Below, piece by piece: positions 1-64,000 of a stretch of DNA of 64,000 nucleotides. The position numbers and the translations under genes were made by a program. Under the pieces are notes generated by a model, which was given only the letters and a program-made list of their open reading frames with translations, did no database searches and was not told where the DNA came from. This DNA comes from Ilex aquifolium (taxonomy: Eukaryota > Streptophyta > Magnoliopsida > Aquifoliales > Aquifoliaceae): assembly GCA_951799425.1 (NCBI GenBank), contig OX637395.1, forward strand, positions 3,138,001 to 3,202,000. Reading direction: 5' to 3'. The first letter of the stretch is position 1, and the number at the start of each line of letters is the position of its first letter.

Positions 1-1177
1 GTGCTTTCCGGAAGGTAAATAGATTGTGTTTCTACTGTCGACAAAATTACTGAACAGACATGAGAACCAAATGATATAAAAAATAATTTTACTTCTCTTT
101 CGAGGGTTGGATGAAATATATAGCGTCCATCGAGGGCAAAGGTTGCCTTCTTCTGTAAAGATCTTCCACCACTGCAGGAAACGTGGAAATATGGTAAGTG
201 TATTGTTAAACAGAGAATCAGAATGTAGTTGATAACATCTTCAGGGTAACTGTTCGATTTAAGTTGCAAAACAAGAAAAGAAAAGGCATGGCAAATAATA
301 TTAAGACATCCCAAACTAATGATTGAATCACCTCCATTGGCATTATAAGAATAAAATTTGGACATCAGGTAAACGGAGATGGATGAAAATTTTTGTATTT
401 CTAGCATTAGTACAAAACATTACAACCATAAGAATTGGGAACACCAAATAAGTAAGTTTATTGTCTTCTGAATTTTGCCAACTGGCCATTGCCACGTGGA
501 GGTGGGACCTAGCGTGTGTTAAGCTGCAATGCAAAAGTAAAAGCAAGAATAACACAAAAACAAAATAATAATGAACCTACACACATGATATGTTACTATT
601 AACCCCAAAATCTGTAGATGCTCACATGAAATTCCTTCGTCTGTGATATCTGCCATTTTGCATGAGTGAGACATGACTTTCACTGTAATTTTATCCATGA
701 TGAGTACCTGTAAAAGATCAAATAAGCTTGGTAACGATTTTACAATGTGACAAACTGATGTTTCCAAATTAAATGACCAATACAGAACATGATTAGAAAA
801 CATCTAGCCAGAATTATGACATATTAATTTTCTAGATAATTACCAGCTGTCAGAGATCTGAAAGTCAGGAAATCATAATTCAAGTTGTTAACAACGAATA
901 GGCAATATAACAACAAAACTCACCTTCCAAGATGACCTTGAGTCCCCTGTTTTGGACGATCGGAGCATTTCATGCAATAACCCTGAAAATATCAAATAAA
1001 CAAGTACATGGTAAAATAGGGTCAACAAGTTGCCAAAACTATAAGTCTCCATTCTAAAAATTTACAACATACAAAATATTGAAGACCTATGTTTGCCTCC
1101 AAAAATTGAGAGTGAGACACACATGGACAGTATGAAAAAAAAAACAGACACACATACATACCGTAGAGACTCATACA

Positions 1178-1218
<41 letters not shown>

Positions 1219-2748
1219 CAATGTTCTTCCAAAGAAATCTGAAAGATTAACTTGAATACGCAGAAGCAATCTACTGTCACCACTTTAAGCATGTTGTATT
1301 ATGCATACTCCTTGTTTATGTGCTTAGGCTTTGCCTCGCTAACATAACCACTAAAATCTCCTGCTTTTAGTCTATAATGTGATCTCTAAGGTTTTTTTTT
1401 TTTCTTTTATTAAGTGGATAATGATCTGCAAGTTCCTCTCTATTCATCAAAAGGTGCTTCTCTAACTGTGACTATTTGCATATACAACAGTGTGATGTAC
1501 ACCATTGTGGCAGATGTAAACCTTGACCAATCTAAATATACTACCAGAGTTCCAAAAATGCCAATTGTCACCAGAATCTTACCAAGCTTAAGAAAGTCGG
1601 TGTTCCTTTCTTTTTGATGGAGGTTCTAAATCTATATCAAGTCCACCAAGTCACCAACTACTCCCCATAATACGTGAAAGTACATATTTTTCTTCTTTGA
1701 CCACTAATATTTTCTTCATTGTCACCATCGTGATCATTCTCAAGGAGCACTTTCTCTAATACCAATTCCTTTCAACTACCATAATGAGCTAAAAAGGAAG
1801 CTTAGAAGATTATTCCGATCCATGAGTTCTTTTTTGTGATTCATAACATCTACAAAATCACTATGCTGAAACTGTGGAACAAACTTCTTGATCGTCTGTT
1901 TTCCTTCTTGAGAGGTTTCTGCCAGCTTTTGAGAGGTTCCCTCTACTCCATTATTGGAAGTCTAGTCATATAGATTCTCATGTTGAGGCATGTCTAGTTC
2001 TTTTACATCATCTTTTTCCCCAATCAAGAACTCTGTGCTAGTGTTTCCTGTATTATTTTTCTATCACTTTAGAGACCAGATCATACTGTTGACTATATTG
2101 GAGGCAATTCTAGTCTTCATTTACAAATTAGAAAACATGAACATCACAATACAATGAACTTAAGGCACCAATAGTCTTTCTTTGTCCTCTTCCAGTTTTT
2201 TCTTTTTTACTAAGATCACTTCTTTACAATACGTGATCCATCTCGTAGTCCTCCGCACCAAAACTGAAGCACAACGATCAATACATTCAACAAAATAAAA
2301 GCAAAGAACTTGTCTTCTCCATTTTTCCTCCTATTTACCATTATTAATAATATAACATATTACAATTTCAAAAAGATTATATCTTCCACCATTGTATTCA
2401 AAAGTTAATACGATTGATCAAACAATATGCATTTTTTTATCATAAATTCATTACGATCGATGAAATTAGATATCGGAAATATGACCAAAATATAGATATA
2501 TACACATAAGTGTGTATATATATATATACATATATTTCTATATGAGGAAAATTCCGATTGGTGAGTCCTACTGTGATTATACAAGGACAAAGATCGTACG
2601 TCCCCATAATGAGCAAAAACCCATAGAATGGGCGTATGTGTGTGAGAGAGAAAAGAAAGAGAGAGAACATACTTTCGCGGCTGATTTGGCGAAAGTTCTT
2701 GTACTCTCCGCCGCCATGAGAGGACGAATCAGAATCGGAAAATGACAT
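1..2748 (-). CDS. KEU: KEULE/SEC1-like Sec1/Munc18 protein, 5' part, truncated by window edge
   Basis: Sec1/Munc18 (SM) proteins bind syntaxins and control SNARE-driven vesicle fusion; in plants KEULE acts with KNOLLE in cytokinesis. Visible coding exons on the minus strand are 2748-2673, 982-924, 707-626 and 171-93, with GT-AG junctions that join in phase. Exon 1 begins [19 protein letters not shown] and ends ISRE; exon 2 gives [20 protein letters not shown]; exon 3 gives [18 protein letters not shown]; exon 4 gives [20 protein letters not shown]. These follow the KEULE N-terminus closely, as I know the family. Intron 1 is about 1.7 kb. A GA-rich leader lies upstream near 2840. The last about 49 bases before the window edge (a possible fifth exon from 49) do not translate into the continuation I expect. 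Either the exon boundary lies elsewhere or the gene is damaged there. The rest of the gene lies outside the window. Confidence 0.88.
1190..1216. repeat. (GA)n microsatellite in intron 1 of the KEULE-like gene
   Basis: An uninterrupted run of AG dinucleotides inside the first intron of the Sec1-like gene. It has no coding potential. Confidence 0.9.
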
Positions 2749-3374
2749 GAACGATTTTCAAAGGGCTCGGGCAAGGGCTAATTGCAGAGATATTCTGGAA
2801 AGCAACTTCGAACAACAAGATGAAGATTTGAACTCTAGAGAGAGAGAGAGGTGGAAGGGCCGTTTGCGTTTTTGCAGGCGAGAGAGTCTGAGAAGTTCGT
2901 TATATTTGCAGGGACCGCTTTGAGCGTTCCTAACGGTGCTTTTGGAATCTAATTGCCGTTTGGTCCTTTTTAATTTGGTAATTTAACTTCAAGCCCTTGT
3001 TCTTTCCTTAATGTTTTTCTTTTGGATATAATCTTAATCATATATTTTTTGGTAAGAAGTTTTAATGACCTTTAAACAGTTGCCAAAGCTACCGTAACAT
3101 GGTGGTCAGCCGCTAAGATCGAGGAACTAATCGGCGTAAGTCCTATAACAAAACTATTGTAACACACTGCTTAATTTCTAGATGGTATTTAAGTCAAAAT
3201 CGTCCAACACGATAGAAATTTGTATTCAAAATTTGTCGGTAGTAATAAAAAAATTGGTAATTGTCTATAATTTATTGGATGGAAGAATTTTGACGACATG
3301 AAGGGCATGTCTCCATATTCTAATTATTTATATAAACTATTTTAGCGAATAGGAAATAAGGTTAAAAACATTCA

Positions 3375-3697
3375 AGGGCTAACATAACATCTTAAGAAAC
3401 GAATAAAAGTTCAAGTCTCATCACCAATAAGTTGATTTTAAAAACAGTGGTAGAGAAAGAGCTTTGCAAAAATAGTGGTAGAGAAAGAGATTGAGAGTGG
3501 AGGGGGCAAACCCTTAACGTGGTTAGTCTGATTTTTGGTATCTTAGATGTTTCAGATTCAATCGCTTCCCACACTTCCTAAGAGTTCGTCAATCATGTTC
3601 TTTTAGAGACATGTTCTAATCTAGCTCAAGTCACGGTAACCAGCCTCTGAATTCAAGGGAGTAGTCGGTATAAGCCTCAACACCCTGTAACAAAAAA
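3375..3697 (+). repeat. Possible SINE-like retroelement
   Basis: A pol III B-box-like string (AGTTCAAGTCTCATC, about 3409-3423) is followed about 270 bases later by a CACCCTGTAAC motif and a run of A at about 3688-3697. A motif like the 3' end recurs near 3090-3160. No A-box or clear target duplication was found, so the call is weak. Confidence 0.3.
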
Positions 3698-3949
3698 AAA
3701 TAGAGAATGGAGGGGCGAATTAGGTTTTCTACTTGGTTTTATAATTTTGCGTGTTATCAACCGAGCAAAATAAGATTTGAAATTTTTATTTGTTAACAAT
3801 TTGAGATTTTTCAATAAATTAACATCTTTAAATTAGCCAGAAAATCAGTTGAATGAGCTTATGTTTTGCTGACTTAATAAAAACGATCGGTGGCTCTAGT
3901 TTTTAAGGACATTATTCAGTTTTTTTTTTTTAACTTCGACATTATTACG

Positions 3950-4195
3950 GTACCAGAAAAATATTCGATACTGTACCGTCGATTATCATTTTTTATGGTA
4001 AAATTACAATTTCAGAAAAAGAAATTATAACTATTCAAGGAAAGGTCATGATCGATCACAGGCACCCATGATCAATTATGAACTCTCAGTATCGATCACA
4101 ATCTTCTATGATCAAACATGTCCTTTAAAATTGTAGCTTACACTTAAAAAAATTTATAACTTAACCTTAAAAAATTGTAATTTCCTGACAGTCTT
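3950..4195. repeat. Modular palindromic repeat family, copy A
   Basis: A run of short modules: CATGATCGATCA, CCCATGATCAATTATG, AGTATCGATCACA and ATGATCAAACATG, flanked by AAATTACAATTT-like and AATTTATAACTTA-like strings. The same module set occurs near 30640, 46262 and 58890. The left edge carries GGTACCAG and GGTAAAATTACAA, and the latter is mirrored at the right edge of copy D. I do not recognise the family. Confidence 0.5.
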
Positions 4196-5538
4196 TCCGG
4201 TTAGAAAGACAGATTATAAGCATCTGCTTTACACAACACATGGCAGCTCTAGCCTTTGCCGGCCCTTTTAGCCTCCTAAGGCCGGAAAAAGAAAACAAAT
4301 GAATAATACACTTTTGAATTGGTAGGGACAAAAATGAATTAGTGTAAACATCTTAGATGCCCTTAAACTTTGAAATGAGTTCCATCTATCTATCAAATTT
4401 TGTTCTTAAACCCTTAAAAACTCAGCAATCAACATGTATCGTCCAACACTCCCATCAGAACAAATAAAAAAGACAAAAAATAGAAATGTAGGAGACAACT
4501 TGAAACACAAATATCGTAGTGGACTTTTCGCTTTTTTGAATAGACAAAAAAGTGAAAAAGATTGATTATCATTTTTAAAGTTTAAAGCATGAAAATTAGT
4601 GCCAAAGTTTGCATGACATTGTGCCAAAGTTTGAATCGAAACGTTAAAGATTGTATTAAGAAGATAAATCTGAAAGAAAAGATGACGACAAGAAATCTGG
4701 TGCCAATTCTTCCCAAACATCAACATTTTCACCACATCTAACCTTTCTAGACAGTTGGTGAACTATACAATTTCCTGATCGTCTATAAGTGGACAAAAGA
4801 CAAAAAAAAAAAACAAGCGAATAACGTGTTGAACATTTGCAACAATAGTGCCTAAATGGGAGAAATCCCCAGAGTTATCAAGAATCCTTATATTAGACTT
4901 CCTTAAAAGTCTCTCAGAAACTTTCTAAATTGCTGAAACAGTTTCAACAATGCCACAAAACAACATATGATGCACTTCTCACAAGACATGAACTCTTAAA
5001 AAAACTTCATGGCAGGAATTTTCCAATCTTGAGCAGCAAACACAACCAATATCGAGTTTCTCACTGACATGACCTGATTTGTTCAACCTCAGAGTGGCTT
5101 CAATGTCAATGTAGAACCAATTCGCCAGAGAAGATTCGTCAGCGCGGAAGAACCAAGCATCAACTGATCAGCAGGCTGGCATAAGAACTCACCAAGGCAA
5201 GTGACGCTTCTGAAATATTACCATTGATGTATTTAGGCTGCATTAGACATTCTCAAAAGTGGCAAAATCTCTTGCTCCCTCCTCTAATCTATCCATCACG
5301 ATGACACAAAAGCATATGGTACCAATGAATTCATAGAAATAGTAAATGAACACAATATTTGGACTAAGTTGATAATGAAGCTACAAAAGGATACACAATC
5401 AAGCATATAACTTGCTTTATTTAAATGTGCAAACACGTCGCTGGAATTTTTATATTGCCTTCTTCCTTACAGAAAATAAGGACACAACAGAGAGACGAAG
5501 AAGAAAAAAAAAGTTTCAATCACAAATGTCACAATGGA

Positions 5539-8096
5539 CTAGATAAAACCCTGTTCTTTGCAGCATTGAATTGCTCCATCGTACATATCTTCAAGTCTAT
5601 GTTTAAACTTGAAACCAGTATCCAAGAGTTTTTTTGATGATAGGCCATTAAATTTATCCCCTTTGATCTCCTTTAAGCATCTGCAAAATGAAAAAATTGG
5701 TGGTGACTTGCATATTTTTCTTACTAGGAGAAAAGATGTAGAGAAGAAAAATAGACTTAAAGACATACTCGACAGTTGGCATTTGATATTCGGGGTATCT
5801 GGATGAAAGAAATTCAGCCATCTCATGAATTGTGATATCGACTGCTGAACATATATATCTTCCTTTCGCATTAGGATATTCAAGAAGGAAAATATGTGCA
5901 CTGGCCACATCGTCTACATGAACCAAAGATGTACCCACAAGAAAACTATAGCGGTCCTTGTCACCTGCACAAATTAAATATATCATAAAGAGAAAATCAA
6001 ACGCACCATTCTAAAAGGCTATTTAGAGTAAGATTTAAAGGCCTTATTTGACCGTATCTAAAAATGCTTAGGTTAATTTGCAGACTGTTGCGATAAGGTT
6101 CACCTAGGCCTCATTCTTCAACAGTCTAAATCTCCCTCTTCTTTATCATATCTGAATCAGATAACTGGGAACTAAACAAGTTATAGCAAGATGCAGCTAA
6201 AAGGCATGAGAAAATCTGTATCACTGCATGTGCTTTCACCCATTACATCTATCAGTTTACAACATTTTTGAACCATAATTGTTTGTGATGAGCAACACAT
6301 ACCAAAAATCATAGCCATTGACGTGCGCACTGAACCAGGCAAACGAGGACAAATGAAGGGGCCATGGATAAGAGCAGGAATGACGGTCACAAGATCCAAT
6401 CCATTTTCTTCAGCAAACTCTAAAGCAGCTCTTTCTGTTAATGTCTTGGTAATCGTGTACGAAGCTCCAACAACTTTTAGATCTCTAAGAAAATCTACAT
6501 CAGTCCATGTGCTTTCATCAATTACATCTAAACCCTTGTTGTGACCAAAAACAGTGGATGCACTAGAAGTACACACAACTCGTTTAACTGTCTTTGATTC
6601 AAGGCATGCCTTTAAAATGCCTAGTGTCCCATTGATGGCTCTTTTGGTCTTTGTTTCTTCTGTTTCCTTGTCCCCAAAATCCATGGGGTGAGCAACATGA
6701 AACACTCCAACGCATCCTGCAATTGCTGCATCAAAACTGTCTGGGATATCGAGATCTGCATTGAAAATCTGGAGTCTTTCTGATGCGCCTGGTAAGTTTG
6801 TGAGGAAGCTAATGTCTTTCTTCTTGTCTGGCAATACACAAACTGTTACTAATATCTGATCATACAATTCAGTACTTAGCCACAATACAAACTGGATTGA
6901 AACTCCGTTTTGTAGGAGACAAAGCTGGAAAATCTAAAATTTTTCTTTCCTAAATTTGTGGTAACTGATTATTTCGTAGACAGTTCAAGTAATAACACAC
7001 AGGCAAGCTAAAATCATGACCCTCATTGCTTTAAAACCCAAATTCTTCACCCAACCAAATATGACAGTCTTGCCTTTCACCTTTACTAGTGTTGGCCCCA
7101 TGCATCGCACGGAAATTGCACATATGTTCATCTACCTTTCCCTTCTTTTTTTTTTTCAATTGTCATCATACCATTAAAAAAAAATTAGGGTGATAAACTA
7201 ATTATGTAAAGTTATGGTGGTGAAACTATGTTCCTTAAAAAATTTAAATTAGTGGCTCATTTTTAAAAAAAAAATTGAATGAGTGATAGTTAATTAGTGG
7301 GGTAGAGGGGTAGTTAGATGAGACATATATTAGAACATAATTGGTTAAGTGATAATTAAATAATTGAAAATCCTAAGAAAAGAACAAAGTGGGAGGGAAG
7401 GCTTTTGAACCCACCTCCCACCTAATATGATTGTTTTATAGTATAGTAAGATTTCTAGTCTCCTAATACATACAAATAATACCATTAAAACAATTCTCAA
7501 TTATATTAAGTACTACGGCCTAATTATATTTTAAATGGTTAAAATGTTAAATATTCCTCCTATCATCGAGAACTACTGTCTATGGCATTTCATCAAACAT
7601 CTAATATACTAATCAAATATCCTACCCATTCAAATATATTCAAAATTTCTTAATATACAATTTTCATTCGATTATGGAGGATCTGGCATTTTATCAATCA
7701 TCTATCACTCTAATAAAATATTTACCAACTCAAAACCAACCATAATAAATTATTTATCAAGTAAACAAAATCATATTGCAACATTTCTATGATGACAATT
7801 AAAAAGAATTGTTTTTTTCTTTCTCGATAGCCTAATTTATTAAGATCATGTTCGTGGGTTAACCTGGTATTGAATTTAAATTCTAATGTCAACCCACAAG
7901 TTGACTAGAAGAACAAATGAGAAACTATGAATCATAGAGGAATGGGTTTTCTGGATTGGAGAAGATGATGAAGTTACCTGGATCGAACCTAGTTGTAGTG
8001 TGGACAGAATAACCTTGTTGAAGAAGCTTCATAATCAGCCATGAAGCTACAAAACCTGTTCCACCAGTTACACATACAGGTCCCTTCCTATGTCCT

Positions 8097-8101
<5 letters not shown>
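5539..8101 (-). CDS. Vestitone reductase/DFR-like NADPH-dependent reductase, paralogue 1
   Basis: Extended short-chain dehydrogenase of the DFR/vestitone reductase/anthocyanidin reductase group, cytosolic, probably reducing a flavonoid-type or related ketone; the substrate cannot be read from sequence. Exons 8101-7978, 6827-6303, 5964-5769 and 5680-5539 sum to 987 bases (328 aa), in phase throughout. The Rossmann motif [11 protein letters not shown] is near residue 13. The catalytic set is Ser129/130 (CTSSAS), Tyr165 and Lys169 (YTITK). The C-terminus ends [17 protein letters not shown], as in legume vestitone reductases. The start is the ATG immediately after a (GA)n tract; an in-frame upstream ATG at 8215 exists but would add an RE-repeat tail. 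By my count exon 2 differs from the paralogue at 18865-23046 at 23 of 174 residues. Intron 1 (about 1.15 kb) contains a Helitron. Confidence 0.9.
7086..7451 (-). mobile_element. Non-autonomous Helitron in intron 1 of reductase 1
   Basis: On the minus strand the element begins TCTTACTATACTATAAAAC directly after a host A. It ends with an imperfect hairpin (CCGTGCGATGCATGG) followed by CCAACACTAG and a host T. This is the Helitron signature: 5' TC, 3' CTAG preceded by a hairpin, insertion between A and T, and no target duplication. At 366 bp with no coding frame it is non-autonomous. Confidence 0.75.

Positions 8102-8138
<37 letters not shown>
8102..8138. repeat. (GA)n tract abutting the start codon of reductase 1
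   Basis: About 18 CT repeats on the plus strand, read as GA in the transcript, touch the ATG at 8101. The other reductase has a shorter GA tract in the same position (18851-18864), so the tract predates the duplication and has changed length since. Confidence 0.9.
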
Positions 8139-8140
<2 letters not shown>

Positions 8141-8262
8141 TATCTTGACATGAGGGAACTTAAAGAGTGAGGAAGGAGAATGAAAGACTATACTAGTCAA
8201 GCTTTTCCTCGTCAAGCTTTTCGTAGTTTCCCTGTGATTTTACGCTAGTGGTAGGCCCGGAA

Positions 8263-8330
8263 TTTGAAATTCCTTCCCACCTTCCTCCGCCGCGACTTTG
8301 AAATTCCTTCCCACCTTCCTCCGCCGCGAC
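8263..8330. repeat. Exact 34-bp tandem duplication upstream of reductase 1
   Basis: Two adjacent identical 34-base units (8263-8296 and 8297-8330), each starting TTTGAAATTCC and ending CCGCCGCGAC. They lie 160-230 bases upstream of the reductase 1 ATG, in the likely promoter. Confidence 0.9.
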
Positions 8331-8777
8331 TTAATCCCTTTTCTCCCCTGCTCCACCCTATACACCTAATATTTTTAAGAATTTACTTTATTCAAAAAAC
8401 TATACCATAGTTACAAAAAAATAATGGACATAGTTAATTACATTAGAGAAATAAAATATTATTTAATTAAATAATTCAAAAATAAGAGAAATGAGTATTT
8501 GACAATAAAATATTTTCCAAGCACTCTCTCTAATTTGATTATTATAGATTTCGTGCGCTTTATCACCCTTCCTTTTTGCATATCACTCTTTTTATTTTTT
8601 TGGGTCTTTCTCTTATCTCATCCCACCATTTTGGAAGTAGTGAAATGAAATACAGATAATAATAAGATGATAAAATATATTTTTAAATTTTTTAAATATT
8701 TAGTGATTAATTGCTACGAGAGTAAAGGGGTCATTACCCAATTACATATGTCATTTGGTAGAATATATAATTGTTTT

Positions 8778-9106
8778 AAAGCAATGTTATTGGAACATAA
8801 TTTAAGGACGAGCAATGCTACATGAACTTAAAAATTATACTTGATAATTACAATCATTGATTTCACTGTAGATTCCAGCATTTGTTAGTACTCACTACCT
8901 ATTCAATGGTTGAAATTATCAAGTCTAATTTTTAAGTCCATTTAACATTACTCTATAGAGACATATTGAGTTATCACTGATAGATTGATAATGGAATGTA
9001 TTTAATGCTACAATGAGACCCATCATTAAATGCATTCCACTATCAATCTATTGGTTGACAACTCATTATATCCTCAAATTATATCTCAATAGTATTAGTG
9101 TTATTT
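8778..9106. mobile_element. MITE interrupted by a second MITE
   Basis: The outer arms pair when inverted: left GTTATTGGAACATAATTTAA and ATATTGAGTTATCACTGATA against a right arm whose reverse complement reads ACTATTGAGATATAATTTGA then ATAATGAGTTGTCAACCAAT. The left arm is split by an inner MITE at 8811-8952. The inner termini are AGCAATGCTACATGAACTTA (left) and AGTAATGTTAAATGGACTTA (right, inverted). A relative of the inner element is at about 24969-25118. Confidence 0.7.
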
Positions 9107-9121
9107 GAAGCATTATATTTT

Positions 9122-9470
9122 AGAGCAATACTACAAAATTCAAATGAAGCTCAAAAAATTGCAACTCAAATGCATATCATCACTTGGATGAGTGAATCCC
9201 ATTAATTTTTTCAGTGGGACTCACTCATCCAAATGATAATATGCATTTGGGTTTTATTTGGGTTATGTAATATTTTTCTATATTTTAATAGAGAGCAATG
9301 CTCTAAAATCTAAATGAAACCCAAAAAGTTGCAGCCCAAATGCATATCATTTCTTGGCTGAATGGGTCCATTAATTTTTTCAGTGGGACTCACTCATCCC
9401 ACGCTCATCCAAGGAATGATATATATTTGAGTTTTAACTTTTAGGTTTCATTTGAGTTATGTAATATTTT
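9122..9470. mobile_element. Tandem pair of related MITEs
   Basis: Two adjacent foldback units, about 9122-9276 and 9292-9470. Each begins AGAGCAAT and contains AAATGCATATCAT followed by CATTAATTTTTTCAGTGGGA. Each ends with an inverted match of its start (…GGGTTATGTAATATTTT and …GAGTTATGTAATATTTT). Confidence 0.7.
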
Positions 9471-9479
9471 CTTTTAATA

Positions 9480-11299
9480 TAATAATTTAAAATTATTTAT
9501 ATTAAGATAAATAAGAGTTAAAAAAACTTACTTACCAAAAAAATGAGTTAAAAAAAACTTCTTAAGCCATCTCAATTAAAAATAATGATTTTATAAATAT
9601 AGACAAACAAAAATTCAAAACAAAAAGAGGCAAAAAAACTTCTCATTGTTAAGGTATATTTTGAACCCTCTTAGTTATATATATCTCACACTACCTCTTG
9701 AATTATCACATTTCTTATATCTGAACTTCAATTATTATTTTTGATTTTACATCATTCATACCCAATAGAGAAGACGGATGCTAAATCAATAGATGTAAAT
9801 TGGTTGAACCCTTAACACGGAGAGTAATTCTAAGAATTTAATTTGGAGATTTAATTCAATAAAATTGGTGTATGAGTTTAATATTGGATAATTTTCAGTT
9901 TTCACTTTCAATGCCGCAGTTGTATTTCATTAAATCGTCAAATAAAGTTTAAATAATATTTTCCTAAGACAAATGAGTACTTGCTTTACTTCGCCATCAA
10001 GACTTATGTAGCCCTGTAGTTTCTCTTTACAATATCAAATAAATAGACGAAGATCAAGACTACATGTGAGGGATAGAACAAAATTGGATCATAATAAACA
10101 CTACATTACCAATGAGTCCTCCTACCCTTCAAAAAAAGAGGCCCTTTATGAGTAATTTTAATTAGATTTAATTTATTGGCATAATATCACACTGTCTTGG
10201 ATTTTTAATGAATCTCAATGTTAGAGGTGATATATTATCAATCAAGGCATAATAATAAATTAAACTCCGAGGGGGTCAGTTTAGTGGTAGCTTAACTATA
10301 TGATAAATCTTTCATGAGGGATAAGCCAGATATTCAAATATCTCACGAAACGTAGTTATTTGAGACCACCATCCATAGATTTGTCCATTTTGTAGAGAGA
10401 CGATTTTATACAAGCTTCAACATTAACCCAGTACATGAGCGGAAAAATAATGCGGTGATCTATTGAGACAGTTGGAATATAAAAAAAAAAAAAACACAAT
10501 ACGTTAGATCAATAAATTATGTTCAAACAACATTATTGATAAGTCAAATTCTATAATTAAACTAAAAGTTGAAGTATAGTTTGAAGGATTGTTCGAAGTA
10601 AATCAAATATATTTTTATTGTGGTTCCAAATGTTGTTTCTTTCAAATTTTAAACGGATTAAATTGACGGACAACAGTGATTGAAACATGAAAGTACCATT
10701 ACACCCTCCATCTTATACATTATTTCTCATTTTTTTCTTTAAATACTAATTTTATCCCTAAAAAAAAGTCAAAAAAAAAAAAAACATCTGTTCAACCCAA
10801 CACAACATACTGCACCAAAACATGTTCGCCTTTGCCAGCACCCTCCACCTCCACCCAACACGAACACACACTTTTTAAGGGTAATTGTGTCTTTTAAATA
10901 AATTATGCATCATGTAAATTTCTGATGTCTAATTTACGTCATGTTTTATGATCTAAAATTAATTGTTGGAGTTAATTACAAAACTATTCAAACTTTAAAA
11001 GGACTTTTTGTTAAAATTAAAATCTGAAAGGCCGAATGACAATCTACCCAAAGTTATAGAGGGTATTTTGTAATTAACCCATTTTTATTTTATGGTTTTG
11101 TTACGTATGTGATGACTACTGCAAATCAATTTCAATTTGTATACACAAATATATAATCAAGTTTTTTATTATATAAACCAATTCAGGTCTTATGTTCCAA
11201 TAATTTGAGATTAGCTATATGAGTCTGTATTTGTCATTCATTTTGGTTATGCGCTATCCACTTATTTAAATAAGTTTTTTATTATTTAGATATTTATAA
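9480..11299. other. Gene-free AT-rich region
   Basis: No credible coding exon. A small inverted-repeat element at about 10968-11081 has ends GAGTTAATTACAAAA and, inverted, GGGTTAATTACAAAA. A stretch at 10276-10290 (TCAGTTTAGTGGTAG) resembles a pol III A-box, but no matching B-box was found. The rest is unassigned. Confidence 0.5.
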
Positions 11300-12372
11300 G
11301 GGTTAATTGCATTAGAGGTTCCTAAATTATAGAGTTCGTCTCATTTTAGTCTCAAATGTTTCAATTGCATCATTTTGGTCCCTGAAGTATTGAACATATT
11401 TCTATATGGTCCTCCAAGCAAACAACATCCAGATTGCTAACAATTTTTTATCATAATCTTGTCACGTAATAGCTAAATATAGACAAAAAAATTTGTAATA
11501 TGAGTAGTTTTTTACAAAAAATTGGATATCTCATTATCAAAACTGTATAATTTAGATAAATATTTAACCAAAATTTGAGTAAAAATTTAGTCAGGAGTTA
11601 TCCAAATTATTTTTTTTATCTATATTTAAGTATCATGTGACAAATTTATAATAAAGAAATTGCTAAAAAATTGGACACTGTCTGTTTGAGGGACCATATA
11701 GAAACACTAGTTATTGTCTGTGCCTGAAGGCACAATATAATAAAAAATGGTAAACAATAAACATATTTGTATTCATACCCAAAATCAAATCATAAACATA
11801 GAGAAGAGATAAAGAAATTTAAGCATCGATTTGTAGTGGAGATGAGAGGTGGTGGGCGGTAGTAGTGGTGGTAAGAGACGGTGATAGTTGTGGTGGGTGA
11901 CAATGACTGTGGTGGCGGTGATGGCGGCAGCGGTGGTGGTGGTGGTGGCAGCAGCGGCGGCGACGACGACGATGGTGACGGCGGCGGCAATGGTGGTGGA
12001 GGCGGTGGTGGTGGTGAGGGTAGAGGTAGTGGTGAGGCGGTTTCAAACACTATTATTTTTTTTTAAAGTATTTATGAGAAATAATTTCTAGAAGTACTTT
12101 TAAAAAATCACTTCAAACACACTCTTAGGGCTCTATTTTTCGTATTAAATTTAGGGTGTTAATATTAGTCGTTAGATTAACTTTAAAATAAAATTTAAAT
12201 CGATCTCAACCGCGAATAGCAAAAGTCATTTTGTTTATCTTTTGAGATTTGAATTGTAAGCTACTTTATTATATAGATATTTAATATTTTCGGGACTAAA
12301 ATGATACAATTGAAACATTAGAGACCAAAATAAAATATACTCTATACTTCATGACCTTCAATACAATTAAGT
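11300..12372. mobile_element. Long-arm foldback element carrying a nested Helitron
   Basis: Inverted arms of roughly 90 bases: the left arm begins TTAATTGCATTAGAGG and includes ATGTTTCAATTGCATCATTT; the right arm inverted begins TTAATTGTATTGAAGG and includes ATGTTTCAATTGTATCATTT. Without the Helitron at 11707-12277 the element is about 500 bp. A piece of the same family without the Helitron lies at about 37028-37187. Terminal motif and arm structure resemble Mutator-like foldback MITEs, but no target duplication was confirmed. Confidence 0.75.
11707..12277 (-). mobile_element. Non-autonomous Helitron, GGN-rich family, copy 1
   Basis: Minus-strand element, 571 bp. It starts TCTATATAATAAAGTAGC after a host A and ends with hairpin TGTGCC-TTCA-GGCACA, then GACAATAACTAG before a host T. 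The middle (about 11835-12045) is a GGT/GGC-rich triplet tract giving long but meaningless Gly or Pro frames. The relative at 37080/37081 shows the unoccupied site. A second copy of the family is at about 31800-32409. Confidence 0.85.
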
Positions 12373-12747
12373 GTACTTATAATAAAATTATACATTTATA
12401 TACAAATGACCCTCTAGATGGTCACCGAGTCATGAGCAAAGAACAAAGAAAGAACTTTCCTATTATAAAAGTAGTTGTCAAAAACTTGCAACTTAGACCA
12501 ACCCCCATTAATAATATGCTTTCCCCATTTAACCCACATAATCTAATCACCCCTTTTCCCTCTCTCCCTCTCTCTCTCTCTGTCTCTCTCCCCATGGAGT
12601 CGATACTCCCTACCAGGAATTCATAAACCCTCAAGAAAACCGAAACAATTACAAAAACCCATTTGAGAAAGTCAGACACTGGTAAAAGAATAGGAAATTG
12701 AGAAAAAAACAGTTCTTTTTGGGTTTGATTGTTGTTGTTATTGGAGT

Positions 12748-15700
12748 ATGTATAGATCTGGAGCTGTGATGGCTTGGAATGTGTTCAAGTTCTGTACGGC
12801 CCTGAGGGGTCTGGGCTCTATCATGATCTTGTTGGTCCTTGGCGTAGTCGGTGTCTCATATTATGCCGTCGTTGTTTCCAATTACGGTCCGACGTTGACC
12901 GACGGTGGCCTTGATTGCCTCACTGCACTTGCCGTCTTGATCTTGTTTCATTGTCTGGTAAATTATCTCAGAATTTTGATTTCTTGGCTTTTCTGCAATT
13001 AGTTTTACTGGGCTTGTAGGGTTCTTCAATCACAAGATGGGTTTTGTTTTTGGTGCAATTTTGTTGGGAAATTTACTAACTAGACTGAGATTGATTGAAG
13101 ATGATTTTGTGTAAGTTTTCGAAATTTAGCTCTTTTGGAGTCATAAAATACAAAATTTCAGGGTATATTATAGATACCTTTTTTTGCTTTAGCTGAGAAG
13201 ACTGTAAAAAAATGGTAAAATTGTGATGTATCAGTTTCTATTGTAATCAGTTGATTTGTTGAGTTGTCACAATTTTTTGTCTTTAATTCTTGTTCATTTT
13301 TGTTAAGAAAATTGATTAATGTACACCTGCATTGATGTAGAAACTGATTTTGATAATTTGAGTTGAGGAACCATCTTTTTGTGTTCTGTTTTTTATTAGG
13401 ACTCTTGTGGTCCACATAGCAAAACAGGTCAGGCATTGTGGATATCAGTTAATTCCAGAGTTTGAAAAGAAATAGTTTTGATGTATGTTGGGGTAAATGA
13501 AGCTGAAATTGATGTATTTGTAATAATTGTGCAGTTAGTGATGCTATTATGGAGTTATTTTTCCGTGGTTTTTACGGATCCTGGTAGTGTACCACCAAAT
13601 TGGAAGCCAAGTAGAGATCAGGAGATAGGCGATACTGATCCATTGACTGTGTCAGAATTTGTTGCCTTGCAAGCTGACCCAGGTAACCCAAGAATTCGAA
13701 TTTGTCGGAAGTGTAACCAGCTGAAGCCACCTCGATGCCATCATTGTTCTGTTTGTGAGTTCTTTTACACATTTTCTCTGTGATCTTGGTTTTCATTCTT
13801 TTATCCAAGAGGAAGTGAGTGAATTTTATATCTCTCTCTTAGGCGGGAGGTGTGTGCTAAAGATGGACCATCATTGTGTGTGGGTTGTCAACTGTGTTGG
13901 GGCACTTAACTACAAGTATTTTCTTCTTTTTCTGGTATGTTATTCCTGCTTCCTTATTACAGCACTCTTAATAAGTTGATTTTGTTCATCTGTTGATATG
14001 CTCCATGTTGCAAAACATGAAACTTCCCCATCAATTCTACCAATTTGGTTATTTTTTGCTTTTCAACTATTCTGTTATCAAACCCCCAGTATGCCTCAAT
14101 GAGACAGTCTGTTTCCTACTTCAAGGTAAATACCACTAGGTGTTATACTTTATTGCCAGATTCTTTAGAAATTTCAAATCTCAATTGAACTAAGCAACAT
14201 ACCTATATTTATGAATCTCAGAATGCTTCCAAAATGCATATTGCTGATTAGGTGGCTGATAGGAAAGGGTGGGAGAATACCTAGCATTCTTTTTTTTATT
14301 TTTAACCCATAATGGGTGATTTAATATGCTTCAAGTGAGAAGAGTGGGATTAATTTTTTTGGTTGAAAATTAAATTGAGTAGTATAAACAGCAAAAAAAA
14401 AATAAAAATTTAAATTGAGTAGTGTGTGTTCACGACTTCACAACTTCAAAGGCAAATCTTCTTTTCTAGCCAACAGGTCAATAGTTTGTTGTCTTATTTC
14501 ATGTAGTAATCTCATATATCATCAGAGTACCATACCAAATTTCATCTGGCTATTGATGTTTCCATATCATGTGGCATCTGTGCATCAGCATACACGTTAT
14601 GGACTGATGTAACATTGACGTGTTTGATTTATTTGTTCCGTTTTCTGATAATTATTTGTAATCCGTGAATGTGGACCGAGAGCTTCAAGATTTTGTTGGT
14701 GCTGCTAATACTCGTGTTTTTTGGCATCCTATTGGCATTATTGTCAAATAGCAAAGCTGATTACATTCTTTTTGTTGCAGTTTTACACATTTCTTGAGAC
14801 CAGTCTTGTGACTTTATCATTGCTACCACATTTTATAGCATTCTTTAGTGATGGAGAGATACCTGGGACGCCAGGCACCCTTGCAACCACTTTTCTTGCC
14901 TTTGGTAAGGCCTAATGAGCCTATTTGTTGGACCTCACTCTCCTCCTCTCCTGTCCCCCTTCTCTCTTATCTATTCCCTTTTGCTTGCTTCTGTATATTT
15001 ATATAACCATTCCTGTGGTATCCACAGTCTTGAACCTGGCTTTTGCGTTGAGTGTTTTGGGGTTTCTGATTATGCATATATCGCTGGTGGCCGCAAATAC
15101 CACCACTATTGAGGTATTGCCTTCTTCTTCGTTGTTATCTCTGTATGGTTAATCATAACGTTAATGATTGTGACCTTTTTCTGTTTCAACTTCTGTTTCT
15201 TTAGATACATCTTTTTTTATGCTGCACTTAGGAGTGCAAGAGAAATTTTGCCCCTAGTGTTTTTAAGGGTCGGGAATGAGCCTGTAAAATGTTTGTACCA
15301 CAAATGTACTATTTGGGTAGGTGTCTCCGAGTATATCCAGCACCAGGACCTCGAGTTGTTTGAAGAAGATGGGATTTTTTTTTTTTGGGGGGGGGGGTGG
15401 TGGTGGTGTTTGTAAGGTAAAAAAAGGGCACCCCAAATCTTAGTTGATGCTGAAGTTATTTTCACCGGAAAGAAAAATTGGTGACCAAAATCCTATGTCC
15501 AGTTTTAATGATTCCACTAAAGCCTTTTTCGCTATCCTTCATTTTTGGAATGAAATTCTGCAACAGCGCTTCTTTGTGGAGGAAGATGCAGCAGATATCG
15601 ATAAAATTCAGATGCAGCAGATTTCAATAAAATTCTTGATTTATTTGTTGTCTTGTGTTTAGGCGTATGAGAAGAAGACCACACCAAAATGGCGATATGA

Positions 15701-16654
15701 CCTTGGTCGGAAGAGGAACTTTGAACAGGTTGGTCAATTTTATAACACTCTACCATTGTGATTTCTTCTTTTTACATGGAATTTTGTGGGATACCTAGTT
15801 ATCTTTTTCCTTTTGATGAAAACTCGCTTGATTCATCAACCTAAGACTTGACTTTTATGGGACTTCTGGGAAAAAATGAGTCATGTCCCTGAAATAAAGA
15901 TGTTGATAAGAGTAGGAATCATTGAAGGTATGCACTATGGAATTACAATAATTTAAGATGTTGCTTTGTACAGCATAGAATGTATGAAGTAGTGATTTGT
16001 TCAAAAATTAAGGTTGCCAACTAATGAAGAGGACGGTTATAAAGAATGTGGGATGAGGCTGGGAGAAAAGACTTGATTGCCTTGGTTATAATTCCAGAAT
16101 TTTCTGTACTGGAATAGACTAGGGAAGAAGAATCCATGTAGCTGGTGTATGGTAGTTTAGAACTGAAGCTTATTGAGTTGTTATTCTTGCTCATGAGGTT
16201 GAGGAGAAAGAAAAAATATAGTGGATATCTTGTCACACTTTATACTCAAGAAATATTGGTGGCCCTGCTTCTCCTAAGTCATAATTGATCGCCTGTGTGT
16301 CATGGCACGTGATTATTATTCTAATTTGGGATGATATTCATCTAATCTAAGTTGTAACACAAGGACAGACTGGAGAGTACTGATTCGGTTTTGTGTCTGC
16401 AGGTTGAAACAGAAGATCCCTAACTAATATTTCTAATTTTCCAAGCTGCGGCGTTGTCTTGCTCACTTATAAATTTGTCAGCTCACATCTTGGTCTTTCT
16501 TAACTACTGTTCCGGTGTTTTGTATCAGGTGTTTGGGACAGACAAGCGATACTGGTTCATCCCAGCTTATTCTGAAGAGGATTTACGTAGAATGCCCGCC
16601 CTTCAGGGTCTTGAATATCCTTCAAAGCCTGACTTGGATGCCCAAGAGTTCTGA
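12748..16654 (+). CDS. PAT14: DHHC-type protein S-acyltransferase, PAT13/PAT14-like
   Basis: Transfers palmitate to cysteines of target proteins at Golgi or other endomembranes; Arabidopsis PAT13 and PAT14 are the closest relatives I recall, with roles in leaf senescence. Exons 12748-12957, 13535-13754, 13843-13934, 14781-14904, 15028-15113, 15663-15728 and 16529-16654 sum to 924 bases (307 aa), all GT-AG and in phase. Four hydrophobic segments are visible (about residues 20-45, 57-80, 162-188, 207-232). The cysteine-rich DHHC domain lies between the second and third ([20 protein letters not shown], then [21 protein letters not shown] at 152-155). The TTxE motif follows (NTTTIEAYEKK). The protein ends [12 protein letters not shown]. 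The choice between PAT13 and PAT14 is uncertain. The gene sits between two divergent reductase paralogues. Confidence 0.93.
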
Positions 16655-17250
16655 GTATCATTAACAAGCTGACATCACGTTTGGAACTTGGACGTTTCCT
16701 TTTTCCAACAGTTATTCTGAAGTCATCCACAGAGTTTTCGTTTACTCTTCAATTAGTTTCGACAGGTCTTAACTAACTTGGGCTTGGGATCCACTATTCC
16801 CACCAGAATCTTGTAACAAAAAAGAAAGAGAGATTAATGCATCGAACAGGTCGGGCAGAAGCTGGGTGGATTGCAGTAGTGTTGGGATGGCTTGCTGGTG
16901 GGCTGATTTACTTCATGTTTTGGTTATCGATTCGGGTTTTGGGTGCTGTAAGATAAGAAATGCTCTGATGTTTCATTTAGGTTTTACATACTTCACCAAA
17001 AATGTAGATTAAACTCTATCCCACGTAACAATTGTGTATGTTTGGAATATATATTTTTTTAAATGCTTCTCAGACTGCAATTGTGTAGATTTTATTACGA
17101 AAAGATGGTCACTGTTAAGTTTCTGCAATTTGAGTACTGCGTTTGTAAGTAAACTCAGATGAGTATTAATGTGTTGGACCATAACAAGTTGCTCGATCCA
17201 TAACTAAGATATTTAAGGATGTGATGTTCCAAAATTCGGGTCTCTTTTTA

Positions 17251-17698
17251 ACCCGCGAAAATATCTGTGAGTATCATATAATCTGATACAACATCGTTAC
17301 ACCCCATTCACTGGGATTACGTTGTCGTGGGTTCAGGTACCGGTATCAAGTCTTATAGGTACTGATACCTGACAAGCAGAAGACCCAGGTATATCGGTAC
17401 TCCCTATAAGAGGGACTGATACTTCTTCATAAAACTTGAAATTTGGACTATAACATTTCCGAATTATCGCATCTTGGGCTCTTTTCTTTAATGGATGTAA
17501 ATGATTAAATTTTAAGTCTATACTTTGGGATGTGGACCTTGGAAATATCGTATGATTAATGTATGCACAAGTTATGTATTGGGTAGAACTTTCGGACAAA
17601 TGAGACTCTGTTCAAATTCCGTTTTGTTATGATCTCAGTGAATAGGGTGTAACGACGTAGTATTAGATTATATAGTACTCATTGGTATTTCCGCGGGT
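17251..17698. mobile_element. MITE with about 70-bp terminal inverted repeats and TTA flanks
   Basis: The left arm starts ACCCGCGAAAATATCTGTGA and runs through GTTACACCCCATTCACTG. The right arm, inverted, reads ACCCGCGGAAATACCAATGA and runs through GTTACACCCTATTCACTG. Both ends are flanked by TTA (17248-17250 and 17699-17701), as for PIF/Harbinger-type insertions. The interior has repeated GGTAC/GATAC strings (17337-17420). Confidence 0.75.
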
Positions 17699-17717
17699 TT
17701 ATGGGTGATCAACGGTG

Positions 17718-18447
17718 TGGTCGTTAGGCCTGTCAAAATCCGACACAATACGATTAACCGACACGAATTAAGCGAGTTTGAGTGAGATCTTAACGGGTTT
17801 GGGTGGTAAACGGGTTGACACGCCAGACACGTTTAATAAACGGGTCGTATTCGGGTGAGACCTGTCAAACCGTTTATCACACGTTTATCCATTTAAATAA
17901 AATTAACATAATAATAAATTAATAATTATTTTAAAAAATTAGTCAAAAAAAAAAAGAAGTAAATAAATCAACAAAAAAGAAGAAGAAGTAAAACAGTAGT
18001 TCAAAGACAAATGAAGGGAGATGGGGAGTAGTTCAAAGACAAAGACAAACCAATGCCATTTGTTTTTGTCTCACATCGGCATATAAGAGGAAACGGGGAA
18101 GGCTGACTTGCTTATAAAAGGCAGTGGCCTCTTGCCTCTTTTTTTAGTCTTCAAGTATGATTTTTATGTGAAATTTGGTTAAATTTTTTTTTTTTTTGAG
18201 GTAAATGTAGTTGGCAGTAAAAAAAGTGGAGTATTAAAATTTGTTGATATAATTTTTTTAAAATTAAACGGGTTAAACGAGTCATGTCGTGTTACCTGTT
18301 TATTAAACGGGTCGTGTTCGTGTTAAGATTTTTCACCCGTTTATAAAACGTGTCGTGTACGAATTTACATGTTTTTCACCCATTCCCCGTTTAATCTGAT
18401 ACGTAACCGTTTAACCCGACACGTTTGACACTTCTAACTGGTCGTCA
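17718..18447. mobile_element. hAT-like non-autonomous element with TGGTCGT flanks
   Basis: Body 17725-18440, flanked by direct repeats TGGTCGT (17718-17724 and 18441-18447). The left end is TAGGCCTGTCAAAATCC. The right end inverted carries TAGAAGTGTCAAACGTGTC. The body is dominated by AACGGGT and GTGTCGTG strings and their inverses. Related GTCGTGTCGTGTT fragments lie at 19150-19400 and 31640-31770. The flank could be an imperfect 8-bp duplication (GTGGTCGT/CTGGTCGT). Confidence 0.65.
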
Positions 18448-18807
18448 ACATCACACTATTGCCACCATTTCCACCACCATTACCATCACTTGGTCACTAC
18501 CATTGCTGCCGCCACCACCACCACCACCGCTACCACACCCGAGAAACAAGGCATTTGTTGACCCTCTAGAAACAAGGTATGTCTGGTCCATTGAAATGAG
18601 AAGTATTTTATTTTTATTCAGGTTTAAACAGACCCCTAGAGTCAGAGAGGGCATGGTCAATTGGTCAGTGGTGGCTGGCGATAAGAATTTCGAACTTTGT
18701 GCCTACTAAAACCGATGAAAAGTTGACATTGAGTATGTTTCCCATTCTTTGTGCCTACTGAGTCATTAAGTATTGTTTCCCATTCTTCTTATGCACTCTC
18801 ACAGTAC

Positions 18808-18816
18808 TATTTATAA
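18808..18816 (+). promoter_or_regulatory. Probable TATA box of reductase 2
   Basis: TATTTATAA lies 49-57 bases upstream of the ATG at 18865, followed by a short leader with a GA tract. No equivalent is obvious upstream of reductase 1, whose promoter sequence differs. Confidence 0.5.
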
Positions 18817-18864
18817 AGCTAAAAGGGGCCAGTGAAACGCCCCCCAGCACAGAGAGAGAGAGAG

Positions 18865-21800
18865 ATGGAAGGACATAACAAGGGAGCTGTATGTGTAACT
18901 GGTGGAACAGGTTTTGTAGCTTCATGGCTGATTATGAAGCTTCTTCAACAGGGTTATTCTGTCAATGCAACAGTTAGGTCGTCTGAACCAGGTTAGTCAT
19001 CGATATCATCTTCTCCAAAGGAGATACATCATGCCTTTATGACTCATTTTAGCTTTAATTTTCATTGTCATACATGTTCCAAGTCAACACGTGGATGAGC
19101 TTTGAACACACGCATCATCTCCCATCCATATATTTAGGCTATATCAAGGCTTATTCTGTTAATCGTGTTGGGTGAGGCGAGTTTGTATCGGGTCTTAACG
19201 GATTCGTGTTAAAAAATATTTCATCCATACTCGATTCGTTTATTAATTTGTATCTAATGAATAGTGTCATATCGGGATCGTGTCATATATAAATGGTGTA
19301 TAACTAATATATAAACGAATCGTATCGTGTATTTTTTTTGATTAATTTTACTCATATTCGATTCGTTTATTAGTCGTGTCATGCCGAGTTTATTTGTTTA
19401 CCAAACATGTGTTTTAAAGAAAATTTAAATCTTTTAATTTTGCATTGTGTCAGATCCACTCGTTTATCAAATGAGTAATTTATCCACTAATTTTCTCCTC
19501 ATAAGGGATTGTGTACCCCTAGGGTTGCCAAAAAATATTGTTTGGGCCTTAGGACATAGACAAAAGGTCCATGATTAAAGAATAATCACATTAACTTCTT
19601 TGGAATTGAGGATAAGGCAAAACGAATCATCTGAATGGAATGATTTGAAATTATTGGCTGAAAAATTAATTTTGAGAAATAAAATATAAAATTTTTATTT
19701 ATTGAATAAAAATAAAAATATAATATTAAAAAATAATATTTTGGCACCGGACCTTTGATTTGAACCAAAACGTTATTATTATAAATTACATTTAAATTGA
19801 CGAATCATTATATATTTGATCAAAAATTAGACAAATTATAATTAAATTTATTATTATTGTTAGATCAACCATAAATTTAATAGTTATAGTAAGTTAGGTT
19901 GGTCAATTAGATCAATAAAATAAATTTAAATAAAATTATTTAATTATAAAAAACTAACATTCAGATCTAAATCATTTAGATCTAACAATGTAAATTTTAA
20001 CACTTTCAGTTATAATATATTTATCTATTTATATTTACTATAATTTTTAACAATATTTATCCTTTAATTATTATGATAAATACTTTAATTACAATTAGAA
20101 TTTTAATCACGGCAAAGAAAGCTGTTCTCTGCCCGAAAATACCCTCGTATTCATCTTCTTCCTCAGTACCCGGCTACTTACCCGTCCCTGCAACCACCAC
20201 CACCACCACCACAACATGAACCACCGTTGCACCCCAACCAGCACCAGCGCAACCTCCCACTCGCAAGCCTTCACAGACCAAATCCACCATAGATAGTCCT
20301 CACTGTACCCTGCTTTAACCTACTTGATATCCAATACATCGATCTTTATTACAATAATCGCATCGACGCTCGCGTTACCCATCGAAGTCACAGTATGTTG
20401 ATTCTACACTTTTAGCTTGTCTTTTTTTAATATTTTCTCAGCGATTGCAAAGATTTACAGTGTTTTGTATGTTTAAACTTAAAATTAAGCATTGATACAA
20501 CGTTCTGGAAGTTGATTTAAGAACAAATTTGCTTTGGTACATGGTATATGTTCTAAAGCAAATTGATTTGGAGTTAGTATTACAATTTGGGGTTGTTTAT
20601 TTTGGTGATCTAGATTGCGAATTCACCCCATTTGGGATAGATTTACTCAGATCGTGGATCGTTAGGGGTTTAGAGAATTGTGGTAACTATACTTCGGATT
20701 AAGTACGTCATCTCAACAGTTCAATTACCTTAAGTCCGAGTTGATGGTGGATGCAATCCCCGATCAACTTAAGGCTGTCTTAGAGTGTCCTATTGATTCA
20801 ATAACTCAAGGAGTTATCCTCACATGTATTTATCTTTTAAAATCTTTCAGTACTTCTAGGAGTTTATTTAGAAGATCAAATCTGGTGGGATGTTACTTAT
20901 CTTGTAACTAGATGATGATTATATAAAGCCCACGTTGGTTGGACTCTCGGTGTGTGGGAGATCCTTTATTCTTAGCATAAGAAATTGCCTTCAATTTCTC
21001 TTCAAGTTTAAGCTTGTCGGTTATATGGCTGGAAAAGTTATCTCGGATGAAGCTCCAAAACCACCATTTTAATGTCTTCTTTGCAAGTTTGTTCAATTGC
21101 AGCTCCAACATTTTCATTGTCCAAAGTCACTATATTCTTGCCGTTCCTAATTGGAATAATGGAACTAACATGGTACATGTGGGATACGGAACTACAATGG
21201 ATCCGGGAGGATTAATCGGTTGCTCTAAGAATAAGAGGCTACCTTCCAACAAGCAGAAAACGAAAACCCAAGAAACAAAAAGCGATGCCTGACTTGCTTC
21301 GAGTTTGGTCTGATTGCCTTTCTTTGTAACATGTTCTCCAATAAAATTGCGTCCAAGTAATTGGCAAGTGATTTTTTTTACTTGCAAGGATGCTGTCAGA
21401 AAGTTCACAGGACAATGGCACAAGTTCATTTGGAATTGCATCCCTTGCTTATATATCTGGATTTCTTGGAACTCATCGCTGAGCTCATGGACAAAACCAT
21501 GTTTCATTTCAATTAACTTAATTTCATATCTACATAGAATTCCTTTCAGTTATAAATATTTTTGCACGAACTGTTTGAAATTATCAGTCCCCACAGATTT
21601 ACCATTTGAAGGGCAGCAGAATTTTAGATCTTCCAGCTTTCTCTCCTATAAAACAGAGTTTCAATCCAGCTTGTATTGAGTTTATATGCTGATATACTGA
21701 ATTGGCATTCTGAACTCTGCTGTAATTGTTAATGTTGGTAATTGTGAAAATTGTGTGTTGTGACTTTGTGCACGTTCTATCTTGTATTATCAGAATCATT

Positions 21801-23046
21801 AACAGTTTGTGTATTGCCCAGACAAGAAGAAGGATATTAGCTTCCTCACCAACTTACCTGGCGCAACAGAAAGACTACAAATTTTCAATGCAGATCTCTA
21901 TATTCCAGGCAGTTTTGATGCAGCAATTGCGGGATGCATTGGAGTGTTTCATGTTGCTTTTCCCATGGATTTTGAGGACAACGAAACAGAAGAAACAAAG
22001 ACCAAAAGAGCCATTGATGGGACACTAAGCATTTTAAAGGCATGCCTTGAATCAAAGACAGTTAAACGAGTTGTGTGTACTTCTAGTGCATCCACTGTTT
22101 TTGGTCAAAACACTGGTTTAGATGTAATTGATGAAAGCACATGGACTGATGTAGATTTTGTTAGAGCTCTAAAAGTTGTTGGAACTTCATACACGATTGC
22201 CAAGACATCAATTGAAAGAGCAGCTTTAGAGTTTGCTGAAAAACATGGATTGGATCTCGTGACCGTAATTCCTCCTTTTATCCATGGCCCCTTCATCTGT
22301 CCTCGTTTGCCAGACTCGGTGCGCTCATCAATGGCTATGATTTTTGGTATGTTTTGTTTCTCATGACAAATAATTATGATATCTTTAGTTGCATGTTGCT
22401 GTAACTTCTTTAGGTCGCAATTATCTGATTCATTTATTTTCTGAAGTTGAGACAGATTTAGACTATTGAAGATCGAGGTCTGGGTAAACTGCATCAGAGC
22501 AGTTTACGAAATTTCCATTAGCATTCTTAGATACAATCAAATATGGCCTATAAATCTTACTGTAAATGGCCATTTAAAAAGGTTACTTCAATTTTATCTT
22601 CAGAAAATTTATAATTTTGCAGGTGATAAGGACCAGTACAATTATCTCGTTAATACAACTTTGGCGCATGTAGACGACGTGGCCAGTGCACATATTTTCC
22701 TTCTTGAAAATCCTGATGCAAAAGGAAGGTACATATGCGCAGCAGTCGAAATAACAATTCAAGAGATGGCTAAATTTCTTTCATCCAGATACCCTGAATA
22801 TCAAATTCCAACTGCCGAGTAAGTATTGAACTCTATTTTTCTTATCTTAAGTTTGCTTTTCTTTGTCAGAAAATATTCAATTCACCTCCATTTTTAATTT
22901 ACAGTTGTTTAAAGGAGATCAAAGGGATTAAATTTCCGGGCCTCTCGTCAAAAAAACTCCTGGATATTGGGTTCAAGTATAAGCATGGCCTTGAGGATAT
23001 GTACGATGGAGCAATTCAATGCTGCAAACAAAAGGGTTTTCTCTAG
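18865..23046 (+). CDS. Vestitone reductase/DFR-like NADPH-dependent reductase, paralogue 2
   Basis: Same SDR family and likely reaction class as the gene at 5539-8101. Exons 18865-18991, 21822-22346, 22623-22818 and 22905-23046 sum to 990 bases (329 aa). Exons 2, 3 and 4 are exactly the same length as in paralogue 1 (525, 196, 142); exon 1 is one codon longer. Rossmann [17 protein letters not shown] and the YTIAK catalytic pair are all retained. Changes cluster around the likely substrate pocket (for example VAFPMDF versus VAHPMDF, and IPPFIHG versus IPALIHG), so substrate or activity may differ. This is inference. Intron 1 is 2.8 kb and has collected extra sequence. A TATA-like box and a GA-rich leader precede the start. 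The two genes are divergent, with PAT between them. Confidence 0.9.
19100..21800. other. Large intron 1 of reductase 2 with unassigned inserts
   Basis: This is 1.7 kb longer than the matching intron of reductase 1. It holds hAT-like GTCGTGTC fragments (about 19150-19400) and AT-rich DNA (19600-20100). A CCA-rich patch at about 20160-20290 looks like the 5' end of a gene but gives no frame. A 125-codon minus-strand open frame at 21130-21507 has no family I recognise. Confidence 0.5.
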
Positions 23047-23494
23047 TTCATGTTTGTTTGAACTACAAATATCTGTATGGCTTGTGTGACTGAAAATAAT
23101 TTTATCTTCTTTGTCTCTGTTGTGTTTTTGTTTCCTATAAGGAAAATTACAAATCGAAAAACTTCAATGAAGTGTTTCAAATGTAGAAGTGGTTGCATAT
23201 ATTTTTCTTGCTTTATTGTTGACTTAGTCTGGATGTTTTGTGCTTCCCTCAAAGCTTAGATGTGATGGATAGACTACTTTAACCATGACATATTTGCTAT
23301 AGGAAGGACTCAAAATGATTCCTAATTACCTAACCTATCCTACTAGTGTGGTGTCTATTGACTGAGTTGTGAATAAAGCTAGAGATGTTATACTTTGGAG
23401 AAGTCTAATGCAGCATAAGAACACGAAGGATAATACCTATTCATTTTCACCCTCAACAACAAGCATTCAACAACATTCTTGTCACCATCGAATG

Positions 23495-23662
23495 GGGTGG
23501 TTCAGTGGGGTATCGATTAAATTTCTCATCCTGAGATTAGAGGTTCGAGTCTTAGAGTTTATATTGGAGTTTAGTGGTTGATCGTTATGCTAGTCTAGTT
23601 AAGTTCGTTCTCAAGAGGAATAACAGGTGCGGTCAGGAGCCTCGTGATTCCACCAGTGAGGA
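23495..23662 (+). repeat. tRNA-derived SINE-like element
   Basis: The A-box-like TGGTTCAGTGGGG (23498-23510) and B-box GGTTCGAGTCTT (23542-23553) have tRNA-like spacing. No poly(A) tail is seen; the right side is cut by the hAT-like insertion that begins at 23671. Confidence 0.5.
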
Positions 23663-24591
23663 TCTATCAGCAAGGGCGGCCCAACCTAATTTGGGGTACT
23701 AGGCGAAAATGTTATATGAGGTCCTATAAATATTTATTTAGTAATAATAGTAATATTAAATACTTATTAAAATATGTTTATTTACAAATTATTTGTTTTG
23801 TCTTTTGAGATATAACATACTAATTCAAATTTTAAATTTAAATTTTACAAATAAAAATTGTGTTATAGAAGATTAAATACAATGATACATATTATTTGTT
23901 TAAAATAAAAGAGGAATATAATTGAAAATTAGTTTAACTAGTAAAATAATTTTTTTTTCAAAATATATATAAAAATAGGAATTTATATAAGTTGATTAAT
24001 TCTAAAATAAATGAGACATTTATAATATAAAACATGGTAGGCTAAAGTAAGTTCATTCGACGGTCTCAAACAGACTTATCCAACAACTACCAACATCTCT
24101 CTCAAAACCATTCAAATTGAATTTTCTCTCCTAAATTCATTATTTCTCACTTACGTTGCACCGTGCTTTTAGGCACATGTTACCCCTAGTTGTTAGATAT
24201 CACAGAGAAAAAAAGTTATTTTTAAATAGAAAAGATAACTAGTGCACTACTTCTACTCTATTTTATAATCATATTGTGCATTGTAAACAAAGTTATTAAA
24301 AAATGAACTCAAATTTAATTTATACAAATATAAAATTACTCTTCATACATATTATACGATAGACAATTGATTTTTTGAGGATCAAATATATTAGATAAAT
24401 AGTGAATTTTGTGTAAAGTTAGCACTCACTATTAATTCAATGATTAAAATATATTGAGTATTTAAATTATATTCTAAAATCTAAGATTTTAAGTATATAT
24501 TATTGTTTATTTTATTTTGAGACCCCAAATTTTTCTTCCAATTTGGGGGCCTAGACAATGGCCTAAAGATTGGGCTGGCACTGTCTATCAG
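23663..24591. mobile_element. hAT-like element with 8-bp target duplication TCTATCAG
   Basis: Perfect 8-bp direct repeats TCTATCAG (23663-23670 and 24584-24591) bound a 913-bp body. It starts CAAGGGCGGCCCAA; its end, inverted, reads CAGTGCCAGCCCAA. An 8-bp duplication and CA(G) termini fit hAT. The interior is AT-rich and non-coding. It also contains a possible Helitron 3' end at 24189 (hairpin GTGC-TTTTAG-GCAC, then ATGTTACCCCTAG before T). Confidence 0.75.
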
Positions 24592-24634
24592 GATGATATT
24601 TGGGCGTTCTCATTTGCCCCATCTCTTTTAAAAA

Positions 24635-24668
24635 CACACACACACACACACACAACAACAACAACAAC
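24635..24668. repeat. (AC)n/(AAC)n compound microsatellite
   Basis: About nine AC units followed directly by five or six ACA/AAC units, upstream of the MLF-like gene. Confidence 0.85.
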
Positions 24669-24968
24669 AATATTCGTCTCAGCCAGCCATCCACAACAAG
24701 CGACTCCCATGTTAAAAAAAAAAAAAAAAATTGAATCTTGTGGAGAAAAAAAAAGAAAAGAAATGTGTATTAGTTGACACGTTATTCTGACGAGAAATAA
24801 GAAAGAAATGTATAAAAACATATTCTCACTTAATTCTCTATTTTAAACTGTCAATCCCTAGAAATTCATCTCCAATTCACTCTATATTTAGATTAACTAA
24901 AATCGAGAGTCTAATTTAATTCTTTAAATTTGGCAAACCAACTTCACTCACTACTCTATAATTAATTG

Positions 24969-25118
24969 AGTAATGCTACATATAATTAAAAATTTAACTT
25001 GATAATATGACTATTATATTTGTCATTGATTTAATTGTGGATTTTAATATTTATTGGTACTTATTATCTATTTAATAGTAGTGGTTCATCAAGTCAAATT
25101 TTTAAATTAATTTTTTAA
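24969..25118. mobile_element. MITE related to the inner element at 8811-8952
   Basis: The left end AGTAATGCTACATATAATTA continues AAAATTTAACTTGATAAT. The right end, inverted, contains AAAAATTTGACTTGATGAAC. The match to the 8811-8952 element covers the whole length. Confidence 0.6.
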
Positions 25119-25765
25119 ATTTTTTTAATTTAATAAATAAAAAATGACACGTGTATTTTGTATACATATTATTTACTATTAAAAATATAGTAGTATAGTA
25201 TTATTGAAGCTGTTAAAAAAATTTATTCAATATTTTAATTTTTCATAATTGGTGTCCACAGTTTTCCGGAAGCTTCTTCACTTGCCTGTTCAAAAGAGCA
25301 CTCTCTCCTCACTCTTTGAAGCAAAGCTTCACTCAGTTTCGAGGTAAATTTTCTGCCATTGTATATACTGTCTATAATTCCGTACGGTGTTGTCTTGTTC
25401 ATTCTTCGTTCTTATTCTCTGTTTCGATGGGTAAGCATCTGCAGTGTGTGTGTGTGTGGAGAACAAGAATTTTTCTGAGTTGAAGAAAATTTCAGACAAT
25501 TAGAAGAAGCAGCACTTTTGGGTTTTAGGGTTGAAGTCTGTCATAAAATGCATAGGAATATGTAGTGTTTGTTGAAGGAATTGCATATGATCTAGTAATT
25601 ATGATGTGGGTTTACTGTCGAAACAATATATTTCTATGTAGTTTTGGTTTTTCACATATGAACGAATGTAATTTTCTATTCTAAATCTGTTATGAAATGA
25701 GGTTTGCCATGGAATCTGAGTGTTTTCTTATGCTCAGGTCACAAATTGGTTAGTTTTTGGGAAAG

Positions 25766-27580
25766 ATGTCGAAGTTCTTTGGAGGGAAAGACCCATTTGA
25801 TGATCCCTTCTTTACTCGACCATTTGATTACATATTTGGTGGGAAAAATCCATTCAATGACCCATTCTTCACTCATCCGTTCGATACCCAAGCTGGTCCC
25901 AAAAAGCAAATAACTATTGAGGAAATAAACTCTGATGATGATGATAATGCTCAGAAGCATTCTGTGCCAAGCAAAGAAATAGTGATTAAGAACACAAATG
26001 ACAAAGCCAACGGTACATGTCGTTCTTACATTCTATTCCTGACATGCCGTATTGTGATTGAGATATAAAATAAATAATGTACTTTCAATTGGTCTTATAT
26101 GAAATTTGTATGGTTCACTTTACAGGAACGCAGAATTATAGCTTTCGGAGAGTTGCGTATGGTGGGTTAAATGGAATGTATTATACTTCTGCTGTTGCTA
26201 GGAGGACTGGTGATGATGGGGTATGTTAATTTTTCCTAGTGCAGAATTTGAAGCTTTTGTGGGTTTGATTAGGATTTTCAATTTTTTAGTTTTTTCCTTT
26301 GTGGCGTAGGTGGTTCTGGTAGAGATGAAAGAAGAGGATAAGACAGTGGGTGAAGCACTACATACTATTTCCAGAGGAATCCATGATAAGGTATTACTAC
26401 TTGGTGTTTTTTTAATAGTTTCCAGAGAAACAAGATTTTAGAATTTTGATATTGAATGGAAAAGAAAATGTAGAAACAGAGAGATTTCATTGTGCTACTC
26501 TGAGTAGTTGGGGACTTTTGTGAGGCTGAATTATTTTTAATTAGGATTTGCATATTGGAGAATTAATCAGGAGTTTTTTCTAACAAAAAGTTTGTGGTAG
26601 ATGTTGCAAATATAAGATTAGAAGGCACTGAGTGGTCCTTTCATACTGGAGATGTAGGATGTACTGAAATTGCGATGATTTGATTGCTTGTGCAGGGCCA
26701 TTCAGTTACAACAAAACACAATCCAGATGGTAGAATGGATTCATTGCAGACTTTACACAATTTGAATGAAGGTCTGTTCTTAATTCTTATCCTTTGTGGA
26801 TCATGGATGTCTTATTTTCGGGGATTGTATCAGTATCTTATGTGGTGGTGTTTGTTAGATGAGCTTGCTGGTTTTGAAGAAGCATGGAAAGTCAATGCTG
26901 ACAGGAATTTACCCGGCTGGAACAATGAGTTGAATTTGCTTGAGAGTGCAGGTAAGATTGGTGTTTGGTTCCTAACCAGGTAACAATATAGATTAAAGAT
27001 TGGCCATTTTTGTTTCAGTCGTAAATTCTGGATCTCTATCACTTGAATTAAGTACTTAAATGTTGAGTACGCCAAAGTAATATGTATTGCATTTGCACCA
27101 TAATATATTCTTGCAGTTTCGTCTTAGAATATAAGATTAGCATCACCTCCAAGTTGGTCATTAAATGAATTGGACTTGATAACGTCCCCTAAACATGCTT
27201 CTGTCCCCAACTTGCTATTTTTTTTGTGTTACAACAGTGGCACGTAACATTTGTGTGCTGAAGAGTTGATATTTGTTTCGATTAAATGTTCCATTCGACA
27301 CCTCTAATGATATATTTAGATGTGATAACGCCTCTATGCCTCTTTTTGAGCATTGTCAGCTATCATTTCTGAAAGTTACGGTTGGTTGGTTTCATTATTT
27401 CCATTTCTGGTAGTAGGTGCTAGCAGCAGTGGATGGGATGGGCTGGCAAATTGGGATGGTTGGGGTTGGGCTCTTCCATGGACAGATCACTCAGGAAGTG
27501 CTGGAGGAATGGAAACAGGTAGTGAAGCTGTGGATGATAGCAGGAGAGCCAAAAAAGTTATCCCAGTTAATATTGAATAG
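25766..27580 (+). CDS. Myeloid leukemia factor (MLF)-like protein
   Basis: MLF-domain protein; plant members are poorly characterised and animal members act in chromatin and protein-quality control. Exons 25766-26012, 26126-26220, 26310-26390, 26696-26771, 26859-26951 and 27417-27580 sum to 756 bases (251 aa) in phase. The N-terminus repeats a short unit twice: FFGGKDPFDDPFFTRPFDYI and IFGGKNPFNDPFFTHPFD. The MLF core follows: YSFRRVAYGGLNGMYYTS, GEALHTISRGIHDKGHSVT, LQTLHNLNEDELAGFEEAW and LPGWN. A Trp/Gly-rich tail follows (SSGWDGLANWDGWGWALPW). An intron in the 5' leader is likely (25344-25737). The ATG at 25766 is the first in frame after that acceptor. Confidence 0.9.
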
Positions 27581-28009
27581 AATGGGATAAGTTTTAACAG
27601 TTATTCACTGTTCCTTTGTTTGGTGCTGTCTATATATATAATCAACTATATTAGAACTTGGTGCTCTCATCGTATTATGCTTCTCTTATGAGGGTGTATG
27701 TTTTTATAAATCTAGCTTTCAAACTCCGGTTTCGAAATGATAAACCTTTTCAGTAGTTGCTTGCCAGTTTCTGCTGTTATTCCATTGTTTTGATGAAGTT
27801 TAGATATCCCCGACACCGGATTATATAAATAATTATGAATCTATGATTATGATCATGGTCTTAATCCATGGAAAACATTAATGGAAAGTCTTGCTTGTAG
27901 TTTTTTGTTTGTCTTGATTGTGATTCCTTGAAATTAAGCATAATGTCTGTTATCTGATATATGATCTGAAGTGCGCTAGTGTTCAAAGGTTTTCTCTAGT
28001 GCCCTCAAT
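27581..28009 (+). other. 3' flank of the MLF-like gene
   Basis: Probable 3' UTR and downstream sequence; no gene seen. Confidence 0.5.
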
Positions 28010-28289
28010 ACATGTTTCACCGAGCTGTTAGCCCAATGGGTAAGAATTCAATTTTTTTCGCTCAATACTTGGGTTCGAGTATTCATAGTTACGATAGTTT
28101 GTTGGGGTTAAACCTACTCTTCGGTGTTCAGAGCACGCAGTGAGACCTTAGTTTCTGCCCCGACGTAGATTCGGTGGGTCTCTTACAGATAGTTGTGTGG
28201 TGCTAAATGACAATGTTGCTTGGCGGATATGTCGTGTGACTTATCAATATATTCATTTAATGTACCGGAAAAAAAAAAAACATGTTTCA
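28010..28289 (+). mobile_element. tRNA-derived SINE with 10-bp target duplication and poly(A) tail
   Basis: Direct repeats ACATGTTTCA (28010-28019 and 28280-28289) enclose a 260-bp body. It has an A-box-like TTAGCCCAATGGG near 28027 and a B-box GGGTTCGAGTATTC near 28071, and ends in about a dozen A. All the marks of a tRNA-headed SINE are present. Confidence 0.85.
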
Positions 28290-29480
28290 ACTAACCCTCC
28301 ACATGGAGATTCTGTGCTACCATGTCTTTTTTGTACCATCCCTGACCTAATAAGAAGAAATAATCACCCACAAGCAAAAAATAGAAGCCGGCATAAATTC
28401 CCATTATGAAATATATCAATGAACTATTCTCCTTGTAGGCCTTTTGTGGGATGATATTTGACACTACTTTATAACAGGATCCGAGCATGTTGGCTTCTGC
28501 CTGAATGAACATGGGGCATTACATAACTTGTCGTGAAAGAAGGCTACAAAGAGTTTAATGTCTAGTTTTCTACCGTTTCATATACATTAGGGTTGTCGGG
28601 GAAAGACTGTAGTATCGAAAGTTACTTCTTGATTTCTTAGCAAAATGCACAACTTAATTGAATCAAGTTATGATTTGAACATGTAAAATTACGATTCAAT
28701 GGGTTCAACAAACTTAGGTTGGGGCCGATATCGAATTCGATACCCTAGACTTTCCTTAGGGTTTCCTGATCAAGAATATTATTGCTGTTAGCATGTGAAT
28801 ATTTTGGGAATGATGTAGGGATCAGAGGTGTTTGTGAAATGTCCAATTTTTCAGCTAAGGTACCTACCAGGAAGGCTACAAAACATTAATTTAGCCTAAT
28901 TTATGAGGCAAGGGTTTTCTAGTACTGGTGGATAGTTCATGGGACTTGCTGGCTACATGTTCCTCCAGGGCTTCTGGTTTTATCCATTGCATTTGCAAGG
29001 GTAAAGATTTCTAATGTTATATATGAAGTGAATTCTTGATATAAAAGCTTTTATCGCAACTATTCAGAGTTTAGCTACATTAATTATGAAGAACTCATGA
29101 TAGTTAAGATTTCGGATTTGGAGGCACGACAAGCGGTCATCCTTTTGAACAATATGTTACGAATTTGAGTCTAAGAATTAACTTCTCTAAGCTCGAGACG
29201 AAACTATCTTATCATTTATATCGACAGAGCCATTGCATCTTAGTAATTTATGATGGCTACCAGCCATTCAACAAAAACAAAAGGATTCTTCACTCCATAC
29301 TTGGTAGTAGTCGGGCGTCTTACGAATAATAATGTTACGTTTATTTAATTTGAGGATCTAATATATTGTGACTGGAATTTCATTTCACACTGAAAATAAC
29401 TACGATTGTAATAATTGCAATGCATTACGTCTTTCAATTACGTCCTCAAATTAAGTCTCGGTAGCATTGTTTTGTAATAC
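28290..29480. other. Gene-free stretch
   Basis: AT-rich, no supported exon, no structured repeat that I can define. Confidence 0.5.
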
Positions 29481-29486
29481 TTTTTT

Positions 29487-29741
29487 AGCACTAACCCCAA
29501 AGGGTAGTTTAAGTGGTAACATAGACGATTTATAAACTTAGACGTCCTGAGTTTAAAACTTGACAATTCCTTTGAGTCAGGTCCTGAAGAATTTATGCCT
29601 CATGAATACCTTAGTCCTAGTATGGATGACCTGCCTTTGATCGAAGCGCAGTGGAGATTAATTGAGGTACGTAAGTTGGCTTGAATACCTCTTACCATTA
29701 AACCTAAAACAAAAAAAAAAAACAAAAACTTATTGAGCACT
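29487..29741 (+). repeat. Possible SINE with A-rich tail
   Basis: The A-box-like TAGTTTAAGTGGTAA (29505-29519) and a weak B-box (GAGTTTAAAACTT, about 29549) are followed by an A-rich tail at about 29708-29728. AGCACT flanks both sides (29487-29492 and 29736-29741) as a possible short target duplication. Confidence 0.5.
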
Positions 29742-30268
29742 GCCTGTTGGCATGGTAGAATCTTTTTCATATCAACCTTCCTATCTTACTTCAATACTAA
29801 GCAAATTATTTAATGGCCAAGGCAAGCTATACTTTGGTTATAAAGGCCAAGACCTCTCGGCCTAGAACCAATGCTCCCTCACAGAGAAATAACAGGAGAA
29901 GAATGACTTCTTGGTCTGCTGAGAATGCCACCAAAGCTTACCTACCAGCCCTTAAAATGGTAAGCAATTCAACCCATCAATCTCCATTCGATAGGACTCC
30001 AATTCGAATAGTCGTGGTAGCTTGTTTTTTACCACCACCTACTTTTAAACCGGTTCTTAACCCTAAGTTTAAGGGTGAATTTCAAATAGATCGGGCTCGA
30101 CTCGTTCTCTCAAAGAATGTTCGAAGTATCAACTCGGGATTGTAAAAGTTTCAAGTTTGGCTATCTATTTTTTTTCAAAACTTCCGCTCGATTCAGCTCA
30201 TCTGATCAAACGAATCAACCTCAAGCTTATGCTCAACAACAAACATGAGTTCAGATTCATGTTCAATA

Positions 30269-30592
30269 TTAAAGTTTATGAAGAATCACACTTTACATCT
30301 GAAAAGATTTAAGAATTTTTATTTTACACCTTTAAAGATTAAATTTTTTACTTGCACCTTCAATATATCAAAAGTGTTACAATGTGACTTTTCTATTAAA
30401 TTCTATTATTTTTTTCGTCAGTGTCAAAATGGAGAGGTTTTTTATGGAAAAAATAACAGAAACTAGCAGAAAGAACACATTGTAATACTTTTAATACATT
30501 GAAGGTGTAATATGCAAATTTTTACCTTTAAGGTTACAAAATAAAAATTCTTCAATCTTTTAGGATAAAAGTACAATTCGCCCTAAAATTTA
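30269..30592. mobile_element. Foldback element in the DUF1442 intron
   Basis: The left arm contains AAGAATTTTTATTTTACACC and GCACCTTCAATATATCAAAA. The right arm, inverted, contains AAGAATTTTTATTTTGTAAC and ACACCTTCAATGTATTAAAA. Arms exceed 100 bases. The right terminus GCCCTAAAATTTAA is shared with the element at 63480-63958. Confidence 0.7.
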
Positions 30593-30639
30593 ACAAGTGT
30601 GCTGTGTGCACACATGGTCCCCCTAAATTTACCGCTGTT

Positions 30640-30845
30640 GTCAGTTATCATTTTTTTCTAGAAAATTATAATTTAAAAAAGAAAAGTTACACCCGGAAGG
30701 TCATGATCGACCATGCCCGTGATCAATCATAAAATTTCGGTATCAATTTTAATCTTTCAGGATCGATTATGTCTTTTAAAATTATAACTTACACCTCAAA
30801 AAAGTTATTTCTTTATCTTAAAAAGTTATAAATTTCCCTTTTAAA
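30640..30845. repeat. Modular palindromic repeat family, copy B
   Basis: Contains GGTCATGATCGACCATG, CGTGATCAATCATAA, CAGGATCGATTATGTC and AAAATTATAACTTACACC in the same order as copy A at 3950-4195. It lies next to the foldback element within the DUF1442 intron. Confidence 0.55.
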
Positions 30846-31489
30846 CAAACTGAGTTCATCATCTTTTTTTATCTCATTTGGGTTTCTGCTGAATATTATA
30901 GGGAAAGAGAGGGAAGGAACCTGATGTAGCAGAGTTTATATCTGCGCTTGCTGCGGGAAACAACGCTCAACTCATGGTCATGGCATGCGCAGGCTTTGCT
31001 GGATCCACCGCACTGGCTTTGGTTGCGGCCGCACATCAAACAGGTGGTCGGCTAGTCTGCATCTTCCGCAAACTCAAAGACTTCCATGCATCAGAAAAAT
31101 TTCTCAAACGCCACGAAGACATAGTTGAGTTCGTGGTCGGAGACGCTCGGAAAATACTGTTGAACAACTACAGAGGCGTTGATTTTGTGCTCATCGACTT
31201 CAATATCGAAGATCATGAAGGAATTTTTCTTGCAGCGCAGAGGGGTGCAAGTAATGGTGGAGCTCGTGTTGTGGGGTACAATGCCCTTCCACAAGGGACC
31301 ATGGTTGAAGGAAGTGAAGGGGCATTTTTTACCCATTGGAGAGGGGTTGGTGGTGACTAGAATACCAGCAGGATGGTGGTGGTGGTGGTGGTGGTGGAAA
31401 GAAGAGTCATTGGATTGTTAGAGTGGATGAATGCACTGGTGAAGATCATTTTTACAGATTCACTTCCTCTTGCAGAAAACAACTTGGAA

Positions 31490-32695
31490 CCTAATGCTCC
31501 GTTTGGTAGTAGGAGGGATACATTTTGTATCTTTTAAGGAAGAAAAATAAGAATGATACACTTTTCATTCTTTGTATTTGATTGGATGGATGAAAAATAT
31601 AAATGACTAATTTTTTTTTTTTTGTGCTGGCTAAGATTAAGGGTGACAATCGAGTCGTGTCGTGTTAGATTCGTGTTGAGTCATTACGGATTTGTGTCGA
31701 ACATTAGTCAAACCTAACTCAATTCATTTAACTAATTGTGTCGTGTCGAATTGCGAGTTGACCTGTTTATTTTTATTTTTTTATTTTTTATTTTAAAAAC
31801 ATATACAATTCAAATTTCAAAAGATAAACAAAATGACTTTTGTTATTCGCGGTTGAGATTACTTTAAATTTTACTTTAAAATTAATTTAACGGTTAATAT
31901 TAACACCCTAAATTTAATAGAAAAAATAAGGCCCTAAGGGTGTGTTTGAAGTGATTTTTTAAAAATACTACTAGAAATTATTTCTCATAAGTATTTTAAA
32001 AAAATAATAGTATTTAAAACTGTCATACCACTACCTCTACCACCACCACCATCGCCACCTCTACCACCACCACCATCGCCGCCGCCACCACCACTGTTGC
32101 CGTCGCCACCACCACTGTTGCCGTCATCGCCGACCTCACCGCCACCATCACCATCATTACCACCGTCGTCGCCACCACCACCATCATCGCTGCCCTCGCC
32201 GCCACCACAGTGATTGTCACCCACCACAACCATCACTGTCTCCTACCACCACCATTGCCGCCCACCACCTCTCACCCCACTACAAACCGATGGTTAAATT
32301 TCTTTATCTCTTCTCTATATTTGTGATTTGATTTTGGATATGAATACAAATATACTTATTGTTTACCATTTTTTATTACACTGTGTCATCAGACACAGAC
32401 AATAACTAGTAAATACATATTTTATCATTGTATTTTTATATGAAATTAATGTATATATTAAAAAATATATAGACAAATAAGATACATCTCAACACAAATA
32501 ATTAACTTTCCATCCACTTTCCTTCCGATTTTAAAGAGATTGATTTTAGTGAGTTGGAAGGAAAGTTAATCTATCCACTTTTTCATCCTTCCTACTTTCC
32601 TTCCTTACCAAACATGATGTTTTATCGATCCCTCCCACTTTTCATCCTTCTAACTTTTCATCCTTCCATTTTTTCATCGTACCAAACGGAACATA
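31490..32695. mobile_element. Nested repeat block between DUF1442 and RPS13
   Basis: The outer ends form a short inverted repeat: CTCCGTTTGGTA (about 31498) and TACCAAACGGAA (about 32680). Inside are a GTCGTGTCGTGTT hAT-like fragment (31640-31770) and the second GGN-rich Helitron (31800-32409). The outer pair could be one interrupted MITE; this is inference from the ends alone. Confidence 0.45.
31800..32409 (+). mobile_element. Non-autonomous Helitron, GGN-rich family, copy 2 (5' end eroded)
   Basis: Plus-strand copy of the element at 11707-12277: shared CAATTCAAATTTC-like start, AGATAAACAAAATGACTTTT, a CCN-rich triplet tract (about 32025-32280), AAATTTCTTTATCTCTTCTC, and the 3' end. The terminus is a perfect hairpin CTGTGTCATCAGACACAG (32381-32398), then ACAATAACTAG and host T. 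The TC start is not recognisable. Confidence 0.8.
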
Positions 32696-32924
32696 AGAGA
32701 GAAAATCATCTTGACCATAGCCACTAACTACTTAATAAATAAATAATTTTGTACAAAGCAAGTAAGATGTAGCAAGGGATTGATACCATCTACTGTATTT
32801 TTATTCAATTTCACTCAAAGAGTATTGTCTCGATTATTACACAACTACCACACCGCGCATACTCCACGAGTGAATTGTGTGATTTTTGTTACCAACAGAG
32901 AAATTCATCCATGATTTTGTATCC

Positions 32925-33285
32925 TTAGAGCATTTCCAACAGATGCCGTAAATGATCAAAATGGCTAAAATTTAGCTATTCAAAGCCAAAAGTCATGCTC
33001 CAACAGATGCTATTCATATACTCTAACATAGATTTTTACTACAGTGATATTCTAAATATAGAGTATCAGCAACTTGTAAATATAATTTATATTATTTTCT
33101 CTCTCTTTCTCTCTTTTATTATTCCCAAAAAAAATAATATAAAAGTAATGAGAAATAATATTTTAAATGAGTAGTTAAAAATATAGAAAATCTGTTGAAG
33201 TGTGTATTGAAAAAGTGAGTTGTTAAAATAGAAAAAATTATTTTTTGGGTAGCTAAAATATAATTTGTTGTTGGATATACTCTTA
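32925..33285. mobile_element. Tourist/PIF-Harbinger-type MITE with TTA duplication
   Basis: TTA flanks (32925-32927 and 33283-33285) bound termini GAGCATTTCCAACAGA and, inverted, GAGTATATCCAACAAC. The GAGCAT-TCCAACA terminus is common in plant Harbinger-type MITEs. The block ATGATTTTGTATCCTTA occurs just left of the element and again at about 33314-33330. Confidence 0.75.
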
Positions 33286-33289
33286 TACG

Positions 33290-33790
33290 TTCAACAAATT
33301 ATCCGTTCATCTATGATTTTGTATCCTTATCCGTTCAATCCCGCATATTTGAATCATATTTGAATCCCGCATATAATTTTTTGACTTGTTAAAAAATTAC
33401 ACTTGAAAATTGAATTTAAATCCTTTTTTTTTTTTTCATGAACCTTTATTTAATGTGGTAGTAATTGGTAAATTCCAATTTTTAGGGCCATCTAAATAAT
33501 TTACAAAATGTATAGGTCAACAATATTACGTTGTATAATTGTCCATTAGTAAATAAAAAAATCTGCGAATGAACTCCACAAAAATTCATAACTATCTAGC
33601 CATGTAATACATATATATTCCGTGTAAGCAAGTGAGTTTTATTCTATCTATTTTTATAAATTTTTTATTAGATAAGTACGCCACGTGACACTTCTAACGT
33701 AATATAACTGTTACACTCAATATTTACTCTATTTAAATGGGTAGAAAAAAGAAAAGACACGAAAGCCAAGGGCTTAATTGCAAGTATGAG
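33290..33790. other. Gene-free stretch upstream of RPS13
   Basis: AT-rich; no element beyond the direct repeat noted with the neighbouring MITE. The right part is the distal RPS13 promoter. Confidence 0.4.
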
Positions 33791-33797
33791 ATAGACA

Positions 33798-33844
33798 TAT
33801 AAAAGGCCGTAATCCCCATTCTCAGTTTCGGCAATTTAGGGTTT
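33798..33844 (+). promoter_or_regulatory. RPS13 core promoter: TATA box and telo-box
   Basis: TATAAAA at 33798-33804 is followed by TAGGGTTT (33837-33844), the inverse of the telo-box AAACCCTA typical of plant ribosomal protein genes. The start codon is at 33913. Confidence 0.7.
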
Positions 33845-33912
33845 GCACTGGCAGAAAGCAATACTCGGCTAACTAGAGCGGCAGGGCCACACACACACAC
33901 AACGCCGTCGCA

Positions 33913-36467
<2,555 letters not shown>

Positions 36468-37027
36468 AGAAGATACATTTGTTGGAAGTTGTGGGTTTTG
36501 TACTTTGAGTGTTCTCTTGGTTGAGCAAGACAGTTTTGGAATATTCCATTTATGAATCTGCTTAATAACTAATAGGACACTTCCGTTGTTCTTTGGGAGT
36601 TGTCTAATGCACCTTTTATCTGATCAGGTTTAGTTAGAGATTTTTGACATTTGTTGGCAATGGTTTCATCAATCTTAAAAAGATAAATGTGATAAGATGA
36701 TTTTTCTATAGACATCATTGATTATTTGATCTAAGTCATGCTTAGGCTTTGGTGATGGTATTGACAGTAATGACAGCTGTCCTGTTGCCCTCTATATCGT
36801 TTTGGTAAGTCATATTTAGTTGCTTATTACAGAACACTTAATTATGTGGAATGGTATTTGTGTATTTTTGCATACTTTCTTTACGAGGGCTATGCGATGC
36901 TTCGAATTTGTTTTTTCTCATGTTGAGCTAGAGTAGGTGGTTGGTGCTTATTGGTAGGAGTGGTAAACGAGCCGAATGAGTGAGTTCGTTTGAGCATGAG
37001 TGTGATTAGCTCGTCTTCTAAGCAGGT

Positions 37028-37187
37028 TTAAAAAATTGTTCAAATTTGACGTTGTCTGTTTGAATGATCATATAGAAACATATTAAATACTTTATGGACT
37101 AAAATGATATAATTAAAACATTGAGGGATTAAAATAAGACAAATTTCATATTTTGGAGACCTCCAGTGTAATTAACCCTAAATTTAA
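37028..37187. mobile_element. Foldback-element fragment with the empty Helitron site
   Basis: Matches the right half of the foldback at 11300-12372 (TTGTCTGTTTGA, CATATAGAAACA, ACTAAAATGATATAATTAAA, GTGTAATTAACCCTAA). Where the other copy is split by the Helitron, this one reads continuously GAAACA|TATTAAAT at 37080/37081. Confidence 0.75.
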
Positions 37188-37668
37188 ATTTGAAGGTTCA
37201 TATGACATTTTTGATATATAAAATTTGACATCTTCATTTTACATTTTAACCAATATATCAAATGTTATATGTCAAATTTATGTGATACATGATTAAGAAG
37301 TTGAGATATGCTAGGATTTGAGATATTTGGTAGTATGTTAAATTTGGCAGCATGCCAAAATTTTGCCAGTACAGCCAGTATTTGACATTGTATAGTCAGC
37401 ATTTGATATAGTTATTGGAAGAGGAGATGTCAAAAAGAGTTCTTAGAGTTTTCTAGTTGAGATTTGATAACTCAGTTGAAGTTGCTCTAAAATCTATTAA
37501 ATTTGATAATATTTTTATGTCTATTTTATAAATAAATTAAATTTGAGTAACATGTGATTCGCGTTGTAAAGGCCGCTCAACTCGACTTTTCTTGGTTCAT
37601 GTTGTATGTATGTTTCACATTTTTTTAGTTTTTTTTTTGATCAGAAACAGAGAGTGCACTGATATAAA

Positions 37669-40600
37669 TTAGGTAGGAAAATTAAGGTTACAATCGGATA
37701 ACAAAGAAGCCTTAAGCTCGGGAGGGGGGGTGCCTAACCAATTCAAAGGAATGGAATTGGTTAGAAAATTTGCAGCCACCCAATGAGCAGTCCTATTACA
37801 GGCTCTCGGCTTGTGTAAAAAGCGAAGGTTACGTAACCTTGCCAAAAATCTAATATCATCCATAATTACACAAAGTTCCCATGGGGAACATTTTCAGTTG
37901 AGCTTAACTGAATAACGGAAAGACAATCATTCATAATAATACAATTTGAGAGCATGAGTGAGTCGGCCAAAAGGCAGGCTTGACGAACCGCCTCAGCTTC
38001 AGCCATCAGAGGAGAACCAGCGAAGAACGACCTGGCAACACCATCCAAAAGAGAGCCATCCGCCTGGGTAACCACCACCCCACAGGCTGCCTTCTTCTCT
38101 TTAGACAAAAAGGAACCATCACAGCAGATCAAGACATCAGGAGCATGGATAGAGGATTGAGTCATAGAAAACAAGGGAGAACCAGTTTGAGAGGGGGAAA
38201 TATTTGCTAGTCTAAACTGATCAGACCACATACTTTGGGCCCGAACCACAGACGCAAAGGCCTCAACCTCCACAACCTCAAAAACCATATGATTCCTAGC
38301 CTTTCAAATAACCCAGCCCACAGTAGCAACTTTCTCCAATAATTCCAGTCTCCCCTGTGCATCATCAATCTGTTCTAAAATCCAGGAGGAGCGCTGCAAG
38401 ACAGAGAGAAAGGAAGTCGTATCCCATCTAAAGGACAAGTTCATGCCAAACCAAACACGCTGCGTCCAATCACACTCAAATAACATGTGTTCAACTGACT
38501 CAGGAAGCTGCCTACAAACGGGACAGAGAGAAGACTGAGAGCACCTCCGCTTGGATAAATTCTCTTGCGTGGCCAAAATATTCTGACAAGCTCTCCACCA
38601 AAAGTGCTTGATCTTAGGCAAAGCCTTCATATTCCAAACACACTGCCATAACTTAGGGTGAGGGGAGACAGATGAGCCGCATTCCATCGAAGTCCCAAGC
38701 AGCTTGAAACCCCTTCGATAGCCAGATTTAACAGAGAACACACCCTTACGGTCAGGCCACCAAATACGTTTATCATCCATCCCCCTCCTCGACAAAGGAA
38801 TGACGCCAATAGCTTTAGAGTCCTCACTTGAAACAATAGAGGTCAAAAGAGAAGCGTTCCATCCAGGAGGATTCAGAGAAATAACCTCAGCCACTTTAGA
38901 AATCTGGGCATTCAGGGGTTTAGGAGTTCGAACAGAAAGAGAAGGGGACAAGGGGATCCATTTATCAGACCAAAAGTTGACATTGCTCCCATTACCAATT
39001 TGCCACATTAAACCGCTGTCAAGAAGAACCCTGCCATGAAGAAGACTGGTCCAACCCCAGGAGGGTCTGTTACCCCGCTTCGCCTGCATCATATCATCAT
39101 CAGGGAAATATATAGCTTTTGTGAATTGCGCCCAGAATGAGTCAGGCTGAGAAATAAGACGCCAACATTGCTTAGCCAATAAGGCTTGATTGAATAAGAA
39201 GAAGTCTTTGAACCCAAGCCCCCCAGCAGCCTTCGAATCAGTCATTCTCGACCATTTTTTCCAACAAATGCCATTCCTCGCTTCAGATCCCTGCCACCAG
39301 AAATTTCGAACCAAGGCATTCAGTTTATTGCAAAAACTCTTAGGGAAAGCCACCACTGACATTGCATAGTTGGGGATAGCTTGGATCACCGCCTTGACCA
39401 GCACCTCTTTGCCAGCCTGTGAGAGACAAGATCCTTTCCATCCTTGAAGCTTCTTACGCACCCTCTCCAAAATAAAGCCAAAAACTTCACTTCTAGAACG
39501 ACCCCACATTGAGGGAATTCCCAAGTATCTAGCTTGGTGAGGGAGAGGTTGCAAACCCAGAAGATGACAAAGAAAGGCTTTTTGTTCAACAGAAGCATTG
39601 GCAGAGAAAATAATACCAGATTTGGAAAGATTAGCACTTTGGCCTGAAGCCAAACAGTAGGACTGAAGAATACGGATAAACTCCCTAATACCACATTCCT
39701 GGGCTTTGATGAAAAATAGAGAATCATCCGCGAAAAAAAGATGAGAGATGACCGGGCTTCTCCTCCGGATTTTAATTCCCAAAAGACATCTATCTTCCAC
39801 TCCTCTTCTAATCATTGACGAGAAGACATCAGCAACAAAAAGGAACAGGTAGGGGGACAAAGGATCACCTTGGCGAATTCCCCTTTGAGGAGTGATTTCA
39901 CAAACTCGAACCCCGTTAAGTACCACCTGATACGTCACCGAGGAAACACAACTCATAACAAGATCCACCCAACTCCTAGCAAAGCCCATAGAAATCATCG
40001 TGGCCTCCAAAAAGTCCCATTCGACTCTGTCATAGGCCTTGCTAATATCCAATTTAATTGCCACTTCGGGAACCCTGCCACGCTTCTTGCCTTTCAAGTG
40101 ATGGAAAACTTCGTTGGCAATGAAAATACAATCCTGGATCTGTCGATGAGGGATAAAGGCAGCTTGATTAGGAGACACAATAGAGCCCAGCAGGACCTTC
40201 AATCTATTAGCCATGACCTTAGAGATCACTTTGTACACAAAATTGCATAAAGCAATAGGTCTGAATTGCGATAAACTCTCTGGTGCCTCCTCCTTTGGAA
40301 TCAGAACAATATGAGTGTGGTTAAGACCAGTGGGAAGATGGCCTCCTTCAAAAAAAGCCTTGACCAAAAGGAACACATCATGCCCCACGATATGCCAAAA
40401 ATGATGGAAAAAAATCCCTGGAAAACCATCCGGTCCCGGAGCTTTTAGAGCTCCCAATTCAGAAACTGCTTTCCAAACTTCAGAAGTGGAAAGCTCCCGA
40501 AGAAGGCTCTGGTTCATCTCATGAGTAACAGTAGACTGGACAGAATGCAATGCTTCATCCCAGTTGCGTTCCCCAGCAGTAGAGAAAAGTTCCTGAAAGT

Positions 40601-41792
40601 AAGCTTGAATATGTGAAGAAATGTCCTCATCCCCTTCAATCCATTCAGTCTCATTTGTCTTCAGTTTGAGGATAAGGTTTCGGTTGCGTCGCTGAAGGGT
40701 AGATAGGTGAAAAAACCTCGTATTCTCATCCCCCCCTTTGAGCCAGTTAATTCTGGAGCGTTGCATCAAAAATTGCTCTTCTCTACCTCTGATCGTATCA
40801 AGTTGTGAGCAAAGACTAGCCTCTCTTAACAAGTTCGCCTCAGATGGAGAAAGGGTCTGAACATAAGATAACTCACTTTCAAGCTCCCGAATAAGCTTCC
40901 TATTATTACCAAACTTATGTCTACTCCAAGAAAGCAAACCCCTTTCACAAAGCGCCAGATTTGATGAAACCGTGAGGATAGGCAGACCAGATCGGTTATG
41001 CACCCGATTCCTCTTAATCACCTCTTCACACTCAGCATCATCCAACCACATGCTTTCAAATTTGAAATAAAAAGGTCTCTTTCGGGAAGGCTCCCCAAAT
41101 TCAACCACAATGGGACAGTGATCCGACCCCATTCGGGCCTCATGAGTCACCTAGGTGTGAGGGAAGACATCATACCATTCTGAGTTAACCAAGGCTCTAT
41201 CTAGACGTTCCTGCACATTTGCAGCACCTGGTCTATTATTAGACCAAGTGAACCTAGGGCCACCAAATCCCAACTCCAACAAACAACAATCCGAGATAAG
41301 ACTCTGCAACTCCTCAACTTTCTTGTAGGAAGAAGGAAAACCCCCTACCTTATCAGTTAAAGAGCTAATGACATTAAAATCCCCCAAAACCAACCAGGGG
41401 CAATCAACCACCCTAGCCATTTCCTTGAGAGTCCCCCAAGTATGTTGACGCTTTTCGAATTTTGGATCCCCATAAATAAACGAGCATTGCCACATCCGTG
41501 CCTGCTGAGAGAAACTGCAGCGAATAGTGATAAGATTGCTATTCTGTTCAGTAATCCGTAAGCTAAGATCATTATTCCACCACAAAGCCAAGCCCCCTGA
41601 GAGGCCCACCGGATCAATATATTCACCAAATTGGAAATGCAAGGATCTTCTCAATCGATCCAACTTATGGAATTTATTTTTGGTTTCCATAAGAAAGACG
41701 ATTGAGGGGCGATGGGTATCAATTAACCCTCGTAAGTACCGGACTGTCCGGGGTCGCCCCACTCCCTGACAGTTCCAAGAGATGACTAGCAT
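37669..41792 (-). pseudogene. LINE ORF2: endonuclease, reverse transcriptase, RNase H (broken)
   Basis: An apurinic-type endonuclease domain (VISWNCQGVGRPRT, ETK, WLVLGDFNVI, GSDHCPIV) is followed by reverse transcriptase (ILIPKEE, QFRPIALCN, FADDSLFF) and a zinc-binding zf-RVT segment (CPVCRQLPESVEHMLFEC). Last is a plant-type RNase H (ICCDGSF, AEAEAVRQA, IMNDCLSVIQ). Damage: an in-frame TAG at 41151-41153 inside the endonuclease, an in-frame TGA at 38304-38306 between zf-RVT and RNase H, and a frameshift at about 37870-37885. The fragment at 47084-47340 keeps the frame at that last position. An original element would have encoded one protein of about 1,370 residues. Confidence 0.93.
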
Positions 41793-43464
41793 GAGTGGTG
41801 TGGCTGTTTGAGGTCAGCCACCACCACCTTTGTTTGTGGACAGATTGACATTTCCGCCTCAGATAAATTATAAGAAGGCTGCGAAAACCAGTGAGAATCA
41901 CTCCGATTGACATAATTTTCCCCCTTGCCTTCCTGAACTTCCTCTTCTGCTCCTGCTTGTTGGTAATGCCCTTGAGGCTCTGGTTCCTGAACATGCGCAA
42001 AAAAGAACTCGGATTTGGATTGAACATGTGCCCTCCTATGAGCCCTGTTGTTGTGTTTCTTGGGTCGGGATTTAGGGGAAGGTTTATTTCTTGGAGCTTG
42101 GATGGAAAGGTTTAGGGGCAGTGGATGCGCAAGCGGGGACGGTACTGGAGAGGGCTCTTGTGGGGAAAAAAATTGAATGCCTTTGTTTCTTTTTCGACGT
42201 AGTGACTGAACTTCCTCTGCATCAGATTCAGATTGGGCTTTTCGTTTCAAAGACATGTGTTGGAAAAAAACTTCCACTTGGTCTCCTTCTTCCTGACTTC
42301 CTTTATTCGTACTAGCCTGCACCTCCTTAGCTTCCACCGCTTGAGCCTCAAAACTATCATTTGGTTCGATAACAAAATAGGATCCTCTTTGCACTGCTAC
42401 CAGCATACCAGAATCCTCTTTAGGGACTGAATGAGGAGGGCTAGGATCACAGTCATTAATCCCACCCATAAAGGGCACCACCATAAGGGGAGGGGTATTA
42501 AAATCAGAATCACTCATCTGAGTTTGCACACGAGCAGCAGGGCTATCAGCCGGAGTTCCTTGTGGGTTCCCCATAGGGGCATCACTATCAAGAATATTTC
42601 CCTTATTTGGAGGTGTGATTGGGTTTGGAGTAACCTGGACCGAAGGATCAACCTCCACACGTGTCTCATGAAGCTTTCCTTTAAGTTTCTCCTTTTTCTC
42701 CATACTCTCTCGAGCCTTGAGAGACCAGGTCTCTCTGAAGAAACCCGAAGAAGAAGCACTTGATGCTCGTAATTCAGGGCCAAACTGGCATTTGGGACCT
42801 AGGGTACCTCTGTCTTTACATTGACTTTGAGCATGACCTATTCGACCACAAAGATAGCAGAAATCCGAGAGTCGTTCATACTGTAAAGTAATCCAAATAT
42901 CATCCTGATTATCCCTAGCCAGAAAAAAACCCCTCTTGAGTGGTTCCTGAAGGTCGATCCTACACTTAACCCGAAGGAAATTACGCTGGAATTGAACCTC
43001 CCCATCCACATCCTCCAACTGGGTCGGATCGCCAATCAGTCTCCCAATCCTCCATGCGTTGTTTTTAGTCATCATATCAAGAGGAAGCCCCCGGATTTGC
43101 ACCCAAAACTCAGAATAGTGAAATTTGAAGTCACTAATGATACTCTGAGGCTGATAGGGTTTTAAGACTAGAAGCGCTCCCATGACAGACCAAGGACCCT
43201 CATGCAAAACTTCATTTTATCACTCTCATCTTTGAACATGAACATATACGTGTTCCGTTCCCAGTATGTGATGGAAAAGCCCTTTGAGGTTTTCCAAGAG
43301 TTTTGTAGAACATTACACACTCCCTGTCTGTTGAGATTAGTGGTGGTGAAGAAACGACCCACAAGACAGAATTTTTCGACATTTTGGACAGTAGAAGGAT
43401 TCGAAAATAGGGATATTCGAGGAGGAGGAGTGGAGTACGAATCAGCTTCGGTTTCTTGTGCCAT
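41786..43464 (-). pseudogene. LINE ORF1: gag-like DUF4283/zinc-knuckle protein (frameshifted)
   Basis: RNA-binding gag-like protein of plant L1 elements. The first part (43464-43168) begins MAQETEADSYSTPPPRISLF and carries the DUF4283-like region up to MFMFKDESDKMKF. A single-base loss at about 43195-43205 moves the rest into the next frame, which runs from about 43207 to 41786. That part contains the rest of DUF4283 (EFWVQIRGLPLDMM, RGFFLARDNQDDIWI) and the zinc knuckle CYLCGRIGHAQSQC (CX2CX4HX4C). A long low-complexity tail with basic clusters follows. Confidence 0.88.
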
Positions 43465-44485
43465 AATGGGAATACAGAAGAAAGACACGCAAAGATCTAG
43501 AATATGGAGAGAAAGAGACAAGAAAAGGAGAGGGCAGGAGATCAGAAAGAGACAAGAGAAGAGAGTTGTGGATTGTAAGAAGAAAATGAATATGGAAGAA
43601 GACAAAAGGGGCAAAAAGACCTAGACCCAGAAAATCCAAGACCAGATAAAAAGAAAAGAAAAGGTCAAGAAAAGGACACCGAAAATTCAAAAGGCAGAAT
43701 AGAAAGAGACAGGAGAGCAATAAAGGAGGAGAACTCAAACTGTAGGAAAACCAGGACAAGCTTTATGAAGCATTAAAGCATAAAAAAGAAAGAGAAATCA
43801 GGTACCTGGAACCAGATGATTCATCGAAACCAAGCAACAGCCCAATAAAGAAACACGATCCCAAAAGGCAATAGAGCAGATGAAAAGGTTGAGGAGGACC
43901 CCAGAAGAAACCCTAGAAAGGGTAGAGAGCTCTCATCCCGAGAGAGAACCGTGCCTTTAGTATACCTCTGTATCAATTACATTTTTTTAGTTAAATTATT
44001 ATATTTTATAATTTTAAAAAAAAATTATTATAAAATCAGTTCAATTAGTTGACTTAACGAGTAAACTAATAATCATTAACTTAATCTTTGCAGTTCGATA
44101 TCCAATCTGATTTTGATAACTTTACTTGGGTTCGGAACCGAGTTGAAAATTTTGTAACTTGGTTGAGCCTTACTTGCAACTCTAAGATTATCTCTAATAG
44201 AGACTCGAATTTTTATCTAAATTTAAGTAAAAAATAAAAAATTTAATTTGATATAGACTTCTTTAATAAAGAAACTTAAATTTAAAAGAAGCGAAACTCA
44301 AATTTAAATATAAACCAACTCAAATTTAAATGAAGGTAAAATATGACCATTAAAATCCTTCATTTGGCATGTGCATAGGTCTAATATTGAATAAATATTT
44401 TAGATTATTTTTATTTAAATTTAAATTTGAATTAAAAAAAAAATAAAAGATGAAAATACTCTAATGTTTCTCATGTGTTGCATTA

Positions 44486-45118
44486 GTTTCCACTAAGGGT
44501 GAAACTCGGGCGGGTTGGACAGTTAACCCTAGCTCAACCCTATGTATATAATCTTCAACCCTAACCCTAACCCTAACCCTAACTCTGTCTCGGGTTGAGG
44601 AACTCAACTCAAACACTGCCCGAGTTTAATTTGGGCGGGCTCGGGTTGAATTCGGGTTAATGATTTCGGGCTGATTTCAGGTTACTTTACGGGTTCAATT
44701 CGGATTGAGTTCGAGTTGAGCCCAAAATAGACTTGTTGTTCTAAACCTGATGCACTGTCCCACAATCCAACTGCAGCATACATACTTGTTATAACCACAT
44801 AGTTTACTGACTTCTCAGGTTCTATATTAAATATGTGTCTGATTGCAATCTCTCTCATAGACATATTGTCATAGTTACTACATGCCCCAAGAATGGAACC
44901 CCAGACATTAATTCGGGTTGAGCCCGATTTTAATATTCGGGTTCAACCCGTGAATCCGATGGCTCAACCCAAGTCCAACCCAAATTGAATTTGGGTTGAT
45001 ATTTTTTGATCCAAGTTCAACTCAAGTATTAAAAACTCTAGTCCAAACTCTAATTTTTTTGGATTGAACTCGAGTTAAAATCGGGTTAACCCGCCCCAGT
45101 TTCACCCCTAATTTCCAC
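44486..45118. mobile_element. hAT-type MITE containing telomere-like repeats
   Basis: Body 44494-45110. The left end is TAAGGGTGAAACTCGGGCGG. The right end inverted is TAGGGGTGAAACTGGGGCGG. Near-perfect 8-bp flanks GTTTCCAC (44486-44493) and ATTTCCAC (45111-45118). The body is full of CGGGTT/AACCCG strings and holds four AACCCT units in a row (44557-44580). Confidence 0.85.
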
Positions 45119-45355
45119 CGGATATCTGGAGGTGTGAAAGAGCTGAGGAGCGGAAAAACCATCAAAAAACGACAAGCTTCAAAGCCGTGTGATACTTGGG
45201 TGAGCTACGTTTACGGGCTGCAGTAATTGATCCTCACTCAAACTAAAGGGCCCGCTGTCGTATTGTATCACCAGATTCACCACCTACAGTCATCACCGTC
45301 GTCATCGCTCATCACCAACATCATTAACAGGAGCTCCAAAGCATTCCACCGATTG

Positions 45356-48300
45356 ATGTGGGCTTCTGTTACCAGCGGTGGTCTACGATTTCTACGCTAC
45401 CACCGTGTTTCTCTTCCTCCTGTACCCTTCGTCTCCTCTTCTTCTCCGATTACGAGTTTTCGTGCGCTAGCTCGGATGGACTCGGCAAAATATACAGCCG
45501 GTGGCTCTTCATTCACTGCTTCTGCTCATTCAAGTGGAAGGTACTTCATTCCTTACTCGATCTCTCTCCTAGTTTGAGTAATTTTCCTTTCCCTCTGTTT
45601 GCCTGTTGAAGAAAAGAAGAAAATTGAAAGTCTTGCTTTCGTATGTTTTCTGTTTTCCTCAGTTTTCTCTGCAACCAAACGGATGGGAAATTGTTTTATG
45701 TAAGTAATTATAATGTTGTTTATATGTACAATAGTGGTGGTCGAGGAAGAGGTTTGGAACTGAAAGATAATCGCGAAAGATCGAGAGGCCGTGGCGGTGG
45801 TTCGGGCAAAGACAAAATTGATGCTCTTGGGAGACTTCTGTATGCTCATTTTTTTTTTTTTTTGAAGTTTTCTAATTGTTATCATATGTTTGATATAACT
45901 TGTTTATTGTCCTTGTATATCTGTATTTGATGGCCAATTTGTAACTTTCAATTTAGGGACAATGTTTATAACTTTAGAAGGTAAGGTAAACAGAAATAAG
46001 GGGGAAAACACATTCAATTCAGGTGGGTTTTTTGAGAATTGAGATGATAGTTAGGGACATTGAAGAACAACGCATAAAAGAAACAAGCTTTTGGAAATCT
46101 ACAAATTGGGTCCCACTTAGTGTTGGAGCTCGAAATTTCCAAATTTTTTTTGGGGGGTGGGGAAGGGTGTGTGTAAAGTATGAACTTCTCTTTATCACAT
46201 CATCTAAGCAGCTGAAAGTACTCTAGAGAGAAGAAAACTATTATGCTGTGATATTGTAACTCGGTATTGACGGCGGTATCATACCGAAAATTATAATTTT
46301 TTATGTCTAAGTTATAATTTTTTTGTGGTATAAGTTACAACTTGTAAAGACATGATTGATCCTATAATGTTGTGATCGATCATGGAAGTTGTAACTTTCA
46401 AAAGTTGAGTTACAATTTTTAAAGATTAAGTTACAACTCGTAAATGAGAAGTTATAACCATCCATGATCATTCATGGGACTCCCTCAACCCATTGTAACT
46501 TTACCTTTCAAAGGTGTAACTTTGCCATTAAAAACTGTAACTTTTGGTAAGGTACCAATTTTTTTTTTTTGATACCGTAAACTTTCTTCTCATTTTAATT
46601 AAGCCATCATTTGAATGTTATACTCTGTTGGTAATGATTTCAGAACACGGATTTTGCGGCACCAGGCTTCTGAGTTGAACTTGAATTTGAGGAGTGATGG
46701 CTATGTCAAGGTTGAAGATCTATTAAAGCTCGATTTGAAAACATTTGCCAACATTCCACTGAGGTCACACACAATTGGTGATATTAGAGAGGTTGGTTCG
46801 GAAAATATCATAGCCTTAACGATCGCTCTTGTGCATATACTTTTCTGTAGGTGAAATAAACCTATTAACATAAATTGGTTGGTGCATAAGAGTTAATATA
46901 TTAAATTTGTAACAGTTGACACGGAGATATGCCTTCTCTAAATGCCCCAATCACTTTTTTTGTTCTTTCCGTCCCTTCTCTTTGGAATGCCAATTTTCTT
47001 TGCTTCAATCATAATTGAGTATAAAGATTGGATTCTTTAAATTGTTTTTTATTGGATTGGGTTACGCAATTTGATCAAACAAGAATAAAATATTTCATTT
47101 TAGTAGGAAAAGCCAAATTACAATCAGTCAAGATAGAAGCCTCGGGTGGGGGATAGCTAGTCCAACTCAATGGAAGTGAGTTGTTCATAGCAGAGGCTGC
47201 CACCCAGTGAGCAGCCTTGTTACTGGCCCTCAGCTTGTGTAAAAAGCTAAGGTAATGTAACCTAGCATAATATCTAATATCTTCCACAAATACATTGATT
47301 TCCCATGGAGGAACATATTCAGTGGAGCTAAGTTTGATAATATTAATAACATTTGATTCTGTATTTACTTCTTGGCCTTTTATTTATACTATTTACTTTG
47401 GACTGATAATAAGACATAGCTACTATGTACAAGTTGTATAAATAGTTTCTTTGACAAAATAAATGTTAACATACAAGTTTATGTAAAAATTTGCCAGTAT
47501 ATCACCTAGGCCTCTCAAGGCATTACATGGATGGCTAATTTTAGAAGTGTAAGAGAATCCAAGTGGAGACTTTTAAAGTGTAGTATCATCTAGCTCATAT
47601 TAGCTTCAAGGCAGTGTTTGGTCGCCAGACTCTGAAAAAATAGATTCAGCGAGGAACCCCATGAGAGGGTTGATACATCTGAGCCTATCAAATAAAGGTT
47701 GAAGAATAAAAAAAAACTTGGTGTCTTTCTATATCGTCTGGTTCGCCGAATCCATTAGAGCTGATGCTGTGAAAGCCTTGGGGAGCATTGTCGTCCTCAA
47801 TTGTGCGGAGTGTTGCATGGCTTAAAGAGATGCCACATATGCCACACATCAAATATTTCCTTCTTGAAGCCCACCCTGGTTATTCATATCATGCTTATAT
47901 GTATGTATCTCCGTGATATACCCTTGCACAATGCATGCATCATGATTTACACAACATTATTTTTTGTTATTCAGTTGATCAGCAACATGTGAACAGTTTT
48001 ATCCTGATTATTCGCATGTCTCAAACATATCTGAATTGTTTGTCTTTTGTGTTCTCCAGGCTGTCAGAAAAGACAATAAACAGAGGTTTAGCCTGTTGGA
48101 AGAGAATGGGAACCTTTTGATACGTGCAAACCAGGGACACTCAATAACGGTAATATTCTTGGAAGAACCAGATTTGAGCATCTTTTCTGGCTCAAGAATT
48201 TGAATAAAACTTGATTAAAAGTAGCCTGTATGTATGACCATGCATGCAGTCTACTGGTTGGGAAGATTTGCTAGCTAGCTTTTGATTTTTTTCCTTTTCG

Positions 48301-50194
48301 TTTTGCAATAAATAAAGTATGAAAGATTTGGTTAAGGTCTAAATCCTCATCCTTATGACTTTCTTGCTGCCCATTCCTTATAGTTCTATCCTTGTTCTCT
48401 GCCAGAATATTAAATACCTCTGTCAAATTTTATGTTCAGCAATTATTCTAGTCCTCTCCAGGTAGAGATGCTGGGTGAAAACATCTCGGATTGTAAGTGA
48501 ACTGTAGTAATAGCGCTCAAGTTGTGTATAGTGGGATTTTGTACAATGATTCTGGATGTATGTGGATGCTTTTTGATGCACTTCAACAATATGTGAATTA
48601 TAAGAGCCCTTGTAGTCTCAAGCCGCTTATCTGACCATCTGATTATGAAAAATAACAATGTTGCTCCAAGTTTACACATTTGGCGATTCACAATTTGAAG
48701 TTGTAGTGCCTAAAATATACTTGGATATCATTTATTCTCTTCACTGATTAACATATTGATAAGTATGTTACTTACCTGCTGTTTTGTTTTAGAAAGTTGG
48801 AGTACTGTGTAATTCTTTTTAAGATTCAAGCTTAATGTTATTGCTTCATTAAGCATTTTAAGTGAGCTTCCTTCTTTCACTGAGAATGATATGGCCTTAC
48901 TTTGTGTGCTTGGCAGGCGGTTGAAACTGAAAGATTATTAAAACCTATACTATCAGCTGAAGAAGTACCTGGTGGGGACACTTACGTTGCATGCAATATA
49001 TAAATGATTTTGCCACTTAGAATGCAATTAAATATCCGGGTGGATAATATCAAATTTTGCATATTCGTTTCCTGTTATTGTGCAGTCTGTGTACATGGGA
49101 CCTACAGGAAGAATTTGGAATCAATTCTGGAGCATGGTCTTAAACGCATGAATAGATTGCATGTCCACTTCTCATGTGGGTTGCCAACAGAGGATGAAGT
49201 GGTTAGTGGTAAGACATTTGATGGGTTCCTTTGGTGCATTGGTTTTGGAGTTCATGACTTTTTTTGTCGTAAGACAATAGTACTTGGGGGTTGTCCCTGC
49301 CACAAAACTTGCCTAATCTTTTCTGCCCACAAATTGTATGGAAAAGATAGGAGTGAGGGAGCTGAGTTTTGTCTCAGCTCCATTAGTTGGGGACTTGAAT
49401 ATTGACCTGTTCATTTGGCACGACAAAATGGTAGTGGGAGATGAAAATTTATTGATGGGAGATACATGTCTCAAATAAAGGTTGCCTATAGCAGATGATA
49501 TGTCCATGGTGGTTGATCAATGGGAGAGCTCACTTGATGCATATAAACATCTCATCATTCGTTTAATGATTGGCTCCCAGTCCATGTATTTACATCCATG
49601 CATATACACATTAGGGAAAAGAGTTGATACGTTTTTTTCCGAGACCTATGGTTTTATTGTCTTCTGTTGACAGTCAACTGTTCTGCAGCATCCTAGTTTA
49701 AAAAGGAAACTGTTCTGTGGCATCCTAATTTAAAAGGGAAACTGTTCTGTAGCATCATATCTTCAATTTTTTTGGTGGTTTTGGTGGATTTGGGGGAGAT
49801 TTCAAAGATGATCATCATGAGACAAGCCATTTGAGTGCTGTAAAATGGACACATAGCAAAACTGGTTCTGATTTGCTGTGTTACTTTTATTTTTACAGGT
49901 ATTAGACGGGATGTTAATGTCTTGATCTTTCTCGATGTCAGAAAAGCTTTGGAAGGTATAATTATAAGCTCATAATGAAATCAATCATGTATTCTGTTCT
50001 CAATGCAACAAGGGAAATGAAGTCAGTCTGATACCTTTTTCTTTTCTATCTCTTCAATACTTGCTGCAGAGAGTATGAAGCTTTATATTTCAGACAACAG
50101 GGTGATCTTGACTGAAGGTTTTGATGGTGTTGTGCCAGTAAAGTTCTTCGAGAAGATAGAGTCATGGCCAGATAGACGACCCATACCATTTTAG
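45356..50194 (+). CDS. tRNA 2'-phosphotransferase (Tpt1/KptA family)
   Basis: Removes the 2'-phosphate left at the splice junction of tRNAs, passing it to NAD+ with release of ADP-ribose 1",2"-cyclic phosphate. Exons 45356-45540, 45735-45839, 46644-46791, 48060-48149, 48917-48971, 49086-49208, 49899-49955 and 50070-50194 sum to 888 bases (295 aa), all in phase. The family tetrad is visible in the long form: Arg102-His103 (RILRHQ), Arg168 (LIRANQGHS) and an Arg in GIRRDVNVLIF (238/239). CVHGTYRKNLESILEHGL is also conserved. The N-terminus from 45356 is Arg/Ser-rich and poor in acidic residues (MWASVTSGGLRFLRYHRVSL), like an organellar transit peptide. An in-frame ATG at 45476 would give a 255-aa form. 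Intron 2 holds repeat copy C; intron 3 holds a LINE fragment. Confidence 0.93.
46262..46585. repeat. Modular palindromic repeat family, copy C (longest)
   Basis: Lies in intron 2 of the Tpt1-like gene. It contains alternating GTTATAATTT/AAGTTACAACTT modules and ATGATTGATC, GTGATCGATCATGG and CCATGATCATTCATGG modules. Its edges are GGCGGTATCATACCG and, inverted, TACGGTATC followed by a GGTACC-containing string. Confidence 0.6.
47084..47340 (-). mobile_element. 5'-truncated LINE fragment in Tpt1 intron 3
   Basis: Minus strand; it encodes the end of the same ORF2 RNase H region (VEDIRYYARLHYLSFLHKLR, NKAAHWVAASA) followed by a similar 3' tail. About 250 bp survive. It is diverged from the full-length LINE at 37631-43978, so it came from another copy. 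No clear target duplication. Confidence 0.8.
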
Positions 50195-51100
50195 ACGGGG
50201 ATGCGAGTAGTTTTCTCTTTTACTTCATTATTTGCAGGGGGCCATTTCAAGGTCTCTAGAGATTGTTTGACCTAGAATTGGACGATCACGCGGATATCAT
50301 ATGAATCTGAATCCTCTCAGTTTTAGATTTTATCAATTTCGATCGAGTTATTGGTGCTCAATATGTGTTGGAACTCATAGGAACTGTTGATGGAGCCCTA
50401 TAAAAAAAATATTTATAATTGCACTGCTGAAATTTATGTAATACTGATTACTGGTTATATTATGAGTACATGTAAAGTTCCCATCTTCCTATTTAGGGGG
50501 TTGAGCTGAAAAATGGCTTGATGAACCATTCTCTTTGTCCGTTTCAAATTTCTATTTCACCTCTCAAAAGAGCAAAGTAGGCTTGATGAGCGTAGATGAG
50601 GAAGCGGAATAAGGAAACCAAGAATCTCTTTTTTTTATCTTTATATTTAATGGGTTTTTGCGTTCAAGACTTAGCTAAGCATTAACGAAGCTAGATTGTC
50701 ATAGCAGATGAGGAAACAAGAGTAAGAAAATCAAGAATCTCTTTTTTTATCTTTATACTTAACGGGTTTTTGCATTCAAGACTTAGCCAAGCATTAGCGA
50801 AGCTAGATTGTCATAGTAGATGAGGAAGCGAGAGTAAGAAAATCAAGAATCTCTTTTTTTATCTTTATATTTAACGAGTTTTTGTGTTCAAAATTTAGAT
50901 TGTCATAGCGAGGTACTTCAAGTTAATAAAACAGTGTAGTTGAGCTCAAGTCTTATTGTAATGTTAAGTCAATGTCATTCCGCTTTATCCAATAGCCACA
51001 ATGCATTATATTCTTAAATTATGTTCCAATAACATAAGTGTTAAAAGAAATTATTAAAGGCATACTATGATAGGTTAAACTATTAAAATATTTAAGGGAG
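50195..51100. other. Intergenic region with three 112-bp tandem repeats
   Basis: The tandem array runs from 50594 to about 50915 with unit starts at 50594, 50706 and 50818 (period 112). Each unit starts AGATGAGGAA and contains AATCTC, a T run, ATCTTTATA and AACGGGTTTTTGC-like strings; the third is truncated. The remainder is Tpt1 3' UTR and the promoter of the next gene. Confidence 0.85.
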
Positions 51101-51104
51101 AAAA

Positions 51105-51290
51105 ATGTCATTCTTTGATTCAAACTTGCTCTTCAAGTTACCTATCCAAGCCCAGATCGAAAAAAGCCCTATCCATCCAAATCCGGGCCTAGTTGGAGGG
51201 TATATCGGTAATGTTAACACCTCCTCTCCCAGCTCGCGAACTGCTTGGTCTCTCAGATCACACCTTCTCTCCGAAAGCTTCTACACCAAG
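51105..51290 (+). other. Probable 5' UTR exon of the glycosyltransferase-like gene
   Basis: The sequence up to CTACACCAAG at 51290 is followed by a strong donor GTAAGC. A matching acceptor (TTTTCAG) ends at 52532, 40 bases upstream of the ATG at 52573. The open frame across 51105-51290 is not conserved with anything I recognise. Confidence 0.5.
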
Positions 51291-52572
51291 GTAAGCGAAT
51301 TGCTCCAAATTTCTCTCTACTACCCTTTAGGGTTTTTGCATTTATCTCTCTTCCTATCTTTTGGTTTTTTTTTACTCTTTAAGTTCCTAAAACAGTTGTA
51401 TCCTCCTATGTGCTCTGTTTTCTGTATCTGCGGTATTCGATATAGTGAATTCAAAATTCTTGGAAGTGTGTGTGGTTTTCATTATTTTGTTCACTTCTGC
51501 AACTTAATTTATACTCATTGCTTGCTGGTTATGCTTGTGTTCGTCAAATTTTGTGGTATATTCTTCTCATTCGCAAAAAAAGTTTGAAAGAATTCTAATG
51601 ATTTAACATGTTTGAAACCCGATTCGATTTCATTCTAATGTAGTAGTATACTAATGAAAGTAGTATACCAATTAAGGGAACTATTCCAATTTCATTGAAG
51701 TTACAGATTAGAATAACTCGAGAAATTTTGAATAGGTTACCTTATTTTGTAGTTCATGTTTTGAATTTCAAGCCTAAATTTATTATTACTTCATAATTGG
51801 GTACCATAGAATGAAGTGAGAACCTCCGGAGCCACGTCTTCCTCATGAATCGTTCCCGGAATAAAACTCGGTGAAGCCAAGAATTTAAAACTAGGGGACC
51901 AACCAAGAGGGGGACAAAATACAATTTAGATCCAGAGGAACCAGATTGAAAAAAAAAAACTATACTCTAAGAGGGGCCGAGTTAATAATATTTTGAAAAT
52001 TAATAAACAGTTAAAGTGTTTAAATTTAGAAACAATTGTCAATACTTGGGGGAGGTTGTGCAATGGCTCCCCATGGTCTTACTGTGGCTTTTCCACTGGA
52101 TCCAACACAGTGTCTATTAGGTTGAAGTTTGAACTTATTCCTTCTCTGACATATAATGGCCTTTAGGTTTGCTTGTGTGCAGTAAAGTGAGAATAAATCT
52201 TCCTCCTCCACTGCTGTCCCCTCACCTTACCTGGATGACAAATTTGCTACCCAATGAGAACACATACATATTGTGCCTGGAGGCTCTATTAACCTCGAAT
52301 TGGTAAGAACCCAAAATTCCATAAAGAAAATCATGATGGGAAGAAGTGGCTATAAGAGATTGGAAGCCAAGATCTTGTGATTCTTTAGATGTCAGTGGTG
52401 CAAGCAGTAAAAGTGATTCTTGTAGTTTTGTTCCTACTGACTTTGTTATCATTGGTTTGATTTAAAGTCTAATGATTGTACTTTTACTAAAGGGTTGTTG
52501 CAGTACGTCAAGACATTTTTCAAAATTTTCAGGGCAAAGGCGTTCAAACCCTTCACTTCTTATTTTAAAGGA

Positions 52573-55500
52573 ATGAGAGTATGCAGTGGATGGGGTCGGT
52601 TTCTTTTATGTCTGCCTCTCATTTTCTTGTTCCTTCATATGTTCTCAGGTGATTGATGGTTCCCTTTTTTACTCTACCGCTTCTTAATCTCTTGGTAAGT
52701 ACTTCAGATAAATTTTTTCCTTTCTTACTCAGTTTTAGAGTTGCATCAAAACCCAACTGTGGAAGATCTGCACAGAAGACAACCTAAGAAATTTGATCAT
52801 CTGGTTCTTGGACCTGCTGCTGGTGAAGGTTTCCATGAGCGTCTCCAATGCCAAGGTTCCTCCCTCTAAATCTCGTTTAAGATAAACTGAATTTTTGTGA
52901 GGCCTTCACTAGTCACATTTCTTAGGGGCATATTCTTTTTGTATTCAATAGTTACAAATATCTACCATTTGGTTACCTTTCCAACTTATTTCTGGTTTAT
53001 TGGATTTATGAGTTACGTTGTGAATGTGCTTCCTCTAACTCTAGGAAAGCTTATTTTTGTTGGATCTATATGGTAACTTACATATATTTGTTACTTTTAA
53101 TTCTTTTCGCAATGCTTTGAATTTACAGTGCGTAATGTGCAAACAAAAGGTAGAAAAGGAAAACCAATGACTATTCCTTTAGTTGACTAGTGTATTGAAC
53201 TCATATTCACCTATTCTATCTGAAATCTCCATGCTCGCATATTTTTTAGAGTGATGGGTCCAGTGAGCTCAACCACCCTCTTTATCCGAATTTCCTATCC
53301 TATTGTCACAAGATTAACTCATGAAATTAAGTGTTTCTCATGCACTCCATGTTCTGACTTGTTACAGGCATCAAAGCTGTTAACAAGACTCACTTTTCAA
53401 CCTCCTCTAACAACTCCAACTTTGGTAACCACATTGCCTTTGTCACTGTATTTGCCACCTATAAGCCCACCGTTGATAGATTGGTCAATGGTAAATCAAG
53501 TGACTTGCTTACCGTTGGGAACACTTCATACAACAAGGTGGAGAGATCAATGGCCATTTTGAATGTCTTCATTAATTTCATTCAGGTAAATTGGGTAGTA
53601 GATTCCCATACAGCATGACTGGATAACCACACTTTTTCATTCCTTGTTAATTGAAACGTCGAAAAGAAACTCCATCAAGTTTTTTACATGATTTGCTTAA
53701 GTGTTGGAATTTAAGACAATTTTTCCATGTTGTTTTCTTGTAAAAGCAATAGTTGTTATCAGCTTTTATAGCCGGAAGCTTCCTGCCAAGATAATTGTGG
53801 TGTCCAACAACTTTCTTGGGAGAAAGAGAAATGATAATAAAGAAAATTTAGTGTCAAAGTGTATTTTCTCATGCCTTTGAATTTGAGGGAAGCTACTTTG
53901 TGCAACTAATGTCAAAGATAGGTCTGCACCCATCTCATCCCTCTTGCCACCCTTGGTTAACGGGACCAAACTAGGTGATGGCCTTTTGGTCATTGCATAG
54001 TATAGTATTACATGCTTGATCTACATATGTGAGATTGTCGGTTCAACTAAGTGTTGCTACTTGTGTGAATAATGCCAAATATTAGCTCTATACTGAGTTT
54101 ATCCCCCTGATGCCCTCAGTCAAAGGGGGACTACATAGTGACCTTTTTCAAATCCTTGAGATATGTGAAGAAGGACAATTAATATTTTATTTTTTGTTGT
54201 TTTTCTTTTTTCTTTCTGGTGTGTGTGTATGTTTTGAGAATGTGAGCATGGTTGATACACTGAATAATTTAGATCTGTCACTAACGTCACAATATTGGGT
54301 TTTTCCGAAATTGGAATGTAACTTAATGGGTTTTTCTTGGTTGTATCAACAAAGAAGTTGGTGTATCAGCTTTCTACAAGATTCATGGGAATTAAAATTT
54401 TTTTTTAGTTGTTTTCAGTTTTTTGGCTCTTTTTCCTTTTTTCTTAAATTGGAGTAGAATGCATTTCCACATTCTCCATTCACTGAGCTTATTTAACTTT
54501 AATTTGCTGAGTTTTATTTCTAATCTCTCTCTCTCTCTCTCTCTTGCTTCCTCTCTCTCCTCCTCACAAGCAACACCATATATGCACAAATGTGCACGTA
54601 CAAGCACTTCAACAAGTGATTCTCATTTGATTGACAAGAGATGAAGCCCAGTTCCACTTCTTTTCAAGCTTTGCTGAAATGTTAGTAGCATAAAACCATA
54701 GTCTGATTATCAACAGCTTAGATAAATGAACTTGTTTTTGATCCGTAAATTTAAAAATACAACAATTGTTAAATTGTTCACCCAAAGATCATAAATAAGT
54801 ATAATTTCCTATTATGCTCAAATGGTTTTTTTCTCTGTTATGTCACTATTCACTAGTGATATACTCCTGAAGAGTATAGCAGCCGAATGTTCAACGCTTA
54901 TCATTTTAAAAAGGAAAAAGAAAATGTTCATGGCTGTGTGTTGAAATTTGTTCACTGTTGTACAGATTTTTTGCAAACAATTTATAATCTGGGCGTGTAA
55001 AGCTGGCAATGCGTCATTTCTACAGGAGCTGACTAGCTCCCAGATATCCAACCACAAGTATGTGAGCTTGGGAGAACTTTGTCAGCTCTATCTGAATACT
55101 ATTCTTGCCACCTGATGCATTGCTTTTAGCAGATCACGCATACAAATAACCCTCTTAGTTTTAAATAATGGTTGACATTTTAGTTATATACAATGAGTTC
55201 TTGAAAAAATTGGAATGGAACATTGACCGGCTCTACTCCAAAAGAACTTGCAAACAGCCCAAATTTCCGTCAATTCAAAACTATAAAGTTAAATCGGGTC
55301 CTTCAAGATTTATTTAAAAGGACTATGGAACTATTTTTGTTACAACTTTTATGTGTATCAGGGGTCTAACTTGTGCTGGTATCAAATATTTGCAGGTAAC
55401 AATGCCCCAAAGCAACATTATCATTCTTACTGACCCATCTTCTGTGCTTCCGGTTCATAGAAACAGGGTCACTATATATCCCATTCAAGGTGAATATTCA

Positions 55501-57931
55501 CGGGACAAGTTGATGCTTCAAAGGATCAGGTCTTACATTGTAAGAGCACAATGCCTTGGTAGTTAAGAAGTAGAACATTTCTGTTGTTGGTAAATTATTG
55601 TTTTACTTCAGCTTTATTACATAAGTTGTTTCTTACATTCTACAAAATATGAATGCCTCCAGTATATCAGTTTTTGCCCCTTGTTTTTGGCTTTTTTTTT
55701 TTGTTTTATTTATTATTTTTTTGTTTGTTTTTGTGTGTGTGTGTGTTGGGGGGGGGGGGGGGGGGGGGGTGAACTATTTATGTGCTATGTGTTTTGCTTC
55801 TCTGGAATTTAATACTCTATTTTTTAGTCTGATACTTCATATGTAAGGTACACATTAGTTTTCATTATTTCGTTTGTTAATTACTATAAGGGTTGCTCAA
55901 ATTGTTTCATGGCATATTATTGGGAAGCTATTTTATGTATTAGTGTAAGTTTCATTTCTAAGATGTTTTAGATTCATACATGGTTTTAAATTTGCTAAGC
56001 AGTGCTCTTTTTTTATATGTGCCTTTGCTGTCTGTGCAGGCCTTTCTAGAAGCAAAGCTTGAGGAGCGTTCTGAGTGGCAGGGGCAAGTTGATCATTACA
56101 TCTTTACTGACTCAGACATAGCAGTGGTCGATGATCTGGGGCAAATATTCCATGACTACCCTAATTTTCATCTGGCTCTGACCTTCCGAAACAACAAAGA
56201 GCAACCCCTGAATTCAGGGTTTATTGCAGTGAGGGGCACTCCTGATGGAATTCTAAGGTGTGTTTTGTGTAATCTGCATTATGATTTACTTAAAAGACTA
56301 AGTCGTCTGCAATATAGCAGACTGAAAACAAATTTATGGCCCATATCACCTCCCTCTCGAGAGATCAATCACTTTTGGGACATCTGCTGCCTCCTGCCTC
56401 CTGCCTCATCACTGATGGCACAACCACCTTTCATTCACATATGGCTCTTCACCTTTCATTCACAATGGCAGAGGGAGGATTTTTTGGTGCACGATAACAT
56501 GACAGAACACAGTTACGATGCTACGCGGACAAACAAGCTCCATGAAACTGAGAAAAGGACAGACACAACTGGACACAACAATTTTCTATATAATATTGTA
56601 TTATATATGGGGAACATCACCTAATGATTACAAATCTAAAACTCCATTGTAACATAATAACTTACGAACCACAATAAACAACAATCAGCCGTATGATAAA
56701 AGTATCTCATAATGCACTGAAAGACATGAGGAGAGACCCTTGTTTTAATTCTCTAGGCCACTGTCAGGCAAGCTTGCTAATAAGGTCCAGCTTGAAGGCA
56801 CGTGTATACACAACCAAGACAAAGATGGGAGCGAAATATATATATTTTGAAATACATGAGTATGTCTGTATGAATGAATGTATCCATTTATATTTTTATG
56901 TATGTATGCGTATTTAATGTCACATGAATGTATCACTAATGCAACACCAGACAACACACTACCAGACTACATTTACGTGGAAAGATGCACTCGGCAGTGG
57001 AATAAACATGGATCTTTCCTGACTGACCTTCCTGGAAGGAATACAACTTACAGCACCTAATGTACAGAAAGAAACATGTTTTTTTTTATGCTAAATTGAG
57101 TCCTCTATGAGCTTTTAATTTATTTTTTGGCTAAATCAGCTATTTGTCCAAGATGTGTCGGGCACGTGCCTAGGATGTCCGAGTGTTAGCATCCAACAAT
57201 GGCCCTTTTGATTTTTCTGTGCTTGTTGGAAAGTGGAAGCAAACCATAGGGCCTGAGGATCTGAAAATAAGGAACTGTTTATTTGTTCTCTTTCTCTTTG
57301 CCGTTTAAACGAACAGAAATTAGTTTATTTGATATGCTTTCAAATGAAGATAAGCAATCATGACTAAATGGCTGCAGGGCAAAGGTTTTCTTACAGGAAG
57401 TACTGAAAATTTACAGTACCAAATACATGAAAGCTTCCAGAATGCTTGGAGATCAATTAGCCCTTGCCTGGGTTGTAAAATCTCACCCTTCCTTCAACGC
57501 AAAACAGTTTACTAGACAACAAGCTTTTCTGGCAGATATTGCTGGTGCTTCAGTGCTGTTCTTACCATGTTTAAAGTACAACTGGACACCACCAGAAGGC
57601 GCAGGTCAATTTCATGGGATGCCTTTGGATGTTAAGGTACACTCCAATTATTAAATATCACCTCCTCGCAACGATTTTAACAACTAGTTGGACTTGGATA
57701 TATTCTTGCAGAATTCTTTGGTTGGTCACAATGTAGTTCCAAAGATTGTAACATAATAATTTTAACTTAAAACTCTGGCTTTATTCCCATATACAGGTTG
57801 TTCATTTTAAGGGATCAAGGAAACGTCTTATGCTCGAGTCTTGGAACTTCTTGACTTCCTCCCCAGCTTTTGATATTTCAGATATGTTATGCCTCATTTT
57901 AAAGAGTGGAAGAACCAAGTATGATTTCTAA
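52573..57931 (+). CDS. Glycosyltransferase-like type II membrane protein with DxD motif
   Basis: Exons 52573-52648, 52733-52855, 53368-53585, 55396-55539, 56040-56257, 57378-57636 and 57797-57931 sum to 1,173 bases (390 aa), in phase at every junction. The N-terminus MRVCSGWGRFLLCLPLIFLF has one hydrophobic segment, as in a Golgi signal anchor. A Ser/Asn-rich stem follows. The lumenal domain contains HIAFVTVFATYKP, SNIIILTDPSSVLPV, the likely metal-binding DxD in YIFTDSDIAVVDDLGQIF, LTFRNNKEQPLNSGFIAVRG, MLGDQLALAWVV, NWTPPEGAGQFHGMPLDVK and VVHFKGSRKRLMLESWNF. The fold reads as a GT-A nucleotide-sugar transferase. The acceptor and sugar are unknown. I recall plant homologues only as uncharacterised proteins. 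Confidence 0.85.
55730..55769. repeat. (GT)n followed by a 22-G run in a GT-gene intron
   Basis: A GT tract ends in 22 consecutive G (55748-55769), just downstream of exon 4. A shorter T12-G11 run is in a PAT intron at about 15375-15397. Confidence 0.85.
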
Positions 57932-60900
57932 AGTCAACCTTGTGTGGTCATGGCTCAGCCTCAGGGGTCGTCTTCTGTAATTTTCATATGGAATGACACC
58001 CAATTCATTCGGATGGATGGTGGCAGTTTTTTTTCAGCCATTGTTGTCAGTGAATTCTATGGCACCCCTATATGCTTGCCTGCTTGGGTACTTGGCTCAA
58101 CTTGTCAGCATGTCTCCCAATCTGGATTTACTGGTTTGACACGGCTGGTGACTGATAGATTTTGCCGAAAGCAAGCCGGAGAAATGCTAATTGTTGAAGA
58201 TGTGAGCTTAGCCACTGCTGATATGTCTTCATTGTTTGATTGAATAGGGTATTCTTTGATTGAACTTAGCTTTTCTATTACATCTCATACAAATGTTCTC
58301 TATTCTCTCTAGAAGAATTTCACTGTATTTTCTGTTAGTGAGCTTTTGGCCAGTTAAGTACACAAACTTTAAGGAATGAGAGATCTCATTCAATACATTT
58401 TCTCTTCATTTTTTTCTTGGTGGGTCATCTTCCCTAAATTCACGTGAAATTCATTGTATATAAGTGAGTTTTTAACTCAATGGTGAATGATTTGCCAAAA
58501 AAAAATGGAGGAAAAAAGTATTGTTGGGAATTTGGATTATAATTTTAAATTACGGCCTCCTTTCCTGTTCCGCAGTGTAAACAAGTGGAGCTTAAGTAAC
58601 AATTTCATAGTTTATGGTGATAGCCGGACACTTGAGGAAGCCTTCACAAACAGGATAAGATTATATACATTTAATTTTCCCAATATGGTAAGCAATTTGT
58701 GTACCGCAATTTTTTTATTTTTTTTTTAAAATCGCAAGGATTACATATATAAGCAAACTAAAGTAACCCACGTTTAAAGGTACGGTGTAATGTGAATGAT
58801 TTTGAGAGGGATGTTGCTGATTATCGGATGAATTTATTTGAGAATGTTAAATAAGCTTATTGAAGTCTGTCATATTTTATATTATAAATAACGTATTAAA
58901 AATTAATTTTTTAAAATTAAGTTATAACTTTTTGAAGTGTAAGTTATAACTTTAAAAGGTATAACTGATCATGAAAATTTGAGATCGACACTAAGAATTC
59001 ATGATTAATTATGTATATTTGTGATCAATCATAACTTTTTCTTGAGCAGTTGTAATTTTACCATAATTTTTTTGTTTTCCGTGTCTTAGACTTTCCCATC
59101 TTTAAATAACCTGACAAACTTCTGATATCCCATTTGCTGTACCAAAAAAAAAAATTAAATAAATAAATAACATAGAATTAGAAATGCAAGTTATCAGTTA
59201 TTGATGAATCAAAAATAGTTCGTAATACTACGCACTTAAAATGAAAAGGTATAACTAAATTTTTACACAGTCAACATTTTTGCAAATTGGCATCTAGCCG
59301 TTACTTCTGGGGCTGTGCATTTTTCATAGACAGTTCTGGAAACGGAAAGTAAAACTTCTACGTACATATTTCAAAAAAGAATAACAACACCCGAAAATTG
59401 AATCAGTTTTCAATTTCAATCAACTACGGGTAAATCTATAGGACATACACTAACACGTATTTCAAAAGCAATGCATTCAAAGTGGATTCGGCACGCGTTA
59501 TGTAAAATTAACTATGAGAGAAGAGACAGATAACAAAAAAAAAATATGAAAACAATAGTTTCTATAGGATAGCACCAAAAGAAAAGGTAATATTGAAAAG
59601 TACGTAATCTCCTTTGTACGCAACAAAGAGAAACTTGTCAATGCAAGCTTGACAATTTTGTTGGTAAAGCACAGGAATTTTGTTGTAACTTATCATCACA
59701 GAAAGAATAATCATGCAAGAAACTAGGATCAAAACTTATGCGTATTAAAAAAACTTTGTAGCAAAACGAAACAATTTCAAGTCAACCAATACTAACAACC
59801 ATTTACTACTGCATTTTCATCCATCTAACATTCTTTCAAACATAGGATATTATTCCACATAACAAGACTTTACGAAATCCCTACGTGCCATTTCCCAAAG
59901 TTAAAGGGTGTTGTCGTGAGGGTTTTGTTCTGTTTATTTTTTCTTTTATTCTTAAGGAACCAAAAGCAAGATAGGTCACTCTCCTTTATTCCTACAGAGC
60001 ACATAGAGAATTCAATTTTCAATCACCCTCAAGCAAATGCTAAATCTCTAAGCAAAACCACCAAATAAGGACATTTGGAGAACTCAAGACATGGGTGAAA
60101 GTGATGTTCAGACTACAGATGTGCACATAACCATACACATGTCACTATCTTACTTAATCGCGAATTCTTCTTGCTTAAAATAAGAACCTAATTTAACATG
60201 AGGTCAACCAAACAAACTAAACAGCTAAACCTATTACAACAGCTTGTCATTTTCTCATTACACTCCCCAAAAGACCACCTTGCTTAGACATCAAATCCTA
60301 ATCAATGAAAGACACAATTGAACTCCTCAACAAAAATAGGTTTTAAAGAATTACTAATTCAAAACACTTAGAGCTCAGATGCAACTGCAAACGAATAAAA
60401 AACGCTAGAGTTGACCTATAATGGCGTCAACCAATAAGACTGATTGATATTAAAATACTAAACAAGGACAACCTACAGAGAGTACACCTCCACATATAAT
60501 GACCACCACTTAAAATGCATGCTGTAAATTCCAATGGCTCTAATGTATTTTCCTAAGTAGATACCACAGGGTAAATAGAACAGAGAAACTTAATCAGACA
60601 ATAAGCATTAAAAACTCTAATAACATATTAGCCACAAAATCTTGGAACTCATCTCATTTTATACAAGATATCGACGAGATGAATCCAAACATCAGAGGAA
60701 AGAGTTAGATAAGTAATCATTGAAAAAGTATTGAACTATTCTACGAATTCATATCAGTCAACAAACCAAGAAATGCATGCTTCTTGAGCAGAATAAGGCA
60801 AGTAGGTTGTTGCAACAGGTCAACAAGCACTATAAAAGAGCCACCAGATAAACATTAAGGCTGCATAAACCAGAGGTAATTTAGACATGGACGTCATTAA

Positions 60901-61351
60901 TACATCACAAATTTTACTGCAGAAAATAATTATGCAAGCATAGAAGTCAAATGTTACTGAATGAATCAATAAAGGGAACATATTAGCCAATTTACCGCGT
61001 GCTATTTTATTTGAATTACAAAAACATGATACAGGTCCACAAATCAGCAAATTGATCTATCAGTCATGAATGATAAAACTACGACAATTACACATTCCCA
61101 AGAGTTCCTCAAACTTAAAAGTAGATGGTTCTGGATTTCCTTTGATAAGACCGGAATTAGAATGGCCAGCAAACAATGTGAACCAACCACAAAAACTTCT
61201 TTATCCTGGGATGCAAATTTCCTCCCCCATATGGCATCATTAAGATATATTCAATCGAGATAATCGGGCGAATGGCGATATGTTAAAAGCAATCATATGA
61301 ATCAAAATGAATAAGAATCTGAATTCTCCTACCACAAATTGAAAGAATGTA
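57932..61351. other. 3' UTR and long intergenic region
   Basis: The glycosyltransferase 3' UTR probably extends past 58000; the open frame at 57944-58243 within it has no recognised family. One modular palindromic repeat copy (D) lies at about 58890-59080. From 59100 to 61300 I see no exon with a known family and no bounded repeat. The last 100 bases are the 3' flank of the epimerase gene. Confidence 0.5.
58890..59080. repeat. Modular palindromic repeat family, copy D
   Basis: Two AAGTTATAACTTT modules are followed by AACTGATCATGAAA, GAGATCGACAC, TTCATGATTAATTATG and GTGATCAATCATAACTTT, ending TTGTAATTTTACCAT. Confidence 0.55.
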
Positions 61352-62662
61352 TCACTGCACACTCTTCTTTCCATTACCATAGTAACTGAGGTACCATCGA
61401 ACAAATTTCTTCAAACCTGTCTGCAGATCTGTTGTAGGCTTATACCCAAGCTCCCTCTGAGCCAAACTTATATTTGCGTGGGTGAATTGCACATCCCCAT
61501 TCCGTGGTAACTTCATTATCAACCTTTTGGCCTTCACTTTCAGCAGCCTCTCCAAAATGCTCACAAGATCCGAAACTGGCACCGGAGAAGTATTTCCCAA
61601 ATTGTACACCCGCAATTGAGCTGGCCCCTTCTTCTTACCACCACTACCAGTACTCTTCTCCGCGGTATCCAATGCTGCCAAGCAACCCTTCACAATATCA
61701 TCAATGTAGGTAAAATCCCTTGCAACTGTGCCATGATTAGCTGCTTCAAAGATTGTTATTGACTTCCCCTTCAATATGTCCCTCGTAAAGAAGAAATATG
61801 CCATATCAGGCCTCCCCCAAGGTCCATAAACCGTGAAGAAACGCAACCCAGTAAGCGAAAGTCCGTATATATGATTATAAGTATGTGCAATTTCCTCACC
61901 AGCCTTCTTTGTTGCAGCATACAAACTAGCAGGCTGGTCTGTTCTATCTCTCTCCGAAAATGGTACTTTGGTATTCAATCCATAAACAGAACTAGACGAT
62001 GCCCACACAATTGACGGCTGTGGATTGACACTTTTACAAACCTCAAGAACACTCACGAGCCCAGCAATATTACTATGCACATAAGAGCTCGGATTTTCCA
62101 ATGCATATCTTACACCGGCCTGCGCGGCCAAGTGCATTACATGGGTAAATGCTACAATATCAAATAGCTTCTTGAGGAGAGAGACATCATTGATGTCACC
62201 ATCCACAATGTAGATTCCAGAGCGCTCTAAGAGCGCCTGGCGGGCTCGTTTCAATGACGGATCATAATAGTCATTGAAACTATCGAGCCCGAGAACACCG
62301 TCACCACGGCGTTTCAGGGCGGCGGACACGTGTGTTCCGACGAACCCGGCGGCTCCGGTGACAAGCACAGAAATCCCATTCCGGGATCGGACTCGAGCCG
62401 AGGACCGGACCTGTTTTTCCCAGGCGGGGCCGCCATAGAAATTGGTTCGAAGCGAACGGCGAGAGAGATCTGTGGGTGTCGGTGAAAACGAAGATGGTGA
62501 TCTGTAAAAGAAGAAATAGATCAAGCCCAAGAACACGAAGGACCATAAGGTGAGCTTGGCTAAAGAAGAGTGCCATCTCAGTCTGTGAATGTATGGAGAT
62601 TTCTCCATCTTGAACTTGCCAGGTGTTGATGGGATGTTGTCAATGTGCTTCATCTGCAACAT
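61352..62662 (-). CDS. GAE: UDP-glucuronate 4-epimerase (GAE family), intronless
   Basis: Golgi type II membrane enzyme converting UDP-D-glucuronate to UDP-D-galacturonate, the donor for pectin synthesis. A single 436-aa frame. The PSTPGKFKMEKS cytosolic tail matches GAE1-like proteins, followed by a signal anchor at about 35-53 (LAKLTLWSFVFLGLIYFFFY). The NAD-binding VTGAAGFVGTHVS is at about 101-113. WASSSSVYGLN carries the catalytic Ser region, and Tyr248/Lys252 form the YxxxK pair (LYAATKK). GLRFFTVYGPWGRPDMAYF and RDFTYIDDIVKGCLAALD complete the family signature. The end reads TGLKKFVRWYLSYYGNGKK. The start may be 62662 or the second Met at 62653; both lie before the conserved tail. Absence of introns is normal for GAE genes. 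The paralogue number (GAE1 versus GAE6) is not decided. Confidence 0.96.
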   Translation of the reverse strand: MLQMKHIDNIPSTPGKFKMEKSPYIHRLRWHSSLAKLTLWSFVFLGLIYFFFYRSPSSFSPTPTDLSRRSLRTNFYGGPAWEKQVRSSARVRSRNGISVLVTGAAGFVGTHVSAALKRRGDGVLGLDSFNDYYDPSLKRARQALLERSGIYIVDGDINDVSLLKKLFDIVAFTHVMHLAAQAGVRYALENPSSYVHSNIAGLVSVLEVCKSVNPQPSIVWASSSSVYGLNTKVPFSERDRTDQPASLYAATKKAGEEIAHTYNHIYGLSLTGLRFFTVYGPWGRPDMAYFFFTRDILKGKSITIFEAANHGTVARDFTYIDDIVKGCLAALDTAEKSTGSGGKKKGPAQLRVYNLGNTSPVPVSDLVSILERLLKVKAKRLIMKLPRNGDVQFTHANISLAQRELGYKPTTDLQTGLKKFVRWYLSYYGNGKKSVQ

Positions 62663-63479
62663 TCCCTTGGAAAATCTGGGAGATTTGAAGAAAACCCTTG
62701 TTTGGATTCTCTTGTTTTCAGGGCAATTTTCTTGGGTTTTCTCGGAATGTGGGAAAGAATTTCAGGGCTAGGGTTTGTAGAACTTCATTATTTTCTTTCA
62801 CAATTATTGAATATCAGACATAGAAAAATATGGGCGCCGTGGTAATGGTGATGGTGAAACCTTTTTTCTCCTTATCAATGGGAATCTTCTGGTTTCTGAG
62901 AGGGCCTAGAAATTGGTGGTGGTGGTCTTGCTTTTGTGGGTTTCCTGTTTCTACAGAGAAAGTTTGAGATTTTGATGATTGAGTAAGCAAATGGGTTATA
63001 GAAGAGAGAGAGTGGATTGATGGGTGGACTTCTAATAGAGAGGGAGAGGAATGGGTTTGAAGGATTTTGAAATGGATTAATGGAGTTTTAGAGTGGACTA
63101 ATGGAAAAATTAAGAAGAGTCAAATTGAAATGCAATTAATGAAATTTATTAATCCCATCAAGTTTAAGCTAATAAACTAGGGTTTGTTTCATCATTACTT
63201 TTCAATAAATCAAATATTCTCATCAATTAATGAATGGATAAATGATAAACAAATGTTTCTGTTTATTGGGTTTTTGCTTTGATTGGTCGAGGAATCCTTG
63301 AAATTAAGGCCACCATTTTTCATTCTCCTTTATTTGGGGATTTTAAGGGTGGGTTTGGGGGTTTGTTGAAGATGGTGTGGTTGAGATTTTCAGGCTAATT
63401 ATGAGGGGTTACTAAATTTCACACCATTGAAAAGTGGGAGAGATTTTTGGAGATTTGGAACTTTGCATTCCTCATTGAA
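62663..63479 (-). promoter_or_regulatory. 5' UTR and promoter region of the epimerase gene
   Basis: Unstructured sequence upstream of the minus-strand gene, with GA and TGG runs near 62910-63050. No TATA box is claimed. No other gene is seen. Confidence 0.4.
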
Positions 63480-63958
63480 ATTTAGGGGTAATCTCATTTT
63501 ATGCCCCAAAAGATATTTTAATTCTTAATTTATATTCTTAATGTTATGAATTAACAGCAATATAAACCTCGTCCAAATTATCGTTCAATTTTTTCGTAGT
63601 AAATTAAAGCACACGAATTGCAAGTACTTCGGGCATGTGCTTATGTATAAATTCACACACTGTTGGTATCTCGTGTGAGTTGCACATAATGAAACCTTAT
63701 TTTCGATACATCAAATAGTATAAAATTGATCGCAAATGAAGATATGCAGTAGTGAACATACTTCGTTCTCATACCTGAAATATTTGCACCTCGCGTGTTT
63801 TAATTTACGATGAAAAACTGAATGGTAATTTGGGTCAGGTTCACATTACTTCAAATTCATAACATTGAACGTGCAAATTAAGATTTTTAATATTTGAGGG
63901 TTCAAATTGAGAATCAAAGTATCTTTCAGGGTGCAAAGTAAGATTTGCCCTAAAATTT
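63480..63958. mobile_element. Foldback element upstream of the epimerase gene
   Basis: The left arm starts TTTAGGGGTAATCTCATTTT and continues AATGTTATGAATTAACAG, CCAAATTATCGTTCAA and CGTAGTAAATTAAAGCAC. The right arm, inverted, reads TTTAGGGCAAATCTTACTTT, AATGTTATGAATTTGAAG, CCAAATTACCATTCAG and CATCGTAAATTAAAACAC. The arms are roughly 180-200 bases, leaving only a short spacer. The right terminus GCCCTAAAATTTAA matches the foldback at 30269-30592. Confidence 0.75.
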
Positions 63959-64000
63959 AAAATGTTATTTTTGGCATCAATGAAATAAGTGAAATGGCAT

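Follow-up and report, generated by a model that had tools for sequence, protein, structure and literature searches.

The window, by which we mean the whole 64,000-nucleotide stretch that was analysed (C5:3138001-3202000), contains a Helitron that very probably inserted at a strongly preferred target: an A|T dinucleotide in one arm of a foldback element, where the preference is one-sided and extends over about 12 bp. The evidence strongly supports repeated use of this dinucleotide, both by the window Helitron and by others. The structure of the insertion, its recurrence through the genome and the one-sidedness of the target signal are demonstrated. A Helitron inserted in a foldback is, taken alone, ordinary; what deserves pursuit is the hotspot, together with the one-sided signal.

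In the available text of the reports that we cite, the preference of Helitrons past the AT dinucleotide is poorly defined, with AT-richness alone reported. A natural hotspot with empty copies, base variants and insertions in both orientations amounts to a mutagenesis experiment already carried out on the target. It makes the target choice of the transposase testable in existing Helitron assays, and it offers an alternative to rolling-circle concatemers as an account of Helitron arrays.

The Helitron, its host and the empty site

The features on which the argument depends are these, in window coordinates:

11291..11299, no strand: left 9-bp target duplication of the foldback, TATTTATAA, 8/9 identical to 12374-12382
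11300..11706, plus strand: foldback, comprising the left arm, the middle and the inner right arm, to GAAACA
11707..12277, minus strand: non-autonomous Helitron, 571 bp, with exact junctions and relatives in the genome
11707..11710, minus strand: Helitron 3' terminus, CTAG
11719..11734, minus strand: 3' terminal hairpin TGTGCC-TTCA-GGCACA, 12 nt before the 3' end
12276..12277, minus strand: Helitron 5' terminus, TC (GA on the plus strand)
12278..12373, plus strand: outer part of the foldback right arm, from TATTTAAT
12374..12382, no strand: right 9-bp target duplication of the foldback, TACTTATAA, one mismatch to the left copy
31804..32409, plus strand: second copy of the window Helitron family, about 80% identical
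37029..37179, plus strand: truncated paralogue of a foldback arm, reading through GAAACA|TATTAAAT at 37080/37081

Canonical Helitrons are described, in the portions of the reports available, as having a TC 5' end, a CTRR 3' end and a hairpin about 10-12 nt ahead of the latter, and as inserting between A and T without duplication (PMC4778049, PMC13286980, PMC4683698). The window element has all of these features. Read on the minus strand, it starts with TCTATATAATAAAG and ends with AATAACTAG, so that its termini are TC...CTAG, and its 3' portion runs GTGCCTTCAGGCAC-AGACAATAA-CTAG. The hairpin, at the canonical distance from the 3' end, has a 6-bp stem (-5.5 kcal/mol, z -2.9), and 5 of 200 shuffled sequences fold equally well or better. 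The boundaries are exact: ...GAAACA (to 11706) | CTAG...TATAGA (11707-12277) | TATTTAAT (12278 on). The sequence-only reading had described a foldback split after GAAACA and resumed at 12278, with a 571-bp Helitron, TC to CTAG on the minus strand, lying between A and T without target duplication; each of these particulars is borne out by the letters, and no duplication is visible at the junction. By its structural marks the element at 11707-12277 is a canonical Helitron, with termini, hairpin and A|T insertion like those given for Helraiser/Helibat of bats, Xuan-Feng of wheat and Mothra of rice, as far as the available accounts of these elements go.

The middle of the Helitron is rich in GGT/CAC triplets, and no stop-to-stop open reading frame of at least 150 amino acids overlaps the element or lies within 11300-12373. 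The element was inserted at A|T in the right arm of the foldback, presumably by a rolling-circle transposase supplied from another element. The triplet-rich middle (11838-12035 in the window) differs in length from copy to copy among the relatives.

We searched the genome (800 Mb in 103 contigs) with the insert and obtained 5,732 first-look candidates; scoring 40 of these gave 84 matches. The 18-base 3' end alone, with at most two mismatches, occurs at 5,225 places, compared with 5 for the reversed control. After removal of duplicate loci (L004, L007, L008, L030 and L031), T follows the 3' end in 60/60 cases of a first set, and T likewise follows in 100/100 of a second set, for which the 100 exact 3' ends at the head of the listing were taken (all on C1-C3). 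In the first set, A precedes all 32 of the non-tandem 5' ends that were counted, namely those starting at TC, 5' ends with another start having been left out. The TC and CTAG termini are common to many relatives, with TC or CTAG altered in some. The second copy in the window has CTAG at 32406-32409, followed by T, and lacks about 20 bp at its 5' end. Two copies on different contigs (L024 and L016) have diverged by 0.9%. Their closeness is a hint of recent movement, and Helitron activity may thus be fairly recent.

The host is a foldback whose inverted arms (11315-11404 and 12270-12359) are 90 nt long and 76% complementary. It has the long inverted repeats, without coding capacity, of a MULE-type MITE. 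We fetched 30 related loci (L046-L075) that resemble the foldback in its left part. Both ends were found in 25, of which 22 are 479-504 bp long, and the longer three (L046, which is the window copy, L050 and L055) have Helitron sequence at the site. Since the query stopped at the site, this sample is enriched for elements interrupted there; two of its loci (L058 and L059) are apparently one duplicated locus. A 9-bp duplication with at most one mismatch flanks 18 of the 25 two-ended foldbacks and is absent from 7, in a scoring that accepted offsets of up to three bases and so helped chance matches in A+T-rich DNA. The length of the duplication leads us to name the foldback a putative MULE-type MITE; known MULE-type MITEs and foldbacks with 9-bp duplications share both that feature and the long inverted arms. 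These mostly 9-bp duplications of the related foldbacks, like the recurrent use of one foldback position as a Helitron target, go beyond what had been seen in the sequence-only reading.

That reading had also pointed to an unoccupied target site at 37 kb. When the joined flanks are aligned with 37042-37137 they are 83% identical over 96 columns; the one gap is located away from the junction, and the 37-kb sequence reads straight through 37080/37081. However, the 37-kb piece is a truncated paralogue of roughly one arm. It is therefore a related empty site and not the same locus before insertion. A second read-through copy, which had gone unmentioned, is provided by the left arm of the foldback itself, whose reverse complement aligns across the junction. 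Filled and unfilled states are thus represented by three sequences inside one window. It could be supposed that the 37-kb copy is empty because it lost a Helitron, and putative excisions of rice Mothra Helitrons have been reported in the accessible part of one study (PMC4683698). We find this barely credible: the uninterrupted form is the common one, as judged from 1,802 empty-site places in the genome and from the foldback's own left arm, and the measured foldbacks are 479-504 bp long in 22 of 25 cases.

Recurrent use of one foldback position

Two loci that had been fetched for their Helitron only (L035 and L045) proved to have it at this very position of a foldback belonging to the same family. 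The filled junction is described by a pattern of 16 foldback bases plus CTAGTTATTG, allowing at most three mismatches. The genome-wide search for filled and empty copies finds 89 places for this pattern and 1,802 for a 26-base version of the empty site under the same mismatch limit, and none for the reversed control of either. Twenty of the 89 were fetched (all those listed on C1 and C3, plus L095 on C6, picked for its different Helitron end), and 19 of these lie inside the foldback, the exception being L093. By comparison, another A|T of this arm, about 20 bp distant and used as a control, yields 0 filled and 1,868 unfilled places (Fisher p ~1e-27).

It is important to ask whether such a pattern could arise by chance insertion at A|T, with no preference past A+T richness. 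Helitrons are indeed described, in the available text, as favouring AT within AT-rich DNA (PMC4778049). Under uniform use of A|T, however, we expect about 0.07 same-orientation hits at this site and find 89, an enrichment of about 1,400-fold; both estimates are rough, because the counts come from differing patterns and the frequency of AT was taken from the window. The target signal described below also survives comparison with A+T-matched sites. Chance insertion is for these reasons extremely improbable. The recurrence at one position suggests that landing sites are chosen by a signal longer than two letters.

Alternatively, the foldback might draw Helitrons by its structure, its inverted arms extruding or melting, rather than by local sequence. 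HUH-type transposases work on single strands, which lends this idea some appeal, and the site is present in both arms. The melting of AT has been discussed for Helitron transposition (PMC4778049, in the text available). Against it, a neighbouring A|T in the same arm has 0 filled and 1,868 empty places; the one-sided signal is equally visible at ordinary sites; and one locus (L028) has TGTTCTATATGG adjoining CTAG without any foldback match. We regard a purely structural explanation as unlikely and prefer preference for the local sequence.

A further question is how many insertions the filled copies represent. A single Helitron might have entered one foldback and then been copied along with it. 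Some observations agree with this: L001, L035 and L045 have the same arm and the same relative orientation, and the number of private states shared is 18 for L035 and L045 (99th percentile of pairs) and 14 for L001 and L035 (95th percentile), although for L001 and L045 it is at the 66th percentile, no more than usual. In addition, the hotspot label is more clustered on the tree of Helitron copies than in shuffles (14 changes versus 19.6, with 1 of 500 shuffles as low); hence some filled foldbacks may descend from one insertion.

Four lines of evidence weigh against a single insertion. First, both orientations occur at the same dinucleotide. A longer, stricter pattern finds the opposite orientation at 21 places; seven such loci were fetched, of which four show both junctions (L096, in the left arm, L099, L100 and L102) and three the 5' junction only (L097, L098 and L101). 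Second, L096 has both arms of one foldback filled, with an exact flanking duplication, TAAAATTTA. Third, unrelated Helitron bodies occupy the hotspot: L078 and L095 have a common body, with 87% identity across 781 aligned columns, the body of L081 is yet another, and L086 has only 57 bp at the 3' end in common with the window family, all four being represented by 3' parts, with 5' ends not found in the fetched stretch. Fourth, the AU test rejects a tree in which the 19 hotspot copies are constrained to a single clade (p 0.0025), and likewise for the 15 main-orientation copies (p 0.0004). The AU test presupposes groups named before the tree was seen, and the copies compared here were chosen in different ways; the tree of 70 copies is itself poorly resolved, with 4 of its 66 inner branches starred. 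Four loci (L002, L009, L034 and L093) have a hotspot-like flank outside a foldback; they were labelled as hotspot in the clustering test and removed for the AU test.

Several independent insertions at the hotspot are thus needed, and some filled copies may share one ancestral insertion. Copying of a single insertion is contradicted for the whole set and could apply to subsets; as an account of the hotspot we judge it very unlikely. The composite spread of one Helitron-bearing foldback is ruled out for the whole set by the opposite orientation, the double-arm and other-body insertions, and the AU test.

Some hotspot loci have peculiar ends. In L096 (230-240) a hotspot Helitron ends in CTAA instead of CTAG, at the same A|T. 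In L098 and L101 the opposite-orientation Helitron 5' end is TCTATATAATAAA, with no listed match to the window Helitron body. L076 (C1:42707725-42708951) has TGTTTC on both sides of its hotspot Helitron, and at its 5' junction ATTGAATATGTTTC is followed by TATATAATAAAG, as if the host's TCTATAT had been fused with the Helitron 5' end.

The target signal around A|T

In order to describe the signal at Helitron targets in general, we compare them with a background of 16,621 A|T sites from the same loci, used for both sets of targets. The first set comprises 33 non-tandem sites, L035 and L045 being left out. On the 3' side, A at +2, A at +8 and T at +9 each occur in 26 of 33, and A at +10 in 30 of 33 (p 9e-10); on the 5' side the signal is confined to positions 2 and 3 (p 1e-3 and 8e-6). 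When the site in the window and two possible Helitron remnants are set aside, +10 A stands at 27/30. The second set comprises 69 of the 100 sampled ends, after removal of 28 tandem ends and 3 others (sites already used, apart from one, the foldback site L135, which is the only one of the 100 3' ends located at the foldback site), and at least one of the 69 is a slightly altered Helitron 5' end. Here +8 A and +9 T each occur in 50/69 and +10 A in 57/69. Over both sets, +10 A is found in 84 of 99, and the signal is roughly A|TATATNTATATA in general and A|TGTTTCTATATGG in the foldback. Most of the preference is contained in about 12 bp that adjoin the Helitron 3' end after insertion, and +10 A is its most constrained position.

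The signal exceeds what A+T content provides. TATA at +7 to +10 occurs in 34 of the 69 second-set sites, compared with a mean of 7.4 and a maximum of 16 in matched samples; when (TA)n targets are excluded it occurs in 17 of 52 (matched mean 4.5, maximum 10). Furthermore, a matrix built from the first set, without the foldback sites, distinguishes the second set from the background A|T sites with an AUC of 0.91, or 0.77 after A+T matching.

Applied to the 134 half-sites of an empty foldback, the matrix ranks the left-arm hotspot 1st and the occupied right-arm one 3rd. The half-site ranked 2nd has 4 filled places with at most three mismatches, filled copies being the only ones counted, and a low-ranked control half-site has 0. 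The occupied half-site falls in the top 1.3% of A|T sites by the matrix. Since this is far below the rough 1,400-fold enrichment, the sequence of 12 bp is not the whole story.

The foldbacks themselves vary at the most constrained position: a variant with CACATAG in place of CATATAG puts G at +10 in the main orientation, and the exact G-form 16-mer occurs 167 times in the genome. Among filled sites, +10 G is found in 2 of 91 in the main orientation, as against 11 of 21 in the opposite one (p 4e-8). The 91 consist of the 89 junction places (0 with G) and 2 more from a pattern favouring G (2 among 72); one of these two exceptions, L055, was retrieved and proved genuine. The strength of the comparison with empty arms depends on which arms are taken. 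In those near the window copy, +10 G occurs in 28/53 (30/57 by a looser rule); under the same mismatch filter it occurs in 5/22 (p 0.003 against 2/91); in the empty arms of L076-L102 it occurs in 5/24 (p 0.004 against filled sites) and in those of L001-L045 in 0/5. The opposite-orientation value of 11/21 exceeds the baseline from filtered and other-loci arms together, 10/46 (p 0.02). A preference for A at +10 is well supported; its size varies with the baseline.

These observations can be set beside what has been described for other Helitrons, as far as the accessible text of each source extends. Helraiser favours surroundings that are AT-rich over about 20 bp, chiefly 3' of the site (PMC4778049); a wheat family shows an AT preference (PMC13286980); and in rice the 3' flanks are markedly A+T rich, while maize flanks have no consensus beyond A (PMC2575219). 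For canonical Helitrons such accounts give AT and AT-richness only, whereas here the signal is one-sided, spans 12 bp and is dominated by +10 A, and about a hundred junctions fall at a single position of one repeat family. Among the matches listed from text searches of the open-licence literature, we found neither a defined 12-bp Helitron target signal nor a MITE hotspot.

Head-to-tail arrays and a proposed resemblance of targets to the Helitron 5' end

In about 28 of the 100 Helitron 3' ends sampled, the 5' end of another Helitron follows directly or after a few bases, and the rule used missed one more. A junction of the form CTAG|TCTATATAATAAAG, with at most three mismatches, occurs at 914 places in the genome (control 0). 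Six loci (L009, L010, L013, L014, L016 and L019) are arrays of at least three head-to-tail copies, and in several arrays the copies are linked by 2-6 extra bases of the TCTA/TATA type.

The 5' end of a resident Helitron, A|TCTATATAATAAAG, and the foldback target, A|TGTTTCTATATGG, both carry TCTATAT, either at the cut or 4 nt on. This common element is the origin of our proposal that a target is read like the Helitron's own 5' end. The transposase would cut at A|T when a mimic of the Helitron 5' terminus follows, either immediately or about 4 nt further on. It would thereby treat the target as if it were its own 5' end, A|TCTATATAATAAAG. Head-to-tail junctions would be the outcome wherever a resident Helitron is entered at its A|TC, so the same reading would also account for many head-to-tail arrays. 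The data suggest, without proof, that targets are chosen in much the way in which a Helitron's own 5' end is recognised. The stronger version, in which that recognition guides targeting and makes recurrent landing pads of 5'-mimic foldbacks and resident 5' ends alike, is possible and in our judgement somewhat doubtful.

Strict imitation of the 5' end was considered and rejected: TCTATAT is found in few targets, and most targets are no more than TA-alternating. At offsets 0-5 it is found in 5 of the 99 other targets, compared with 0.02-0.05% of background sites per offset (7/102 when the site in the window and the two possible remnants are included), and in the second set it is found in 1/69. 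This result makes targeting guided by the 5' end slightly less likely than it had seemed.

Arrays might instead be rolling-circle concatemers of one template, in which case they would tell us nothing about target choice. Helraiser circles make precise junctions of 3' to 5' ends, and tandem arrays in plants and bats have been cited in support of rolling circles (PMC4778049, PMC5876387, in the text available). For Fusarium, the accessible part of a report on FoHeli describes a Helitron inserted 2 bp upstream of the 5' end of another and, for a triple copy, weighs 5'-end insertion against rolling-circle replication (PMC5148889). The head-to-tail junctions found here are like those of the tandem arrays and self-insertions described in such accounts of plants, bats and Fusarium. 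The 18 within-array pairs are, however, no more alike than other pairs (private-state sharing 0.202 versus 0.198) and are slightly more divergent (0.140 versus 0.116). This speaks against simple one-template concatemers, which we think improbable while leaving them an appreciable chance. That neighbours here are no more related than other copies also sets these arrays apart from the known ones and favours serial insertion.

The order of insertion within arrays is not established by divergence. At 32 junctions the upstream copy is the less diverged in 19 and the more diverged in 12, and at the 23 junctions that have both ends of both copies the figures are 15 and 8.

The window contains other elements besides, and its genes together with a LINE suggest that the DNA is that of a plant. 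The LINE lies in pieces on the minus strand between 38304 and 43216:

38304-41150, minus strand: LINE reverse transcriptase with zf-RVT
41786-43216, minus strand: LINE upstream open reading frame with DUF4283 and a zinc knuckle

An NAD-dependent epimerase/reductase gene is represented by two pieces (6181-6933 and 21803-22366), much alike by eye, which lie on opposite strands about 15 kb apart.
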